Part shown: positions 1-64,000 of the stretch, piece by piece
Layout of the letters: every line of letters starts with the position of its first letter
Numbering within the stretch: position 1 is the first letter of the stretch
Assembly: GCA_007134775.1 (NCBI GenBank)
Contig: SLKC01000071.1
Span: 1-64,000, forward strand
Source of the DNA: Ectothiorhodospiraceae bacterium
Lineage (GTDB): Bacteria > Pseudomonadota > Gammaproteobacteria > XJ16 > Halofilaceae
Length of the DNA stretch: 64,000 nucleotides
Direction of reading: 5' to 3'
Notes under the pieces: generated by a model
What the model saw: only the letters and a program-made list of their open reading frames with translations
Database searches by the model: none
What the model was told of the DNA's origin: nothing
Position numbers and translations under genes: made by a program

Positions 1-702
1 AACCGGGTGCGTGTGCGTATCCGCTACATCGATTCCGAGCAGCTCGAGTTCGAGGGGCCGTCGTTGCTCGAAGGCCTCGATGCCGTACTCATCCCGGGCG
101 GCTTCGGCGTGCGCGGCATCGAGGGCAAGGTGACCGCGGTCCGCCACGCCCGTGAACGCCGCATCCCGTTTCTCGGCATCTGTCTCGGCATGCAGGTCGC
201 CGTCGTCGAGTTCGCCCGTAACCGCGCCGGTCTCGAGCATGCCAACTCCACGGAGTTCGATCGCGCGACGCCGCATCCGGTGATTGCGCTGATCACGGAG
301 TGGCAGACGGAGGACGGGCGTGTCGAAGTGCGCGGCGAAGACTCCGACCTGGGCGGCACCATGCGCCTGGGCGGACAGGCCTGCCTGCTGCGCCCAGGCT
401 CCCGGGTCCACCAGATTTACGGCAGCGAGCGGATCGTGGAACGCCACCGCCATCGCTACGAGTTCAACAATCAGTACTTCGCCCGCCTGCGCGAGGCCGG
501 TCTCGATTTCCCCGGCAAGTCCGCCGACGACGCCCTGGTCGAGATCATCGAGCTGCAGGATCACCCCTGGTTCGTCGGTTGTCAGTTCCATCCCGAGTTC
601 ACTTCGAATCCGCGCGACGGCCATCCGCTGTTCTCCAGTTACATCGCTGCGGCGCTGGAGCACCGGCTCGATTGTGGCGGCAGCGGCACGGGCGGTCTGT
701 GA
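1..702 (+). CDS. pyrG: CTP synthase, C-terminal glutamine amidotransferase part (5' truncated by window edge)
   Basis: The reading frame is open from base 1 and gives 233 residues, so only the glutaminase half of CTP synthase is present; the N-terminal synthetase domain lies to the left. The class I amidotransferase nucleophile is in GICLGMQ (Cys codon 181-183) and the catalytic His and Glu are in FHPEF (His codon 589-591, Glu codon 595-597). The domain supplies glutamine-derived ammonia for UTP to CTP conversion in the cytoplasm. The next gene, kdsA, follows after 42 bases and then eno, the usual gammaproteobacterial order. The sequence is ordinary for the family. Confidence 0.96.
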
Positions 703-744
703 GACGGGGCAGACGCCGTACGGGGATCGGTCGCGGGAGGTGAC

Positions 745-1608
<864 letters not shown>

Positions 1609-1700
1609 AGCGTTGTGCTCGACGCAGCCGCGCATGCCGACGCCGCTCACGCGTATCGCAGGGTGCCGCGGCGGCGGTACACTGCGGGGCACAATGATGA

Positions 1701-3017
<1,317 letters not shown>

Positions 3018-3060
3018 TACGGGATATGGGCGCCGGGCGACGGGGAGCTGAACCAGGACC

Positions 3061-3360
3061 GTGAAGATCGTCATCGCGTCGTTGCTGGCTCTATTGCTGT
3101 TGCTGCAGTATCGCCTCTGGTTTGCCGAAGGCGGACGCATTGAGGTCCGGCAGCTTGAGCAGGAAGTGGCCGAGCGCGAGGCGGAGCTCGAGCGCCAGCG
3201 CGAGCGCAACGACGCGCTGGCGGCCGAAGTGGATGACCTCAAGCAGGGGCTCGACGCGATCGAGGCGCGGGCGCGCGGTGAACTCGGCATGATCGGCGAG
3301 GACGAGACCTTCTACCAGATCGTCGAGCCGGAAGTGGTCGGCGCAGAGGTCGGAGAGTGA
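3061..3360 (+). CDS. ftsB: Cell division protein FtsB
   Basis: 99 residues starting at GTG. Residues 1-20 form a single membrane segment (KIVIASLLALLLLLQYRLWF), followed by a coiled-coil-like stretch rich in Glu/Leu/Arg (about 27-70) and an acidic tail. This is the bitopic architecture of FtsB, which joins FtsL and FtsQ in the divisome. Position directly after eno and overlapping ispD by 4 bases is the conserved eno-ftsB-ispD arrangement. The length and the WFAEGGRIEVRQLEQEV stretch after the membrane segment match the family. Confidence 0.93.
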   Translation: MKIVIASLLALLLLLQYRLWFAEGGRIEVRQLEQEVAEREAELERQRERNDALAAEVDDLKQGLDAIEARARGELGMIGEDETFYQIVEPEVVGAEVGE

Positions 3361-4055
3361 GCCTGCCGCGCTTTCTGGCGGTCGTGGTTGCCGCCGGTTC
3401 GGGCGAACGCATGGGTGCCGGCGTGCCCAAGCAGTACCTGCCGCTGGCCGGGCGCACCGTGCTCGAGCACGCCCTGCAGCCGCTGCTCGACCATCCGCAG
3501 CTCGAACGTCTGGTCGTGGTGCTCGCGGCCGACGATACACGCTTCGCTGCGACCGCTGCGGCACGCAGCGCCAGGGTTGTGACCGCCGTGGGCGGGCGCA
3601 CCCGCGCGGAGTCGGTCGCCGCGGGCCTCGCCGAGCTGGCCGATGCGGAGGCCGACACGCCGGTACTGGTCCACGATGGTGCTCGGCCCTGCCTCGGGCG
3701 TGGCGACATCGATCGCCTCCTTGCCGCCTTCGGGCCCCACGGTGCGCTGCTCGCGCTGCCGGTGCGCGATACCCTCAAGCGGGCCCACGCCGACCCGCCG
3801 GGGGTGACGGCAACGGTGGATCGCGCGGATCTGTGGCAGGCGCTGACGCCGCAGGCCTTCCCGCTGGGGCCATTGCGCACCGCCATCGCGGCTTACGGGG
3901 TGGATGTCACCGACGAGTCGCAGGCGATGGAACGGGCCGGATATGCGCCGGTGCTGGTCGCCGCCGAGGCGGCGAATCTCAAGGTCACGCATCCGGGCGA
4001 TGTCGAGCTCGCCGAGTTGATCCTGACGCGGGTGCGGGGGAGGGGGGCGCAGTGA
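3357..4055 (+). CDS. ispD: 2-C-methyl-D-erythritol 4-phosphate cytidylyltransferase
   Basis: 232 residues, GTG start overlapping the ftsB stop by 4 bases (translational coupling). Third enzyme of the MEP isoprenoid pathway; transfers CMP to methylerythritol phosphate. The nucleotide-binding signature AAGSGERMGAGVPKQY is at residues 12-27, and the VHDGARP motif is near residue 103. The downstream ispF overlaps by 4 bases, so ftsB, ispD, ispF and nagZ are one translationally coupled chain. Confidence 0.96.
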   Translation: MSLPRFLAVVVAAGSGERMGAGVPKQYLPLAGRTVLEHALQPLLDHPQLERLVVVLAADDTRFAATAAARSARVVTAVGGRTRAESVAAGLAELADAEADTPVLVHDGARPCLGRGDIDRLLAAFGPHGALLALPVRDTLKRAHADPPGVTATVDRADLWQALTPQAFPLGPLRTAIAAYGVDVTDESQAMERAGYAPVLVAAEAANLKVTHPGDVELAELILTRVRGRGAQ

Positions 4056-4531
4056 TCCGTATCGGTCACGGTTATGATGTTCACGCCGTGGTCGCCGGTC
4101 ACGGTGTGCGCCTCGGCGGCGTTGACATCGAATGCGATCTGGCCCTGCAGGCCCACTCCGATGGCGATGTCGTCCTCCACGCGCTGTGTGATGCCCTGCT
4201 CGGCGCCGCAGCCAAGGGCGATATCGGGCGCCACTTCCCCGATGATGATCCGGCCTGGCTGGATGCCGACAGTCGCGATCTCCTCGCTCAAGTGATGACT
4301 TGGCTCGTTGCCGAGGGCTGGCGGGTCGTGAACTGCGACATCACGCTGGTGGCCGAGCAGCCCCGGCTGGGTCCGCACGTCGGCGCGATGGCGGCGGTGC
4401 TCGCCGAGTGCATGGACCTGCCGCGCGAGGCGGTCAACATCAAGGCGACGACCCACGAGGGCATCGGCGCGATCGGGCGCGGCGAAGGGATTGCGGCCCA
4501 CGCCGTGTGTCTGCTTGAAGGAGGGCGTTGA
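4052..4531 (+). CDS. ispF: 2-C-methyl-D-erythritol 2,4-cyclodiphosphate synthase
   Basis: 159 residues from GTG 4052, which overlaps the ispD stop as GTGA. Trimeric zinc enzyme that cyclises CDP-methylerythritol 2-phosphate in the MEP pathway. The N-terminal IRIGHGYDVHAV carries the metal-binding Asp and His; HSDGDVVLHALCDALLGAAAKGDIG and the C-terminal IKATTHEGIGAIGRGEGIAAHAV are family signatures. Upstream in-frame extension back to 3833 is read-through of the ispD region and is not used. Separate IspD and IspF proteins, not the fused IspDF. Confidence 0.96.
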   Translation: MIRIGHGYDVHAVVAGHGVRLGGVDIECDLALQAHSDGDVVLHALCDALLGAAAKGDIGRHFPDDDPAWLDADSRDLLAQVMTWLVAEGWRVVNCDITLVAEQPRLGPHVGAMAAVLAECMDLPREAVNIKATTHEGIGAIGRGEGIAAHAVCLLEGGR

Positions 4532-4533
4532 GC

Positions 4534-5559
4534 GTGGCACTCGGGCCCGTGATGATCGACCTCGACGGTCCTGAGCTCTCGGCGGCCGAACGTGAGCTGC
4601 TCGCCGATCCCAATGTCGGTGGCGTGATCCTCTTCCGCCGTAACTACGTCGATCCGCAGCAGTTGCAGGCGCTGATCGGCGCGATCCGGGATGCGGCCGC
4701 CCACGGCGTGCTGATCGCGGTCGATCAGGAGGGCGGGCGGGTCCAGCGTCTGCGCGCGGGCTTCACGCCGCTGCCACCGGCGGCGCGGCTTGGTGCGCTC
4801 TACGATCGGGACCCGGCGCGGGCGCGGGGGTACGCGGAGCAGGTAGGCTGGCTGCTCGCTGCCGAGCTGCGCGCCGTGGGTATCGACTTCTCGTTCGCCC
4901 CGGTGCTCGACTTGGGCCAAGGGATCAGTGACGTGATCGGTGATCGTGCATTGCACGCCGAACCGGCGGCGGTGGCGACGCTCGCGACGTCGCTGGTGCG
5001 GGGCATGGCGCGCGCCGGGATGGCAGCGGTGGGCAAGCACTTCCCCGGTCACGGCAGTGTGGCGGCCGATTCACACCATGAGTGCCCGGTCGATGAGCGG
5101 CCGCTCGAGCAGATCCTGGAGCGGGATGCACGCCCCTTCGCGGCGCTGGTGGCGTCCGGGCTGCCCGGGATCATGCCCGCCCACGTCCGCTACGCCGCTG
5201 TCGACGACGTCCCCGCCGGGTACTCCGCCGTGTGGCTGGAGCAGATCCTGCGCCAGCGCTTCGGCTTCACCGGTGCCCTCTTCAGCGACGATCTGAGCAT
5301 GGCGGCCGTCGCGGGCCAGCCGCCCGGCGCGCGTGGCGAAGCGGCGCTGGCGGCCGGTTGCGACATGGTGCTGGTCTGCAATGACCGCCCAGCCGCGGAA
5401 GCCGTGATCGAGCACCTCGGTCGGGCCGAGCGCCCCCTCTCGCAGGTGCGGCTCGCACGCATGCACGGACGCGGGGGCGCGCCCGGGCGCGAGCGCCTCC
5501 ACCGGCAAAAGGCGTGGGCCGAGGCGTGTCGCATCGCCGAGGACCTGGTGGCCGCCTGA
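4534..5559 (+). CDS. nagZ: Beta-N-acetylglucosaminidase NagZ (muropeptide recycling)
   Basis: 341 residues of glycoside hydrolase family 3. Removes N-acetylglucosamine from anhydro-muropeptides in the cytoplasm during peptidoglycan recycling. DQEGGRVQRL and KHFPGHGSVAADSHHE are the substrate and catalytic-loop motifs, and FSDDLSM carries the nucleophile Asp. Start chosen at GTG 4534 because AAGGAGGG at 4518-4525 is spaced 8 bases from it and the protein then begins ALGPVMIDLDG as in the family; the TTG at 4528, overlapping the ispF stop, would sit too close to that ribosome site. An inverted repeat follows the stop. Confidence 0.94.
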   Translation: MALGPVMIDLDGPELSAAERELLADPNVGGVILFRRNYVDPQQLQALIGAIRDAAAHGVLIAVDQEGGRVQRLRAGFTPLPPAARLGALYDRDPARARGYAEQVGWLLAAELRAVGIDFSFAPVLDLGQGISDVIGDRALHAEPAAVATLATSLVRGMARAGMAAVGKHFPGHGSVAADSHHECPVDERPLEQILERDARPFAALVASGLPGIMPAHVRYAAVDDVPAGYSAVWLEQILRQRFGFTGALFSDDLSMAAVAGQPPGARGEAALAAGCDMVLVCNDRPAAEAVIEHLGRAERPLSQVRLARMHGRGGAPGRERLHRQKAWAEACRIAEDLVAA

Positions 5560-5584
5560 GCACAGGCGTAACCATGACCTGTGC
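5560..5584. other. Small stem-loop after nagZ
   Basis: GCACAGG at 5560-5566 and CCTGTGC at 5578-5584 form a perfect 7-bp inverted repeat with an 11-base loop, starting right after the nagZ stop. There is no T-run, so it is not a classical intrinsic terminator; it may protect the mRNA 3' end or be chance. Confidence 0.3.
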
Positions 5585-5656
5585 CGGGACCTTCCGGTAG
5601 GATAGCGGCCTCGCGCTACGCACCGGCGTTCTTTGTCCAGGAGCCTGTACACCACC

Positions 5657-6217
5657 ATGAGCGCTCGTACCGGCCGGCCCGAGATCCCCGCCACGAGTGG
5701 TGCGGAACTCATCCACGATGCCGCGGCCGTCGGCCGCGCCTTCGATGCGATGGCGGCGGCGGTCGATGCGGAACTCGCGGGCGCCGATTGCCTTGCGGTT
5801 GTGCTGCTGCAGGGCGGCATCGTCCCGGCAGGCAACCTGTTGCCGCGTCTACGCAGCCCCCTCGAACTCGACAGCGTGCAGCTCACGCGCTACCGCAACA
5901 CGACCCGTGGCGGTGCCATCGAGTGGCGCCAATGGCTCGCGACGCCGGTCGCCGGCCGGACCGTGCTGCTGATCGATGACATACTCGACGAGGGTCATTC
6001 GCTCGCTGCGGTCGCCGCGCGCTGCCACGCCGAGGGCGCGGCGCGGGTGTTAACCGCGGTGCTCGTGGACAAGCGCCACGGGCGCAAGAGCCCGGATATC
6101 CGGGCCGACGTCGTCGGCCTCGAGGTCGACGACCGCTACGTCTTCGGCTTCGGCATGGACTATCTGGGCTGGCACCGCAATGCCCCTGGCATCTTTGCAG
6201 TCGTAGAGGATTCCTGA
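5657..6217 (+). CDS. hpt: Hypoxanthine-guanine phosphoribosyltransferase
   Basis: 186 residues from ATG 5657; an in-frame TTG at 5633 would add 8 residues but lacks support, whereas AGGAG lies at 5639-5643. Converts hypoxanthine (and probably guanine) plus PRPP to IMP/GMP. The PRPP-binding loop VLLIDDILDEGHSLAAV is at about residues 105-121, and the VDKRHGRK and YVFGFGMDYLGWHRN stretches are those of HPRT-type enzymes. Only 2 bases separate its stop from the next start, so it is co-translated with a methylthioinosine phosphorylase whose product is hypoxanthine. That pairing favours hypoxanthine as the main substrate. Confidence 0.9.
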   Translation: MSARTGRPEIPATSGAELIHDAAAVGRAFDAMAAAVDAELAGADCLAVVLLQGGIVPAGNLLPRLRSPLELDSVQLTRYRNTTRGGAIEWRQWLATPVAGRTVLLIDDILDEGHSLAAVAARCHAEGAARVLTAVLVDKRHGRKSPDIRADVVGLEVDDRYVFGFGMDYLGWHRNAPGIFAVVEDS

Positions 6218-6219
6218 AC

Positions 6220-6972
6220 ATGCTCGCAATTATCGGTGGAACGGGGCTCTACGAGCTCGATGGCCTGCACGAAGTCCGCGAGGAGAGCGTAGTGACGCCT
6301 TGGGGACCGCCCTCCGGGCCGTTGGTGCTCGGTCGCCTCGCGGACCAGCCCGTGGTCTTCCTCGCCCGGCACGGAGTGCGCCATGCGATCGCGCCGCACG
6401 AGATCAATTTCCGCGCCAATCTCTGGGCCCTGCGCGAGGCGGGGGCGCGGGCGATCGTCGGCGTCGGTGCCGTCGGCGGCATCGCGCCGGAACCCGCTGA
6501 AGGGGGTATCGCGGTGCCCGACCAGCTCATCGATTATACCTGGGGGCGGCCGGCGACCTTCTTCGAGGGGCCGGAGTCCCCCGTTGAGCACATCGACTTC
6601 ACCTGGCCCTACACCGAGGCATTGCGCCGGCGCCTGCTGGCAGCCGCCGTGCATGCGGGGGTCGATGCGGTCGACGGTGGCTGCTATGGCGCCACGCAGG
6701 GCCCGCGGCTGGAGACGGCGGCGGAGATCGCCCGTCTCGAACGCGATGGCTGCACCCTCGTCGGGATGACGGGGATGCCCGAAGCGGCGCTCGCGCGTGA
6801 GCTGGGCATCGACTATGCGTGCTGTGCGGTCGTGGTGAACCGGGCGGCCGGCAAGAACGACGGCGGGGAGGTATCCCTCGACACGATCTGGCAGAACCTC
6901 TCCCAGGGCATGGACAACGTGCGCGCGATCATCGGCGCCCTGTTCGCCGTGGAGCACACCGACGAGGGGTGA
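6220..6972 (+). CDS. mtiP: S-methyl-5'-thioinosine phosphorylase (MTAP/PNP family)
   Basis: 250 residues of the purine nucleoside phosphorylase family 2 (MTAP-like). GGTGLY (6-11) and ARHG (49-52) are phosphate/ribose-binding motifs. At the position where 6-amino-specific MTAPs carry Asp (human TDYDCW), this protein has Asn207 in VVNRAAG, the residue expected for 6-oxopurines. A methylthioinosine phosphorylase of this type is known from Pseudomonas aeruginosa next to nagZ, as here. Predicted reaction: methylthioinosine plus phosphate gives hypoxanthine plus methylthioribose-1-phosphate. Specificity for MTI rather than MTA is inferred from the Asn and the adjacent hpt. Confidence 0.82.
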   Translation: MLAIIGGTGLYELDGLHEVREESVVTPWGPPSGPLVLGRLADQPVVFLARHGVRHAIAPHEINFRANLWALREAGARAIVGVGAVGGIAPEPAEGGIAVPDQLIDYTWGRPATFFEGPESPVEHIDFTWPYTEALRRRLLAAAVHAGVDAVDGGCYGATQGPRLETAAEIARLERDGCTLVGMTGMPEAALARELGIDYACCAVVVNRAAGKNDGGEVSLDTIWQNLSQGMDNVRAIIGALFAVEHTDEG

Positions 6973-6983
6973 TGGCGCATGCG

Positions 6984-7012
6984 TTGACCGCGGTGCGCAT
7001 TCGCCGTACGAT
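6984..7012 (+). promoter_or_regulatory. Sigma70-type promoter for the riboswitch-metZ transcript
   Basis: TTGACC at 6984-6989 and TACGAT at 7007-7012 are separated by exactly 17 bases. Transcription would begin around 7019-7021, immediately before the SAM-II aptamer, which supports both calls. Confidence 0.65.
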
Positions 7013-7026
7013 CGCGATCCGTGATT

Positions 7027-7080
7027 TCGCGCCGATTTGACTGCATCAGCTTGCGGGCGCGTTACAAATGCAGCTAAAGC
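7027..7080 (+). promoter_or_regulatory. SAM-II riboswitch (metZ leader)
   Basis: The segment fits the SAM-II aptamer. P1 is CGCGCC (7028-7033) with GGCGCG (7056-7061). The loop holds conserved GATTTGA (7034-7040), CTGCAT (7041-7046) pairs with ATGCAG (7068-7073) as the pseudoknot, and the conserved GCTAAAG (7073-7079) closes it. The CTTGC before the P1 3' strand and TTACAA between P1 and the pseudoknot strand also match. Location between a promoter and metZ, a SAM-precursor gene, is the expected one. SAM-II is a class known chiefly from alphaproteobacterial met genes. Ligand binding would lower metZ expression. Confidence 0.85.
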
Positions 7081-7150
7081 GAGCGATAGCCCGCTTTAGC
7101 CCCCTGTCGACCCGGCTCGGTGCCGGTATTCGCTGCGCAACGCAAGGGGG
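7073..7150 (+). promoter_or_regulatory. Candidate riboswitch expression platform
   Basis: GCTAAAGCG (7073-7081) has a perfect partner CGCTTTAGC (7092-7100), giving a 9-bp hairpin that reuses the aptamer's GCTAAAG and so excludes the ligand-bound fold. Just after it, CCCCCT (7100-7105) is complementary to AGGGGG (7145-7150), the only purine-rich ribosome site before the metZ ATG at 7162. A switch between these pairings is inference. Confidence 0.5.
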
Positions 7151-7161
7151 TCCTCCCGACC

Positions 7162-8364
7162 ATGACTGCCAACGACTGGGCCGATTTCGGGCCGGAGACG
7201 CGTGCCGTGCGTGCCGGACACGAGCGCACGGCCGAGGGCGAGAACTGCGAACCGATCTTCGCGAGCTCGAGCTTCTGCTTCGGTTCCGCGCGCGACGCCG
7301 CGGAATCCTTTGCCGGCAACCGCGCGGGCAATGTCTACTCGCGCTTCACCAATCCGACTGTGCGCACCTTCCAGGAGCGCCTCGCCGCGCTCGAAGGCGG
7401 CGAGAGCTGCGTGGCGACCGCCTCGGGCATGGCCGCCGTGCTCTCGACCTGCATGGCGCTGCTACAGGCGGGCGACCATATTGTGGCGTCCTACGGCGTC
7501 TTCGGCGCAACCACGACGCTGTTTGACAACCACCTCGCGCGCTTCGGTATTACGACAACCTGGGTGTCGCCGACGGACCCGGCGCAATGGGCCCGTGCCG
7601 TTCGCCCGGAGACGCGGCTGTTCTATCTGGAGACGCCGACGAATCCCCTGACGGAGGTCGCGGATATCCCCGCCATCGCCGCCGTCGCGCGTGAGCACGA
7701 TGTGCTGTTTGCGGTCGACAACTGCTTCTGTACGCCGGCGCTGCAGCGCCCCCTCAAGCTGGGCGCCGATGTGATCATCCACTCGGCGACGAAGTACCTC
7801 GACGGCCAGGGACGTTGCGTCGGTGGCGCCGTGGTCGGCTCGCACGAATTCGTCGGCGAGAAGGTGTTTGGTTTCCTGCGCACGGCGGGGCCTACACTCA
7901 GTCCCTTCAATGCCTGGGTCTTTCTCAAGGGCCTGGAGACGCTCACGCTGCGCATGCGCGCCCACTGCGACAATGCGCTCGGGATTGCCCGCTGGCTCGA
8001 GGCGCATCCCGCGGTCGCACGCGTGCATTATCCGGGCCTGGAGGCGCATCCCCAGCACGAGCTGGCGGCGCGCCAGCAGTCGCACTTTGGCGGCATCGTT
8101 GCATTCGAGGTGCGGGGAGGGCGCGAGGCGGCCTGGCAGGTGGTCGATGCCACCCGCCTGCTCTCGATTACGGCGAATCTCGGCGATGCGAAGACCACGA
8201 TCACGCACCCGGCGAGTACGACGCACGGCCGGCTGGCGCCAGAGCAGCGCGAGCGGGCGGGCATCGGCGAGGGCCTGATCCGCGTTGCCGTCGGTCTGGA
8301 GTCGCCTGCCGACGTGCGCGCCGATCTCGCGCGCGGCCTCGACGCGCTCGTCGGCGGTGCATGA
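7162..8364 (+). CDS. metZ: O-succinylhomoserine sulfhydrylase
   Basis: 400 residues of the Cys/Met-metabolism PLP family. The PLP lysine is Lys211 in SATKYLDGQGR; GQGR after it and the overall sequence are typical of MetZ, which makes homocysteine directly from O-succinylhomoserine and sulfide. Start taken at ATG 7162, giving MTANDWADFGPETRAVRAG as in relatives; GTG 7120 would place 14 extra residues in the leader. Preceded by a promoter and SAM-II riboswitch, so SAM repression is likely. Cystathionine gamma-synthase or gamma-lyase are alternatives within the family, less likely on sequence and context. Confidence 0.92.
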   Translation: MTANDWADFGPETRAVRAGHERTAEGENCEPIFASSSFCFGSARDAAESFAGNRAGNVYSRFTNPTVRTFQERLAALEGGESCVATASGMAAVLSTCMALLQAGDHIVASYGVFGATTTLFDNHLARFGITTTWVSPTDPAQWARAVRPETRLFYLETPTNPLTEVADIPAIAAVAREHDVLFAVDNCFCTPALQRPLKLGADVIIHSATKYLDGQGRCVGGAVVGSHEFVGEKVFGFLRTAGPTLSPFNAWVFLKGLETLTLRMRAHCDNALGIARWLEAHPAVARVHYPGLEAHPQHELAARQQSHFGGIVAFEVRGGREAAWQVVDATRLLSITANLGDAKTTITHPASTTHGRLAPEQRERAGIGEGLIRVAVGLESPADVRADLARGLDALVGGA

Positions 8365-8391
8365 GGGCACCGCGGGGCCGACGTGCGGGCC

Positions 8392-9222
8392 CTAGCGGAT
8401 CTCGATTTCGCTGCCTTCGCGCAGGTCGCGCAACAGTTCCGTGATGTGGTCGTCGATGATCTGCCTGCGCAGCTCGTCACGCATGTCGTCGAACGATTCC
8501 GGCTCGATCTCGCGCCTATCCTCGAGCAGGATGACGTGCCAACCGAAGTCCGACGCAACCGGTTCGCCGGTGTACTCCTCGGTCTCCAGCCGTGCGACTG
8601 CCTCGGCGAAGGGGGTCACCACGTCATCAGCGCGGAACCAGTCGAGGTCGCCGCCGCGCTCGCTCGAGGGGCCGGTGGAGTGCTCGCGTGCGAGTTCGGC
8701 GAAGTCGCCACCCTCCTGGATGGCCTCAATGACGTGTTCAGCCTCTGCGCGCTCATCGACCAGGATGTGGCGGGCCTTGTATTCGCGCCGCGCGTCGCCG
8801 TCCTCGATATAGGCGTCATAGGCCTCGCGCAGACGCGCCTCGTCGATCTCGAGGGCGTCGATCTGCGCACGGACGAGGTGATTCGCTAGCAACATGCCCC
8901 GCTGGCGCCGGATCTCCGCGGCGATTTCGGGCTGACGATGCATCTCCTCCGCCTCGGCCTTCTGCACCAGCAGGCGCAAGTCGATCACCTCCTCCAGGGC
9001 ACTCTCCTCGTCCGCGTGTTCGCCCCGGTGTGCCATCGCTTGTAGCTGCGCATCGAGATCGGTCACGGTCACCGGCTCGCCATCGACCCGGGCGATCACC
9101 TCGGCGTCATCGGGGGGAGAGGCCCCGGTTGTCGACTCGTTGCGGTCATCGCCGCCGCACGCGGTGGCGAGGAAGAGCAACGCCAACGCCGGTGTGGTGG
9201 CCCGGATACGATGGAGCGTCAT
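8392..9222 (-). CDS. Parvulin-type peptidyl-prolyl cis-trans isomerase lipoprotein
   Basis: 276 residues from ATG 9222, which has AGGAGAAGG just upstream; a longer in-frame start at 9264 is less likely. Residues 1-21 are a lipoprotein signal ending LATA with Cys22, so the mature protein is lipid-anchored in the envelope. A SurA-N-like helical part is followed by a rotamase domain at about residues 130-220 (YKARHILVDE, GGDFAELAREHSTGPSSERGGDLDWF, FGWHVILLEDR). It would assist folding of exported proteins. Highly acidic. It faces metZ tail to tail with 27 bases between. The exact family name (PrsA/PpiC-like) is not settled. Confidence 0.85.
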   Translation of the reverse strand: MTLHRIRATTPALALLFLATACGGDDRNESTTGASPPDDAEVIARVDGEPVTVTDLDAQLQAMAHRGEHADEESALEEVIDLRLLVQKAEAEEMHRQPEIAAEIRRQRGMLLANHLVRAQIDALEIDEARLREAYDAYIEDGDARREYKARHILVDERAEAEHVIEAIQEGGDFAELAREHSTGPSSERGGDLDWFRADDVVTPFAEAVARLETEEYTGEPVASDFGWHVILLEDRREIEPESFDDMRDELRRQIIDDHITELLRDLREGSEIEIR

Positions 9223-9269
9223 CACCTTCTCCTGAATGGGTGGGATTGCGCGCATGCGTGGCACGGTGC

Positions 9270-9572
9270 TTAGCGTGGCAGCACGCGGCGGAACGGGCGA
9301 ATTTCGATGTTTGCGTAGACACCGGCGGCGACGTAGGGATCGGCGTCGGCCCAGGCCTGCGCGGCCGCCAGGGACTCGAACTCCGCCACGATCAGGCTGC
9401 CGTCGAAGCCGGCGTCGCCGGGGTCATTCGCATCGACGGCGGGGTGCGGGCCGGCGAGTACGAGCCGGCCCTCCTGCTGGAGGCGCTCCAGCCGCGCGAG
9501 ATGCGCGTCGCGGGCTCCGGCGCGCTGCGCATGACTATCGGCGACATCGGTCGCCCAGATGGTGTAGAGCAT
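9270..9572 (-). CDS. yciI: YciI family protein
   Basis: 100 residues from ATG 9572 ([13 protein letters not shown]), the canonical YciI N-terminus; a longer start at 9608 is not supported. YciI is a small ferredoxin-like-fold protein with the conserved His/Asp pair (here the DS segment and AGPHPAVD); its biochemical role is not established for this branch. It lies 47 bases upstream of the parvulin gene in the same direction, so the two could share a transcript. It diverges from yciO, which in E. coli is a near neighbour of yciI. Confidence 0.85.
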
Positions 9573-9741
9573 GGCGGGATCGCGTTGAATGGTTTGTGCC
9601 GGGATCATACCCTAGTCGGACAGGCCGTGGCAGCCGGGGCGCGCGTGCATTAGCCGCGCGGCGCCGGCACAATGCTTGGAAGCGGCCGCGGCGGCAGTGC
9701 GCGGACCGTTTTTGCCGCCTGTCTTCCGGGAGTCGCCACCG

Positions 9742-10365
9742 ATGAGCCAGTATTTCCAGATCCATCCGCAGACCCCGCAGCAGCGACTGATCCGCCGTGC
9801 CGCCGAGATCGTCGATGCGGGGGGGGTCGTCGTCTACCCGACCGATTCGACCTACGCAGTGGGTTGCCATCTCGGTGACAAGGCTGCGCTGGAACGGATC
9901 CGTTCTCTGCGCGGTGTCGACCACGATCACCACTTCACCCTGGTCTGCCGCGACCTATCCGAGCTGGCCAAGTTTGCCCGGGTCGACAAATCGGACTATC
10001 GCCTGCTGCGGACGCTGACACCGGGGCCCTACACCTTCATCCTGCGCGGCACCAACGAGGTCCCGCGGCGCCTGCTGCATCCCAAGCGCAAGACGATCGG
10101 CCTGCGGGTACCGGACAATGCGATCAGCCAGGCGCTGTTGGCGAGCCTCGGCCAGCCGCTAATGAGCAGCTCGCTGCTGCTCCCGGGCGATGACCTCCCG
10201 ATGACCGACGCCAGCGAGATCCGTGAACGGGTCGAGCATGCCGTCGATCTCGTGATCGACGGCGGTGCCGGTGGTATGGAGCCGACGACGGTCCTGCGCC
10301 TGGACAACGACCGCGTCGAGATCGAGCGCCGGGGCGCCGGGCCGGTGGACTGGCTGGAGGCCTGA
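9742..10365 (+). CDS. yciO: YciO-type Sua5/YrdC domain protein (threonylcarbamoyl-AMP synthase family)
   Basis: 207 residues from ATG 9742; the N-terminus MSQYFQIHPQTPQQRLI is nearly that of E. coli YciO, which decides the start over an upstream in-frame GTG. The YrdC/Sua5 double-stranded-RNA-binding fold motifs are present: VYPTDSTYAVGC (about 33-44), KRKTIGLRVPD and SSSLLLPGDD. Family members make threonylcarbamoyl-AMP for tRNA t6A, but the YciO branch is not a proven t6A enzyme. trpS follows on the same strand 128 bases later, then scpAB, a frequent gammaproteobacterial arrangement. Confidence 0.92.
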   Translation: MSQYFQIHPQTPQQRLIRRAAEIVDAGGVVVYPTDSTYAVGCHLGDKAALERIRSLRGVDHDHHFTLVCRDLSELAKFARVDKSDYRLLRTLTPGPYTFILRGTNEVPRRLLHPKRKTIGLRVPDNAISQALLASLGQPLMSSSLLLPGDDLPMTDASEIRERVEHAVDLVIDGGAGGMEPTTVLRLDNDRVEIERRGAGPVDWLEA

Positions 10366-10493
10366 GTGCGCCGACGCGCCCTGCTGGCGTACAATCCGGC
10401 GCCCGTTGTTGTTGCTCGCCCCTCCTGCCGCGGGAGCGGTGGGTGGACCGGTGCAATCGCGGTCACCACCCGATGCTGACTGGGAGTACAGTC

Positions 10494-11711
10494 TTGAGTT
10501 CGGTAGCCACACAGAATTCGCGGGTCGTGTCCGGCATGCGACCGACCGGTCATCTCCATCTGGGCCACTATCACGGCGTGCTGCGCAATTGGATCGAGCT
10601 GCAGCACAGTTACGAGTGTTTCTTCTTCGTGGCCGATTGGCACGCGCTGACCACGCACTACGAGAATCCGGGCGATATCGCCGGCAATAGCTGGGATATG
10701 GTCGTTGATTGGTTGGCGGCCGGCGTCGATCCGGGCTCGGCGACGCTGTTCGTCCAGTCGCGTGTGCCCGAGCATGCCGAACTCCATCTGCTGCTGTCGA
10801 TGATCACGCCGCTGGGGTGGCTCGAACGCGTCCCGAGCTACAAGGACCAGCAGGAGAAACTGCGCGAACATGATCTCGCAACCTACGGATTTTTGGGGTA
10901 TCCGCTGCTGCAGAGTGCGGATATCCTGATCTACCGGGCGGGCTCGGTGCCGGTCGGTGAGGACCAGGTCGCGCATGTGGAGATCACGCGCGAAGTGGCG
11001 CGACGGTTCAACTACTTCTATGGCCGCGAGCCCGACTTCGAGGCCAATGTTGAACGGGCCCTGCGCAAGATGGGGCGTAAGAATGCGAGCCTCTACCGCA
11101 ACCTCCGCCGCCGCTACCAAGAGCAGGGCGACGAGGAGGCGCTCGAGGTCGCGCGTGCCCTGCTCGAATCGCAGCAGAACATCTCCGTCGGCGATCGTGA
11201 TCGCCTCTTCGGCTATCTGGAGGGCTCGGTCAAGGTCATCCTGCCGGAGCCCCAGCCACTGCTGACCGAGGCACCGAAGATGCCGGGCCTTGATGGTCAG
11301 AAGATGTCGAAGTCGTACAATAATACGATCGCGTTGCGCGAAGAGCCCGACGAGGTGGCGAAGAAGATCCGTACCATGCCGACGGATCCCGCGCGCGTGC
11401 GGCGCAAGGATCCCGGCGATCCGGAGAAGTGCCCGGTCTGGCCGTTGCATCAGGTCTATTCGGACGAGGCCACGCGCGACTGGGTGGTCGAGGGCTGTAC
11501 GAGCGCTGGCATCGGCTGTCTCGAATGCAAGCAGTGCGTGATTGAGCAGGTGCAGGAAGAGCTCGCGCCGATGCGCGAACGGGCGCGCGATTACACCGAG
11601 GATCCGGCGCAGGTACGCACTGTGCTGGCCGAGGGGACTGAGGCGGCGCGGGATATGGCGCGCGATACGCTCGATGAAGTGCGCCGGGTGATGGGACTGG
11701 TGCAACGGTGA
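10494..11711 (+). CDS. trpS: Tryptophanyl-tRNA synthetase (long form with Cys cluster)
   Basis: 405 residues from TTG 10494, preceded by GGGAG at 10482-10486; ATG 10473 would give 412 residues but has no ribosome site. Class I synthetase: the HIGH-type motif is GHLHLGHYHG and the KMSKS motif is GQKMSKSYNN. Compared with the 334-residue E. coli enzyme it has an insertion and, near the C-terminus, Cys313, Cys335, Cys342, Cys345 and Cys348, a pattern close to the Fe4S4-binding TrpRS of Thermotoga. A TACAAT hexamer at 10391-10396 might belong to a promoter. The stop overlaps the scpA start. Confidence 0.95.
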   Translation: MSSVATQNSRVVSGMRPTGHLHLGHYHGVLRNWIELQHSYECFFFVADWHALTTHYENPGDIAGNSWDMVVDWLAAGVDPGSATLFVQSRVPEHAELHLLLSMITPLGWLERVPSYKDQQEKLREHDLATYGFLGYPLLQSADILIYRAGSVPVGEDQVAHVEITREVARRFNYFYGREPDFEANVERALRKMGRKNASLYRNLRRRYQEQGDEEALEVARALLESQQNISVGDRDRLFGYLEGSVKVILPEPQPLLTEAPKMPGLDGQKMSKSYNNTIALREEPDEVAKKIRTMPTDPARVRRKDPGDPEKCPVWPLHQVYSDEATRDWVVEGCTSAGIGCLECKQCVIEQVQEELAPMRERARDYTEDPAQVRTVLAEGTEAARDMARDTLDEVRRVMGLVQR

Positions 11712-12601
11712 CGGCGGGGGGGCCGCAGGAGACCGCAGCGCCGGTGGGCGGACGGCAGGAGGAGATGCCTTTTGCCGTCGTCCAGGGCGAGCCCCTTACC
11801 GAACTGCCGCAGGATCTCTATATCCCCCCCGACGCGCTCGAGATCATACTCGAGGCCTTCGAGGGCCCGCTCGATCTGCTGCTCTACCTGATCCGGCGGC
11901 AGAACCTCGATATCCTCGACATCCCGATCTTCACCATCACGCGGCAGTACATGGAGTACATCGCGTTGATGAACGAGCTCCGCCTCGAGCTGGCCGCCGA
12001 GTACCTGCTGATGGCGGTCATGCTGGCCGAGATCAAGTCGCGCATGCTGTTGCCGAAGCCGGCGGTCGTCGAGGAGGAGGAGGATCCGCGCGCGGAGCTG
12101 GTGCGGCGTCTACAGGAGTACGAACGGTATCGTCGGGCCGCGGAGGCGTTTGACGAACTACCGCGTGTCGGGCGGGAGATCTTCCCCGCTTCGGCCGGTG
12201 TGCCGACGTTGCCAAGCAACGAGGTCGAGCCCCACATCGAACTGCGCGAGCTGCTCACGGTCTTCGCTGAGGTCGTTCGGCGGGCCGAGCTGCTCTCCCA
12301 TCACAACATCGAGCGTGAACCGCTGTCCGTGCGCCAGCGGATGTCGGAGATGCTCTCCCGGCTCGAGCCGGGTCGCCCGGTCGAGTTTCGCGCGTTGCTC
12401 AGCGCGCGCGAAGGGCGTGCCGCAGTCGTCGTGACCCTGCTGGCGACCCTCGAGCTACTCAAGGAGCATGTCATTGAAGTGGTCCAGGCGGAGCCCTTCG
12501 CGCCGATTTATCTGCGCGCCACCGGTAGTGCGCGTGAGGAGCCGGTCACGGCGCAGAGCGGGGAGGCGGTCGTAGCGCCGGGAGGTCCTGATGGAGCATG
12601 A
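11708..12601 (+). CDS. scpA: Segregation and condensation protein A
   Basis: 297 residues, GTG start overlapping the trpS stop (GTGA). Kleisin subunit that bridges SMC heads with ScpB in chromosome condensation. The family signature FEGPLDLLLYLIRRQNLDILDIPI is at about residues 52-76 and the helical YLLMAVMLAEIKSRMLLP follows. Residues 1-40 are a poorly conserved leader and the C-terminal 30 residues look disordered. It ends 11 bases inside scpB. The window does not show an smc gene. Confidence 0.94.
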   Translation: MTAGGPQETAAPVGGRQEEMPFAVVQGEPLTELPQDLYIPPDALEIILEAFEGPLDLLLYLIRRQNLDILDIPIFTITRQYMEYIALMNELRLELAAEYLLMAVMLAEIKSRMLLPKPAVVEEEEDPRAELVRRLQEYERYRRAAEAFDELPRVGREIFPASAGVPTLPSNEVEPHIELRELLTVFAEVVRRAELLSHHNIEREPLSVRQRMSEMLSRLEPGRPVEFRALLSAREGRAAVVVTLLATLELLKEHVIEVVQAEPFAPIYLRATGSAREEPVTAQSGEAVVAPGGPDGA

Positions 12602-13310
12602 GCAGGTCGAGCGGGTGATCGAGGCGGCCTTGCTTGCGGCCGGGCACCCCCTGTCGATTCGGGATCTCGAGCGACTGTTCGCCGGTGAGGCCGATGCGCC
12701 GCCGCGCGATGCCATCCGGCGCGCGCTGGTGGCGCTCGAGGAGGACTGTGCCGCGCGTAGCCTGGAGCTGCGCGAGGTGGCATCGGGCTACCGTCTGCAG
12801 GTACGCTCAGAGTTCGCGCCCTGGCTCGGGCGCCTCTGGGAGGAGAAGCCCCCCCGCTATTCGCGCGCACTGCTGGAGACGCTCGCCATTATTGCCTATC
12901 GCCAACCGGTGACGCGCTCGGAGATCGAGGAGATCCGCGGCGTCTCGGTTAGCACTCAGATCATGCGGACCTTGCAGGAGCGCCACTGGATCCGCGTCGT
13001 CGGCCACCGCGATTCACCGGGACAGCCGGCGATGTATGGCACCACGCGCGAGTTCTTGGATCACTTCAATCTGAAGACGCTCGATCAGCTGCCGACACTC
13101 AGTGAAGTGCGCGATCTGGATCAACGCTATCCCGAACTGGCATTCGAGGCGGAGCCCACAGGGCGGGAGGCCGAGGCTGACGACTCCGCAGCGGGCCCGA
13201 GCGATGGCGCGGGGACGGACGCCGCCGTCAGTAGCGGGGCGGATGCGCACGTGGACGATGACGCCGCCGGGGATGGCGCCGACGGCGATGAACCGCGGGA
13301 AGTCCACTGA
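12591..13310 (+). CDS. scpB: Segregation and condensation protein B
   Basis: 239 residues; ATG lies inside the end of scpA. Two winged-helix domains fill about residues 1-165 (QVERVIEAALLAAGHPLSIRDLERLF; YSRALLETLAIIAYRQPVTRSEIEEIRGV; HRDSPGQPAMYGTTREFLDHFNL). The last 60 or so residues are an acidic, Asp/Ala/Gly-rich tail of low complexity, commonly seen in high-GC species. Partner of ScpA in the condensin-like complex. The stop and the sixA start share one base (TGATG). Confidence 0.94.
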   Translation: MEHEQVERVIEAALLAAGHPLSIRDLERLFAGEADAPPRDAIRRALVALEEDCAARSLELREVASGYRLQVRSEFAPWLGRLWEEKPPRYSRALLETLAIIAYRQPVTRSEIEEIRGVSVSTQIMRTLQERHWIRVVGHRDSPGQPAMYGTTREFLDHFNLKTLDQLPTLSEVRDLDQRYPELAFEAEPTGREAEADDSAAGPSDGAGTDAAVSSGADAHVDDDAAGDGADGDEPREVH

Positions 13311-13840
13311 TGTTCCGCTGCCTCGTGGTACGCCATGCCGAGGCCGAATCGGTCTCCGACAGCGGCCTCGATGTCGATCGGGCCCTCACCGATCGCGGCA
13401 GTGCGAGCATGGGCGATGCGGCGTACGGGCTCGCGCAGATCGTGCGCCGCCCCGAACTGATCGCCACGAGCCCGTACGAGCGGGCGCAGGAGACCGGGCG
13501 GATCATCGCCGACGCATTTGCGAATCTCCCCGCCGTCGAAGTCACCGAGAGCCTTGCCGCGGGCAGCCGACCCGAGGACATCATGGCGTGGCTGGGCACG
13601 CGGCAGGGGCGGCTGGTCGCAATGGTCGGTCACGAGCCGGATCTGGGGCGCTTCGTCAGTCTCGCCCTTGCGGGAGTCAGCCGCAGCTTCTATCCCATGT
13701 ACAAGGGAGCCGTCTGCCTGATCGAGTTTCCAGCGGTGCCGCGGGCCGGCAATGCAACGCTGGAGTGGGCCCTCGAGGCGAGCCATCTTGCGCGTCTGGC
13801 CGGGAGCGACTACGCCCTCCGCAGCAGCGGTCCATCGTAG
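13310..13840 (+). CDS. sixA: Phosphohistidine phosphatase SixA
   Basis: 176 residues of the histidine phosphatase (RHG) superfamily, small SixA branch. The phosphate-accepting His is in VVRHAEAES (residues 6-14), an Arg pocket in TSPYERAQETGRI and the second catalytic His in VGHEPDLGRFV. SixA dephosphorylates phosphohistidine on signalling proteins, in E. coli the NPr phosphotransfer protein. It is translationally coupled to scpB (one-base overlap). Substrate in this organism is unknown. Confidence 0.88.
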   Translation: MFRCLVVRHAEAESVSDSGLDVDRALTDRGSASMGDAAYGLAQIVRRPELIATSPYERAQETGRIIADAFANLPAVEVTESLAAGSRPEDIMAWLGTRQGRLVAMVGHEPDLGRFVSLALAGVSRSFYPMYKGAVCLIEFPAVPRAGNATLEWALEASHLARLAGSDYALRSSGPS

Positions 13841-13842
13841 GC

Positions 13843-14058
13843 ATGAAGGCCGACACGAAAGCGATTCCCCCCTTGCCCGCGTCGCCATGCATCGGCGCCT
13901 GCCGTCTCGACGCCAGGGGCACGCTCTGCGTGGGCTGCCGACGTACACCGGAGGAGATCCGTGCATGGCCGGGCGCCGACGCCGCTGAACGCGAGCGGAT
14001 CCTGGCCGCCGTTGCGGCGCGCGGCCGGGCCGCCGCGGCCGGCGAGGGTGAAACTTGA
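13843..14058 (+). CDS. DUF1289 small cysteine-rich protein
   Basis: 71 residues from ATG 13843, 2 bases after sixA stop. The core SPCIGACRLDARGTLCVGCRRTPEEIRAW shows the C-x3-C ... C-x2-C pattern of DUF1289 proteins, sometimes called Fe-S or zinc-ribbon-like; function unknown. The Ala/Arg/Glu-rich tail is not conserved. It ends at 14058, so its stop codon overlaps a candidate heat-shock promoter of htpX. Confidence 0.85.
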   Translation: MKADTKAIPPLPASPCIGACRLDARGTLCVGCRRTPEEIRAWPGADAAERERILAAVAARGRAAAAGEGET

Positions 14059-14081
14059 ATCTGCGCGCGCTGTCTCCATGA
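14054..14081 (+). promoter_or_regulatory. Candidate sigma32 (heat-shock) promoter for htpX
   Basis: CTTGAA at 14054-14059 and CTCCATGA at 14074-14081 are separated by 14 bases, close to the sigma32 consensus CTTGAA-N14-CCCCATNT. It overlaps the end of the DUF1289 gene and lies about 50 bases before htpX, a gene with known heat-shock control in E. coli. Confidence 0.6.
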
Positions 14082-14130
14082 TGGTGTGCGGTTGATCAAT
14101 TGCGTGATCGCATCCCTCGGAGGATAGGCT

Positions 14131-15018
14131 GTGTTCAAGCGTGTCGGGCTCTTCCTGCTGACCAACGTGGCGATCCTTGTCGTGCTCTCCGTCATCCTGG
14201 GCCTGCTCGGGATCGGCGGCATGCTCGACGAGGACCAGATCGGCATCAACTACACCGCGCTACTCATCATTGCAGCGGTGATCGGCTTCGGCGGTTCGCT
14301 GATCTCGCTGGCGATCTCGAAATGGATGGCCAAGCGCGCCACTGGCGCGAAGGTGATCGAGCAGCCCGCCAACGAGGTCGAGCACTGGCTGGTGTCGACC
14401 GTCAAGCGTCAGGCCGACCGCGCCGGTGTCGGGATGCCGGAGGTGGCCATCTACGACGCCCCCGAGATCAACGCGTTCGCCACTGGGGCGCGGCGCAACT
14501 CGGCCCTGGTTGCCGTCAGTACGGGGCTGCTGAAGAACATGTCGCGCGATGAGGCCGAGGCGGTGCTCGGCCACGAGGTGAGCCACGTCGCCAATGGCGA
14601 CATGATCACGCTGACCCTGATCCAGGGCGTCGTCAACACGTTCGTCATCTTCCTCTCGCGCATCATCGGCCACTTCGTCGACCGCGTGGTGTTCAAAAAC
14701 GAGCAGGGTCATGGGCCCGGGTTCTGGATCGTGACCATCGTCGCCCAGATCGTGCTCGGTATCCTGGCCTCGATGATCGTGATGTGGTTCTCCCGCTATC
14801 GCGAGTTCCATGCCGATGAGGGCGGCGCCCGGCTTGCTTCGCGCGAGAAGATGATCGCGGCGCTCGAGCGGCTCAAGCGCAACTACGAGCCCTCGACACT
14901 GCCCGATCAGGTGGAGGCCTTCGGCATCAGCGGCAACATGGGGCAGGGGCTGAAGCGGCTGTTCATGTCCCACCCGCCGCTGGACGAGCGGATCGCGCAC
15001 CTCAAGAGCCTGCGCTAG
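14131..15018 (+). CDS. htpX: Membrane protease HtpX
   Basis: 295 residues, GTG start preceded by GGAGGA at 14119-14124. M48 zinc metalloprotease of the inner membrane acting in membrane-protein quality control alongside FtsH. Two N-terminal membrane segments (about 7-28 and 42-62), HEVSH zinc motif at 148-152, two more hydrophobic segments (about 160-180 and 196-215), and the downstream Glu ligand in [12 protein letters not shown]. The stop codon TAG (15016-15018) is the first three bases of the left arm of an inverted-repeat element. A sigma32-like promoter lies upstream. Confidence 0.95.
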
Positions 15019-15281
15019 TGGGCCATGCGGGAATTTCGGTCATTCTCTGCGGTGCTGCGCGCTTTCGCCGCAAGGCGCGAGGAGCGCGTGTAGCGACACT
15101 ACACAAGTGACGAGCAACGCCGCGGCGGGAGCGCACAGCACCGCGCGCAGGGAGCGGACATGGCGGCCCATCACCGCGTTGCGCCTCACTCACGTAGGAC
15201 GCGCTACGCTCGCTCGGCGCGCCTTGTGCTGGACCGCCATGTCCGCTCAGAGAATCACCGAAATTCCCGCATGGCCCACTA
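15016..15281. repeat. Nested inverted-repeat element (MITE-like), 266 bp
   Basis: This fills most of the 318-base gap between htpX and the minus-strand Smr gene. Outer arms 15016-15049 and 15248-15281 are 34-bp inverted repeats with one mismatch. Inside are two further inverted pairs: 15049-15062 with 15131-15144 (14 bp, one mismatch), and 15152-15166 with 15234-15248 (15 bp, perfect). The cores 15072-15120 and, reverse-complemented, 15177-15225 are recognisably similar, so the inside looks like two related units in inverted orientation. No transposase or convincing ORF is inside. A non-autonomous transposable element or a structured-RNA element are the two main readings; I cannot see copies elsewhere in the window. 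Confidence 0.8.
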
Positions 15282-15336
15282 GCGACTGTCCCCGTTTGAT
15301 GGGCGTGCGGTGCAGTCCGCTCGCGCGCTCGCGAAG

Positions 15337-15879
15337 CTAACGCCGGCGCAGGAGCACGTAGAGGGCGCCGCCGCCGCCATCCACCGGGCGCGCGGAACAG
15401 AACGCGAGCACCTCGTCGCGCCGGCGCAGCCAGTTGGCCACGGCCGGTTTGAGGATCGGCCCCTCGTTGGCCGAGCGCCGGCCCTTGCCGTGGATGATCC
15501 GCACCCCACTGAGCCCACGCGCACGGCAGTCGGCGAGGAAATCCCGCAGCACCTGTGCGGCCTGCGCCCGGGTCATCCCGTGCAGGTCGAGTTCCGCCTG
15601 CATGCTGTACTGGCCGCGGCGCAGCCGCCGCAGGACCCGTCGTTGCACACCGGGGCGGGCGTGGAAGAGTTCCTCGGCCACATCGGCGTCGGGGTCGTCC
15701 AGGGCGCCACTGGCCAGCGCCTCACGCGCCGCCGCCTCATCCGCTTCGCGCTGCCGGGCCCTCGGCGCCGGTCGCGGGCCCTCGGGCGCACGCCGGTCGG
15801 TCTTCACCGGCTGCACCTCGCGCATCGCTTCGCGGAACAGCCGGCGCTCCTCGTCGTCGATGTCGTCGCGCTGGCCCAT
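15337..15879 (-). CDS. Smr domain protein (SmrA-like)
   Basis: 180 residues from ATG 15879 (MGQRDDIDDEERRLFREAM). N-terminal acidic/basic helical part, then a C-terminal Smr domain (about 95-178) with ELDLHGMTRAQAAQVLRDFL, VRIIHGKGRRS and PAVANWL. The LDLHG and HGKG motifs are those of Smr nucleases; E. coli SmrA/B-type proteins act on DNA or on mRNA at collided ribosomes. Longer upstream in-frame starts run into the divergent surE region and are rejected. The next feature on its 3' side is the inverted-repeat element. Confidence 0.9.
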   Translation of the reverse strand: MGQRDDIDDEERRLFREAMREVQPVKTDRRAPEGPRPAPRARQREADEAAAREALASGALDDPDADVAEELFHARPGVQRRVLRRLRRGQYSMQAELDLHGMTRAQAAQVLRDFLADCRARGLSGVRIIHGKGRRSANEGPILKPAVANWLRRRDEVLAFCSARPVDGGGGALYVLLRRR

Positions 15880-15923
15880 GCCCGGCAGTATAGAGATCGC
15901 CGTCGCGCTCGTGCACCCGTCGA

Positions 15924-15945
15924 CGTGGCAGCAGTGGCTGCCACG
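15924..15945. promoter_or_regulatory. Perfect 9-bp palindrome in the smr-surE divergent region
   Basis: CGTGGCAGC (15924-15932) and GCTGCCACG (15937-15945) with a 4-base spacer. It overlaps the -35 of the candidate surE promoter, so an operator is plausible; it could also be an RNA hairpin. Confidence 0.45.
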
Positions 15946-15966
15946 CTGATCGAAGTAACGTATCAT
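15938..15966 (+). promoter_or_regulatory. Candidate sigma70 promoter for surE
   Basis: CTGCCA (15938-15943), 17-base spacer, TATCAT (15961-15966), about 30 bases before the surE ATG. A stem CTCGGG/CCCGAG (15970-15975, 15986-15991) would sit in the leader just before the start codon. Confidence 0.35.
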
Positions 15967-15995
15967 CCGCTCGGGCGTCCCTTTTCCCGAGCACG

Positions 15996-16751
15996 ATGCG
16001 AATACTGATTGCCAATGACGACGGCTTCCGCAGCCCCGGGCTGGCTGCACTCCACGCGGAACTCGCCACGGTCGCTGAATGTACGGTGGTCGCGCCCGAT
16101 CGCGACCGCAGCGGCGCGAGCAACTCCCTGACGCTCACGCGTCCGCTGCGCGCGCATCGCCAGGACAACGGCTTCATCGCCGTCGAGGGCACGCCGACGG
16201 ACTGTGTCCATCTCGCCATCAATGGCTTCTTCGAGGAGCCGCCCGACATGGTCGTCTCGGGGGTGAACGCGGGCGCGAACATGGGCGATGATGTCCACTA
16301 CTCGGGCACGGTCGCCGCGGCGATGGAGGGCCGTTCCCTCGGCCTGCCGGCGATCGCCGTCTCGCTCGTCGGCCACGAGCCCCTGCACCACTATGCGACC
16401 GCCGCCCGGGTCGTGCGCGAACTCATTGCCCGTCTGGCGGGGCGCCGCCAGCCCGCGAGCATCATCAACGTCAATGTACCCGACAGGCCGTATGAGGAAC
16501 TCGCGGGATGGCGGGCCACGCGCCTGGGCAATCGGCACAAGTCGGAACCGGTCATCGTTACGCGCGATCCGCGCGGGCGCGAGTGTTATTGGATCGGCGC
16601 GCCCGGTCCCGAACAGGATGCCGGCGAGGGCACGGACTTCCACGCCGTCGCCGCCGGCTGCGTCTCGGTGACGCCGCTCGCGTCGGACATGACGCGGCAT
16701 ACGGCGTTGCCGGCCGTCGAGGAATGGATCGGGGTATGCGACCGAGACTGA
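15996..16751 (+). CDS. surE: 5'/3'-nucleotidase SurE
   Basis: 251 residues. Metal-dependent nucleoside 5'-monophosphate (and polyphosphate) phosphatase. The N-terminal metal motif is [13 protein letters not shown] (3-15), with [16 protein letters not shown] and [26 protein letters not shown] as further signatures. No clear ribosome site precedes the ATG; a short hairpin lies there instead. The stop overlaps the start of pcm by 16 bases, giving the conserved surE-pcm pair linked in E. coli to stationary-phase survival. Confidence 0.96.
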
Positions 16752-17419
16752 GCGCACGCGAGATCGCGGGTATCGGCATGACGTCGCAGCGCACTCGTGA
16801 TCGGTTGATCGAGCGCCTGCGTGCCAAAGGGATCCGCGACGAGCGTGTGCTCGAGGTGATGCGGCGCACGCCGCGCCACCTGTTCATGGACGAGGCGCTC
16901 GCCCACCGCGCCTACGAAGATACCTCGCTGCCGATCGGCCATGGTCAGACCATTTCGCAGCCCTTCGTCGTCGCCCGGATGACGGCGGCGGTCTGTACGG
17001 ATCTGCCGCTGGCGGCGGGCCGGGTGCTCGAGATCGGCACGGGCTCCGGCTATCAGGCCGCCGTGCTCGCGGGCCTGGTCAGCGAGGTCTGTACGGTCGA
17101 GCGGATCCGCCCGCTGCTCGAACGCGCGCGCGAGCGCTTCCGCGACCTGGGCCTCGATGCCGTGCGCAGTGCCCACGCCGACGGCGCGATCGGTTGGGCC
17201 GAGCACGCGCCCTATGACGCCATCCTGCTCACGGCCGCGCCACCGGCCATCCCGCCGTCGCTGTTCGATCAGCTCGGCCCCGGCGGTTGCCTGGTGGCGC
17301 CGGTGGGTGAGGGTAGCGATCAAGAGCTGGTGCGCTACCGGCGCTGCGGCGGCGGGCGCATGGAGCGTGAGGTCCTCGGCCGGGTGAGCTTCGTCCCGTT
17401 CCGCGGCGGCCGGGGCTGA
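16736..17419 (+). CDS. pcm: Protein-L-isoaspartate O-methyltransferase
   Basis: 227 residues from ATG 16736, inside the end of surE. Uses SAM to methylate abnormal L-isoaspartyl residues in aged proteins so they can revert. [18 protein letters not shown]-type [25 protein letters not shown] and the SAM-binding [15 protein letters not shown] are visible in order. An internal Met at 16781 begins the minimal domain, but the extended N-terminus ([14 protein letters not shown]) resembles relatives. yqaA starts 1 base after the stop. Confidence 0.95.
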
Positions 17420-17420
17420 C

Positions 17421-18014
17421 GTGGGCCCGATGCGCCTATTTGGCCCCCTCTACGATCGGGTGCTGCGCTGGTCCGCGCACCGCCTGGCGCCACGCTATCT
17501 CGCGGGCGTCTCGTTCGCCGAGTCGTCCTTCTTTCCGATTCCGCCCGACGTGATGCTGATCCCGATGGCGGTGGCGCGGCCGCAGCGCGCGTTGCACTTC
17601 GCACTCATCACGACACTCGCCTCGGTGGCCGGCGCCCTGCTGGGCTACGCCGTGGGCTATTTCGCCCTCGAACTCCTGTTCCCCTGGATCGAGGGCGCGG
17701 GCATGGCCGACGACTACTACACCGCGGTCGCCTGGTTCGACGAATGGGGGCTCTGGGTCATGCTGCTTGCCGGGTTCACCCCGCTGCCGTTCAAGCTCTT
17801 TACCATCGCAGCGGGCGCCCTGTCGCTGGCGCTACTGCCCTTCCTCATCGGCAGCTTTATCGGGCGCGGAACCCGGTTTTTCCTTGTTGCGGGTGTCGCG
17901 GGTATGCTGGGCCCGAAAGTCGAGCCTTGGGTGCGGCGATGGATCGAGTGGCTCGGGTGGGGCCTGTTGCTGCTGATCGGTTTGTTGTGGCTGTACTGGC
18001 AGTACGGCGGCTGA
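17421..18014 (+). CDS. yqaA: YqaA family (DedA-like) inner membrane protein
   Basis: 197 residues, GTG start (ATG at 17430 is an alternative). SNARE-associated/DedA superfamily: FAESSFFPIPPDVMLIPMAVARP near the N-terminus is the characteristic re-entrant segment, and GFTPLPFKLFTIAAGAL is the second. About four or five membrane helices in all, ending in GWGLLLLIGLLWLYWQY. DedA relatives include lipid-carrier flippases, but the YqaA branch is uncharacterised. Conserved neighbour between pcm and nlpD; nlpD begins within its last codons. Confidence 0.88.
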   Translation: MGPMRLFGPLYDRVLRWSAHRLAPRYLAGVSFAESSFFPIPPDVMLIPMAVARPQRALHFALITTLASVAGALLGYAVGYFALELLFPWIEGAGMADDYYTAVAWFDEWGLWVMLLAGFTPLPFKLFTIAAGALSLALLPFLIGSFIGRGTRFFLVAGVAGMLGPKVEPWVRRWIEWLGWGLLLLIGLLWLYWQYGG

Positions 18015-18805
18015 GGCCGTTGCTGCTTATCGGCATCGCCGCGATGGCCCTCGCGCTCGCGGCATGCAGCGGCACACGGAGCATGGGCTCCGCGTTTGAG
18101 CCGGAGTACTACAAGGTCCGCTCCGGCGATACGCTTTATGCAATCGCCTGGCGGTATGGCCGGAATGTGGAGGACCTGATTGCGTGGAACCGACTCGACT
18201 CGCCGGATGAACTCGCGGTCGGGCAGCGCGTGCGCCTCTATCCGCCCAGTGGGTTCGAACGCTCCGACGCGACGGTCGAAGATCCAGCGCGGGAGCGGGT
18301 TGCCGTGGACGAGGCCGCAGGCGTTCCGGATCCGGCACCCGATCCCGCTGACCAGCGCGAATCGCATGCGGACAACGAAGGGGATGCGTCCCGGCAGACG
18401 CCCGGCGGGGAGATCACAGCGACCGGGGCGGCCGAGCGCTGGGACTGGCCGGCACGCGGGGAGATCGTCGGCACATTCGAGGACGGGCTCGTCTACGGGC
18501 GGGGGCTCGATATCGCCGGCGAGGAGGGCGAGCCGGTCCGCGCCAGCGCGGGCGGGGAAGTGGTCTATAGCGGCGAGGGTCTGCAGGCCTATGGGCCGTT
18601 GGTCATCATCCGGCACTCTGGCGAGTATCTCAGTGCCTATGCCCACAATCGCCGTTTGCTGGTCGAGGAAGGAGATCGGGTCGAAGTCGGTGAGCCGATC
18701 GCGGAGATGGGGTTGGCGAACGGTGACCGGCCGCTGCTCCACTTCGAGATACGGCGCGAGGGTTCACCCGTCGACCCCCTCAACTACCTGCCGGCACGGG
18801 ATTGA
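17987..18805 (+). CDS. nlpD: LysM/M23 lipoprotein NlpD (amidase activator)
   Basis: 272 residues from GTG 17987, overlapping yqaA by 28 bases; TTG 18020 is an alternative start. Basic n-region RRLR, hydrophobic core, and lipobox LAAC indicate an outer membrane lipoprotein. A LysM domain (YYKVRSGDTLYAIAWRYGRNVEDLIAWN) is followed by an acidic linker and an M23 domain (GLDIAGEEGEPVRASAGGEVVYSG, YLSAYAHN, LLHFEIRREG). NlpD-type M23 domains are usually catalytically degenerate and activate AmiC at the septum. In many gammaproteobacteria rpoS follows nlpD; here a minus-strand gene follows instead. Confidence 0.9.
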   Translation: MAVLAVRRLRPLLLIGIAAMALALAACSGTRSMGSAFEPEYYKVRSGDTLYAIAWRYGRNVEDLIAWNRLDSPDELAVGQRVRLYPPSGFERSDATVEDPARERVAVDEAAGVPDPAPDPADQRESHADNEGDASRQTPGGEITATGAAERWDWPARGEIVGTFEDGLVYGRGLDIAGEEGEPVRASAGGEVVYSGEGLQAYGPLVIIRHSGEYLSAYAHNRRLLVEEGDRVEVGEPIAEMGLANGDRPLLHFEIRREGSPVDPLNYLPARD

Positions 18806-18825
18806 GCGGGCCCTGGGCGCAGGGC

Positions 18826-19203
18826 CTACCCCTCGATCATCAGCAGGGCCGCTGCCACACGCCGGTCTTCGGCCATCAGGACGTTATAGGTCCGACAGGC
18901 AGCCGCGGTGTCCATGATCTCCAGGCCGACACCCTGGCGAGCCATCGCCGCGATCAGACGTGTGTCGGGGAGCTGCTGGTGGCGCCCCGTACCGAGCAGC
19001 ACAATCTCGCGATCGCGCTCGACAAGCGCAGCGAAGTCGTCGGCCGTGATCTCGTTCAGCGCGGGGGCGGCCCAGGGCGAGATCAGTTCCTCGGGCATGA
19101 TGACCAGCGGCTCACGGTAGACGGTCTCATTGACTGTGACCGAGCCCGTGTCGTAGGCGCGGATGCGGTTGGACGCCGCGCCGATCTCGCGATGGAGTTC
19201 CAT
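18826..19203 (-). CDS. Mth938-like (DUF498/Xcc1710-type) domain protein
   Basis: 125 residues from ATG 19203 (MELHREIGAASNRIRAY). The conserved features are YREPLVIMPEELISPWA, the EIVLLGTGRHQQLP turn and GVGLEIMDTAAACRTYNVLMAEDRRVAAALL. This is the Mth938 fold, homologous to the mitochondrial complex I assembly factor NDUFAF3, but the bacterial proteins have no assigned function. It faces nlpD tail to tail (20 bases) and diverges from the aminotransferase gene. Confidence 0.85.
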   Translation of the reverse strand: MELHREIGAASNRIRAYDTGSVTVNETVYREPLVIMPEELISPWAAPALNEITADDFAALVERDREIVLLGTGRHQQLPDTRLIAAMARQGVGLEIMDTAAACRTYNVLMAEDRRVAAALLMIEG

Positions 19204-19377
19204 GCCTTGCCGTTTCCCGAACGAATGCTGGTAGTCGTGGCGACAGGATAACAGAGTGCGGGGTCGCGGCCCTTTTGCGCGACGGCGAAAGGCATTTTCC
19301 ATGCCTTAGGGCCTGCGTTGATCGTGCTTCACGGGTTATACTGGATCGTTTGATGCCGAACCCGTAACGGAGTGCCC

Positions 19378-20583
19378 GTGGAGACCCGCTTCCACCGGAT
19401 CGAGCGCCTGCCTCCCTACGTCTTCAATATCGTCAACGATTTGAAGGCAGCCGCGCGTGCACGAGGCGAGGATATCGTCGATTTCGGCATGGGCAACCCG
19501 GACCAGCCCACGCCGCAGCACATCGTCGATAAGCTCACCGAAGCAGCCCAGCGCCCGGATACCCACCGCTACTCGGTATCCCGCGGTATCCCGCGGCTGC
19601 GGCGCGCGATCACGCGCTGGTATGGCGAGCGCTTCGGCGTCGATCTCGACCCCGATTCGGAGGCGATCGTCACCATCGGATCCAAGGAGGGACTGGCCCA
19701 TCTCGCGCTGGCGACCACGGGGCCGGGCGATGCCGTGCTTGTGCCCAACCCCGCCTATCCGATCCATCCCTACGGCTTCGTGATCTCGGGTGCCGATATC
19801 CGCCACGTGCCGCTGACACCGGAGGTCGACTTCTTCGCCGAGCTGGAGAAGGCGATCACCGACTCCTGGCCGCGGCCGAAGATGCTGGTACTGAACTTCC
19901 CCGGGAACCCGACCGCCCACACGGCGGATCTGGCGTTTTTCGAGCGTGTGATCGAAATCGCCCGCGAGCACGGCATTTGGGTGGTCCACGACATCGCCTA
20001 CGCGGAGATCGTCTTCGACGGCTACCGCGCGCCCTCGATCCTGGAGGTCCCCGGGGCGCGCGACCTGGCGGTGGAGTTCTACTCCCTGTCCAAAACCTAC
20101 AACATGCCCGGCTGGCGCGTCGGCTTTGCCTGCGGCAACGCCGATCTGATCTCCGCGCTGGCGCGGATCAAGTCCTATCTCGACTACGGCATGTTTACCC
20201 CGATCCAGGTCGCGGCGATTCATGCTTTGGAGAGTGACCAGCGCTGTGTCGACGACATTCGGGCGATGTATCAGCGTCGCCGTGACGTGCTCTGTGACGG
20301 ACTCAATGGCATGGGCTGGGCGGTGGAGAAGCCGCAGGCGACGATGTTTGTCTGGGCGCGGATCCCGCCGCCCTACCGTGAGCTCGGTTCGCTGGAGTTC
20401 GCCAAGAAGCTGCTGGCGGAGGCGAAGGTGGCCGTTTCGCCGGGCATCGGGTTTGGTGACTATGGCGACGACCATGTCCGTTTCGCCCTGATCGAGAACG
20501 AACACCGTACACGTCAGGCCCTGCGCGGGCTGCGCACGATGTTCCGGCGGGACGGACTGCTGGCACAGCAACAGACGACTTAA
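19378..20583 (+). CDS. alaC: AlaC-like aminotransferase (alanine transaminase family)
   Basis: 401 residues from GTG 19378, spaced 5 bases from CGGAG; GTG 19372 overlaps that ribosome site. Fold type I aminotransferase with [19 protein letters not shown], the PLP lysine Lys239 in [15 protein letters not shown] and the C-terminal Arg in [13 protein letters not shown]. Very similar in motifs to E. coli AlaC, which makes alanine from pyruvate and glutamate. A TATACT hexamer is at 19337-19342, with no good -35. It precedes hom by 13 bases, a common pairing, so aspartate-family amino-acid supply is the context. Assignment within the subfamily is by similarity. Confidence 0.88.
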
Positions 20584-20596
20584 GGAGGCGTGCTGA

Positions 20597-21907
20597 GTGG
20601 AACCGGTAAAGATCGGCCTGTTGGGCCTGGGAACTGTCGGCGGCGGTACCTATAACGTGCTGCAGCGCAATGCGGAGGAGATCGCGCGTCGCGCCGGCCG
20701 TGACATCATCGTCAGTCACGCCTCGGTGCGCAATCCCGCGCGCGTGGAGGCCCTGGGGTTGCGCGATGTGCGCCTGTCCGAGGATCCGGCGGCGGTGGTC
20801 GACGATCCCGAGATCGAGGTGGTGGTGGAGCTGCTGGGGGGCACGGAGCCCGCACTGAGCCTGATCCTCCGGGCACTGGAGAATGGCAAGCACGTGGTCA
20901 CGGCGAACAAGGCGTTGATCGCGATGCATGGTAACGAGATCTTTGCCGCTGCCCATCGCCGCGGTGTCATGGTGGCCTTTGAGGCGGCCGTCGCTGGTGG
21001 CATTCCGATCATCAAGTCGGTGCGCGAGGGCTTGGCGGGCAACGAGATCCGGTGGGTCGCCGGTATCATCAACGGCACCGGCAACTTCATTCTCAGCGAG
21101 ATGCGCGATCACGGCCGCGACTTTGCCGATGTGCTCGCCGAAGCGCAGCGCCTGGGGTATGCCGAGGCCGACCCGACCTTCGACGTCGAGGGTGTCGACG
21201 CCGCGCACAAGCTGACCATCCTCGCGGCGATCGCCTTCGGCATGCCGCTGCACTTCGAGGACGTGTATACCGAGGGTATCAGCGGTGTGACGCGCGAGGA
21301 TGTTGGTTACGCCGAGCAACTGGGTTACCGCATCAAGCACCTCGCCATCGCGCGCCGGGCTGAGGGGCGGGTGGAGCTGCGCGTGCATCCGACGCTGGTG
21401 CCCGAGAAGCGCCTGATCGCACACGTCGACGGGGTGATGAACGCCGTACAGATCCAGGCCGATGCGTTGGGCCCGACCCTCTACTATGGACCCGGGGCGG
21501 GGGCCGAGCCGACGGCTTCAGCCGTGGTCGCGGACCTTGTCGATGTCGTGCGTACGCTGACGTCCGATCCGGACAATCGCGTGCCCCATCTGGCGTTCAA
21601 ACCCGACCAGGTGGTCGATCTGCCGATCCAGCCCATGGAGGAGATCGAGACCGCCTACTATCTGCGCCTGCAGGCCGTGGACCGCCCCGGCGTCATGGCC
21701 CAGGTATCGGCGATCATGGGGGATCTGGACATCTCGATGGAAGCGATCCTGCAGAAGGAGCCGGCCGCGGGCGAGACCACCGTGCCGCTGATCATGCTCA
21801 CGCGCCGTGTTCGCGAGCAGCGCATCAACGAGGCGATCCGCCGCTTCGGCGAACTCGACGCCATCGTGGGCGAGATCCAGCGCATCCGTGTCGAAACCCT
21901 GGGCTAG
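20597..21907 (+). CDS. hom: Homoserine dehydrogenase
   Basis: 436 residues, GTG start with AAGGAGG (20582-20588) 8 bases upstream. Reduces aspartate semialdehyde to homoserine for threonine and methionine. N-terminal NAD(P) site GLLGLGTVGGGTYNVL, central FEAAVAGGIPIIKSVREGLAGN and the catalytic INGTGNFILSEM region, and a C-terminal ACT domain (about 350-430: YLRLQAVDRPGVMAQVSAIMGDLDISMEAI) that implies feedback by threonine. Monofunctional, with no aspartokinase fused. thrC follows after 31 bases. Confidence 0.96.
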   Translation: MEPVKIGLLGLGTVGGGTYNVLQRNAEEIARRAGRDIIVSHASVRNPARVEALGLRDVRLSEDPAAVVDDPEIEVVVELLGGTEPALSLILRALENGKHVVTANKALIAMHGNEIFAAAHRRGVMVAFEAAVAGGIPIIKSVREGLAGNEIRWVAGIINGTGNFILSEMRDHGRDFADVLAEAQRLGYAEADPTFDVEGVDAAHKLTILAAIAFGMPLHFEDVYTEGISGVTREDVGYAEQLGYRIKHLAIARRAEGRVELRVHPTLVPEKRLIAHVDGVMNAVQIQADALGPTLYYGPGAGAEPTASAVVADLVDVVRTLTSDPDNRVPHLAFKPDQVVDLPIQPMEEIETAYYLRLQAVDRPGVMAQVSAIMGDLDISMEAILQKEPAAGETTVPLIMLTRRVREQRINEAIRRFGELDAIVGEIQRIRVETLG

Positions 21908-21938
21908 CCACTAGGACACCGCACGACGAGGAGTCATC

Positions 21939-23081
21939 ATGCCGTTCCGCCATCGCTATACCGGGTTGATCGAACGTTATCGTGACCGCCTGCCGATCGC
22001 CGACGATACCCGGATCATCAGTCTGGGCGAGGGCAACACGCCCCTCATCCGGCTGAATAACCTGCCAACGGTGCTCGACTGCGATGTCGACCTTTACGTC
22101 AAGTTCGAAGGTCTGAATCCGACGGGGTCGTTCAAGGATCGCGGCATGACGATGGCCGTGACCGATGCCGTGAACAAGGGCTCGCGGGCACTGATCTGCG
22201 CCTCGACGGGTAATACCTCGGCGTCGGCCGCCGCGTATGCCGCGCGTGCCGGCATCGCCGCGTTCGTGTTGATCCCGGATGGCAAGATCGCCCAGGGCAA
22301 GCTGGCGCAGGCCCGGATTCACGGGGCGACGGTGATCCAGATCAAAGGCAATTTCGATGCCGGCATGCGTCTGGTGCGGGAGGTCGGCGAGGTCGCCCCT
22401 GTCAGCATCGTCAATTCGATCAACCCCTATCGGCTGCAGGGGCAGAAGACGGCGGCGTTCGAGATTATCGAGGAGCTCGGCAGCGCGCCCGATTATCACT
22501 GCCTGCCTGTGGGCAATGCGGGCAACATCACGGCGCACTGGATCGGTTACTGCGAGTGTGCCGGTGTCGGTGACGCGACACTCACAGAAGCCTGTGCATT
22601 CTGTGGCGGGCAGTGCCGCTTCGCTCAGGCCCTGGTGCAAAAGCGCCCGCGGATGCTGGGCTACCAGGCCACCGGCAGTGCGCCCTTCCTGCGTGGAGAA
22701 CCGGTGAGCGAGCCCGATACCGTCGCAACCGCTATCCGCATCGGCGATCCGCAATCCTGGGCCGCCGCGCAGGCTGCGCGACAGGAGTCCGATGGCTGGT
22801 TCGCCGAGGTCAGCGACGACGAGATTCTGGCTGCACAGCGCACCCTCGCGGAGACGGAGGGTATCTTCTGCGAGCCCGCTTCGGCGGCATCCGTGGCCGG
22901 GGCTATGCGCGATGTCCGTAATGGGCGCATCGCGCTAGGCAGCCGTGTCGTGTGTACACTGACGGGGCATGGACTGAAAGACCCCGATGTCGCGATCGCC
23001 CAGGCGGAGCGGCCGGTGCTGGATGTCCCGCCCGAGAAGGAGGCGGTACGGCGCGCGATCCTCGACAACCTGCCGAGCTGA
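21939..23081 (+). CDS. thrC: Threonine synthase with Cys-rich insertion
   Basis: 380 residues, PLP-dependent conversion of O-phosphohomoserine to threonine. PLP lysine is Lys66 in GSFKDRGM; the phosphate-binding CASTGNTSASAAAYAARAG and VGNAGNITAHWIGY follow. Between that last motif and RPRMLGYQATGSAPF there is an insertion of about 20 residues beyond the usual spacing, containing Cys205, Cys207, Cys219, Cys222 and Cys226, a possible metal-binding knuckle. The rest is ordinary. Forms the hom-thrC unit with the upstream gene. Two small stem-loops (23113-23132, 23134-23147) lie after the stop without a T-run. Confidence 0.95.
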   Translation: MPFRHRYTGLIERYRDRLPIADDTRIISLGEGNTPLIRLNNLPTVLDCDVDLYVKFEGLNPTGSFKDRGMTMAVTDAVNKGSRALICASTGNTSASAAAYAARAGIAAFVLIPDGKIAQGKLAQARIHGATVIQIKGNFDAGMRLVREVGEVAPVSIVNSINPYRLQGQKTAAFEIIEELGSAPDYHCLPVGNAGNITAHWIGYCECAGVGDATLTEACAFCGGQCRFAQALVQKRPRMLGYQATGSAPFLRGEPVSEPDTVATAIRIGDPQSWAAAQAARQESDGWFAEVSDDEILAAQRTLAETEGIFCEPASAASVAGAMRDVRNGRIALGSRVVCTLTGHGLKDPDVAIAQAERPVLDVPPEKEAVRRAILDNLPS

Positions 23082-23221
23082 GAACTGGCGGGGCATTGGT
23101 GGGCGGGTGACCGAGCCGGTTGGTGGTGGCTCGACCGCTAGCGCGGTGCCGCCCCTGAAGCCGATGCCGTGAGCGCGACGGTCCGCCCCTCTGCTACGGC
23201 TTCAACAATGGATGCGAGATC

Positions 23222-23398
23222 ATGCGCGCTTTTCTTGTCCTGATCGTGGTCACGGGCCTGCTGATTTGGGCTGCCCTGCAGGTTCCCAAGGATCGTGTGG
23301 AGATGCGCGTGCTGCGCAATGCGCTTTTCATCGCGGCCGGTATCTTCGGGGCCCTGCTCCTCTCCGCCATGCTGCAGGCGCTCTTTGTGTCCGAGTGA
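23222..23398 (+). CDS. Small two-helix membrane protein, unknown
   Basis: 58 residues (ATG 23222) and too short for most ORF cut-offs. It has two hydrophobic segments, residues 3-19 (AFLVLIVVTGLLIWAAL) and about 35-54 (LFIAAGIFGALLLSAMLQAL), joined by a charged loop (VPKDRVEMRVLRN). Its stop TGA overlaps the GTG start of the following peptidase (GTGA at 23395-23398), so it is probably translated and coupled. I do not recognise a family. Confidence 0.6.
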   Translation: MRAFLVLIVVTGLLIWAALQVPKDRVEMRVLRNALFIAAGIFGALLLSAMLQALFVSE

Positions 23399-23946
23399 GT
23401 CCGGTTGTGGACAACGAAACAGAGCGTCTGCAGGGCCTGCACGCGGAGCTCGGCATCCCTGCCGATTATGGGCAGCGCAGCGGTCTGCCGCGGATTCCGG
23501 AAGCGGCCGTGACGGTGGTTGTCGGCGCGAGACCCGATGGTAGGGAGCACCGCCTGGCGCCGCTTGCCGCGGCGGCCTGGAGCACACTGGTCGCTGCGGC
23601 CGAGCGCGACGGTGTCCAGTTGCTGTTGCTGTCGGGATTCCGATCGCTCGAATACCAGGGCCGACTGATCCGGCGCAAGCTCGAGCAGGGAGGGACGCTG
23701 GACGAGGCGCTGACCGTGCTTGCCGCCCCCGGATACTCCGAGCATCACAGCGGCCACGCCGTGGATATCGGAACTCCCGGGTGCGCAGCGTTGTCGACTT
23801 CGTTCGAGAAAACGCGTGCGTTCGCCTGGTTGAATCGGCATGCAGGGCACCACGGTTTCCGCCTCTCCTATCCCCGAGCAAACGGTTACGGGATCATCTA
23901 TGAGCCGTGGCACTGGGCGCTCGAGCCACTTCCCGGAACAGGCTGA
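23395..23946 (+). CDS. VanY-like D,D-carboxypeptidase (peptidase M15B)
   Basis: 183 residues from GTG 23395. Zinc peptidase of the VanY/DacY type: LLSGFRSLEYQGRLI, the zinc motif SEHHSGHAVDIG (His and Asp ligands), and EPWHWAL with the third His. It would trim terminal D-Ala from peptidoglycan stem peptides. No signal peptide is seen from this start, so the site of action is uncertain; the small membrane protein upstream might be relevant. An in-frame upstream extension to 23212 overlaps that membrane gene and is rejected. The NRDE gene follows 9 bases later. Confidence 0.85.
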   Translation: MSPVVDNETERLQGLHAELGIPADYGQRSGLPRIPEAAVTVVVGARPDGREHRLAPLAAAAWSTLVAAAERDGVQLLLLSGFRSLEYQGRLIRRKLEQGGTLDEALTVLAAPGYSEHHSGHAVDIGTPGCAALSTSFEKTRAFAWLNRHAGHHGFRLSYPRANGYGIIYEPWHWALEPLPGTG

Positions 23947-23955
23947 GCCGCACCC

Positions 23956-24684
23956 ATGTGCCTCGTGGTGATCGCCCGCCCAACCGCACCCTCGCCGTGG
24001 GAGCTCGTAATCGCGAGCAACCGCGACGAACGCCATGATCGCCCCGCCGACGCACTGCACTGGTGGCCCGACGCGCCCGCGATCGCCGGTGGCAGGGATC
24101 GCCGCGCGGGCGGGAGCTGGTTTGCGGTTGCGCGCGACGGGCGTTTTGCCGCAGTGCTCAACGCCGCGGGACCGGCACGCCCGGATGCCCCGTCGCGCGG
24201 ATCCCTGGTTACGCGTTTCTTGGGGACGCCGGGAGCAACGCCCGCCGAACTGCAGGCGCAGGCATCGCGCTACACGGGCTTCCACGCCCTGCTCGGGGAT
24301 CCCGCTGAGGTGACCTATGTGGCGCGCGATGCGCGCGCACCGCGTGCCATGACTGCGACGCTGATCGCCTGCGGCAACGCCGGGATCACCGAGCCGGGCC
24401 CCCGCGTGGGGCGCGCCGCCGATGGCGTCGCCCGCTCTGTCGATGCCGGTGATCCGGTCCCCGCCCTTTTTGCGGTCCTGGCTGATTCGACCGATCCCGG
24501 TGCAGGAACCGGTGACACGCGCCCCGTGTTCATCCGTGGGGAGGTATTTGGGACGCGCTGCAGCTCTGTGCTCGTGGCCGAGCGTGCGAGCGGGCGGGTC
24601 GCGGTGCACGAGCGTCGTTTCGACGCCGCTGGCGTCTGCCGCGGGGAGCGCACACTGGCCTGGCGCAGGGGACGGCGCGCATGA
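23956..24684 (+). CDS. NRDE family protein (TANGO2-like)
   Basis: 242 residues. Cys2 after the initiator Met and the NRDE motif at residues 22-25 define the NRDE/TANGO2 family, an Ntn-hydrolase-like fold; in eukaryotes TANGO2 is tied to lipid and heme handling, but the bacterial role is unknown. AGGRDRRAGGSWFAVARDGRFAAVLN and the C-terminal GTRCSSVLV stretch are typical. It overlaps the tamA start by 4 bases (ATGA), so it is in the tamAB transcript. Confidence 0.88.
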   Translation: MCLVVIARPTAPSPWELVIASNRDERHDRPADALHWWPDAPAIAGGRDRRAGGSWFAVARDGRFAAVLNAAGPARPDAPSRGSLVTRFLGTPGATPAELQAQASRYTGFHALLGDPAEVTYVARDARAPRAMTATLIACGNAGITEPGPRVGRAADGVARSVDAGDPVPALFAVLADSTDPGAGTGDTRPVFIRGEVFGTRCSSVLVAERASGRVAVHERRFDAAGVCRGERTLAWRRGRRA

Positions 24685-26414
24685 GCGCTCGCGCGCTCGC
24701 GGCAGTGCTCGGTCTGCTGTTCCTGATCGTGAGCATGGGGGGGGCACACGCCGCTGTCGAGGTCCGTGTCGAGGGCGTCGACGAGGAGGCGGAGCGCAAC
24801 ATTCGCGCGTTCCTGCAGATCGTCCGGTTGTCGGCGGACGATGATGTCCGGGCCGATCGCGTGCGCCGGGCGCATCGGCGTGCTCCAGAGCAGATCCGGG
24901 AGGCCCTCGAGCCGCTCGGTTACTATCGTCCGCAGGTCGATAGTGAACTCAAGCGCGAGGAGGATCGCTGGCTGGCGACCTACACGGTCGATCCGGGCGA
25001 TCTACTGCGCTTTACCGAGATCGATGTACGGCTCACCGGCGAGGGCGTCGACGATGGCGCCTTTCGCCAAGCAGTCGACAACCTCGCGATTGGTGAAGGG
25101 GATCGCGTCCACCATGGCCGTTACGAACAGGCCAAGCGCGATCTGCAGTCGCTAGCCGTGCGGCGGGGCTATTTCGATGCGCGCTGGGAAATGCGCCGGC
25201 TGCTCGTCGATCCCGCCGCAGGGCGCGCGGAGGTTGCGCTGCACATGGACACGGGGCCCCGGTATCGCTACGGGGCGATCGCGTTCGAGCAGGACATCCT
25301 CGATGACGATTTCCTGCGCCGCTATCTGCGCTTTGCCGAGGGCGATCCCTATGACCGCCGCGACCTGCTCGATCTGCAATTCATGCTCGGTGACAGTGAC
25401 TATTTCGACGCCGTTGATGTCGTCGCCGACCGCGATGGGGCGGACACGAAGCGGGTGCCAGTGAGGGTGCAGACCGAGCCGCGGGCACGGGATCGCTACA
25501 CCTGGGGAATCGGCTGGGGTACGGATACCGGGGCCCGTACGCGCGTGGGCTGGGAGCGGCGCCGGGTCAACCGGCAGGGACATGGCTTCGAAGTCGAAGG
25601 CGAACTCGCCGAAGTGCGTCGCCGATTCGGGGTTGCCTATACGATTCCACTGGGCCGCCCCGACCGCGAGCGCCTCATCCTTGATGCCCGATTTCGTCGC
25701 GAGGAGTTCGGTGATGGACTCTCGCGGACGAACGAGGTGGGTGCTCGCCGGGTGCGCTCCTACAGCCGCTGGCAGCTCACGGAAGGCGTACTGTTCGAGC
25801 GCTCGCGCGACACGCTCGGCGATTTTCGCGAGACCCGCCAGATCATCGTGCCGCACCTCGGTCTCGAACAACGCCAGCGCGATGACGCGGTCTATCCCTC
25901 CCGCGCCTACCGCTTCAATATCGATCTGCGGGGTTCGACCAGAGAGCTGGCTTCTGACGTGAATTTTGCCCAGATTCGTATCGGCGCTAGCTGGGTACGC
26001 AAGATCCTGCCCCGCACCCGCATCCTGACCCGTGGTGAATGGGGCGCGTCAGCGGTCGGCGAGGTCGGCCGGCTGCCACTGTCGCAGCGCTTCTTCACGG
26101 GGGGCGATGCCACGGTGCGCGGCTTCTCCTATCAGTCCCTGGGGCCGCGCAATGAGGATGGTGATGTCATCGGCGGACGTTACTTGACGACCGCGAGCAT
26201 TGAGCTGGAGCGCTTGGTTGTAGGCAACTGGGGCGCGGCGATCTTTACCGATGCGGGCAATGTCGCCAACGAGCGGCGCATGTCACTGGAGCAGTCGGCC
26301 GGTGTGGGTGCTCGCTGGCGCTCGCCCGTGGGCATGTTGCGCGTCGACGTGGCGCAGTCCTTGACGACGGATGATAGTCCAAGATTGCATCTGAGCTTGG
26401 GGGTCGATCTGTGA
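24681..26414 (+). CDS. tamA: Outer membrane translocation/assembly module protein TamA
   Basis: 577 residues. Signal peptide residues 1-26 (ending GGAHAA), three POTRA domains to about residue 265, then a 16-strand Omp85-type beta-barrel with the RGF-type substrate motif (GGDATVRGFSYQSLGPR) and a C-terminal strand ending HLSLGVDL. TamA works with the inner-membrane-anchored TamB in outer membrane protein and lipid traffic. It overlaps tamB by 4 bases. Confidence 0.93.
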   Translation: MSARALAAVLGLLFLIVSMGGAHAAVEVRVEGVDEEAERNIRAFLQIVRLSADDDVRADRVRRAHRRAPEQIREALEPLGYYRPQVDSELKREEDRWLATYTVDPGDLLRFTEIDVRLTGEGVDDGAFRQAVDNLAIGEGDRVHHGRYEQAKRDLQSLAVRRGYFDARWEMRRLLVDPAAGRAEVALHMDTGPRYRYGAIAFEQDILDDDFLRRYLRFAEGDPYDRRDLLDLQFMLGDSDYFDAVDVVADRDGADTKRVPVRVQTEPRARDRYTWGIGWGTDTGARTRVGWERRRVNRQGHGFEVEGELAEVRRRFGVAYTIPLGRPDRERLILDARFRREEFGDGLSRTNEVGARRVRSYSRWQLTEGVLFERSRDTLGDFRETRQIIVPHLGLEQRQRDDAVYPSRAYRFNIDLRGSTRELASDVNFAQIRIGASWVRKILPRTRILTRGEWGASAVGEVGRLPLSQRFFTGGDATVRGFSYQSLGPRNEDGDVIGGRYLTTASIELERLVVGNWGAAIFTDAGNVANERRMSLEQSAGVGARWRSPVGMLRVDVAQSLTTDDSPRLHLSLGVDL

Positions 26415-29400
26415 CGCGTCGGCGCCTCGGTATCTGGGGCCTGCGCACGCTGGCAGTGGTCCTGCTGCTGCTCATCGCCGCGGCTGCGTGGCTGCTGACC
26501 ACGGCCAGTGGGCGTGATTTCGCGCTCGAGCGGGTCGAAGCGATGCTGCCGCCCGGGTCGAGCCTCGGGGAGGCGGAGGGGGTGCTGATTGGGCCGCTGG
26601 TGCTGCGCGATGTCCGGCTCACCGACGGTGAGGCGAACGTCGCCGTTGACCGCTTCGAACTCGACTGGTCGCTGGCGCCACTGCTGCTCAGTCGTGTGCG
26701 GGTCGATCACCTGGCGTTCGCCGGGGTGGTTGTGGAGCTGCCGCTGGGCGAAACGGATCCGGCTGCGGTGGAGCTGCCCGAGGCGATCCCGGGACTGGAA
26801 CTTCCGGGCGAGCTCACACTGCCGTTCCCGGTCGAGGTCTCGCGCTTCGAGCTCGATGGCCTGCGCGTCGTTCAGGACGGTCGTGACCTCGGCCCCTTCG
26901 CGCTCGCCTTCGGGGCCGTCCATGACGGGGAGACCGTTCGTGTCGACGGTCTTGAGGCCAGCACGCCGTGGGGCAGCATGGCGGGCGATTTCCAGGCCGA
27001 GGCTACGGCGCCCTATCCGATGATGGCCCAATTCGGCTGGCAGGCCGAAGCCACTGCGGCGACACCGCCACTGGCGGGGACGTTGGCAGTCGACGGACCG
27101 CTCGATGGGCTGGGGCTGGATTTCGAGATCCTGGATCCTGACCCCGCCCGGGTGACGGGGCATGTGGACCTGCTGGCCCAGTGGCTGCGCTGGGATCTTG
27201 ATCTGCAGATCGGCGAGTTCAATCCCGCCGACTGGCATCCGGATGCGCCCCCGTGGCCGGCACGGGCGACTCTGGCGTTGCGGGGCGACAGCCGGGAGAG
27301 CCGGGTGGTCGGTGACATCGCGGCACACGCGACGCCGGTCGAGACGCTCGACGCTGAGCTCGACCTGCGCGTGCGTCCTCGCGGCATGGCCATCGATGAT
27401 CTGACCCTGCTGGCGACGGCGCCGCCCGCACGGGTCGACCTGAATGGGCGACTGGACTGGGGCGAGGGCGTGCCGGACGCCGATCTCGACCTGGCCTGGG
27501 CCGATCTGGCCTGGCCGGCCGAGGAGCCCGCTGGCGTCAGTCCGCGTGGACGGCTGCACATCGTGGGAACGCCCGACGACTATGCGGTGTCCGGCGAGAT
27601 CGCTGGCGGGCCCAGTGAGTATCCCGACGGGGAGTGGGAGGTGGCGCTGCGCGGTGGCCTCGATGCCCTCGAACACTGGGCCGTCGACGGCGAATGGCTC
27701 GGCGCGGCCTGGCAAGCCGAAGGGGCACTCGACTGGCGCGACGATCTCGCCGCCGAGGTCGATCTCTCCTGGGACGGACTCGTCTGGCCCGGCGACGAGC
27801 CTGTCGTGGTTAGTGAGCGCGGGACCCTGGCCCTACGGGGGGGCGTGGACGGCTATACCATTGCGGGAGAGGTCCTGGGCGGGCCGGCCGAGGAGCCCGA
27901 TGGCGCGTGGCAGGTTGCGCTCAGCGGCGACGATCGCGGTCTCGATGCGTGGCACATCGCGGGTGACTGGCTCGACGCCGCCTGGCGCGCCCAGGGCGAT
28001 CTCGACTGGCGCCAGGATCCGGGCGGAGGGTTCTCCGCGACCATCGACGGCCTCGATCCTCAGCGGCTGGGGCAACCCGTGGTGGGCGACGTAATGGCAA
28101 CGGCGAGTGGCGATTGGGTCTGGCGCGCGGGAGCGCTCGATGCCGATATCCACCTCGACCGACTCGCCGGCGAGGTCGCTGGTGAGCCGCTGCACGGCAG
28201 CGGCGGCGTCCGCGTGCGCGGCGACGAGATCTCGCTCGACGGGATCCGTTTGAGAGCCGGTGAAGCGTTGCTGAACGCGGATGGCGCCCTGTTGCCGACA
28301 CCCGATCTGCGCTTCCGCGCGGCCGCGCCCGAGTTGGCCGACCTGTTACCCCGCGCGCGCGGCAGTCTGCAGGCCGACGGGCGGGTGCATGGCGCGCTGG
28401 AGCGCCCGGGCGTCGAACTCGACCTCACGGGCAGCGACCTCGCTTGGGGGGATACGGCGGTCGAGCGCATGCGCCTGAACGCCGATCTGCCCGCGAGATT
28501 GGACGCGGCCGCGGCGCTCGAGGCCGAGATCGAGGGTCTGCGCTTCGGCGACGAAACGGTCGAGTACGCCCATCTCGCGCTCGCCGGGACGCTGGCGGCC
28601 CACCGCATCGATCTGCGTCTGCAACGTGCGGGCCAGATCGCGCAGAGCGGACTGCGGGGTGGACTCGACACGGACAATGTCTGGCGCGGCGAGATCGATC
28701 GCCTGGATCTGCTGCCCGATGACTATCCGGGATGGGTACTGCGAACGGCAGCGCCGCTGCGCCTGGGGCTGGACGGCGTGCGGGGCGGTCCCCTCTGTCT
28801 GGAACCCCTCGACTTTTCGGCGGGGCAGGCCTGCGCCGAAGGCGATTGGGAGCCCGGAATGGGCTGGAATGCATGGTTTCGGGCGCAGGCGCTGCCGATC
28901 GCGCCCTGGTCGGCACTGGTCGTACCCCATGTGGCCGCGAGCGGTCGAGTCGACATCGATGCGCGCGCCCAGGGTGGCCCCGATGGCGAGCTCGACATCG
29001 ACGCGATCGTCGAACTCGCCCCGGGCTACCTGCATCTGGTCGAGGTCGATATCGATCATGACAACGATGACCGTATCGAACTGCTGGCGTGGCAGGCCAC
29101 GTCGCTTCGACTGACGGCCAATCGTGAGCGCCTGCGCGCCAGCCTCGACATGCCGCTGGATCCGACGGGGGGGATCGAGATCGATTTCGAGACCGGCATC
29201 GGCGACGGCCCACAGCCGATGACTGGCCAGATCGCAATCGACAGCGATCAATTGCCGTTGCTTGCCTATCTCTCCCCTGAGATCGGCCGCGTAGAGGGGC
29301 GGTTGGATGTCGCTGCCGAACTCGCCGGCACCACGCACGAGCCCAGGGTGGATGGGAGCGCCGAGCTGGTCGACGGCCTGTTGACCCTGCCCCAGATCGG

Positions 29401-30466
29401 GTTGCGCCTGACCGGGGTGGCTGCCTCGTTTGCCGGCGAGCCCGATGGCCTGCGCGCCCGTCTGAGCGCGGATTCCGGAGAGGGGCGTATCGAGGTCGAG
29501 GCGCTCGCGCGGCGGGAAGCAGGAGAGTGGCGCATCGATGGCGATATCAGTGGCAGCGACTTCCGTGCGTTCGACACGACTGAGGGTGTCGTCGATATCT
29601 CCCCGGCGATCGCTTGGGTGGTGCGCGACGGCGAGATGCGCGTCAGTGGGCGCGTTGACGTGCCGTACGCCCGGATCACGCCGCGCGATCTCGGGGGCGC
29701 GGTACGGCCCACCGCGGACCTGGAGCGGATCGGGGATGAGCGTGATGCCGGTGACAACGGCGTCGCGGGTCTGGAAGTGCTGACCGACCTCGATGTCGAG
29801 CTGGGCGACGATGTTCGCTTCGACGGCTTCGGGCTGCGGGGGCGTGTGAGCGGCGCACTGCGTCTGCGGGATCGCCCAGGACAGATCACCACGGCGCAAG
29901 GGGAGATCGAGGTGCTCGATGGCACCTACGCGGCCTATCAGCAGCAACTGAGCATCGACCGTGGGCGGCTGATCTACGATGGTGGCGCCGTCACCGACCC
30001 CGGACTGGACATCCGGGCGGTGCGGCGTCCGCGGAATGTCGTCGTCGGTGTTGTGGTGCGCGGTACGCTGCAGGAGCCAAGGGTTGAGCTGTTCTCGGAG
30101 CCGCCGATGCAGCAATCGCAGATTCTCTCCTACCTGGTCATCGGCATGCCCATTGGCGAAGCCGGCGATGAGGACCGCAGCGCCCTCGCCGCCGCGATGA
30201 CGGGGGCGGGGGGATGGCTCGCTGGCCAGGTCGGTGGCGAGCTGGGCATCGATGATATCGCGATCCAGGAGGGCGCCACGCAGGATGAGACGGAGCTCGT
30301 GCTCGGCACCTATCTGCATCCGCGACTCTATGTCAGCTACGGAGTGGGCCTGTTCGAGAGCTTCACGCGCGTACGGGTACGCTATTCCCTGGGGCGACGC
30401 TGGGCGATCGAGGGCCAGTCGGGGCCCTCATCGAGCGGTGATCTCATCTACAGTATCGAGCGATGA
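26411..30466 (+). CDS. tamB: Translocation/assembly module protein TamB
   Basis: 1351 residues. One N-terminal membrane helix (about 10-31), a very long repetitive beta-rich body predicted to form the AsmA/TamB hydrophobic groove across the periplasm, and the C-terminal DUF490/TamB domain (EVLDGTYAAYQQQLSIDRGRLIYDGG; YVSYGVGLFESFTRVRVRYSLGRRWAIEGQSG). It is thought to carry phospholipid to the outer membrane with TamA. Residues 348-439 and 440-530 are a tandem repeat of about 91 residues (27452-28000), each starting LDW and holding PDGEWEVAL or PDGAWQVAL. Strongly acidic. The truD start overlaps its stop. Confidence 0.93.
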   Translation: MTRRRLGIWGLRTLAVVLLLLIAAAAWLLTTASGRDFALERVEAMLPPGSSLGEAEGVLIGPLVLRDVRLTDGEANVAVDRFELDWSLAPLLLSRVRVDHLAFAGVVVELPLGETDPAAVELPEAIPGLELPGELTLPFPVEVSRFELDGLRVVQDGRDLGPFALAFGAVHDGETVRVDGLEASTPWGSMAGDFQAEATAPYPMMAQFGWQAEATAATPPLAGTLAVDGPLDGLGLDFEILDPDPARVTGHVDLLAQWLRWDLDLQIGEFNPADWHPDAPPWPARATLALRGDSRESRVVGDIAAHATPVETLDAELDLRVRPRGMAIDDLTLLATAPPARVDLNGRLDWGEGVPDADLDLAWADLAWPAEEPAGVSPRGRLHIVGTPDDYAVSGEIAGGPSEYPDGEWEVALRGGLDALEHWAVDGEWLGAAWQAEGALDWRDDLAAEVDLSWDGLVWPGDEPVVVSERGTLALRGGVDGYTIAGEVLGGPAEEPDGAWQVALSGDDRGLDAWHIAGDWLDAAWRAQGDLDWRQDPGGGFSATIDGLDPQRLGQPVVGDVMATASGDWVWRAGALDADIHLDRLAGEVAGEPLHGSGGVRVRGDEISLDGIRLRAGEALLNADGALLPTPDLRFRAAAPELADLLPRARGSLQADGRVHGALERPGVELDLTGSDLAWGDTAVERMRLNADLPARLDAAAALEAEIEGLRFGDETVEYAHLALAGTLAAHRIDLRLQRAGQIAQSGLRGGLDTDNVWRGEIDRLDLLPDDYPGWVLRTAAPLRLGLDGVRGGPLCLEPLDFSAGQACAEGDWEPGMGWNAWFRAQALPIAPWSALVVPHVAASGRVDIDARAQGGPDGELDIDAIVELAPGYLHLVEVDIDHDNDDRIELLAWQATSLRLTANRERLRASLDMPLDPTGGIEIDFETGIGDGPQPMTGQIAIDSDQLPLLAYLSPEIGRVEGRLDVAAELAGTTHEPRVDGSAELVDGLLTLPQIGLRLTGVAASFAGEPDGLRARLSADSGEGRIEVEALARREAGEWRIDGDISGSDFRAFDTTEGVVDISPAIAWVVRDGEMRVSGRVDVPYARITPRDLGGAVRPTADLERIGDERDAGDNGVAGLEVLTDLDVELGDDVRFDGFGLRGRVSGALRLRDRPGQITTAQGEIEVLDGTYAAYQQQLSIDRGRLIYDGGAVTDPGLDIRAVRRPRNVVVGVVVRGTLQEPRVELFSEPPMQQSQILSYLVIGMPIGEAGDEDRSALAAAMTGAGGWLAGQVGGELGIDDIAIQEGATQDETELVLGTYLHPRLYVSYGVGLFESFTRVRVRYSLGRRWAIEGQSGPSSSGDLIYSIER

Positions 30467-31485
30467 TGTCCGCTATGGCGCAGGCATGGGGTGGCCCAGG
30501 GGGGTGCGGGCGATTGCGCAGTGAGCCCGAGGACTTCCGGGTCGAGGAGATCCTTGGATTCGCGCCGGACGGGGCCGGCGAGCACGTGCTGCTCTGGATC
30601 GAGAAGCGGGGCGCCAATACGGGCGATGTCGTCGAGGCCCTCGCGCGCTTCGCGGGCGTCCGCGCGAGTGCGATCGGCACGTCGGGGCGCAAGGACCGCC
30701 ACGCGGTGACGGGCCAGTGGTTCAGTGTGCATCTGCCCGGCCGCGAAGAGCCGGACTGGTCGGACTTTTCCGGCGAGCATTGGTGGGTGCAGCGCGCCGA
30801 GCGCCACGGGCGCAAGCTGCGTACCGGCACACACCGGGCGAATCGCTTTCGTCTTCGCGTCCGGGACTTTAGCGGTGACCGCGATGCGGTCGAGGTGCGC
30901 CTGGCGCGCATCGCTACCGACGGTTTCCCCAACTACTTCGGGCCCCAGCGCTTCGGTCAGGCCGGCGAGAACCTGCGCCGGGCACGGGCGCTGTTCGCTG
31001 GCTCCATCCGTCCGCGGCGCAGTCTGCGTTCGATCTATCTCTCCGCCGCACGGAGCTGGCTGTTCAACCGCGTGCTCGCCGCGCGAGTCGCGGATGGCAG
31101 TTGGTTGCAGGCGTTACCCGACGATGCACTCATGCTCGCCGGTCGTCGCTCCATGTTCCGCTGCACCGGCGAGGAGACGGATCTGGCGTCCCGGATCGTG
31201 GCGGGCGATCTGCATGTGACGGGCCCATTGTGGGGGCGGGGCACACGGGTGGCCGGCACGGCCGCCCATGCGCGCGAGCGCGAGTGGGTGGCTGGCGATG
31301 TGGATTTGGTGGCCGGCCTGGAGGCCGTGGGCATGGAGGCGGATCGACGCGCCCTGCGCGCGTCGGCCGCCGGCCTTGACTGGGGTTTCGACGATGACAC
31401 CCTGGAGCTGGCCTTCGAACTCGAGTCCGGCGTCTTCGCCACGGCCCTGCTGTTCGAGGTCGTGGACACGGCCACTGTCGCATGA
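30463..31485 (+). CDS. truD: tRNA pseudouridine(13) synthase TruD
   Basis: 340 residues from ATG 30463 (a second ATG follows at 30466). Makes pseudouridine 13 in tRNA-Glu. The catalytic Asp is Asp78 in GTSGRKDRHAVTGQWFSV; FPNYFGPQRFGQAGENL and RSIYLSAARSWLFNRVL are the other TruD signatures, and the mid-protein TRUD insertion domain is present. It overlaps tamB by 4 bases. In E. coli truD sits with surE, ispF and pcm; here it follows tamB. Confidence 0.93.
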   Translation: MMSAMAQAWGGPGGCGRLRSEPEDFRVEEILGFAPDGAGEHVLLWIEKRGANTGDVVEALARFAGVRASAIGTSGRKDRHAVTGQWFSVHLPGREEPDWSDFSGEHWWVQRAERHGRKLRTGTHRANRFRLRVRDFSGDRDAVEVRLARIATDGFPNYFGPQRFGQAGENLRRARALFAGSIRPRRSLRSIYLSAARSWLFNRVLAARVADGSWLQALPDDALMLAGRRSMFRCTGEETDLASRIVAGDLHVTGPLWGRGTRVAGTAAHAREREWVAGDVDLVAGLEAVGMEADRRALRASAAGLDWGFDDDTLELAFELESGVFATALLFEVVDTATVA

Positions 31486-31498
31486 TCCGGCGTGTGCG

Positions 31499-31528
31499 TG
31501 GACAGTCGCACTGGCATTGGCGTAAAAT
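31499..31528 (+). promoter_or_regulatory. Candidate sigma70 promoter for carAB
   Basis: TGGACA (31499-31504), 18-base spacer, TAAAAT (31523-31528), beginning 14 bases after truD. It leaves a leader of about 210 bases before carA; I see no recognised riboswitch in it. Confidence 0.5.
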
Positions 31529-31748
31529 CCGCCCGGCCTTCCGGTGCCGGGGATTGCTCTGAAGGTGCCTTTTGCGGCGGATCCGTGTGCATACGTTCGT
31601 GCTGTGAGGCCTCATCGTAAACGTAGTCCCGGCCCCTCGGCCGCATGACATCCTCAGGTACCACGCGTGGGCCGGGCGGATGCCCGCATCCGGCGCCAGC
31701 GTGCGCGCCCGCGTGGATCGGCAAGACACCGGCAGGAGGAGTTCCCCT

Positions 31749-32891
31749 TTGACGCACCGTGCACTGCTCGCCCTGGCCGACGGGACCCTGTTCCGCGGTC
31801 GGTCGATCGGGGTCGACGGGCAGGCCGTCGGCGAAGTCGTCTTCAATACTGCCATGACCGGCTACCAGGAGATCCTCACGGACCCTTCGTATGCGTGCCA
31901 GCTGGTTACGTTGACCTATCCCCATATCGGTAACACCGGCACCAATCCCGAGGACGAGGAGTCGTCCCGGGTTCAGGCGGCCGGACTGATCGTGCGCGAT
32001 CTGCCCCTGTATGCGAGTAGCTGGCGTTGTCGCGAGGCCCTGCCGGAGTACCTGCGGCGCAGTCGCGTCGTGGCGATTGCCGACATCGACACGCGCGCGC
32101 TGACCCGGCGGTTGCGTGAGCATGGCGCGCAGGGCGGCTGCATCGTCGCGGGCGAAAGCCCCGATGGGGACGCCGCGATCGCCGCCGCGTGCGAGTTCCC
32201 CGGTCTTGGCGGCAGGGATTTGGTGCGCGACGTCTGCACGCCGGGGATGTACACTTGGACCGAGGGCAGCTGGTCGCTCGCCGACGGATTACCGGAGCCG
32301 GCCGACCCGAATGGTGCGCGCTTCCACGTGGTCGCCTACGATTTCGGGATCAAGCGCAATATCCTGCGCCTGCTCGCCGACCGGGGCTGTCGCCTGACGG
32401 TCGTGCCAGCCACCACTTCGGCCGAGGAGGTGCTGGCGCTGGCCCCGGACGGGGTGTTTCTGTCGAACGGGCCCGGTGACCCGGAACCGCTCGGCTATGC
32501 CATCGAGGCCACGCAGACCTTCCTTGAGCGCGGCGTGCCGCTGTTCGGCATCTGTCTCGGCCATCAGCTCCTCGGCCTCGCCTGCGGTGCTCGAAGCCAG
32601 AAGATGAAGTTCGGTCACCACGGGGCGAATCATCCGGTCCGGGAGATCGCCACCGGGCGCGTGCTCATCTCGTCGCAGAACCACGGTTTCGCGATCGATG
32701 CAGACAGCCTGCCCGACGATGTGCGCGTCACCCATCATTCGCTGTTCGACGGTTCACTCCAGGGCATCCACCATCGTGACCAACCGGCGTTCAGCTTTCA
32801 GGGCCACCCGGAGGCGAGTCCGGGCCCTCACGAAATGCGCGGCCTGTTCGATCACTTTATCGAGCTGATGGCCCACCACCAGCGCACCTGA
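31749..32891 (+). CDS. carA: Carbamoyl-phosphate synthase small subunit
   Basis: 380 residues from TTG 31749, chosen because AGGAGGA (31734-31740) is 8 bases upstream and the protein then begins [20 protein letters not shown] as in relatives; an in-frame ATG at 31680 would extend into the leader. Glutaminase subunit: nucleophile Cys in [15 protein letters not shown], catalytic His/Glu in GHPEASPGP. It supplies ammonia to CarB for carbamoyl phosphate used in pyrimidine and arginine synthesis. carB begins 16 bases later. Confidence 0.96.
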
Positions 32892-32907
32892 ACGGGAATC
32901 CCGCTCC

Positions 32908-36131
<3,224 letters not shown>

Positions 36132-36135
<4 letters not shown>

Positions 36136-36611
36136 GCGGCAAGAACCCCATTACCGCACGCGGAGCGGATCGACTCCGGCGCGAACTCGAGCGGCTGAAG
36201 TCGGTCGAGCGGCCGCAGGTGATCGAGGCGATCGCCGAGGCGCGTGGCCATGGCGATCTCAAGGAGAATGCCGAGTATCACGCGGCGCGTGAGCAGCAGG
36301 GATTCATCGAGGGGCGGATCAGCGAGATCGAGGACAAGCTCGCCAACGCCGACGTCATCGATGTCCAGGCGCTGCAGGGCAATGCGAAGATCGTGTTCGG
36401 CGCGACCGTGGATCTGTTTGATCTCGAAACGGAACAGGAGGTTACCTATCAGATCGTGGGTGATGGTGAGGCGAATATCGACGAGGGGTTGATCTCGGTG
36501 AGCTCGCCGATCGCGCGTGCCCTCATCGGCAAGCAGGAAGGTGATATCGCCGAGGTGGCGGCCCCTGGCGGTCAACGTGAATACGAGATCGTTGGTATCC
36601 GCTACGAATAG
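36132..36611 (+). CDS. greA: Transcription elongation factor GreA
   Basis: 159 residues from ATG 36132, overlapping carB by 4 bases, with AGGAG at 36122-36126. An N-terminal coiled-coil hairpin ([50 protein letters not shown]) carries the acidic tip ([12 protein letters not shown]) that inserts into the RNA polymerase channel to stimulate cleavage of backtracked RNA, and the C-terminal FKBP-like domain follows ([34 protein letters not shown]). carAB-greA is a common gammaproteobacterial order. Confidence 0.96.
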
Positions 36612-36656
36612 CGTGGTCACTTCGAGTGGCCCATCGTGGTCGCGTTGCGGGCGCGC

Positions 36657-36947
36657 TCAGGGTAGGGTGATGACCGGCTTCTCCGGGTTGCGCCGATACA
36701 GGGCGGCGGTGTGCCCGATGCGCTGCACCACTTCCGCGCCCGTTCGTTCACACATCGTGTCGAGCCAGGCGTTCCGCCTGCTTCGGTCCGAGCCCGCGAT
36801 GCGAATCTTGACCAGCTCGTGTGCCGTGAGGGCGTGATCGAGTTCGTCGACGACGGCGTCGGTCAGGCCGTTCTGACCGATGCGTACTATGGGATGGCAG
36901 TGATGGGCACGCGCGCGCAGGAATCGGATCTGACGGGAGTTCAGCAT
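36657..36947 (-). CDS. yhbY: CRM-domain RNA-binding protein YhbY
   Basis: 96 residues from ATG 36947 (MLNSRQIRFLRARAHHCHPIV); GTG 36956 is a possible start three codons earlier. CRS1/YhbY domain with VRIGQNGLTDAVVDELDHALTAHELVKIRI and the GXXG-like loop; binds pre-50S ribosomal RNA in E. coli. It converges on greA and diverges from rlmE-ftsH, the conserved gammaproteobacterial arrangement. Confidence 0.93.
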   Translation of the reverse strand: MLNSRQIRFLRARAHHCHPIVRIGQNGLTDAVVDELDHALTAHELVKIRIAGSDRSRRNAWLDTMCERTGAEVVQRIGHTAALYRRNPEKPVITLP

Positions 36948-37019
36948 GGCGGTCACTCGGCAGATGCTGCGGAGAATGGAGGCGCGATCGTAACAGAGCA
37001 ACGGAGCCCGTTCGACGAG

Positions 37020-37223
37020 GTGAAGATCGATCTGGGGGCGATCCTTGTTGTCGCCGCCATCGGCGCGCCACTGGTCATGTGGCTGCTCTCGGGGCCGCTG
37101 GAGTGGATACTGCTCGGAGGGTATGGGGCGGGCGCCGGGCTCTGGCTCTACTGTCGCACCCGGGGCGTGCTCGCGGCCGCCCACGCCTCGCGCCTGGAGC
37201 GGACCGGTGGCACGCAGCAGTAG
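37020..37223 (+). CDS. Possible small membrane protein upstream of rlmE
   Basis: 67 residues from GTG 37020 ([25 protein letters not shown]). Two hydrophobic stretches, about 5-24 and 28-47, then a basic/polar tail. The rlmE GTG lies 17 bases before its end in another frame, which would allow coupling. There is no good ribosome site (GGAG is 13 bases away) and no recognised family; the frame is also open further upstream, opposite yhbY. It may not be real. Confidence 0.4.
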
Positions 37224-37824
37224 TAGCAAGCGCTGGCTGCACGAGCGCGACAAGGATCCCTACGTTCGCGACGCGCGCGCGCGAGGATACCGCGGGCGTG
37301 CCGTAGCCAAGCTCGAGGAGATCGATCGGCGTGACGGGCTGCTGGGTCCGGGCCTGCGTGTCGTCGATCTGGGGGCGGCCCCGGGCGCCTGGTCCCAGTA
37401 CGCCAGTGAGCGCGTAGCACCCGGGGGACGGGTGGTGGCCACCGACATCCTGCCGATGGATCCCATTCCCGAGGTCACCTTCATCCAGGGCGATTTCCGC
37501 GAAAACGACGTCGCCGAAGCGATCCGGGATGCGGCGGGCGGTCGCGTCGACCTTGTCCTGTCCGATATGGCCCCCAATATGAGCGGGATCGATTCGGTGG
37601 ATCAGCCGGCGTCGATGCTGCTGGCGGAACTCGCCCACGAGCTGGCAATCGAAATGCTCGAGGATGACGGAACACTGCTGATCAAGGTGTTCCAGGGCGA
37701 GGGCAGCGATGCGCTGCTCCAGACCTTGCGGCGCGATTTCCGCTCGGTGCGGGTGCGCAAGCCGCAGGCGTCGCGCGCGCGCTCGCGCGAGGTGTACATG
37801 CTGGCAAGAGCGCGGAAACTGTAG
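37207..37824 (+). CDS. rlmE: 23S rRNA (uridine-2'-O) methyltransferase RlmE (FtsJ)
   Basis: 205 residues from GTG 37207 ([40 protein letters not shown]). SAM-binding motif [16 protein letters not shown], catalytic K-D-K-E elements in [25 protein letters not shown] and REVYMLAR. Methylates U2552 of 23S rRNA late in 50S assembly. It precedes ftsH as in E. coli; 92 bases separate them. Confidence 0.95.
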
Positions 37825-37916
37825 TAGTTTAGGTCAGTTAAAGCCCTCATTTCGGGGACAATCCGGTTTGCACGGAACAGGCGCGCGCTCTGGCGACGCG
37901 CTACAGAGGTTGCAAG

Positions 37917-39881
37917 TTGAACGATCTGGTCAAGAACATTCTGCTTTGGGTCGTCATCGCCGTCGTGCTGATGTCGGTCTTCAATACCTTCGACGACACT
38001 CAGCCGGTTGAGCGCCAAGAGGTCTCCTACTCGGATTTCCTCCAGCAGGTGCGCAGTGGTGACGTGGAATCGGTGCTGATCGATGACCGCCGGGTAGAAG
38101 GACAGCGGGTCGATGGTAGCGAGTTTCTCACCTTCAGCCCCGAATCGGACAACCAGGCCCTGGTCGGCGATCTACTCGAGCACAACGTGACCATCCGCGC
38201 GACCGAACCCGAGTCGACCGGGATGCTCACCCAGATCTTCATCAGTTGGTTCCCGTTCCTGCTGCTAATTGCCGTGTGGATCTTCTTCATGCGCCAGATG
38301 CAAGGAGGTGGCGCCGGTGGGCGCGGTGCCATGTCCTTCGGCAAGAACAAGGCCAAGATGATGGGTGAGGACGACGTCAAGGTCGGCTTCGCCGATGTGG
38401 CCGGCTGCGACGAAGCCAAGGAAGAGGTTGTCGAGCTGGTGGATTTCCTGCGCGATCCGGGCAAGTTTCAGCGACTCGGTGGCACGATCCCGCGTGGTGT
38501 GCTCATGGTGGGGTCGCCCGGTACGGGCAAGACGCTGCTGGCGAAGGCTATCGCGGGTGAGGCGAAGGTCCCATTCTTTTCCATCTCGGGCTCCGACTTC
38601 GTCGAGATGTTCGTCGGTGTCGGTGCTTCGCGTGTACGCGACATGTTCGAGCAGGCGAAGAAACACGCCCCCTGCATCATCTTTATCGACGAGATCGACG
38701 CTGTCGGGCGCCAGCGCGGCGCCGGCCTAGGGGGCGGCCACGACGAGCGCGAGCAGACACTGAACCAGCTGTTGGTCGAGATGGACGGCTTCGAGGGCAA
38801 CGAAGGGGTCATCGTCATTGCGGCGACGAACCGACCCGACGTGCTCGATCCCGCGCTACTTCGCCCCGGGCGTTTCGACCGGCAGGTGACGGTACCGCTG
38901 CCCGATCTGCGCGGCCGTGAGCATATCCTCAAGGTCCACATGCGCAAGCTGCCCGTGGCGGACGATGTCGACCCGCGGCTGATCGCCCGGGGCACGCCCG
39001 GCTTTTCCGGCGCCGATCTGGCCAATCTGGTCAACGAGGCCGCGCTCTTCGCCGCCCGCGGTAATCGCAAGAACGTCGGCATGGAGGAGTTCGAGCGCGC
39101 CAAGGACAAGCTGATCATGGGCACCGAGCGCAAGTCCATGGTCATGTCGGATGACGAGAAGCGGCTGACCGCCTACCACGAGGCGGGTCACGCTATTGTC
39201 GGGCGGCTCGTCCCGGACCATGACCCGGTCTACAAGGTCAGTATCATTCCCCGAGGACGGGCGCTCGGCATCACGATGTTCCTGCCGGAGCAGGACAAGT
39301 TCAGCATGACCAAGCAGAGCATCGAGAGCCAGATCTCGAGCCTGTTCGGCGGGCGCATCGCCGAGGAATTGATCTTCGGGGTGGAGCGCGTGACCACGGG
39401 CGCCTCCAACGACATCGAACGCGCTACACAGATCGCACGCAACATGGTCACGAAGTGGGGGCTTTCCGAGAAGCTGGGCCCGCTCTCCTACGGCGAAGAC
39501 GAGAACGAGGTTTTCCTCGGTCGTTCCGTGACGCAGCACAAGCATATGTCTGACGACACCCAGCATGCGATCGACGAGGAGATCCGCAAGTTCATCGATC
39601 AGAACTATCAGCGGGCGGAGCGCATCCTCAAGGAGAATATGGACAAGCTCCATCTGATGGCCGATGCCCTGCTCAAGTACGAGACCATCGACAGCCACCA
39701 GATCGATGCCATCATGGAGGGGCGTGAGCCAGGGCCACCGAAGGACTGGCGCGAGGACGAGTCGGAGGGCACAGGTGTGGACAGTGCGGAAGGTCAGGAT
39801 GACGAGCCCAGCGAAGAGGGCGCACCCGACGAGAGCGGACGCGGTACCGGCCCGATCGGTGGTCCGGCCGGTCAGCACTGA
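37917..39881 (+). CDS. ftsH: ATP-dependent zinc metalloprotease FtsH
   Basis: 654 residues from TTG 37917, with AGAGG 7 bases upstream and the usual N-terminus [22 protein letters not shown]. Two membrane helices (about 6-24 and 105-125) flank a periplasmic domain, followed by the AAA module with Walker A GSPGTGKT (199-206, Ser where Pro is usual), Walker [34 protein letters not shown], and the zinc motif HEAGH (421-425). The C-terminal 60 residues are an acidic, Gly/Glu/Ser tail. Degrades membrane and short-lived cytosolic proteins such as LpxC. I looked for a heat-shock promoter in the 92-base leader and found none convincing. Confidence 0.97.
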
Positions 39882-39923
39882 GCCGGCGCGGTCGATGTCG
39901 GTGTCGACTACGATCCGGGAGGC

Positions 39924-40811
39924 GTGACGTTGGCGGTTGGTGAGGGAGTGGACGCAGGCACCCCAGCCGCGCGGCTGGTCGCGCGATTGCGGGGACGCAG
40001 TCCGCTCGTGATGGGGGTGCTCAATGTCACGCCGGATTCGTTCTCCGATGGCGGTCGGTTCATCGAGGCCGAAGCCGCGCGCACCCGCGCCCGGGCCATG
40101 GTCGAAGAGGGTGCCGACATCATCGATGTCGGCGGCGAATCGACCCGGCCCGGCGCCGATTGGGTCGATGTGCAGACCGAGCGCGAGCGGGTCATCCCCC
40201 TGGTCGAGGCCCTGCAGCCGCTGGGCTGTCCGATCTCGGTCGATACCACCAAGGCGGAGATCATGGCCGAGGCGGCCGCCGCCGGTGCGGCGATGATCAA
40301 CGATGTCCGGGCCCTGCGCGGCGAGGGCGCTGCCGCGGCGGTTGCAGCGTCGGAAGTGGCTGTCTGCCTGATGCACATGCAGGGTGAGCCACGCACGATG
40401 CAGCGTCATCCGTACTACGTCGACGTGGTCGGCGAGGTTGGCGATTTCCTCGCCGAGAGAGTGGGCGTGTGTGAACAGCACGGTATTGCCGCCGAGCGGA
40501 TCGTCGTCGATCCCGGATTCGGCTTCGGCAAGACGTTGACACACAATCTCGAGCTCCTTGCCGGACTCGAGGGGCTCGCCGAGCGTCTCGGTAAACCGGT
40601 TCTTGTGGGGATGTCGCGCAAACGCATGATTGGCACGATCCTGGGAGACGCACCGCTGGATCGGCGCCTGTACGGCAGCGTCGCGGCCGCTGTGATCGCC
40701 GTCATGCAGGGGGCGCGGATCGTGCGCGCCCATGATGTCGGCGCCACGCGTGATGCCCTGGCCGTGGTGAACGCCGTCGATGGCGCTCGCTCCGAGCGAA
40801 CGGCGGCCTGA
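39924..40811 (+). CDS. folP: Dihydropteroate synthase
   Basis: 295 residues from GTG 39924; TTG 39930 is better spaced from GGGAGG and may be the true start. Joins p-aminobenzoate to dihydropterin pyrophosphate in folate synthesis; the sulfonamide target. Signatures: [74 protein letters not shown] and [10 protein letters not shown]. ftsH-folP-glmM is the conserved order; glmM starts 5 bases after the stop. Confidence 0.95.
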
Positions 40812-40816
40812 GGCCG

Positions 40817-42157
40817 ATGGGGACACGCCGCTACTTCGGTACCGACGGGATTCGCGGGTGCGTCGGAACGCCACCGATGACGGCCGAGTTCGTGCTGCAC
40901 CTCGGGTGGGCCGCCGGGCGCGTGCTCGCGGAGGCGGGTGAGACCGAGGTGCTCATCGGCAAGGATACCCGATTGTCGGGTTATCTCTTCGAGTCGGCGC
41001 TTGAGGCCGGCCTTGCTTCCGCGGGTGTCAATACCTGGCTGGTCGGTCCCATGCCGACGCCGGCGGTGGCTCATCTTACCCGTACCTTTCGCGTCGGCGC
41101 CGGTGTGGTGATCAGCGCCTCACACAATCCCTTCCAGGATAACGGCGTCAAGTTCTTCTCGTCCCGGGGCACGAAGCTGGCGGACGCGACCGAGGCCGCC
41201 ATCGAGGCGCGCCTCGATGAGCCGATGACGACGGTCTCGCCGCGCGATCTGGGGCGAGCGCGACGCGTCGAGGATGCCAGTGGCCGCTACATCGAATTCT
41301 GCAAGAGTACGATCCCGTTCGGTACCGATCTGCGCGGTCTGCGTCTGGTGGTCGATAGTGCGCATGGCGCCGATTACGCCATTGCGCCACGGGTATTCCG
41401 CGAACTCGGCGCTGACGTGGTTGCCATCGGCTCCGAGCCTGACGGCCTCAACATCAACGCGGGTTGCGGGGCAACGGATACCGCCCTGCTGGCGGAGACC
41501 GTTGTAGCGGAAGGCGCCGACGCCGGCATCGCCCTGGACGGCGATGGTGATCGCGTGATCATGGTCGATCACCACGGTGCGGTAGTCGACGGCGACGGCC
41601 TGCTCCTGATCCTGGCAGTGGCGCGCGCCGAAGCCGAGCAACTCAATGGCGGAGTGGTCGGCACCCAGATGTCGAATCTCGGCCTCGAGAAGGCGCTGGC
41701 AAATCACGGGATCCCCTTCGCGCGGAGTGCAGTCGGCGATCGCTTCGTCCTTGAACTGCTCCATGAACAGGGCTGGAAACTGGGTGGTGAGTCCTCGGGG
41801 CACATCGTCTTGCTCGATCGCACGACAACCGGAGACGGCATTGTCTCGGCGCTCCAGATCCTCGCACGGATGGTCGATACCGGGCACTCGCTGGCCGAAC
41901 TCGCGTCCGCGCTCGAACGCTATCCGCAGGTGCTGATCAACGTCCCCGTCTCCCAACGGGTAGAACCCGCAGACCATGCCGGTGTGCGTCAGGCGCTGCA
42001 GTCGGTCGAGACCGCGCTGGGCGATGAGGGCCGCGTCCTGTTGCGCCCTTCGGGTACGGAGCCACTCGTGCGGGTGATGGTCGAGGGGCCGGAACACGCC
42101 GAGGTTCGGACCCATGCCGAAACCATTGCCTCGGCCGTACGGGGTGCCTTCGGCTGA
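40817..42157 (+). CDS. glmM: Phosphoglucosamine mutase
   Basis: 446 residues. Interconverts glucosamine-6-phosphate and glucosamine-1-phosphate for UDP-GlcNAc. The phosphoserine is Ser102 in [18 protein letters not shown], the Mg loop is [13 protein letters not shown] and the C-terminal phosphate-binding loop is [16 protein letters not shown]. No unusual features. Confidence 0.97.
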
Positions 42158-42197
42158 TGCGCGGTGGCGCAACTGCCGGCGTTGTCGAACAGGGAAA

Positions 42198-42226
42198 TTG
42201 ATTTGTCCCACTGGTAACGGTACCCT
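42198..42226 (+). promoter_or_regulatory. Candidate sigma70 promoter for tpiA-secG
   Basis: TTGATT (42198-42203), 17-base spacer and TACCCT (42221-42226) in the 97-base gap after glmM. The -10 is a poor match. Confidence 0.35.
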
Positions 42227-42254
42227 TGCGCCCGCCCGTTGAGAGGTTGAGGCC

Positions 42255-43028
42255 ATGATGCGCCGCCCGCTGGTTGCCGGAAACTGGAAGCTGAACGGAA
42301 GTCGTGCGCAGACGACGGATCTGGTGGCCGCATCGATGCGGCTGGCGGATCAGCACGATGAGATCGAGTGCGTGGTCTGCCCGCCGAACGTGTATCTCCA
42401 GCAGGCGGTGGATCAGGCAACCGGGAGCCGGCTGGAAGTCGGTGCGCAGGACGCCTCCGACCACGAGGCGGGTGCCTTTACCGGTGAGGTCTCGGCGGGA
42501 ATGCTGGGTGATGTCGGCTGCAGCTATGTCATTGTCGGCCACTCCGAGCGCCGCGAGCGGCACGCTGAGGATGATGTGCTGGTCGCTGCCAAGTTCGCTG
42601 CGACAGTGCGGGCGGGACTGGCGCCCATCCTCTGTATCGGCGAATCGCTTGCCGATCGCGATGATGGCAGGGCTGCCGATGTCGTCGCCGGTCAACTGCG
42701 TGCGGTCGTCGACATGGTCGGCGCTACCGGTTTCGGGGCAGGTGTCGTTGCCTACGAGCCCGTATGGGCAATCGGGACCGGTCGCAGCGCGGATGCCGAT
42801 GCGGCGCAGGAGATTCATGCGCTGATCCGTCGCGTGCTCGCGGAGACCGATCATGCTCTCGCTGAGCGCACACGCATCGTCTATGGCGGCAGTGTGAAGG
42901 TCGGTAATGCGGCCGAGCTGTTTTCCCGGCCCGATATTGACGGTGCGCTTGTGGGTGGTGCTTCACTCGATGCCGAGCAGTTCACTGCGATCGGTCGCGC
43001 CGCCGGCGCACGCGCGCACCCGGAATGA
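42255..43028 (+). CDS. tpiA: Triosephosphate isomerase
   Basis: 257 residues (ATG 42255; a second ATG follows at once). Glycolytic TIM barrel with Lys12 in GNWKLNGS, catalytic His96 in VGHSERR, catalytic Glu168 in AYEPVWAIGTG and the C-terminal phosphate loop VYGGSVKVGN plus LVGGASLD. It lies between glmM and secG, as in pseudomonads. Confidence 0.97.
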   Translation: MMRRPLVAGNWKLNGSRAQTTDLVAASMRLADQHDEIECVVCPPNVYLQQAVDQATGSRLEVGAQDASDHEAGAFTGEVSAGMLGDVGCSYVIVGHSERRERHAEDDVLVAAKFAATVRAGLAPILCIGESLADRDDGRAADVVAGQLRAVVDMVGATGFGAGVVAYEPVWAIGTGRSADADAAQEIHALIRRVLAETDHALAERTRIVYGGSVKVGNAAELFSRPDIDGALVGGASLDAEQFTAIGRAAGARAHPE

Positions 43029-43034
43029 GGTAAA

Positions 43035-43409
43035 ATGGAAACGATTGTTCTCGGTATCCATGTAATTCTGGCGATCACCACGGTCGTTCTCGTGCTCCTG
43101 CAACAGGGCAAGGGGGCGGACGCCGGAGCTGCATTCGGTAGCGGCGCGTCCGGTACGGTTTTCGGTGCCGGCGGGCCAGGCACGTTTCTGCAGAAGATGA
43201 CGACGCTGGTCGCAACCGCGTTTTTTGCAACCAGTCTCACTCTGGCAGTGATGGCGGCCCATCGCTCGGACGCGCCGAGTGTGGTCGAGGATGCGGGCCC
43301 CGCGGAAATGGGTGAGGAGCTTCCTGGGGCCGACGATGTGCCCGTGATGGATGACTCGTCGGAAGTGGACGAGGGCGAAACGGATTTGCCCCCCATCGAC
43401 GAGGAGTGA
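43035..43409 (+). CDS. secG: Preprotein translocase subunit SecG
   Basis: 124 residues. First membrane helix about 2-20 (ETIVLGIHVILAITTVVLVLLQQGKGADAGAAFG), a Gly-rich linker GSGASGTVFGAGGPGTFLQKMT, and a second helix about 56-75. The last 45 residues form an acidic tail (VEDAGPAEMGEELPGADDV...), longer than in E. coli. Accessory subunit of SecYEG. Immediately followed by tRNA-Leu, as in E. coli and Pseudomonas. A GGGCAC/GTGCCC stem lies at 43434-43449, without a T-run. Confidence 0.94.
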   Translation: METIVLGIHVILAITTVVLVLLQQGKGADAGAAFGSGASGTVFGAGGPGTFLQKMTTLVATAFFATSLTLAVMAAHRSDAPSVVEDAGPAEMGEELPGADDVPVMDDSSEVDEGETDLPPIDEE

Positions 43410-43473
43410 TCCCGCGAGTTAAGCTACGAAGTCGGGCACGAAGGTGCCCCTTGAGCAAGTCAAAGATTGCATT

Positions 43474-43559
43474 GCCGACGTGGCGGAATTGGTAGACGCG
43501 CTATCTTGAGGGGGTAGTGGCCACTGGCCGTCCCGGTTCGAGTCCGGGCGTCGGCACCA
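43474..43559 (+). tRNA. leuU: tRNA-Leu (anticodon GAG)
   Basis: 86 bases including encoded CCA. Acceptor GCCGACG/CGTCGGC, anticodon stem CTATC/GGTAG with loop TTGAGGG and anticodon GAG at 43508-43510, a long variable arm (TGGCCACTGGCCG), T stem CCCGG/CCGGG with TTCGAGT. The long variable arm and the secG neighbour confirm tRNA-Leu. Confidence 0.97.
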
Positions 43560-43657
43560 TCATTAGCCGTTGTGTTATTCTCGGTCCCATCGGACGCAAC
43601 GGCACAGCCCGAATGCCAAGCGGGCATTGGCCGGCCGGAGCCGTTGAGGGGAGACGC

Positions 43658-44014
43658 ATGATCGCCAACTATCTGCCGATCCTCATGTTCGTCATGGTCG
43701 GGCTCTTCATCGGGGTGATTACCCTGATTCTCGGCAAGGCGATCGGACCGCATCGACCGGATCGCGAAAAGACCTCTCCCTATGAATGCGGCTTCGAGGC
43801 TTTCGAAGATTCCCGGATGAAGTTCGACGTCCGGTTCTATCTCGTTGCGATTCTCTTCATTATCTTCGATCTCGAAATCGCTTTCCTCTTTCCCTGGGCG
43901 GTCTCGCTCGACGCGATCGGTCTGGAGGGCTTCCTGGCCATGGCGATTTTCCTCGCCATCCTCGTGGTCGGCTTCATCTACGAGTGGAAGAAGGGGGCTC
44001 TGGAATGGGAGTAG
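43658..44014 (+). CDS. nuoA: NADH-quinone oxidoreductase subunit A
   Basis: 118 residues from ATG 43658, preceded by GAGGGGAGA. Three membrane helices (about 5-25, 62-82, 90-110) with the conserved loop [39 protein letters not shown]. Membrane-arm subunit at the quinone channel of complex I and first gene of a complete nuoA-N operon. The 98-base gap to tRNA-Leu holds a hairpin AATGCC/GGCATT (43612-43628) but no clear promoter; the operon may be read from further upstream. It overlaps nuoB by 10 bases. Confidence 0.96.
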
Positions 44015-44481
44015 AAGGCGTTCTGGAGAAGGGGTTCGTCACCACTTCCGCCGACAAGGTCATCAACTGGGCACGGACTGGCTCCCTCTGGCCGATGACG
44101 TTCGGGTTGGCCTGTTGTGCGGTCGAGATGATGCACGCGGGGGCCGCGCGGTACGATCTGGACCGATTCGGCATCATCTTCCGTCCCAGTCCGCGCCAAT
44201 CCGACCTGATGATTGTCGCCGGCACGCTTTGCAACAAGATGGCACCGCCGTTGCGCAAGGTCTATGATCAGATGGCCGAGCCGCGCTGGGTGATCTCCAT
44301 GGGCTCCTGTGCGAATGGGGGTGGCTACTACCACTATTCCTATTCGGTGGTCCGGGGCTGTGACCGGATCGTGCCCGTGGATATCTACGTGCCCGGCTGT
44401 CCGCCGACGGCGGAGGCATTGCTGTACGGTATCCTGCAGCTCCAGAAGAAGATTCGGCGGACCAACACCATCGCACGCTGA
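44005..44481 (+). CDS. nuoB: NADH-quinone oxidoreductase subunit B
   Basis: 158 residues from ATG 44005, inside the end of nuoA. Peripheral-arm subunit holding the N2 [4Fe-4S] cluster next to quinone: tandem Cys37-Cys38 in [15 protein letters not shown], the third Cys in [19 protein letters not shown], and the fourth in [16 protein letters not shown]. All four ligands are present. Confidence 0.97.
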
Positions 44482-44510
44482 GAAGGGGTGCGGGGCACCG
44501 GGAGGGTTTG

Positions 44511-45236
44511 ATGTCGGAGCGTGTGCAGCGACTGTCGGCGGCTCTTGCCGAGCGCTTGGGTAGTGCGATTGCCGATAGCCGAATCGCCCTTGGCGAGGTC
44601 ACGATCGAAGTCCATGCGGACGACCTGCTCAATGTGTGCACCGCCCTGCGCGATGAAGAGCCCTTCCGCTTCGACCAACTAACGGATCTCTGCGGGGTCG
44701 ATTATCTCTATTACGGCATTGATGAATGGCGGCGCGGAGAGAATACGGGGAGCGGTTATTCGCGTGGCGTAACCGATACCAGCAGTACTGGGCGTCTGAC
44801 CTTCGGGGATGAGAATCCGCAGCCGGAACTTGACCACCCGCGGTTCGCGGCGGTGATCCATCTCCTGTCGTTGCCGCATAACCAGCGCTTGCGTATCCGC
44901 TGCTACGGACCGGACGACGAGGCGCCGGTGTTGCCGACCCTGACCGGGATCTGGCCCGGCGCCAATTGGTTCGAACGCGAGGCCTTCGATCTGTTCGGCA
45001 TTTTGTTCGACGGCCATCCGGATCTTCGGCGCATCCTGACCGACTACGGTTTCGTCGGGCATCCGTTCCGCAAGGATTTCCCGCTGATCGGCCACGTCGA
45101 GGTCCGATTCGATCCCGAGCGTAACCGCGTCGTTTATGAACCGGTGACGATCGAGCCGCGAGTGACGGTGCCGCGGGTTATCCGCGAAGACAATCGCTAC
45201 ACCCGTCCGGCAGAGGAAGGCGACAGTAATGCCTGA
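44511..45236 (+). CDS. nuoC: NADH-quinone oxidoreductase subunit C
   Basis: 241 residues from ATG 44511 (GGGAGG just upstream; TTG 44508 is in frame). Signatures [62 protein letters not shown]. Separate from NuoD, unlike the fused NuoCD of enterobacteria. The acidic insertion around [27 protein letters not shown] is of the beta/xanthomonad type. It overlaps nuoD by 8 bases. Confidence 0.96.
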
Positions 45237-46482
45237 GATCCAGAGCTATACGCTGAACTTCGGGCCGCAGCATCCCGCGGCGCACGGGGTTCTGCGCCTG
45301 GTCCTCGAAATGGAGGGCGAGGTCGTACAACGCGCCGACCCCCATGTGGGGCTGCTGCACAGGGCGACGGAGAAGCTCGCCGAGACCAAGCCGTATTTGC
45401 ACAGTGTCGGCTACATGGACCGCCTCGATTACGTGTCGATGATGTGCAACGAGCACGGCTATGTGCTCGCTATTGAGAAGCTGCTCGAGGTCGAGCCGCC
45501 GATCCGTGCCCAGTATATCCGCGTGATGTTCGATGAGATCACGCGGTTGCTCAACCATCTGCTCTGGATCGGTGCCCATGGCCTCGATATTGGCGCGATG
45601 ACCGTGTTCCTCTACGCCTTCCGCGAGCGCGAGGAACTCATGGACTGCTACGAGGCCGTCTCCGGCGCCCGCATGCATGCGAAGTACTACCGTCCGGGTG
45701 GGGTGCACCGCGATCTGCCCGATCGCATGCCGAAGTACGAGGTATCGCGGTGGCGCTCGAAGCGGGAGGTACAGAAGCTCAACGCGGCCCGCGAGGGCTC
45801 GATGCTCGATTTCATTGATGCTTTCTGTGAACGCTTCCCGGCCAGTATCGACGAATTCGAGACCCTTCTGACCGATAATCGGATCTGGAAACAGCGCACG
45901 GTCGACATCGCCGTGGTGCCCCCGGAGCGGGCGATCGAGCTGGGCTTTACCGGCCCGATGCTGCGTGGGTCCGGCGTAGAGTGGGATCTGCGCAAGAAGC
46001 AGCCCTACGAAGTGTACGACCGAATGGATTTTGACATCCCGGTCGGAACGAATGGTGACTGCTACGATCGCTACCTCGTGCGCGTTGAGGAGATGCGCCA
46101 ATCGGTGCGCATCATCAAGCAGTGTGTCGACTGGCTGCGCGAGAACCCGGGTCCGGTGATGATCGACGACCGCAAGATCGCGCCACCCGCCCGCGAAGAA
46201 ATGAAGGCGGATATGGAGGCGCTGATCCACCATTTCAAATTCTTCACCGAGGGCTTTTCGGTGCCGGCCGGTGAGGCGTACGCGGCCGTGGAGGCACCAA
46301 AGGGCGAGTTCGGGTGTTACATGATTTCCGATGGTGCCAACAAGCCGTATCGAGTCAAGATTCGGGCCCCCGGATTCGCCCATCTGGCCAGTTTCGGCGA
46401 AATGGTGCAGGGGCATATGCTCGCTGACGTTGTCGCCGTGGTGGGCACACAGGATCTGGTGTTTGGTGAGGTGGATCGATGA
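45229..46482 (+). CDS. nuoD: NADH-quinone oxidoreductase subunit D
   Basis: 417 residues. The 49-kDa-type subunit lining the quinone pocket: [22 protein letters not shown] near the start, [39 protein letters not shown] and C-terminal [44 protein letters not shown]. Related to NiFe-hydrogenase large subunits but lacks the Ni ligands. It overlaps nuoE by 4 bases. Confidence 0.97.
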
Positions 46483-46991
46483 CCGTACATGACGACGCCG
46501 AGGACAGGTCGCACCTGCTGTCGGCGGAGACCAAGGCTCATATCGACCACTGGCTGGCCAAGTTCCCCGAAGAGGGTCGGCAGTCGGCCTCGATACAGGC
46601 ACTCGTCGCAGCGCAGCACCAGAATGGCGGTTGGGTCAGCAGCGAACTCATGGACGCGGTTGCGGACTATATCGGGCTGCCGCGGGTCACGGTCTATGAA
46701 GTGGCGACCTTCTACTCGATGATCGAGACCCGCCCGGTGGGCCGCAACAGTGTGTCGATCTGTAGGAACATCTCATGCATGCTGTGTGGGGCGGATGATC
46801 TGGTCGCGCATGTCGAGCAGAAGCTCGGCTGCGAGGTGGGCGAGACGACCTCGGACGGGCGCATCTTCCTCAAGGATGAAGAGGAGTGCCTGGCGGCGTG
46901 TCGCGGCGCGCCCATGATGCAGGTCAACCATGTCTACTACACCGATCTCACCCCGGAACGGGTCGACGAGATCCTCGATTCGCTGGAGTAG
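46479..46991 (+). CDS. nuoE: NADH-quinone oxidoreductase subunit E
   Basis: 170 residues. Thioredoxin-like [2Fe-2S] subunit (N1a) of the NADH module; ligands in [16 protein letters not shown] (Cys-x4-Cys) and [16 protein letters not shown] (Cys-x3-Cys). An N-terminal helical region ([36 protein letters not shown]) precedes. Its stop is 6 bases before nuoF. Confidence 0.96.
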
Positions 46992-46997
46992 CCGGCA

Positions 46998-48305
46998 ATG
47001 CTCGACCGCAATCAGCTCAATCAGGTCTGCTTTGCGACGCTACAGTTCGATGAGCCCTGGAGCTATGAGAACTATGTCGCGATCGGCGGTTACGAGGCGT
47101 GGCAGCGCGTGCTCGCGGGCGAGCTGGACGCGGAGACCATCATCGAGGAGCTGAAGTCCTCGAACCTGCGCGGGCGCGGAGGTGCCGGCTTTCCTGTCGG
47201 TATCAAGTGGAGCTTCATGCCGCGCAATGCGCCGGGTCAGAAGTACATCGTGTGCAACTCCGATGAATCGGAACCGGGTACCTGCAAGGATCGGGATATC
47301 CTGCGATTCAACCCGCATGCGCTGATCGAGGGCATGGCGATCGGCGGGTTCGTCATGGGCGCCACTGTTGGCTACAACTACCTTCGCGGTGAATTCATGG
47401 ACGAAGTTTTCACGCGCATGGAGCAGGCACTTGCGGAGGCTTACGAGCATGGATGGCTCGGCAAGGACATCAACGGCAGCGGCGTCGATTTCGATCTGTA
47501 CAATATCCTGGGCGCGGGAGCCTATATCTGCGGCGAGGAAACGGCACTGCTGGAGTCGCTCGAGGGCAGCAAGGGCCTGCCACGCTTCAAGCCCCCCTTT
47601 CCTGCCCAGTACGGGCTGTATGGCAAGCCGACGACGGTAAACAACACGGAAAGCCTCGCCTCGGTACCCACTGTGCTGCGCCGGGGGGCACGCTGGTTTG
47701 CCGACCTCGGTGTGGAGAACGCGGGGGGCGCGAAGGTGTTTTCCGTGTCCGGCCATGTGAACGCGCCGGGTAACTTTGAGATCCCGATGGGGACCCCGTT
47801 CGCCGATCTGCTTGAACTGGCGGGAGGCGTGCGCCAGGGGCGCAAACTGAAGGCCGTCATCCCTGGCGGTTCATCGGTGCCGGTTGTGCCGGCGAGCACG
47901 ATGCTCGACGTGACGATGGATTACGATGCGATTACCCGGGCCGGGTCGATGCTCGGATCCGGTGCCGTAATCGTGATGGATGAGACCACGGATATGGTGG
48001 AAGCATTGCGGCGGATTTCGCGTTTCTACATGGCCGAGTCCTGCGGACAATGCACGCCCTGTCGTGAGGGCACTGGCTGGGTCTATCGGGTGCTGACACG
48101 CATTGTTCGTGGACAGGGGAAGCACGAGGACCTCGAACGCCTTGACCACGTGGCGCGCCGCATCGAGGGACGCACAATCTGTGCGCTGGGCGATGCGGCT
48201 GCGATGCCGGTGCGCAGTTTTCTGCGGCATTTCCGGCCGGAATTCGAACACTACATTGAGCATGGATGCAGTGTGCTGGCGGATCGGGACCGGGCAGTCG
48301 CCTGA
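46998..48305 (+). CDS. nuoF: NADH-quinone oxidoreductase subunit F
   Basis: 435 residues. NADH- and FMN-binding subunit carrying cluster N3. NADH-binding [19 protein letters not shown] near residue 55, FMN-binding [19 protein letters not shown] and [19 protein letters not shown], and the [4Fe-4S] motif [15 protein letters not shown] with a later Cys in [12 protein letters not shown]. The gap to nuoG is 117 bases, the longest within the operon, and nothing recognisable is in it. Confidence 0.97.
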
Positions 48306-48422
48306 ACGGATTCGATACCTGCACACCGCTATCCGCTACGCGAACTCGCGCGACGGGACGGGAGTGGATCGGCCGGCGCCACGGTGTGGCGCGCCTGCAA
48401 TACTCTGGGTGAACTGATCGTC

Positions 48423-50825
48423 ATGACGGAAGAACTGGTCGAAATCGAGGTCGACGGGCGCACCATTAAGGCGCGCAAGGGCTCGATGCTCATCGAGGCG
48501 ACCGATGCCGCCGGTATCGACATCCCGCGCTTCTGCTACCACAAGCACCTCTCCGTTGCCGCGAACTGCCGGATGTGTCTGGTCGAGGTGGAAAAGGCAC
48601 CGAAACCGCTGCCGGCGTGCGCGACGCCGGTCGCTGCAGGGATGAAGGTGCGAACCGAGTCGCAGCGCGCCCTCGATGCCCAGCGCGGCACGATGGAGTT
48701 CCTGCTGATCAATCATCCGCTCGACTGTCCCATCTGCGATCAGGGGGGAGAGTGCGAGCTGCAGGACCTTGCGCTCGGTTACGGGGAGGGCATATCGCGC
48801 TTTACGGAGGGCAAGCGCGCCGTAGCGGACGAGAATCTCGGCCCCCTGATCGCGACCGACATGACCCGCTGCATTCACTGCACACGGTGTGTGCGTTTTG
48901 GAACGGAAGTCGCCGGGGTCCGCGAGCTGGGTGCGACCGGGCGCGGTGAGGACATGCGAATCGGCACCTATGTCGGGCGCATGGTGACATCGGAGCTCTC
49001 CGGTAACGTCATCGACTTGTGCCCGGTGGGCGCGCTCACGAACAAGCCCGCTCGTTATACCTTCCGTCCCTGGGAGCTCGTGCAGCATCCCACCGTCTCG
49101 CCGCACGATGGTGTCGGCGCCAACCTGTTCCTGCATCAGCGCATGGATCGGGTCATGCGTGCGGTTCCCCGGGAGAACGATGCGATCAACGAGACCTGGA
49201 TTGCCGATCGGGACCGTTACAGCCATTTCGGCCTCTATGCCCCTGACCGGGTGGAGGTTCCGCTGATCAAGCGCAACGGGATCTGGGAAGAGGTCGAATG
49301 GGATGTCGCGCTTGAAGCGGTCGTCAGTGCTCTGCGCGCAAGTATCGACGCCCATGGCGGTGATGCGCTGGCTGCTCTGGTCGCGCCGACGGCCACGCTG
49401 GAGGAACAGTACCTCCTGGCGCGCCTTGTGCGGGGTCTTGGGAGCCCGCACATCGACCATCGCATGCGCCAGATGGACTTCTCCGGTGACCCTGCCGATC
49501 CCGTGATGCCGTGGCTTGGCCAATCGATCCAGCAACTTGAGGAGATCGATGCCGCACTGCTGATCGGATCGAATGTGCGCAAGGAGCAGCCGCTGCTCGC
49601 GCACCGGCTGCGAAAGGCCGTACTTGAGCGTGGCGCGCAGGTCGCCTTCGTCAACTCGCGACGCTTCGATTACCAGTACACACCAGCAGCGTACCTTACG
49701 GCGCACCCGGATGAGATGGCTGCGGAACTCGGCGGCATCTTGGTCGCGCTGAACTCGCAGACGCAGCGGTCGTTGCCGGATGGCGTTGCGCGGGCGGTCG
49801 CCGATGTCACCCCGAGCGACGAGCAGCATGCCGCCGCCGCGGCCCTCCTGCACGGGGAAACACGGACCGTCCTGCTGGGCAACCAGGCCTTCGCCCATCC
49901 AGATTTCGCTCTGTTGCGGCGCTTGACCGGAGCCATCGCGGAGCTCGCTGACGCGCGGCTGGGCTATCTTGCGGATGGTGGTAACGCCAGCGGTGCGTGG
50001 CTCGCGGGGTGCGTCCCGCATCGGGAGGCTGGGGGAAGCGAAGTGGCGGAGACGGGTGAGCCCGCCGCCCGGCTGCTGAGCCAGCCCCGGCAAGCCTACA
50101 TCCTCCATGGCGTCGAGCCTGAATTCGACAGTATCGATCCCGCAGCGGCGCTCGGCGCACTGCGATCGGCGGAGCATGTGGTGGCCATCTCCGCGTTCTA
50201 TACGGACGAAATGCTGCAATATGCGAACGTGATCCTGCCCGCGGCAACGTTCGCCGAAACAGAGGGCACCTTCGTGAATGCGGAGGGACATTGGCAGCCT
50301 GTTACGGCCGTCACGCACCCTCCGGGGGAGGCGCGGCCGGGCTGGAAGATTCTGCGCGTTCTCGGTGAGCGACTTGCGGTTACAGGATTCGATTGGTCTA
50401 GCGCCGACGAGATCCGGGCGAGCGTGAAGGCGCAATGCCGCGATATCGTGCTCGACAATCGTCTGCGGAGTAGCGAGGCGCTGGATTCACTCGCCAAACC
50501 TCGCGCCGATGGATTGGTCCGGTTCGGAGATGTCCCGATGTACTCGGTCGATCCGCTCGTGCGGCGGTCCGTACCCCTGCAAGAGGCTGCTGACGCGGGT
50601 CGTCCGATCGTTTGCATGGCACCCGAGGATGCGAGCCGGCACGGGGTCCACGGCGGGGATCGCGTCCGACTGCGCCAAGGGGACAGATATCAGCTGTTCG
50701 ATCTTGTGATCGATTCCGGGATCGCGAAAGGCTGTGTCTGGGTCCCGCTCGGTCTCGCGGAGACCGCCGTGCTCGGATCCGGCTACGGCGCGGTTGAACT
50801 GGAACGGGTAGAAGCGGCGGCATGA
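48423..50825 (+). CDS. nuoG: NADH-quinone oxidoreductase subunit G
   Basis: 800 residues from ATG 48423 ([23 protein letters not shown]); an upstream in-frame GTG at 48384 is not needed. N-terminal [2Fe-2S] ligands in [23 protein letters not shown] plus CATP, His/Cys [4Fe-4S] ligands in [19 protein letters not shown], a second [4Fe-4S] in [19 protein letters not shown] with [12 protein letters not shown]. The molybdopterin-like domain follows without the N7 cluster found in E. coli. The shorter length (E. coli about 908) fits the alpha/beta-type subunit. Confidence 0.96.
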
Positions 50826-51853
50826 TGGAAGCAGCAATCACGTTCTGGTCGGGACTGCCCGAAGAGCTGAGGATCGTTGTCGAGATCCTCGCCAAGATCT
50901 TCGTGATCGTGGTCCCCGTAATGCTCGCTGTCGCCTACTTTACCTACGCTGAGCGCCGTATCGTCGGTTATATGCAGCGTCGGCGGGGACCGAACCGGGT
51001 CGGTTTCCGGGGGCTGTTGCAACCAATTGCGGACGCCCTGAAATTGCTGACCAAGGAAGTGATTCTGCCGGCGAATGCCAACCGGTTCCTCTTTTTCTTG
51101 GCGCCGATCCTCTCGCTGGCGCCGGCCCTGGCTGCGTGGGCCGTGATGCCCTTTCAGGACGGCTGGATTCTTGCGGACATCGATGCCGCGCTGCTCTATG
51201 TCCTGGCGCTGACCTCACTCGGTGTCTATGGCGTGATCATTGCGGGTTGGGCATCCAACTCGAAGTATGCGTTCCTCGGCGCCATGCGCTCGGCCGCCCA
51301 GATCGTCGCCTACGAGATCGCCATGGGATTCGCGCTCGTAGGGGTGCTTATCGTCGCGGGTACACTGAGCCTCGGTGGAATCGTCCATGGGCAGAGTGGC
51401 GGCATCTTGCACTGGTACTTCATCCCCCTGCTGCCGTTGTTTTTCGTGTACTTCATCGCGGGGGTTGCGGAAACGAATCGACTGCCGTTCGATGTCGCCG
51501 AAGGCGAGGCCGAGATCGTGGCCGGCTTTCACGTCGAGTATTCCGGGATCGCTTTCGCGTTGTTCTTCCTGGCGGAGTACGCGAACATGGTGCTGATCGC
51601 CGCGCTCGCCGCGACGCTCTTCCTGGGGGGGTGGCAGTCGCCCTTCCCGGAAGGAGTCGACGGGATCCACTGGTTCCTCATCAAGACCGCGATCATGTGC
51701 TTTTTCTATCTGTGGTTCCGAGCGACTTTCCCGCGTTATCGTTATGACCAGATCATGCGACTTGGCTGGAAGGTATTTATTCCGGTGACGATTGTCTGGA
51801 TCTTCGTCGAGGGGGTGGCTGCCTGGTTCGAATTCGGACCCTGGTTTTCGTGA
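50822..51853 (+). CDS. nuoH: NADH-quinone oxidoreductase subunit H
   Basis: 343 residues, about eight membrane helices. It forms most of the quinone chamber with NuoB and Nuo[48 protein letters not shown]-type [24 protein letters not shown], and [26 protein letters not shown]. It overlaps nuoG by 4 bases. Confidence 0.97.
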
Positions 51854-51892
51854 CTTGCGCAGTGCGGTGGCGTGAGCGGAGGTAGTGCTGCG

Positions 51893-52381
51893 ATGACAGC
51901 AGTAACACGCTTTTTCAAGACATTCCTGCTCTGGGAACTACTCAAGGGCATGCGCCTGACCGGGAAGAACTTCTTTGCCCGGAAGGTCACGATTTCCTAT
52001 CCCGAGGAGAAGACACCGCAGTCGCCTCGTTTTCGTGGCCTGCACGCGTTGCGCCGCTACCCGAATGGTGAGGAGCGCTGCATTGCCTGCAAGCTCTGTG
52101 AGGCCGTATGCCCGGCCCTTGCGATTACGATCGATTGCGAAGAGCGGGAAGATGGGACGCGGCGGACGACCCGTTACGATATTGACCTGTTCAAGTGCAT
52201 CTATTGTGGACTGTGCGAAGAGTCATGCCCGGTGGATTCGATCGTGGAGACGCATGTCCACGAGTTCCACTTTGAACAACGCGGCGAGCAGATCATCACG
52301 AAACAGGAGCTGCTGGCCATCGGCGACAAGTATGAACAGGAAATCGCGGAGCGCCGCGCGTTGGACGCACCGTATCGCTGA
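51893..52381 (+). CDS. nuoI: NADH-quinone oxidoreductase subunit I
   Basis: 162 residues from ATG 51893 (GGAGG 10 bases upstream). Ferredoxin-like subunit with clusters N6a and N6b: [18 protein letters not shown] and [22 protein letters not shown]-terminal amphipathic [27 protein letters not shown] contacts the membrane. All eight Cys are present. Confidence 0.97.
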
Positions 52382-52413
52382 TCGCGGTTGAATGAACCGG
52401 CGACGAGGACAAC

Positions 52414-53022
52414 ATGCCTGTAGAGCAAATCACGTTCTGGCTATTCTCCGCGGTGCTAATCGCATCCGCACTACGCGTTATTACTGCACGGAACCCCGTG
52501 CATTCCGTGCTCTTCCTCGTCTTGTGCTTCTTCACGGCGGCTGGCCTGTGGTTGCTCCTGGAGGCAGAATTCCTCGGCATTCTGCTCGTGCTCGTGTATG
52601 TCGGGGCAGTGATGGTTCTGTTCCTGTTCGTGGTCATGATGCTGGACATCAATTTAGAACCACTGCGAGAAGGGTTTGTCCGCTATCTGCCTCTTGGGAT
52701 CTTGGTCGGTGTGGTGATGATCGCGCAGCTCGCGCTCATTCTCGGGCCAGGACATTTCGGTGAAGAGTATTATGCGATGCCCGAGCGGGCGCCGGCGGAC
52801 TACAGCAATACGGAGCATCTGGGGCAGGTCCTCTACACGGAATACCTGTACCATTTCGAGATCGCTGCAGTGATTCTCCTCGTTGCCATCATTGCCGCGA
52901 TTTCGCTGACGCTGCGTAAGCGACCGGAAACGACGAATTATCAATCACCGAGCGAGCAGGTGCGCGTCGGCAAGAGTGATCGCCTGCGGATCGTCCCAAT
53001 GGATTCGGAGAAGCGGGAATGA
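52414..53022 (+). CDS. nuoJ: NADH-quinone oxidoreductase subunit J
   Basis: 202 residues, five hydrophobic segments (about 5-23, 29-48, 53-75, 90-110, 148-168). TARNPVHSVLFLVLCFFTAAGLWLLLEAEFLGILLVLVYVGAVMVLFLFVVMMLDI carries the conserved TM3 pi-bulge region. The C-terminal 35 residues are charged. It is followed by nuoK after 43 bases. Confidence 0.95.
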   Translation: MPVEQITFWLFSAVLIASALRVITARNPVHSVLFLVLCFFTAAGLWLLLEAEFLGILLVLVYVGAVMVLFLFVVMMLDINLEPLREGFVRYLPLGILVGVVMIAQLALILGPGHFGEEYYAMPERAPADYSNTEHLGQVLYTEYLYHFEIAAVILLVAIIAAISLTLRKRPETTNYQSPSEQVRVGKSDRLRIVPMDSEKRE

Positions 53023-53065
53023 GCTGGCGAACCTGGATCCGCCGTAGCCGGGGAGAACAGACTGG

Positions 53066-53371
53066 ATGATACCGCTATCACACTTTCTGATCCTTGCGGC
53101 CGCGCTGTTCTCGATCGGTGTCGCTGGCATCTTCCTTAACCGGAAGAACATTATTGTTCTGCTCATGTCGATCGAGCTAATGCTGCTTGCGGTCAATATG
53201 AACTTTGTCGCGTTCTCGTTCTTTCTCGAGGACATTGCAGGTCAGATCTTCGTCTTCTTCATTCTGACCGTGGCAGCGGCAGAGGCGGCGATCGGGCTGG
53301 CCATTCTGGTCGCGCTGTTCCGTAACCGCGGGACAATCAATGTGGGCGACCTCGATTCACTGAGGGGCTGA
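53066..53371 (+). CDS. nuoK: NADH-quinone oxidoreductase subunit K
   Basis: 101 residues, three membrane helices, Mrp-antiporter-related. Conserved Glu residues lie in [21 protein letters not shown] and [24 protein letters not shown], key to proton translocation. Its stop is 6 bases before nuoL. Confidence 0.96.
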
Positions 53372-53377
53372 GACACC

Positions 53378-55327
53378 ATGGAATCAGTCTATCTTGCAAT
53401 CCCGCTGCTGCCTCTCTTCGGCGCGCTAGTGGCGGGCCTCTTCGGTGGATGGATCGGCCGGGCCGGCGCACACTGGGTTACGATCCTGACGGTCGCGGCG
53501 TCGTTTGTCCTCTCTGCGGTGGCGTTCTGGCACATCATTATTGATGGCGGGCCCGTATTCGACGAAGCGATCTACACCTGGATGGTGGTCGAGGGGATCC
53601 GTTTCGAGATCGGTTTCCTCGTGGATCCGCTGACCGTTCTAATGATGACGACGGTCACTTTTGTGTCGTTATTGGTGCATGTGTTCACGATCGGATATAT
53701 GCACGATGATCCCGGTTATCAGCGTTTTTTTTGCTATATCGCGCTGTTTACCTTCGCGATGCTGATGCTGGTGATGGCGAACAACTTCCTGCAACTCTTT
53801 TTCGGTTGGGAAGCGGTCGGACTTATCTCCTACCTCCTGATCGGGTTCTGGTACAAGAAGGAATCCGCGATTTTTGCGAATCTCAAGGCGTTTCTCGTCA
53901 ATCGGGTGGGTGATTTCGGATTCATCCTCGGTATTGGTGCGATCGTTGCTTATACCGGAAGCCTGCATTACGGCGAAGTATTCGCTGCGGCGCCCACGCT
54001 GGTGGGAGAGCAAATCGAGATTATTGCCGGTTTGCCGTGGGAGGTGATGACCGTTATCTGCCTCCTGCTATTCATCGGTGCGATGGGCAAGTCGGCACAG
54101 GTGCCGTTGCATGTCTGGCTTCCGGATTCGATGGAGGGCCCGACACCGATTTCCGCATTGATCCACGCGGCGACGATGGTAACTGCGGGTATCTTTCTGG
54201 TGGCGAGGATGTCGCCCCTCTATGAGCTGTCGACCGTGGCGCTGTCGACAGTGCTGGTGATCGGTGCGGTCACGGCGCTGTTCATGGGGCTTGTTGCGAT
54301 CGTGCAGCACGACATCAAGCGAGTGGTGGCCTACTCGACGCTGTCGCAACTGGGCTACATGACCGTGGCCCTCGGGGCATCGGCCTACTCGGTCGCGATT
54401 TTCCATTTGATGACGCATGCGTTTTTCAAGGCGCTACTCTTCCTCGCGGCCGGATCCGTAATCATCGCCTTGCATCATGAGCAGGATATGCGCCGAATGG
54501 GCGGACTCAGGCGCTACATGCCAGTGACGTATGTGACTGCCCTGATTGGTGCCCTCGCATTGATCGGATTTCCCGGATTTGCCGGCTATTACTCGAAGGA
54601 CGCGATCATCGAAGCGGTCGGGTACTCACAGATTCCGGGTGCTGGTTTTGCCTACTGGGCGGTTCTGATCGGGGTGTTCATCACGGCCCTGTACACGTTC
54701 CGCATGATCTTTCTCGCGTTCCATGGTGAGCCACGGGACCCGCGGGTCGACAAGCACGCGCACGAGTCGCCATTGGTGGTGACCGTACCGCTTGTGCTCC
54801 TTGCCATTCCTTCGGTCGTGATCGGAGCGGTCGCGATGGGTCCGTTGCTTTTTGGCGGGTTCTTTGGCGAGGCGATCCACGTCGCACCGGAGCGCGATGT
54901 TGTGGCGTCGGTGGCGGCCCATTTTGATAACTGGCTACAGTTCATCATCCATGGCTTCCAGGCGCCCGCGGTGTATCTGGCTCTAGGGGGGCTTCTCGTG
55001 GCCTGGCTGGTCTGGGGGTACAAACCCGAGATCGCGGATTACGCAGCGGCGCGGCTATCTCTCATCCATTGGGTCTTGGAGCGCAAGTACGGTTTCGACG
55101 AGCTCTACCAGGCCGTTTTCGCGAGGGGGGCCCGACGAATGGGGGATCTGTTGGCCGATACGGGTGATCGTCGCGTCATCGATGGCTGGGTGGTGAATGG
55201 TTCGGCGCGCCTGGTGGGGTACGGCTCCCAGGTGGTGCGCCACCTTCAAAGCGGCTTCCTGTACCACTACGCTTTTGGGATGATCATCGGGCTGCTGCTG
55301 CTGATTGCAATGGTGACGTTCCTGTGA
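53378..55327 (+). CDS. nuoL: NADH-quinone oxidoreductase subunit L
   Basis: 649 residues, distal antiporter-like subunit with 14 or more membrane helices and the C-terminal lateral helix. GWEAVGLISYLLIGFWYKKESAIFANLKAFLVNRVGDFGF and LFIGAMGKSAQVPLHVWLPDSMEGPTPISALIHAATMVTAGIFLVAR hold the proton-channel Lys/Glu residues. nuoM begins 43 bases downstream. Confidence 0.96.
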   Translation: MESVYLAIPLLPLFGALVAGLFGGWIGRAGAHWVTILTVAASFVLSAVAFWHIIIDGGPVFDEAIYTWMVVEGIRFEIGFLVDPLTVLMMTTVTFVSLLVHVFTIGYMHDDPGYQRFFCYIALFTFAMLMLVMANNFLQLFFGWEAVGLISYLLIGFWYKKESAIFANLKAFLVNRVGDFGFILGIGAIVAYTGSLHYGEVFAAAPTLVGEQIEIIAGLPWEVMTVICLLLFIGAMGKSAQVPLHVWLPDSMEGPTPISALIHAATMVTAGIFLVARMSPLYELSTVALSTVLVIGAVTALFMGLVAIVQHDIKRVVAYSTLSQLGYMTVALGASAYSVAIFHLMTHAFFKALLFLAAGSVIIALHHEQDMRRMGGLRRYMPVTYVTALIGALALIGFPGFAGYYSKDAIIEAVGYSQIPGAGFAYWAVLIGVFITALYTFRMIFLAFHGEPRDPRVDKHAHESPLVVTVPLVLLAIPSVVIGAVAMGPLLFGGFFGEAIHVAPERDVVASVAAHFDNWLQFIIHGFQAPAVYLALGGLLVAWLVWGYKPEIADYAAARLSLIHWVLERKYGFDELYQAVFARGARRMGDLLADTGDRRVIDGWVVNGSARLVGYGSQVVRHLQSGFLYHYAFGMIIGLLLLIAMVTFL

Positions 55328-55370
55328 TGGGCGGGCGCGACACGACAACGAAGAACAGGATTCTCTACGC

Positions 55371-56876
55371 ATGTTAGCCGACTGGCCACTATTGAGCCTC
55401 CTCATCTGGGTACCGATTGTCGGCGGTGCCCTGACTCTGATGGCGGGAGAGAACGGAGCGCGCCGCCTTGCGCTGGTGTTCTCCCTTGCGACGCTCGGCC
55501 TTGCGATTCCGCTCTACGCGGGGTTCGATACGGGAACGGCGGATCTCCAGTTTCGGGAACATCTGGCGTGGCTGCCTGACTTCAATATCAACTACGCACT
55601 GGGTGTGGACGGCATATCGCTGCCGCTGATCCTCCTGACGGCGTTCATTACCCCGCTGGTAGTGATCGCCGCGTGGACCACGATCCGATACCGCGTCTCG
55701 CAGTATCTTGGTGCCTTCCTGATTATGGAGGGCATCATGATCGGCGTTTTCAGCGCCGTCGATGCGGTGCTGTTCTATGTCTTCTGGGAAGCGACACTCA
55801 TTCCGATGTTTCTCATCATCGGAATCTGGGGCGGTGCAAACCGCATCTACGCAACGATCAAGTTCTTCCTTTATACCTTCTTCGGCTCGGTGTTCATGCT
55901 GGTAGCGCTGATCTACCTGTACTACCAGTCGGGAACGTTTGATCTGTTCGCGCTTCACGGCCAGCCGTTGGCGATGGGCCAGCAGATGCTGATCTTCATC
56001 GCCTTTTTGCTGGCGTTTGCTGTGAAGATACCAATGTGGCCGGTACATACGTGGCTTCCGGATGCCCACACCGAGGCGCCTACGGGCGGGTCGGTGATCC
56101 TCGCGGCGATCACGCTGAAAATGGGTGGCTACGGTTTCATGCGTTTGAGCCTGCCTATCGTTCCCGATGCGAGCCAGGCGCTGGCCGGCCTTGTCATCGT
56201 TTTGTCGTTGGTAGCGATTGTCTACATCGGACTCGTAGCCCTGGCGCAGCGGGATATCAAGCGATTGATCGCTTATTCATCGATCTCGCACATGGGCTTT
56301 GTCACCCTCGGTACTTTCCTCGTCTTTCTGCTACTCGCCCGATCGCCCGAGGCGGCGGGAGCGCGGCTTGGCATGGAAGGAGCCATCGTGCAGATGGTCT
56401 CCCATGGCTTGATTTCTGCGGCGCTGTTCTTCTGCGTCGGCGTGCTCTATGACCGCATGCATACACGCCAGATCGCTGACTATGGCGGAGTCGTCAACAC
56501 GATGCCGGTATTCGCCACGTTACTGGTTGTTTTCGCGATGGCGAACGCCGGGCTGCCCGGTACCTCCGGCTTTGTCGGCGAGTTCATGGTGATCGTCGCG
56601 AGCTTCCACGCGAACTTCTGGGTGGCGGCGCTCGCGGCCCTGACGCTGATTCTGGGGGCTGCCTATACCCTTTGGATGGTCAAACGGGTCGTATTCGGGG
56701 ATGTCGCCAACGAGCGGGTGGCTGCGCTCGAGGACATCAATGCCCGCGAAATATTCGTTTTGGGCGTGCTGGCGCTCGCGGTGCTGGCACTGGGGCTCTG
56801 GCCGGCCCCGCTGGTCGAGATCATGCACGCGTCGGTGGACCAGCTGATCGATCATGTCAGCGTGTCCAAACTCTAG
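55371..56876 (+). CDS. nuoM: NADH-quinone oxidoreductase subunit M
   Basis: 501 residues, about 14 membrane helices. Antiporter-like subunit: GVDGISLPLILLTAFITPL, FWEATLIPMFLIIGIWGG (channel Glu), AVKIPMWPVHTWLPDAHTEAPTGGSVILAAITLKMGGYGFMRL (channel Lys), and the IKRLIAYSSISHMGFV helix. nuoN follows after 21 bases. Confidence 0.96.
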   Translation: MLADWPLLSLLIWVPIVGGALTLMAGENGARRLALVFSLATLGLAIPLYAGFDTGTADLQFREHLAWLPDFNINYALGVDGISLPLILLTAFITPLVVIAAWTTIRYRVSQYLGAFLIMEGIMIGVFSAVDAVLFYVFWEATLIPMFLIIGIWGGANRIYATIKFFLYTFFGSVFMLVALIYLYYQSGTFDLFALHGQPLAMGQQMLIFIAFLLAFAVKIPMWPVHTWLPDAHTEAPTGGSVILAAITLKMGGYGFMRLSLPIVPDASQALAGLVIVLSLVAIVYIGLVALAQRDIKRLIAYSSISHMGFVTLGTFLVFLLLARSPEAAGARLGMEGAIVQMVSHGLISAALFFCVGVLYDRMHTRQIADYGGVVNTMPVFATLLVVFAMANAGLPGTSGFVGEFMVIVASFHANFWVAALAALTLILGAAYTLWMVKRVVFGDVANERVAALEDINAREIFVLGVLALAVLALGLWPAPLVEIMHASVDQLIDHVSVSKL

Positions 56877-56897
56877 ATCGAAGGAGACGGCATCCCG

Positions 56898-58328
56898 ATG
56901 TTGAGCGAGCTGGTACCGGTATTACCCGAGATCGTATTGTTGGCGGCCATCTGCGGGGTGCTGCTGGTCGATCTCTGGGTTCCGGCCGAGCGCCGTCAGG
57001 TGACCTATCTGCTCGCCCAGGCGTCGCTGATTATCACGCTTGTGACGTTGTTCGTGGTGCAGCCCGAGGCGCCTCGCGTGGTGTTGCATGGCGCCTATAT
57101 TGCGGATGACATGAGTCTTCTGCTCAAGGCCGCGATTCTCATCATCACACTCCTGGTTTTTGTGTATTCGCGACCGTACCTCGAAGTGCGCGGGATGATG
57201 CAGGGCGAATATCTCGTGCTCGGCCTTTGTGGTGTGCTGGGCATGATGATCATGGCCTCCGGGTACAATTTGCTGTCGCTGTATCTCGGGCTGGAACTTC
57301 TCGCGCTGTGCCAGTACGCGATGGTTGCCTTTCGCCGAGATTCTCCGCGGGCAAGTGAAGCGGCAATGAAGTATTTCGTGCTCGGGGCACTGGCATCCGG
57401 CATGCTGCTTTATGGCATGTCACTGCTCTACGGAATGACGGGCTCCCTGGACATTATGGAGATCCACAATCAACTCGTGCGCGAGGGCGTTGATCATCTC
57501 GGGCTCATGCTCGGGATGGTGTTTGTGGTCGTGGGCATGGCGTTCAAGCTCGGCGCGGTGCCGTTCCACAGTTGGGTTCCCGACGTATACGAAGGCGCAC
57601 CGACGGCCGTGTCGCTCTATATCGGGGCGGCGCCGAAGATTGCGGGCTTCGTGCTGCTGATGCGCCTCCTGGTCGAAGGTCTTGGTGCAATGCACGCGGA
57701 ATGGCAGGTTATCCTCGCGGTGCTTGCGGTCGCTTCTCTGGTGATCGGGAATGTGGTTGCGATCGCACAGACGAACCTGAAGCGAATGCTCGCGTATTCG
57801 ACGATCTCCCATGTGGGCTTCATCCTTCTAGGTGTGTTGGCGGGTACGACGCAGGGCTACGCTTCGGCAACGTTCTATGTGATCGTTTATTCCCTTTCGA
57901 CCGCTGCTGCATTCGGCATGATCGTACTGCTGAGCCGCAGGGGGCACGAAGCGGAAGAGCTTTCGGACTTCAAGGGGCTGAATGAGCGCAGTCCCTGGTT
58001 TGCACTAGTCATGCTGTTCGTGATGTTCTCGATGGCCGGGGTCCCGCCGTTTGCGGGTTTCTACGCGAAGCTTTCGGTGCTGCGGGCAGTTGTGCAGGTC
58101 GAGATGGTCTGGCTGGCCGTGATCGCGGTGATTATGTCCATCATCGGGGCCTTCTATTATCTGCGGTTGGTCAAGATGATGTATTTTGACGAACGTCACG
58201 ACGACGCGCCCTTGCAGCAGGGAAGGGGATTCCAGGCCGCGTTGTCCGCGAATGGTGTGGCGATTCTGGCATTGGGATTTTATCCAGCGGCACTGATGTC
58301 GCTGTGCATCGCGGCCGTGTCCTGGTAG
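56898..58328 (+). CDS. nuoN: NADH-quinone oxidoreductase subunit N
   Basis: 476 residues, about 14 membrane helices; AAGGAG at 56881-56886. SLYLGLELLALCQYAMVAFRRDS, GMAFKLGAVPFHSWVPDVYEGAPTAVSLYIGAAPKIAGF and LKRMLAYSTISHVGFILLG are the antiporter-like signatures. Last subunit gene of the operon; a DUF2818 gene follows 24 bases later. Confidence 0.96.
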   Translation: MLSELVPVLPEIVLLAAICGVLLVDLWVPAERRQVTYLLAQASLIITLVTLFVVQPEAPRVVLHGAYIADDMSLLLKAAILIITLLVFVYSRPYLEVRGMMQGEYLVLGLCGVLGMMIMASGYNLLSLYLGLELLALCQYAMVAFRRDSPRASEAAMKYFVLGALASGMLLYGMSLLYGMTGSLDIMEIHNQLVREGVDHLGLMLGMVFVVVGMAFKLGAVPFHSWVPDVYEGAPTAVSLYIGAAPKIAGFVLLMRLLVEGLGAMHAEWQVILAVLAVASLVIGNVVAIAQTNLKRMLAYSTISHVGFILLGVLAGTTQGYASATFYVIVYSLSTAAAFGMIVLLSRRGHEAEELSDFKGLNERSPWFALVMLFVMFSMAGVPPFAGFYAKLSVLRAVVQVEMVWLAVIAVIMSIIGAFYYLRLVKMMYFDERHDDAPLQQGRGFQAALSANGVAILALGFYPAALMSLCIAAVSW

Positions 58329-58352
58329 GCGGCTGCGAGTGCGGGAGGCATA

Positions 58353-58661
58353 GTGGCGATCGCTTTGCTGTTGTTCATCGGGGTGATCGGGGCGAACCTG
58401 CCGTGGTTCAGTGATCGGGTCCTGTTCGTCATGCGCCCGCGTAGTGGCGGGAAATCTGTTGTGATCCGGATGGGCGAGTGGGCGCTGATGTACTGCCTCT
58501 GGCTGCTGGCCGGTTTCGGTCTGGAACGAGCGGTCGATGGTGCGCTCCATCCTCAAGGATGGGTGTTCTTTGTGGTCACGGCGTGCCTGTTTGCGGTTTT
58601 TGCGGCGCCCGGGGTGATCTGGTTGAAGGATTTGCGGCCCCTTTTGCAGCGGCGGAGCTGA
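58353..58661 (+). CDS. DUF2818 membrane protein
   Basis: 102 residues, GTG start with GGGAGG close upstream. Three hydrophobic segments (about 2-24, 41-60, 70-92). DUF2818 proteins are found just after nuoN in many beta- and some gammaproteobacteria and are suspected complex I accessories, without experimental proof known to me. LLLFIGVIGANLPWFSDRVLFV at the N-terminus is the family hallmark. Confidence 0.85.
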   Translation: MAIALLLFIGVIGANLPWFSDRVLFVMRPRSGGKSVVIRMGEWALMYCLWLLAGFGLERAVDGALHPQGWVFFVVTACLFAVFAAPGVIWLKDLRPLLQRRS

Positions 58662-58867
58662 GCGGACCCGACCCGGGAGCGACAGGGGTGAAGTGGGGGC
58701 GGGCCGGGAACCGGCCCAATACCGAGGGCGGGAGAGTGCCGACCCTGGCGCGACGCGCCGGCCGGGGGACAGGCGTCCATGGGTGGCCCCAGCGGGTAGG
58801 GATCCGCAAGGGTCGGACGGCCGGCCTGAGCAGAGACCGGCTTCATCGCCCTTGAGGGCGCGTGGGG
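58662..58867. other. GC-rich intergenic region with hairpins before tRNA-fMet
   Basis: No credible gene on either strand. Strong potential stems: GGGCCGG/CCGGCCC (58701-58717, loop GAA) and CGCCC/GGGCG (58847-58860, loop TTGA), plus a GGCCGGCC palindrome near 58819-58826. No T-run follows, so a classical terminator is absent. Could be the 3' end of the nuo transcript or an unrecognised small RNA. Confidence 0.4.
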
Positions 58868-58896
58868 TTGCATGGAACGGAATCGGGCGTTATAGT
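58868..58896 (+). promoter_or_regulatory. Sigma70 promoter for tRNA-fMet
   Basis: TTGCAT (58868-58873), a 17-base spacer and TATAGT (58891-58896), 12 bases before the tRNA 5' end. Start would be just upstream of the tRNA. Confidence 0.7.
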
Positions 58897-58908
58897 GCGA
58901 GCTGCGGT

Positions 58909-58985
58909 TGCGGGGTGGAGCAGTCTGGCAGCTCGTCGGGCTCATAACCCGAAGGTCGCAGGTTCGAATCCTGCCCCCGCTACCA
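58909..58985 (+). tRNA. metY: Initiator tRNA-Met (anticodon CAT)
   Basis: 77 bases with encoded CCA. The anticodon stem ends in GGG/CCC around CTCATAA, the hallmark of initiator tRNA, and the D and T arms are normal (GCAGG-TTCGAAT-CCTGC). Acceptor GCGGGG/CCCCGC pairs, but the first base T58909 faces T58981, giving U1:U72 instead of the usual C1:A72; an unpaired 1:72 is still compatible with formylation. Located before rimP-nusA-infB as metY is in E. coli. Confidence 0.97.
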
Positions 58986-59005
58986 AATTTCGGGAGTTGC
59001 CAAAG

Positions 59006-59029
59006 GCCCCTTTATCAAGGGGCTTTTTT
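59006..59029 (+). terminator. Rho-independent terminator after tRNA-fMet
   Basis: GCCCCTT (59006-59012) pairs with AAGGGGC (59017-59023) over a 4-base loop, followed directly by TTTTTT (59024-59029). It separates the tRNA from rimP, so some read-through or a second promoter must feed rimP. Confidence 0.85.
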
Positions 59030-59097
59030 GTTCCCGACGGAAAATTGTGGTCGGGCGAACGGGCCGGACCCATTTTGTGCGGTATGGAGCGGACGAA

Positions 59098-59553
59098 ATG
59101 AAGCGCGCCCCGAGCCGGATCTGGGAGGTCGTCGAGCCCGTGATCGCCGGACTCGGCTACGAGATGGTGGGCGCGACATTCGGTGGAAAGCCGGGTGACA
59201 GGATACTGCGTGTGTACATCGATTCGGGCGACGGTATCACCATCGACGACTGCGAGGTGGTAAGTCACCAGCTTTCGGCGATGCTGGATGTCGAGGACCC
59301 GGTCGGTGAGCCCTACGTGCTTGAAGTATCATCGCCCGGCGTGGATCGCCCGCTTTTTCGCGAGGTGGACTATCGCCGATTCGCTGGCGAGATGGCGTTC
59401 ATTCGACTGGCTGAGCCGCTCGAAGGACGCAGGCGGTTCAAGGGCGCGCTAGCCGGGGTTGAAGCCGGTGCGATCGTGATCGATGTCGATGGGCGAGTCT
59501 GGCATCTTCCGCTGGAAGTGGTGGAAGAGGCCCATCTGGTAGGCCGGATCTGA
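59098..59553 (+). CDS. rimP: Ribosome maturation factor RimP
   Basis: 151 residues from ATG 59098; an in-frame GTG-type extension to 59047 overlaps the terminator region and is rejected. Two-domain 30S assembly factor: YEMVGATFGGKPGDRILRVYID, DDCEVVSHQLSAMLDVEDPVGEPYVLEVSSPGVDRPLF, and a C-terminal SH3-like barrel (GALAGVEAGAIVID). First gene of the conserved rimP-nusA-infB-rbfA unit. Confidence 0.95.
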   Translation: MKRAPSRIWEVVEPVIAGLGYEMVGATFGGKPGDRILRVYIDSGDGITIDDCEVVSHQLSAMLDVEDPVGEPYVLEVSSPGVDRPLFREVDYRRFAGEMAFIRLAEPLEGRRRFKGALAGVEAGAIVIDVDGRVWHLPLEVVEEAHLVGRI

Positions 59554-59588
59554 AGATCCGGGAACAACGCTACTCGAGTGATGCAAGT

Positions 59589-61121
59589 ATGAACAAGGAT
59601 ATCCTGCTCGTTGTCGACACCGTATCCAATGAAAAGGCGGTCGACAAAGAAGTCATCTTTGAAGCGCTGGAACTTGCCCTGGCTTCAGCCACGCGCAAGA
59701 AGCACGGGGGCGATATCGATGTCCGCGTGGCGATCGATCGGGACACGGGGGAGTACGAGGCCTTCCGACGCTGGGAGGGCGTCGATGACGATTACGAGCA
59801 GGATGCGCCATTGCGTCAGTTGTCGCTTTCGGCGGCGCGCGAGGACAACCCGGAAGTGCAGGTTGGCGAGCTCGTCGAGGAGCGGACGGAGTCGGTCGAC
59901 TTCGGCCGCATTGCGGCCCAGACCGCGAAGCAGGTGATTGTGCAAAAGGTCCGCGAGGCGGAGCGCGCGCGAGTGGTCGATGCCTACCGCGATCGCGTTG
60001 GCGAACTGCTCATGGGTATCGTCAAGCGCGTCGAGCGGGCCGGGATGTATCTCGATCTCGGGAACAATGCGGAAGCGTTTGTGCCACGCGAGGAGATGAT
60101 TCCGCGAGAGGCCGTTCGCCCCGGTGACCGGGTGCGGGGGTATCTCCGCGATGTTCGGACCGAGGCCCGGGGGCCACAGCTTTTTGTCAGTCGCACGGCT
60201 CCGCAGCTGCTGATCGAGCTGTTCAAGCTCGAAGTCCCCGAAGTCGGACAGGGATTGATCGAGATCCATGGTGCGGCGAGGGACCCGGGACTGAGGGCAA
60301 AAATCGCTGTCGAGTCTAAGGATCCCCGACTCGATCCAGTTGGCGCCTGCGTCGGCATGCGCGGTTCGCGTGTGCAGACCGTGTCGAATGAGTTGGCCGG
60401 AGAGCGCGTCGACATCATTCTTTGGGACGAGAATCCCGCGCAGTTCGTGATTAATGCGATGTCCCCGGCAGAAGTGAACTCGATTGTCGTGGACGAGGAT
60501 TCACGGACGATGGACCTTGTGATCGACTCGGATAAGCTGTCGCTCGCGATCGGGCGCAACGGCCAGAACGTACGCTTGGCGAGTGAGCTCACGGGCTGGA
60601 CGCTGAATGTGCTCGATGAGCAGCAGGCGGAGGAAAAGAGCGAGCGTGAATCGCAGCTCGCGCGGGAGATGTTCCAGCAGAGCCTGGTGGTTGACGAGGA
60701 GGTGGCCAATATCCTCGTGCAGGAGGGCTTCTCGAGTGTCGAGGAGGTTGCCTACGTGCCCGAGCAGGAGTTGCTGGATATCGAGGAATTCGATGAGGAC
60801 ATTGTTGCGGAGCTGCGCAACCGAGCACGTGATGCCCTGCTGTCGCGCGCAATCGCCGGGGAGGAGACTCCCGGAATGGTCGAACCGGCGGCGGATCTGA
60901 TCGGGCTCGAGGGTATGGAGCCGCATTTGGCGTGGCGTCTTGCGAGCTACGGCGTGAGTTCGCTGGAGGAGCTTGCCGAACAGTCGGTGGATGACTTGCT
61001 CGACATCGAGGGTATCGACGACTCGGAGTGGGCGGCGCGCATGATCATGGCGGCTCGCGAGCCCTGGTTCGCCGAAGCGGAAGCGGAGGATGGCGAAGGT
61101 GAGCAAGCAGAGAAGGCCTGA
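59589..61121 (+). CDS. nusA: Transcription termination/antitermination protein NusA
   Basis: 510 residues. N-terminal RNAP-binding domain (NKDILLVVDTVSNEKAVDKEVIFEALELALASATRK), S1 domain (GIVKRVERAGMYLDLGNNAEAFVPREEMIP), two KH domains (DPVGACVGMRGSRVQTVSNELAGERVDII; KLSLAIGRNGQNVRLASELTGWTL) and two C-terminal acidic helix-hairpin repeats (about 365-500: MFQQSLVVDEEVANILVQEGFSSVEEVAY and LIGLEGMEPHLAWRLASYGVSSLEELAEQS), as in E. coli-type NusA. The 167-base gap to infB is unusually long. Confidence 0.97.
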   Translation: MNKDILLVVDTVSNEKAVDKEVIFEALELALASATRKKHGGDIDVRVAIDRDTGEYEAFRRWEGVDDDYEQDAPLRQLSLSAAREDNPEVQVGELVEERTESVDFGRIAAQTAKQVIVQKVREAERARVVDAYRDRVGELLMGIVKRVERAGMYLDLGNNAEAFVPREEMIPREAVRPGDRVRGYLRDVRTEARGPQLFVSRTAPQLLIELFKLEVPEVGQGLIEIHGAARDPGLRAKIAVESKDPRLDPVGACVGMRGSRVQTVSNELAGERVDIILWDENPAQFVINAMSPAEVNSIVVDEDSRTMDLVIDSDKLSLAIGRNGQNVRLASELTGWTLNVLDEQQAEEKSERESQLAREMFQQSLVVDEEVANILVQEGFSSVEEVAYVPEQELLDIEEFDEDIVAELRNRARDALLSRAIAGEETPGMVEPAADLIGLEGMEPHLAWRLASYGVSSLEELAEQSVDDLLDIEGIDDSEWAARMIMAAREPWFAEAEAEDGEGEQAEKA

Positions 61122-61209
61122 GTTCGGATGAGAGGCTGGATGAGCCGAGCGGCTTGGCGGCTGTGCTTGCACGGGTGGCAATCGCGGCGATCGCAAAGGG
61201 TGGGCGCGC

Positions 61210-61259
61210 GGAGGCCTACCTCCGTTGCTGGGTAGTTGTTCACCGGTGACGGAAACTAC
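61210..61259 (+). other. Paired stem-loops in the nusA-infB gap
   Basis: GGAGG/CCTCC with a CCTA loop (61210-61223), then GTAGTT (61232-61237) paired with AACTAC (61254-61259) enclosing the palindrome TCACCGGTGA. No T-run. These lie 30-80 bases before the infB start and could be leader structure. Confidence 0.35.
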
Positions 61260-61288
61260 ATAAGCTCCTGAGCGGAGGCATCAGATTT

Positions 61289-63880
61289 ATGGCAGAAGTG
61301 ACTGTCAAACAGCTGGCTGAGGTGGTAGGTACGCCGGTGGATCGACTGCTCGAGCAGTTCGATGAAGCGGGTATCGGCAAGTCCGGTCCGGACGACGCGG
61401 TCAGCGATGATGAGAAGGTGCGATTGCTCGAGCACCTGCGCACGAGTCGCGGCGCCCTAGGCGCGTCCGAGGGGGAGGGCGGTAGCGGGCGCATCACGCT
61501 GCGCCGCAAGCGCACCAGCGAACTCAAGGTGGGCGGACCGGGTCGTAAATCGGTCAATGTCGAGGTGCGTGGACGCCGCACGTATGTCAAGCGTAGCGTC
61601 GCCGCCGAAAGTGATACGGAGCGTGCGCGGGAACTCGAAGCAGAGCGTCAGCGTAAGGAACAGGAACTGCGAGAACTGGAGGAGAAGCGCCTCCAAGCGG
61701 AACGCGAACGGCAGGAGGCGGAAGAGCGCGCGCGGCGCGAACGAGAGGAAGCCCAAAAGCGCGCCGAAGAGGAGGAGCGCCAACGTCGGGAGGCTGAGGA
61801 GCAGGTAGCGAAGAGCGCAACCGAGCCGTCGGTGGAGTCGAGCGAGCCGGCCCAGCCCGCCCCTGGAGCGGATTCCGCTCCGGCGGAGGCGCCAGCGCCG
61901 CCGCCCCCTGGTGAGGGCAAGGAGGATCGTCGCCGCCAGCGTAAGCGCAAGCCGGAGCGCAAGGAGTCGAAACCGGAGGCAGAGGAGCGTGCCCCCGACG
62001 AACTCCATGTCGCGCGGGACAAGTCGGGCAAGCGCCGGAAGAAGTCCCACAAGACCTCCCGCGCCGCGCCGGTGCAAACCCAGACACGGCACGGATTCGA
62101 AAAGCCGACGCAACCGATCAAGCGTGATGTCGGGGTTCCCGAGACGATCACGGTCGGTGAGCTGGCCAACAAGATGGCCGTCAAGGCGCCTGAACTCATC
62201 AAGATCCTCATGAAGATGGGGGTCATGGCCACGATCAATCAGACCTTGGATCAGGAGACTGCGCTCCTCGTTGTGGAGGATGTTGGGCACAATCCTGTCC
62301 CCCAATCAGATGCGGATGTGGAGCAGGCGCTTGCCCAGGATGTGATCCCGGAGTTGACGGCAGAGCCGCAGCCGCGCCCGCCCGTGGTGACGGTGATGGG
62401 GCATGTCGATCATGGCAAGACTTCGCTGCTCGATTATCTGCGCCGAACGCGCGTGACCGCGGGTGAAGCCGGTGGCATCACGCAGCATATCGGCGCCTAC
62501 TCCGTGGCGACGCCGACGGGCGGCAGTGTGACCTTCCTCGACACGCCGGGTCACGCCGCCTTCTCCGCGATGCGCGCGCGCGGTGCGCAGTGCACCGACA
62601 TTGTGGTGCTGGTGGTGGCGGCGGATGACGGTGTCAAGCCACAGACCATCGAGGCGATCCAGCATGCGCGTGCCGCTGAAGTGCCGCTTGTGGTCGCGAT
62701 CAACAAGATGGACAAGGATGAGGCCGATCCGGATCGGGTGAAGAATGAGTTGGTCGCCCAGGAAGTGGTGCCAGATGACTGGGGCGGCGATACGATTTTC
62801 ACCCCGGTTTCCGCGCTGAAGGGCGATGGCGTGGACGAGCTCCTTGAGTCGATTCTACTGCAGGCCGAAGTGCTGGAACTCGCTGCGCCTGCTGAGGGGC
62901 CGGCCCGCGGTATCGTCGTCGAGGCGACCGTCGAGAAGGGCCGGGGACCGGTGGCCACGCTGCTCGTCCAGGCCGGTGAGCTGCACACAGGCGAGAGCAT
63001 GATCTGCGGCACCGAGCATGGACGAGTGCGTGCCATGTTTGATGAAGCGGGTAAGAAGATTCGTCGTGCGGGCCCGTCGCAACCAGCGGTGGTGCTGGGG
63101 CTTTCCGGCGCGCCGCGCGCGGGTGATGACTTCGCCGTGGTCGACGACGAGCGCAAGGCGCGCGAGTTGGCCGAATTCCGGCAGGAAAAATCACGTGACC
63201 AGCGTTTAGCGCAACGGCAGGCGGCCTCGGCCGAGGATATCTTTTCACAGGTACGCGAGGATCAGACCAAGGTCGTTAATGCCGTCGTCAAGGCCGACGT
63301 GCAAGGGAGTTTTGAGGCGCTGCGCGATGCGCTTGAGAAGCTCTCGGGGGATGAAGTCCGGGTCAAGGTCATCGGTGGAGGCGTCGGAGGCGTCAACGAA
63401 TCCGATGTCAATCTTGCCATGGCCTCCAATGCCCTGCTCGTCGGCTTCAATGTGCGCGCTGACTCGGCAGCTCGACGCCTGCTCGATGAGAGCGACACCG
63501 ATGTCCGCTACTACAGCGTCATCTATGATGTCATTGATGATGTGAAGTCGATGATTTCGGGCCTGCTGGAGCCGGAGATTCGTGAGCGGATCATCGGTCT
63601 CGCCGAGGTCAAGGAGGTGTTCCGCTCGCCGAAGTTCGGGCAGGTTGCCGGATGTTTGGTTGTGGATGGTGTGGTCAGGCGGTCTGCGCCCATTCGCGTG
63701 CTGCGTGACAACGTGGTCATCTACGAGGGTGAGCTGGAATCGCTGCGCCGGTACAAGGATGACGTGAACGAGGTGCGCATGGGAACCGAGTGCGGCATCG
63801 GCGTGCGCAACTATAACGACGTGCGCGCGGGTGATCAGATCGAAGTCTTCGAACGTACTGAAGTCGAACGGACGATCTGA
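61289..63880 (+). CDS. infB: Translation initiation factor IF-2
   Basis: 863 residues from ATG 61289 with GGAGG 10 bases upstream. An N-terminal IF2N domain ([23 protein letters not shown]) is followed by a long Glu/Arg coiled region and a Pro/Ala/Lys linker (about 110-260), a second IF2N-like segment ([27 protein letters not shown]), then the G domain with GHVDHGKT at 371-378, DTPGHAAF and NKMD, and domains II-IV. Brings initiator tRNA to the 30S subunit. Confidence 0.97.
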
Positions 63881-63891
63881 GCGAGCGACTC

Positions 63892-64000
63892 ATGGCCCGA
63901 GACTATCCGCGGCGTTACCGTGTCGCTGACCAGCTCCAGCGGGAGCTGGGCGAGTTGCTGCGCGGCGTCAAGGACCCGCGTGTAAGCGGCATGGTCACGA
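63892..64000 (+). CDS. rbfA: Ribosome-binding factor A, N-terminal fragment (cut by window edge)
   Basis: 36 codons from ATG 63892 before the window ends. MARDYPRRYRVADQLQRELGELL and VKDPRVSGMVT match the start of RbfA, the KH-fold cold-shock 30S maturation factor. It directly follows infB (11 bases), as in E. coli. Confidence 0.9.
   Translation, partial: MARDYPRRYRVADQLQRELGELLRGVKDPRVSGMVT

Follow-up and report, generated by a model that had tools for sequence, protein, structure and literature searches.

The window analysed here, a 64,000-nucleotide stretch of contig SLKC01000071.1, carries a metZ gene preceded by a leader with a SAM-II riboswitch aptamer (Table 1). The sequence places the metZ start codon at the ATG at 7162, and the upstream gene, which ends at 6972 just before the leader, encodes S-methyl-5'-thioinosine phosphorylase (NF006599, 362.3 bits). 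The putative promoter near the beginning of the leader retains its letters TTGACC and TA..AT in both relatives of the window's species (loci L008 and L009), and the predicted folds of these relatives place a hairpin, built from other letters, at roughly the position that the small hairpin takes between the anti-Shine-Dalgarno segment and the ribosome site in the window.

Table 1. Features of the metZ locus in the window
Feature	Position	Strand	Evidence
metZ leader	6973-7161	+	between upstream gene end and metZ ATG
Putative sigma-70 promoter, TTGACC-17-TACGAT	6984-7012	+	agrees with the consensus at 9 of 12 letters; shuffles of the 401-base region average 0.1
SAM-II (SAM_alpha) riboswitch aptamer, core 7028-7081	7019-7098	+	Rfam match, RF00521, 37.2 bits (gathering 36)
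P1 helix, 7028-7033 with 7056-7061	7028-7061	+	Rfam structure line
P2 pseudoknot, GCUUGC 7049-7054 with GCUAAAGC 7073-7080; U7075 and A7076 unpaired	7049-7080	+	letters read from sequence
Competing 9-bp helix (ancestral antiterminator, proposed antisequestor)	7073-7100	+	sequence, folding
CCCCCU, proposed anti-Shine-Dalgarno	7100-7105	+	sequence; CCCCC in 3/3 species
Small hairpin, CCGGC/GCCGG	7112-7126	+	predicted fold of window leader
AGGGGGU ribosome-binding site	7145-7151	+	sequence; GGGGGU in 3/3 species
metZ, O-succinylhomoserine sulfhydrylase, 400 aa	7162-8364	+	NF006003, 694.6 bits (cut-off 522); TIGR01325, 542 bits (cut-off 510)

By its score, its P1 helix, the letters of P2 and its gene context, the leader is a member of SAM-II. 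The RF00521 match has an E-value of 8.6e-5 for the window, the two relatives score 37.7 and 33.0 bits (L009 lying under the cut-off), and the aptamer stands before a methionine/SAM gene, metZ. P1 is 100% paired across the three species, with one pair altered on both sides (C-G/G-C), a change matched by 150 of 500 shuffles. The Rfam structure line gives P1 only, and the P2 assignment is what we take to be that of the SAM-II structure. As judged from its letters, the aptamer sequence is intact. Between 6900 and 7300, Rfam (E<=1) returned no RNA family beyond SAM_alpha and a weak minus-strand match at 7030-7114 to RF02424 ('Burkholderia sRNA Bp2_287'), opposite the SAM-II strand and below the cut-off. 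RF02424 matches opposite SAM-II, likewise all below the cut-off, occur in loci L136 (572-694, plus), L029 (1478-1586, plus) and L148 (3194-3321, minus). RF02424 may represent the antisense strand of a SAM-II leader from beta-proteobacteria, and the same may hold for the 'metXZ element' of PMC4239095.

The strands GCTAAAGCG (7073-7081) and CGCTTTAGC (7092-7100) are perfect complements. The 9-bp helix that they form is present in the minimum-free-energy fold, with a probability of 0.997 for a central pair, and none of 100 shuffled versions of the DNA that follows gave a helix of this length. This helix competes with the P2 strand of the aptamer. The first-pass annotation, whose coordinates for the stem, the anti-Shine-Dalgarno and the Shine-Dalgarno segment are all right, had proposed that the stem uses the GCTAAAG bases needed by the SAM-II fold, and it indeed shares 7073-7080 with P2 under this assignment. 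Since the helix occupies the 3' strand of P2, helix and ligand-bound aptamer are mutually exclusive. The annotation's mutual exclusion does not extend strictly to the helix and the anti-Shine-Dalgarno pairing, because the two overlap only at C7100, plus G7099 through a G-U pair.

The wider distribution of this helix was examined in 369 genomes sampled from the same class, whose GTDB definition takes in the former Betaproteobacteria. SAM-II matches exceeded the Rfam cut-off in only 30 of the 369, and 88 of the genomes with a match at E<=0.001 had none above it; for this class the threshold now in use seems too stringent, although a few of the weak rows may be false, for instance L128. There were 134 match rows (two in each of twelve genomes and five in one), of which 132 were taken, leaving out G193 and the second match of G124. 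Dropping L128, which has no recognisable core, and L001, which is probably foreign, gave 130 counted loci, with the cores of L016, L042, L071, L107 and L111 placed by hand. Pattern-selected loci (L138-L148) were kept out of the association counts below. The MetZ tree includes L138, L143, L144 and L147, and these four may also figure in the set of 64 leaders ranked below; L139, L140, L142 and L146, taken as copies of L053, L009, L012 and L066, were excluded from both tree and ranking.

An uninterrupted helix of 7 bp or more, counting G-U pairs, can be formed from GCTAAA in 85 of the 130 loci, where shuffles predict 24.7; for 9 bp or more the count is 54 and the expectation 4.6. Its presence is associated with a T6 run within 150 nt: both occur in 79 loci, the helix only in 6, the T6 run only in 24 and neither in 21 (odds ratio 11.5, p=3e-7), the corresponding numbers for the 94 loci with a metZ-like gene being 62, 6, 14 and 12 (p=1.3e-4). 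Typical leaders have the layout GCUAAAG...CCUGCUUUAGC...GCGGGUUUUUUU, and the helix is read as an antiterminator because one and the same arm pairs with the aptamer strand and contains the 5' half of the terminator. Judged by this comparison of leaders, the helix is the antiterminator of terminator-type SAM-II leaders and is not peculiar to the window, where the special feature is the absent terminator. The premise of the first-pass annotation, that aptamer and ribosome site are adjacent in most described SAM-II elements, was wrong or incomplete, and its competing helix is this common antiterminator. The distinct expression platform it suggested stands in being unlike direct occlusion; what distinguishes it is the missing terminator and not the helix. 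In the 85 loci whose helix reaches 7 bp, GCUAAAG on the 5' side is invariant, pairs 1-7 change on the 3' side only (to G-U), and pair 8 is C-G in 52, A-U in 2 and an A-G mismatch in 24, so that covariation neither supports nor refutes the helix. In three SAM-II leaders that lack a T6 run (L131, L087 and L051), inspection by eye shows CCCGCAAGC or a segment like it that could pair with P2 and P1 on their 5' side, possibly a different anti-aptamer pairing.

The order to which the window belongs is represented by three genomes in the collection, and the aptamer lies before metZ in each. All three species have the 9-bp helix, CCCCC directly behind it and GGGGGU before the ATG, and none has a T5 run within 150 nt of GCTAAA. 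A U-tract terminator was looked for in the window leader, across 6900-7300 and in the 150 nt past GCTAAA, and was not found. Of the parts of a terminator platform, the leader has the antiterminator helix (9 bp) and no GC hairpin with a U-tract behind it; it falls outside that platform because the terminator is absent. A MetZ tree was built from 99 of the 103 metZ-like rows, among them L001, with sequences truncated at 170 residues and a bootstrap that had not settled. In it the three species form a clade (100/98) whose sister is L023 (99/82), followed outward by L015 (96/55, weak) and then by L012 and L053 (98/94). All four neighbours have both helix and T6 run. Because the clade is nested inside terminator-type leaders, the simplest history suggested by these sequences is loss of the terminator with retention of the helix in the window's lineage, and comparison supports the view that the helix is the antiterminator arm of the neighbours' leaders, kept after that loss. 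The other three class loci with the helix and without a T6 run (L019, L061 and L065, the last with an interrupted T-run) lie elsewhere on the tree.

U-tract terminators were also counted in 400 kb of each genome, with three shuffles: 2 against 1.3 expected in the window's own genome (G000), 15 against 4.3 in G001, of the same genus, and 8 against 2.0 in G063. A general loss of such terminators in the clade cannot be claimed, because G001 and G063 exceed expectation. Contig C125 of G000 carries a second, stronger SAM-II match (L001, 965-1038, 48.5 bits), which has a hairpin and a T-run and precedes the gene of a Cys/Met PLP enzyme; this contig may be foreign or a contaminant, since the branch leading to that enzyme in the MetZ tree is very long.

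Transcription could still be the controlled step, through Rho-dependent termination or a hairpin lacking a U-tract, when SAM halts translation or exposes a loading site. We consider this rather improbable. Neighbouring lineages do have terminator-type leaders, and a survey indicates that some bacteria may terminate at structures without a canonical U-tail (PMC2258182); however, no terminator-like site was found in 6900-7300, and GUCC rather than U's follows the candidate AGGGG arm.

CCCCCT at 7100-7105 is complementary to AGGGGG at 7145-7150, as the first-pass annotation had pointed out, and these segments are common to the relatives, CCCCC and GGGGGU being kept in all three species while the linker between them has diverged. 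The GGGGGU site of the clade can presumably still pair with 16S rRNA through one G-U pair. The length of the C5:G5 pairing is not clearly beyond what composition predicts, especially in L008 and L009: the 6-bp match of the window was reached by 78 of 1000 shuffles (188 with G-U pairs), and the 5-bp matches of the relatives by 746 and 899 of 1000 (949 and 991 with G-U pairs). Among 74 sampled ribosome sites of this genome, namely those of 256 open frames in which 5 or more consecutive letters match the site, GGGGG occurs in 10, metZ included, and a 6-bp Watson-Crick partner lies upstream of the site in only 2, one of which is metZ. The conservation check proposed earlier found both pairings in 3/3 species and no covariation; since the helix letters, C5 and G5 are identical in all three, covariation is uninformative.

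Folding was compared between a state with the aptamer region unavailable, as if SAM-bound, and one with the helix forced, the SAM binding energy standing outside the model. With 60 coding bases, the C5:G5 pairing probability in the bound and the helix-forced state was 0.15 and 0.02 in the window, 0.82 and 0.015 in L008, and 0.99 and 0.10 in L009. With 30 coding bases, the only length at which linkers were shuffled, the extra cost of opening the ribosome site in the bound state was 1.8, 4.9 and 3.3 kcal/mol, respectively, values reached by 45, 2 and 8 of 200 shuffled linkers. The fold comparison called for in the first-pass annotation thus shows a site harder to open when SAM-bound in the relatives and only a small effect in the window, and the effect shrinks with longer coding sequence in the window and L008. 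Over 6-60 coding bases the difference ranged from -0.5 to 1.8 in the window, changing sign at 45, from 0.5 to 4.9 in L008 and from 2.5 to 3.6 in L009; with 60 coding bases it was 0.1-0.7 in the window, 0.5-0.8 in L008 and about 3 only in L009. In both states the ribosome site is costly to open (5-10 kcal/mol). Ranked by this difference in opening cost among 64 leaders with the helix and a recognisable ribosome site, the window came 18th, L008 second and L009 seventh; the 59 of these with a T6 run averaged 0.64 (standard deviation 1.86), with values up to 6.5. With a pairing that is invariant and of a length near that expected from composition, a sequestor role for CCCCC:GGGGG is no more than plausible.

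The same data bear on the possibility that the helix is a relic of a lost terminator switch, in which SAM may bind, CCCCC:GGGGG forms by chance or in both states, and metZ translation is low and hardly regulated. Composition accounts for the pairing length, helix and sequestor have only one or two bases in common, and switching in the window itself is not significant. However, the three species agree in the helix, CCCCC and GGGGGU, with MetZ of the two relatives about 76% identical to that of the window, while the linker has drifted, and the predicted shift in the two relatives exceeds most shuffles at 30 coding bases. On balance a relic seems unlikely, although it deserves serious weight.

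Direct occlusion, in which the aptamer itself hides the ribosome site, is the mechanism described for the solved metX element from the Sargasso Sea (PMC10907184). That compact element belongs to the same aptamer class and shares the expected SAM-off logic, whereas the window's ribosome site is far from the aptamer and outside P2. It begins 64 bases past the end of the 5' strand of the 9-bp helix (7081 to 7145), a distance that contradicts direct occlusion unless there is a remote start such as that reported for S. meliloti metA (PMC9373788). We rejected this mechanism as very improbable, the ribosome site being too distant from the aptamer.

The leader is a SAM-II element whose expression platform is specific to the lineage and probably translational. 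Translational control of metZ is the reading we favour, with slightly less than an even chance, and its evidence base is three species of one clade. When SAM is scarce, the 9-bp helix would form, capture G7099 and C7100 and disfavour CCCCCU:AGGGGG, so that ribosomes could bind. When SAM is present, the aptamer would keep GCUAAAGC and release the downstream arm, whose (G)CCCCCU would then pair with AGGGGG(U) and hide the ribosome site. That the riboswitch lowers metZ at plentiful SAM in this way, the antiterminator serving as the antisequestor of a translational OFF switch, is a proposition we place just short of even. More tentatively, one lineage may have converted a transcription-terminating SAM-II to translation control, keeping the helix as antisequestor, dropping the 3' half of the terminator and its U-tract, and having a GGGGGU site complementary to the C-run.

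Known systems share parts of this arrangement. Terminator-type SAM-II metZ leaders, such as those of L012, L015, L023 and L053 and the one predicted for Sinorhizobium meliloti metZ (PMC9373788), have the same aptamer with metZ downstream. On the basis of L012, L015, L023 and L053, terminator-type leaders also have the same competing helix with GCUAAAG, and the window resembles this type in leader length, with 89 nt from GCTAAA to the start against a median of 95 nt across the 75 metZ-like leaders that carry a T6 run. Unlike them, the window lacks a U-tract terminator and has CCCCC and a G-run ribosome site instead. The proposed logic is that of the translational OFF riboswitch with an antisequestor described as a general mechanism in PMC2258182; here, by contrast, an antiterminator appears to have been put to new use as the antisequestor, and we found no description of such a re-use in SAM-II in the open-licence literature searched.

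Tandem SAM-II leaders offer a further likeness. Forty-four tandem examples have been described, in some of which the first unit has a terminator and the second controls the ribosome site (PMC9481103). With our own pattern, a second SAM-II-like core (GATTTAA..CAACTTGC..GCTAAAG) was found 60-77 nt past the first GCTAAA in 9 of 142 loci (L029, L038, L040, L043, L112, L117, L134, L136 and L145); an Rfam scan (E<=0.1) of L029, L117, L136 and L145 did not list it. All nine second units have a 7-14 bp helix whose 3' arm contains or borders on a GGRG motif a short distance ahead of the start codon, a description and not a test, the helix having been sought under that condition; L145 has a further AGGAG beyond it. 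Eight of them share with the window a pairing of a C-rich with a G-rich segment that lies between a SAM-II-like core and the start codon, the exception being L117, which is not C-rich. These units sit behind a first SAM-II unit, whereas the window has a single aptamer alone. By analogy, the nine would provide a precedent for translational SAM-II control in related sequences.

Expression platforms evolve faster than aptamers. The presence of SAM-II in 118 of 369 genomes of this class (E<=0.001) contrasts with a survey from 2014, which covered about 200 genomes of proteobacteria and found SAM_alpha only in Rhizobiales and Rhodobacterales (PMC4239095). The three-species clade and its terminator-type neighbours have the same competing helix with an altered output, which makes a direct comparison possible.
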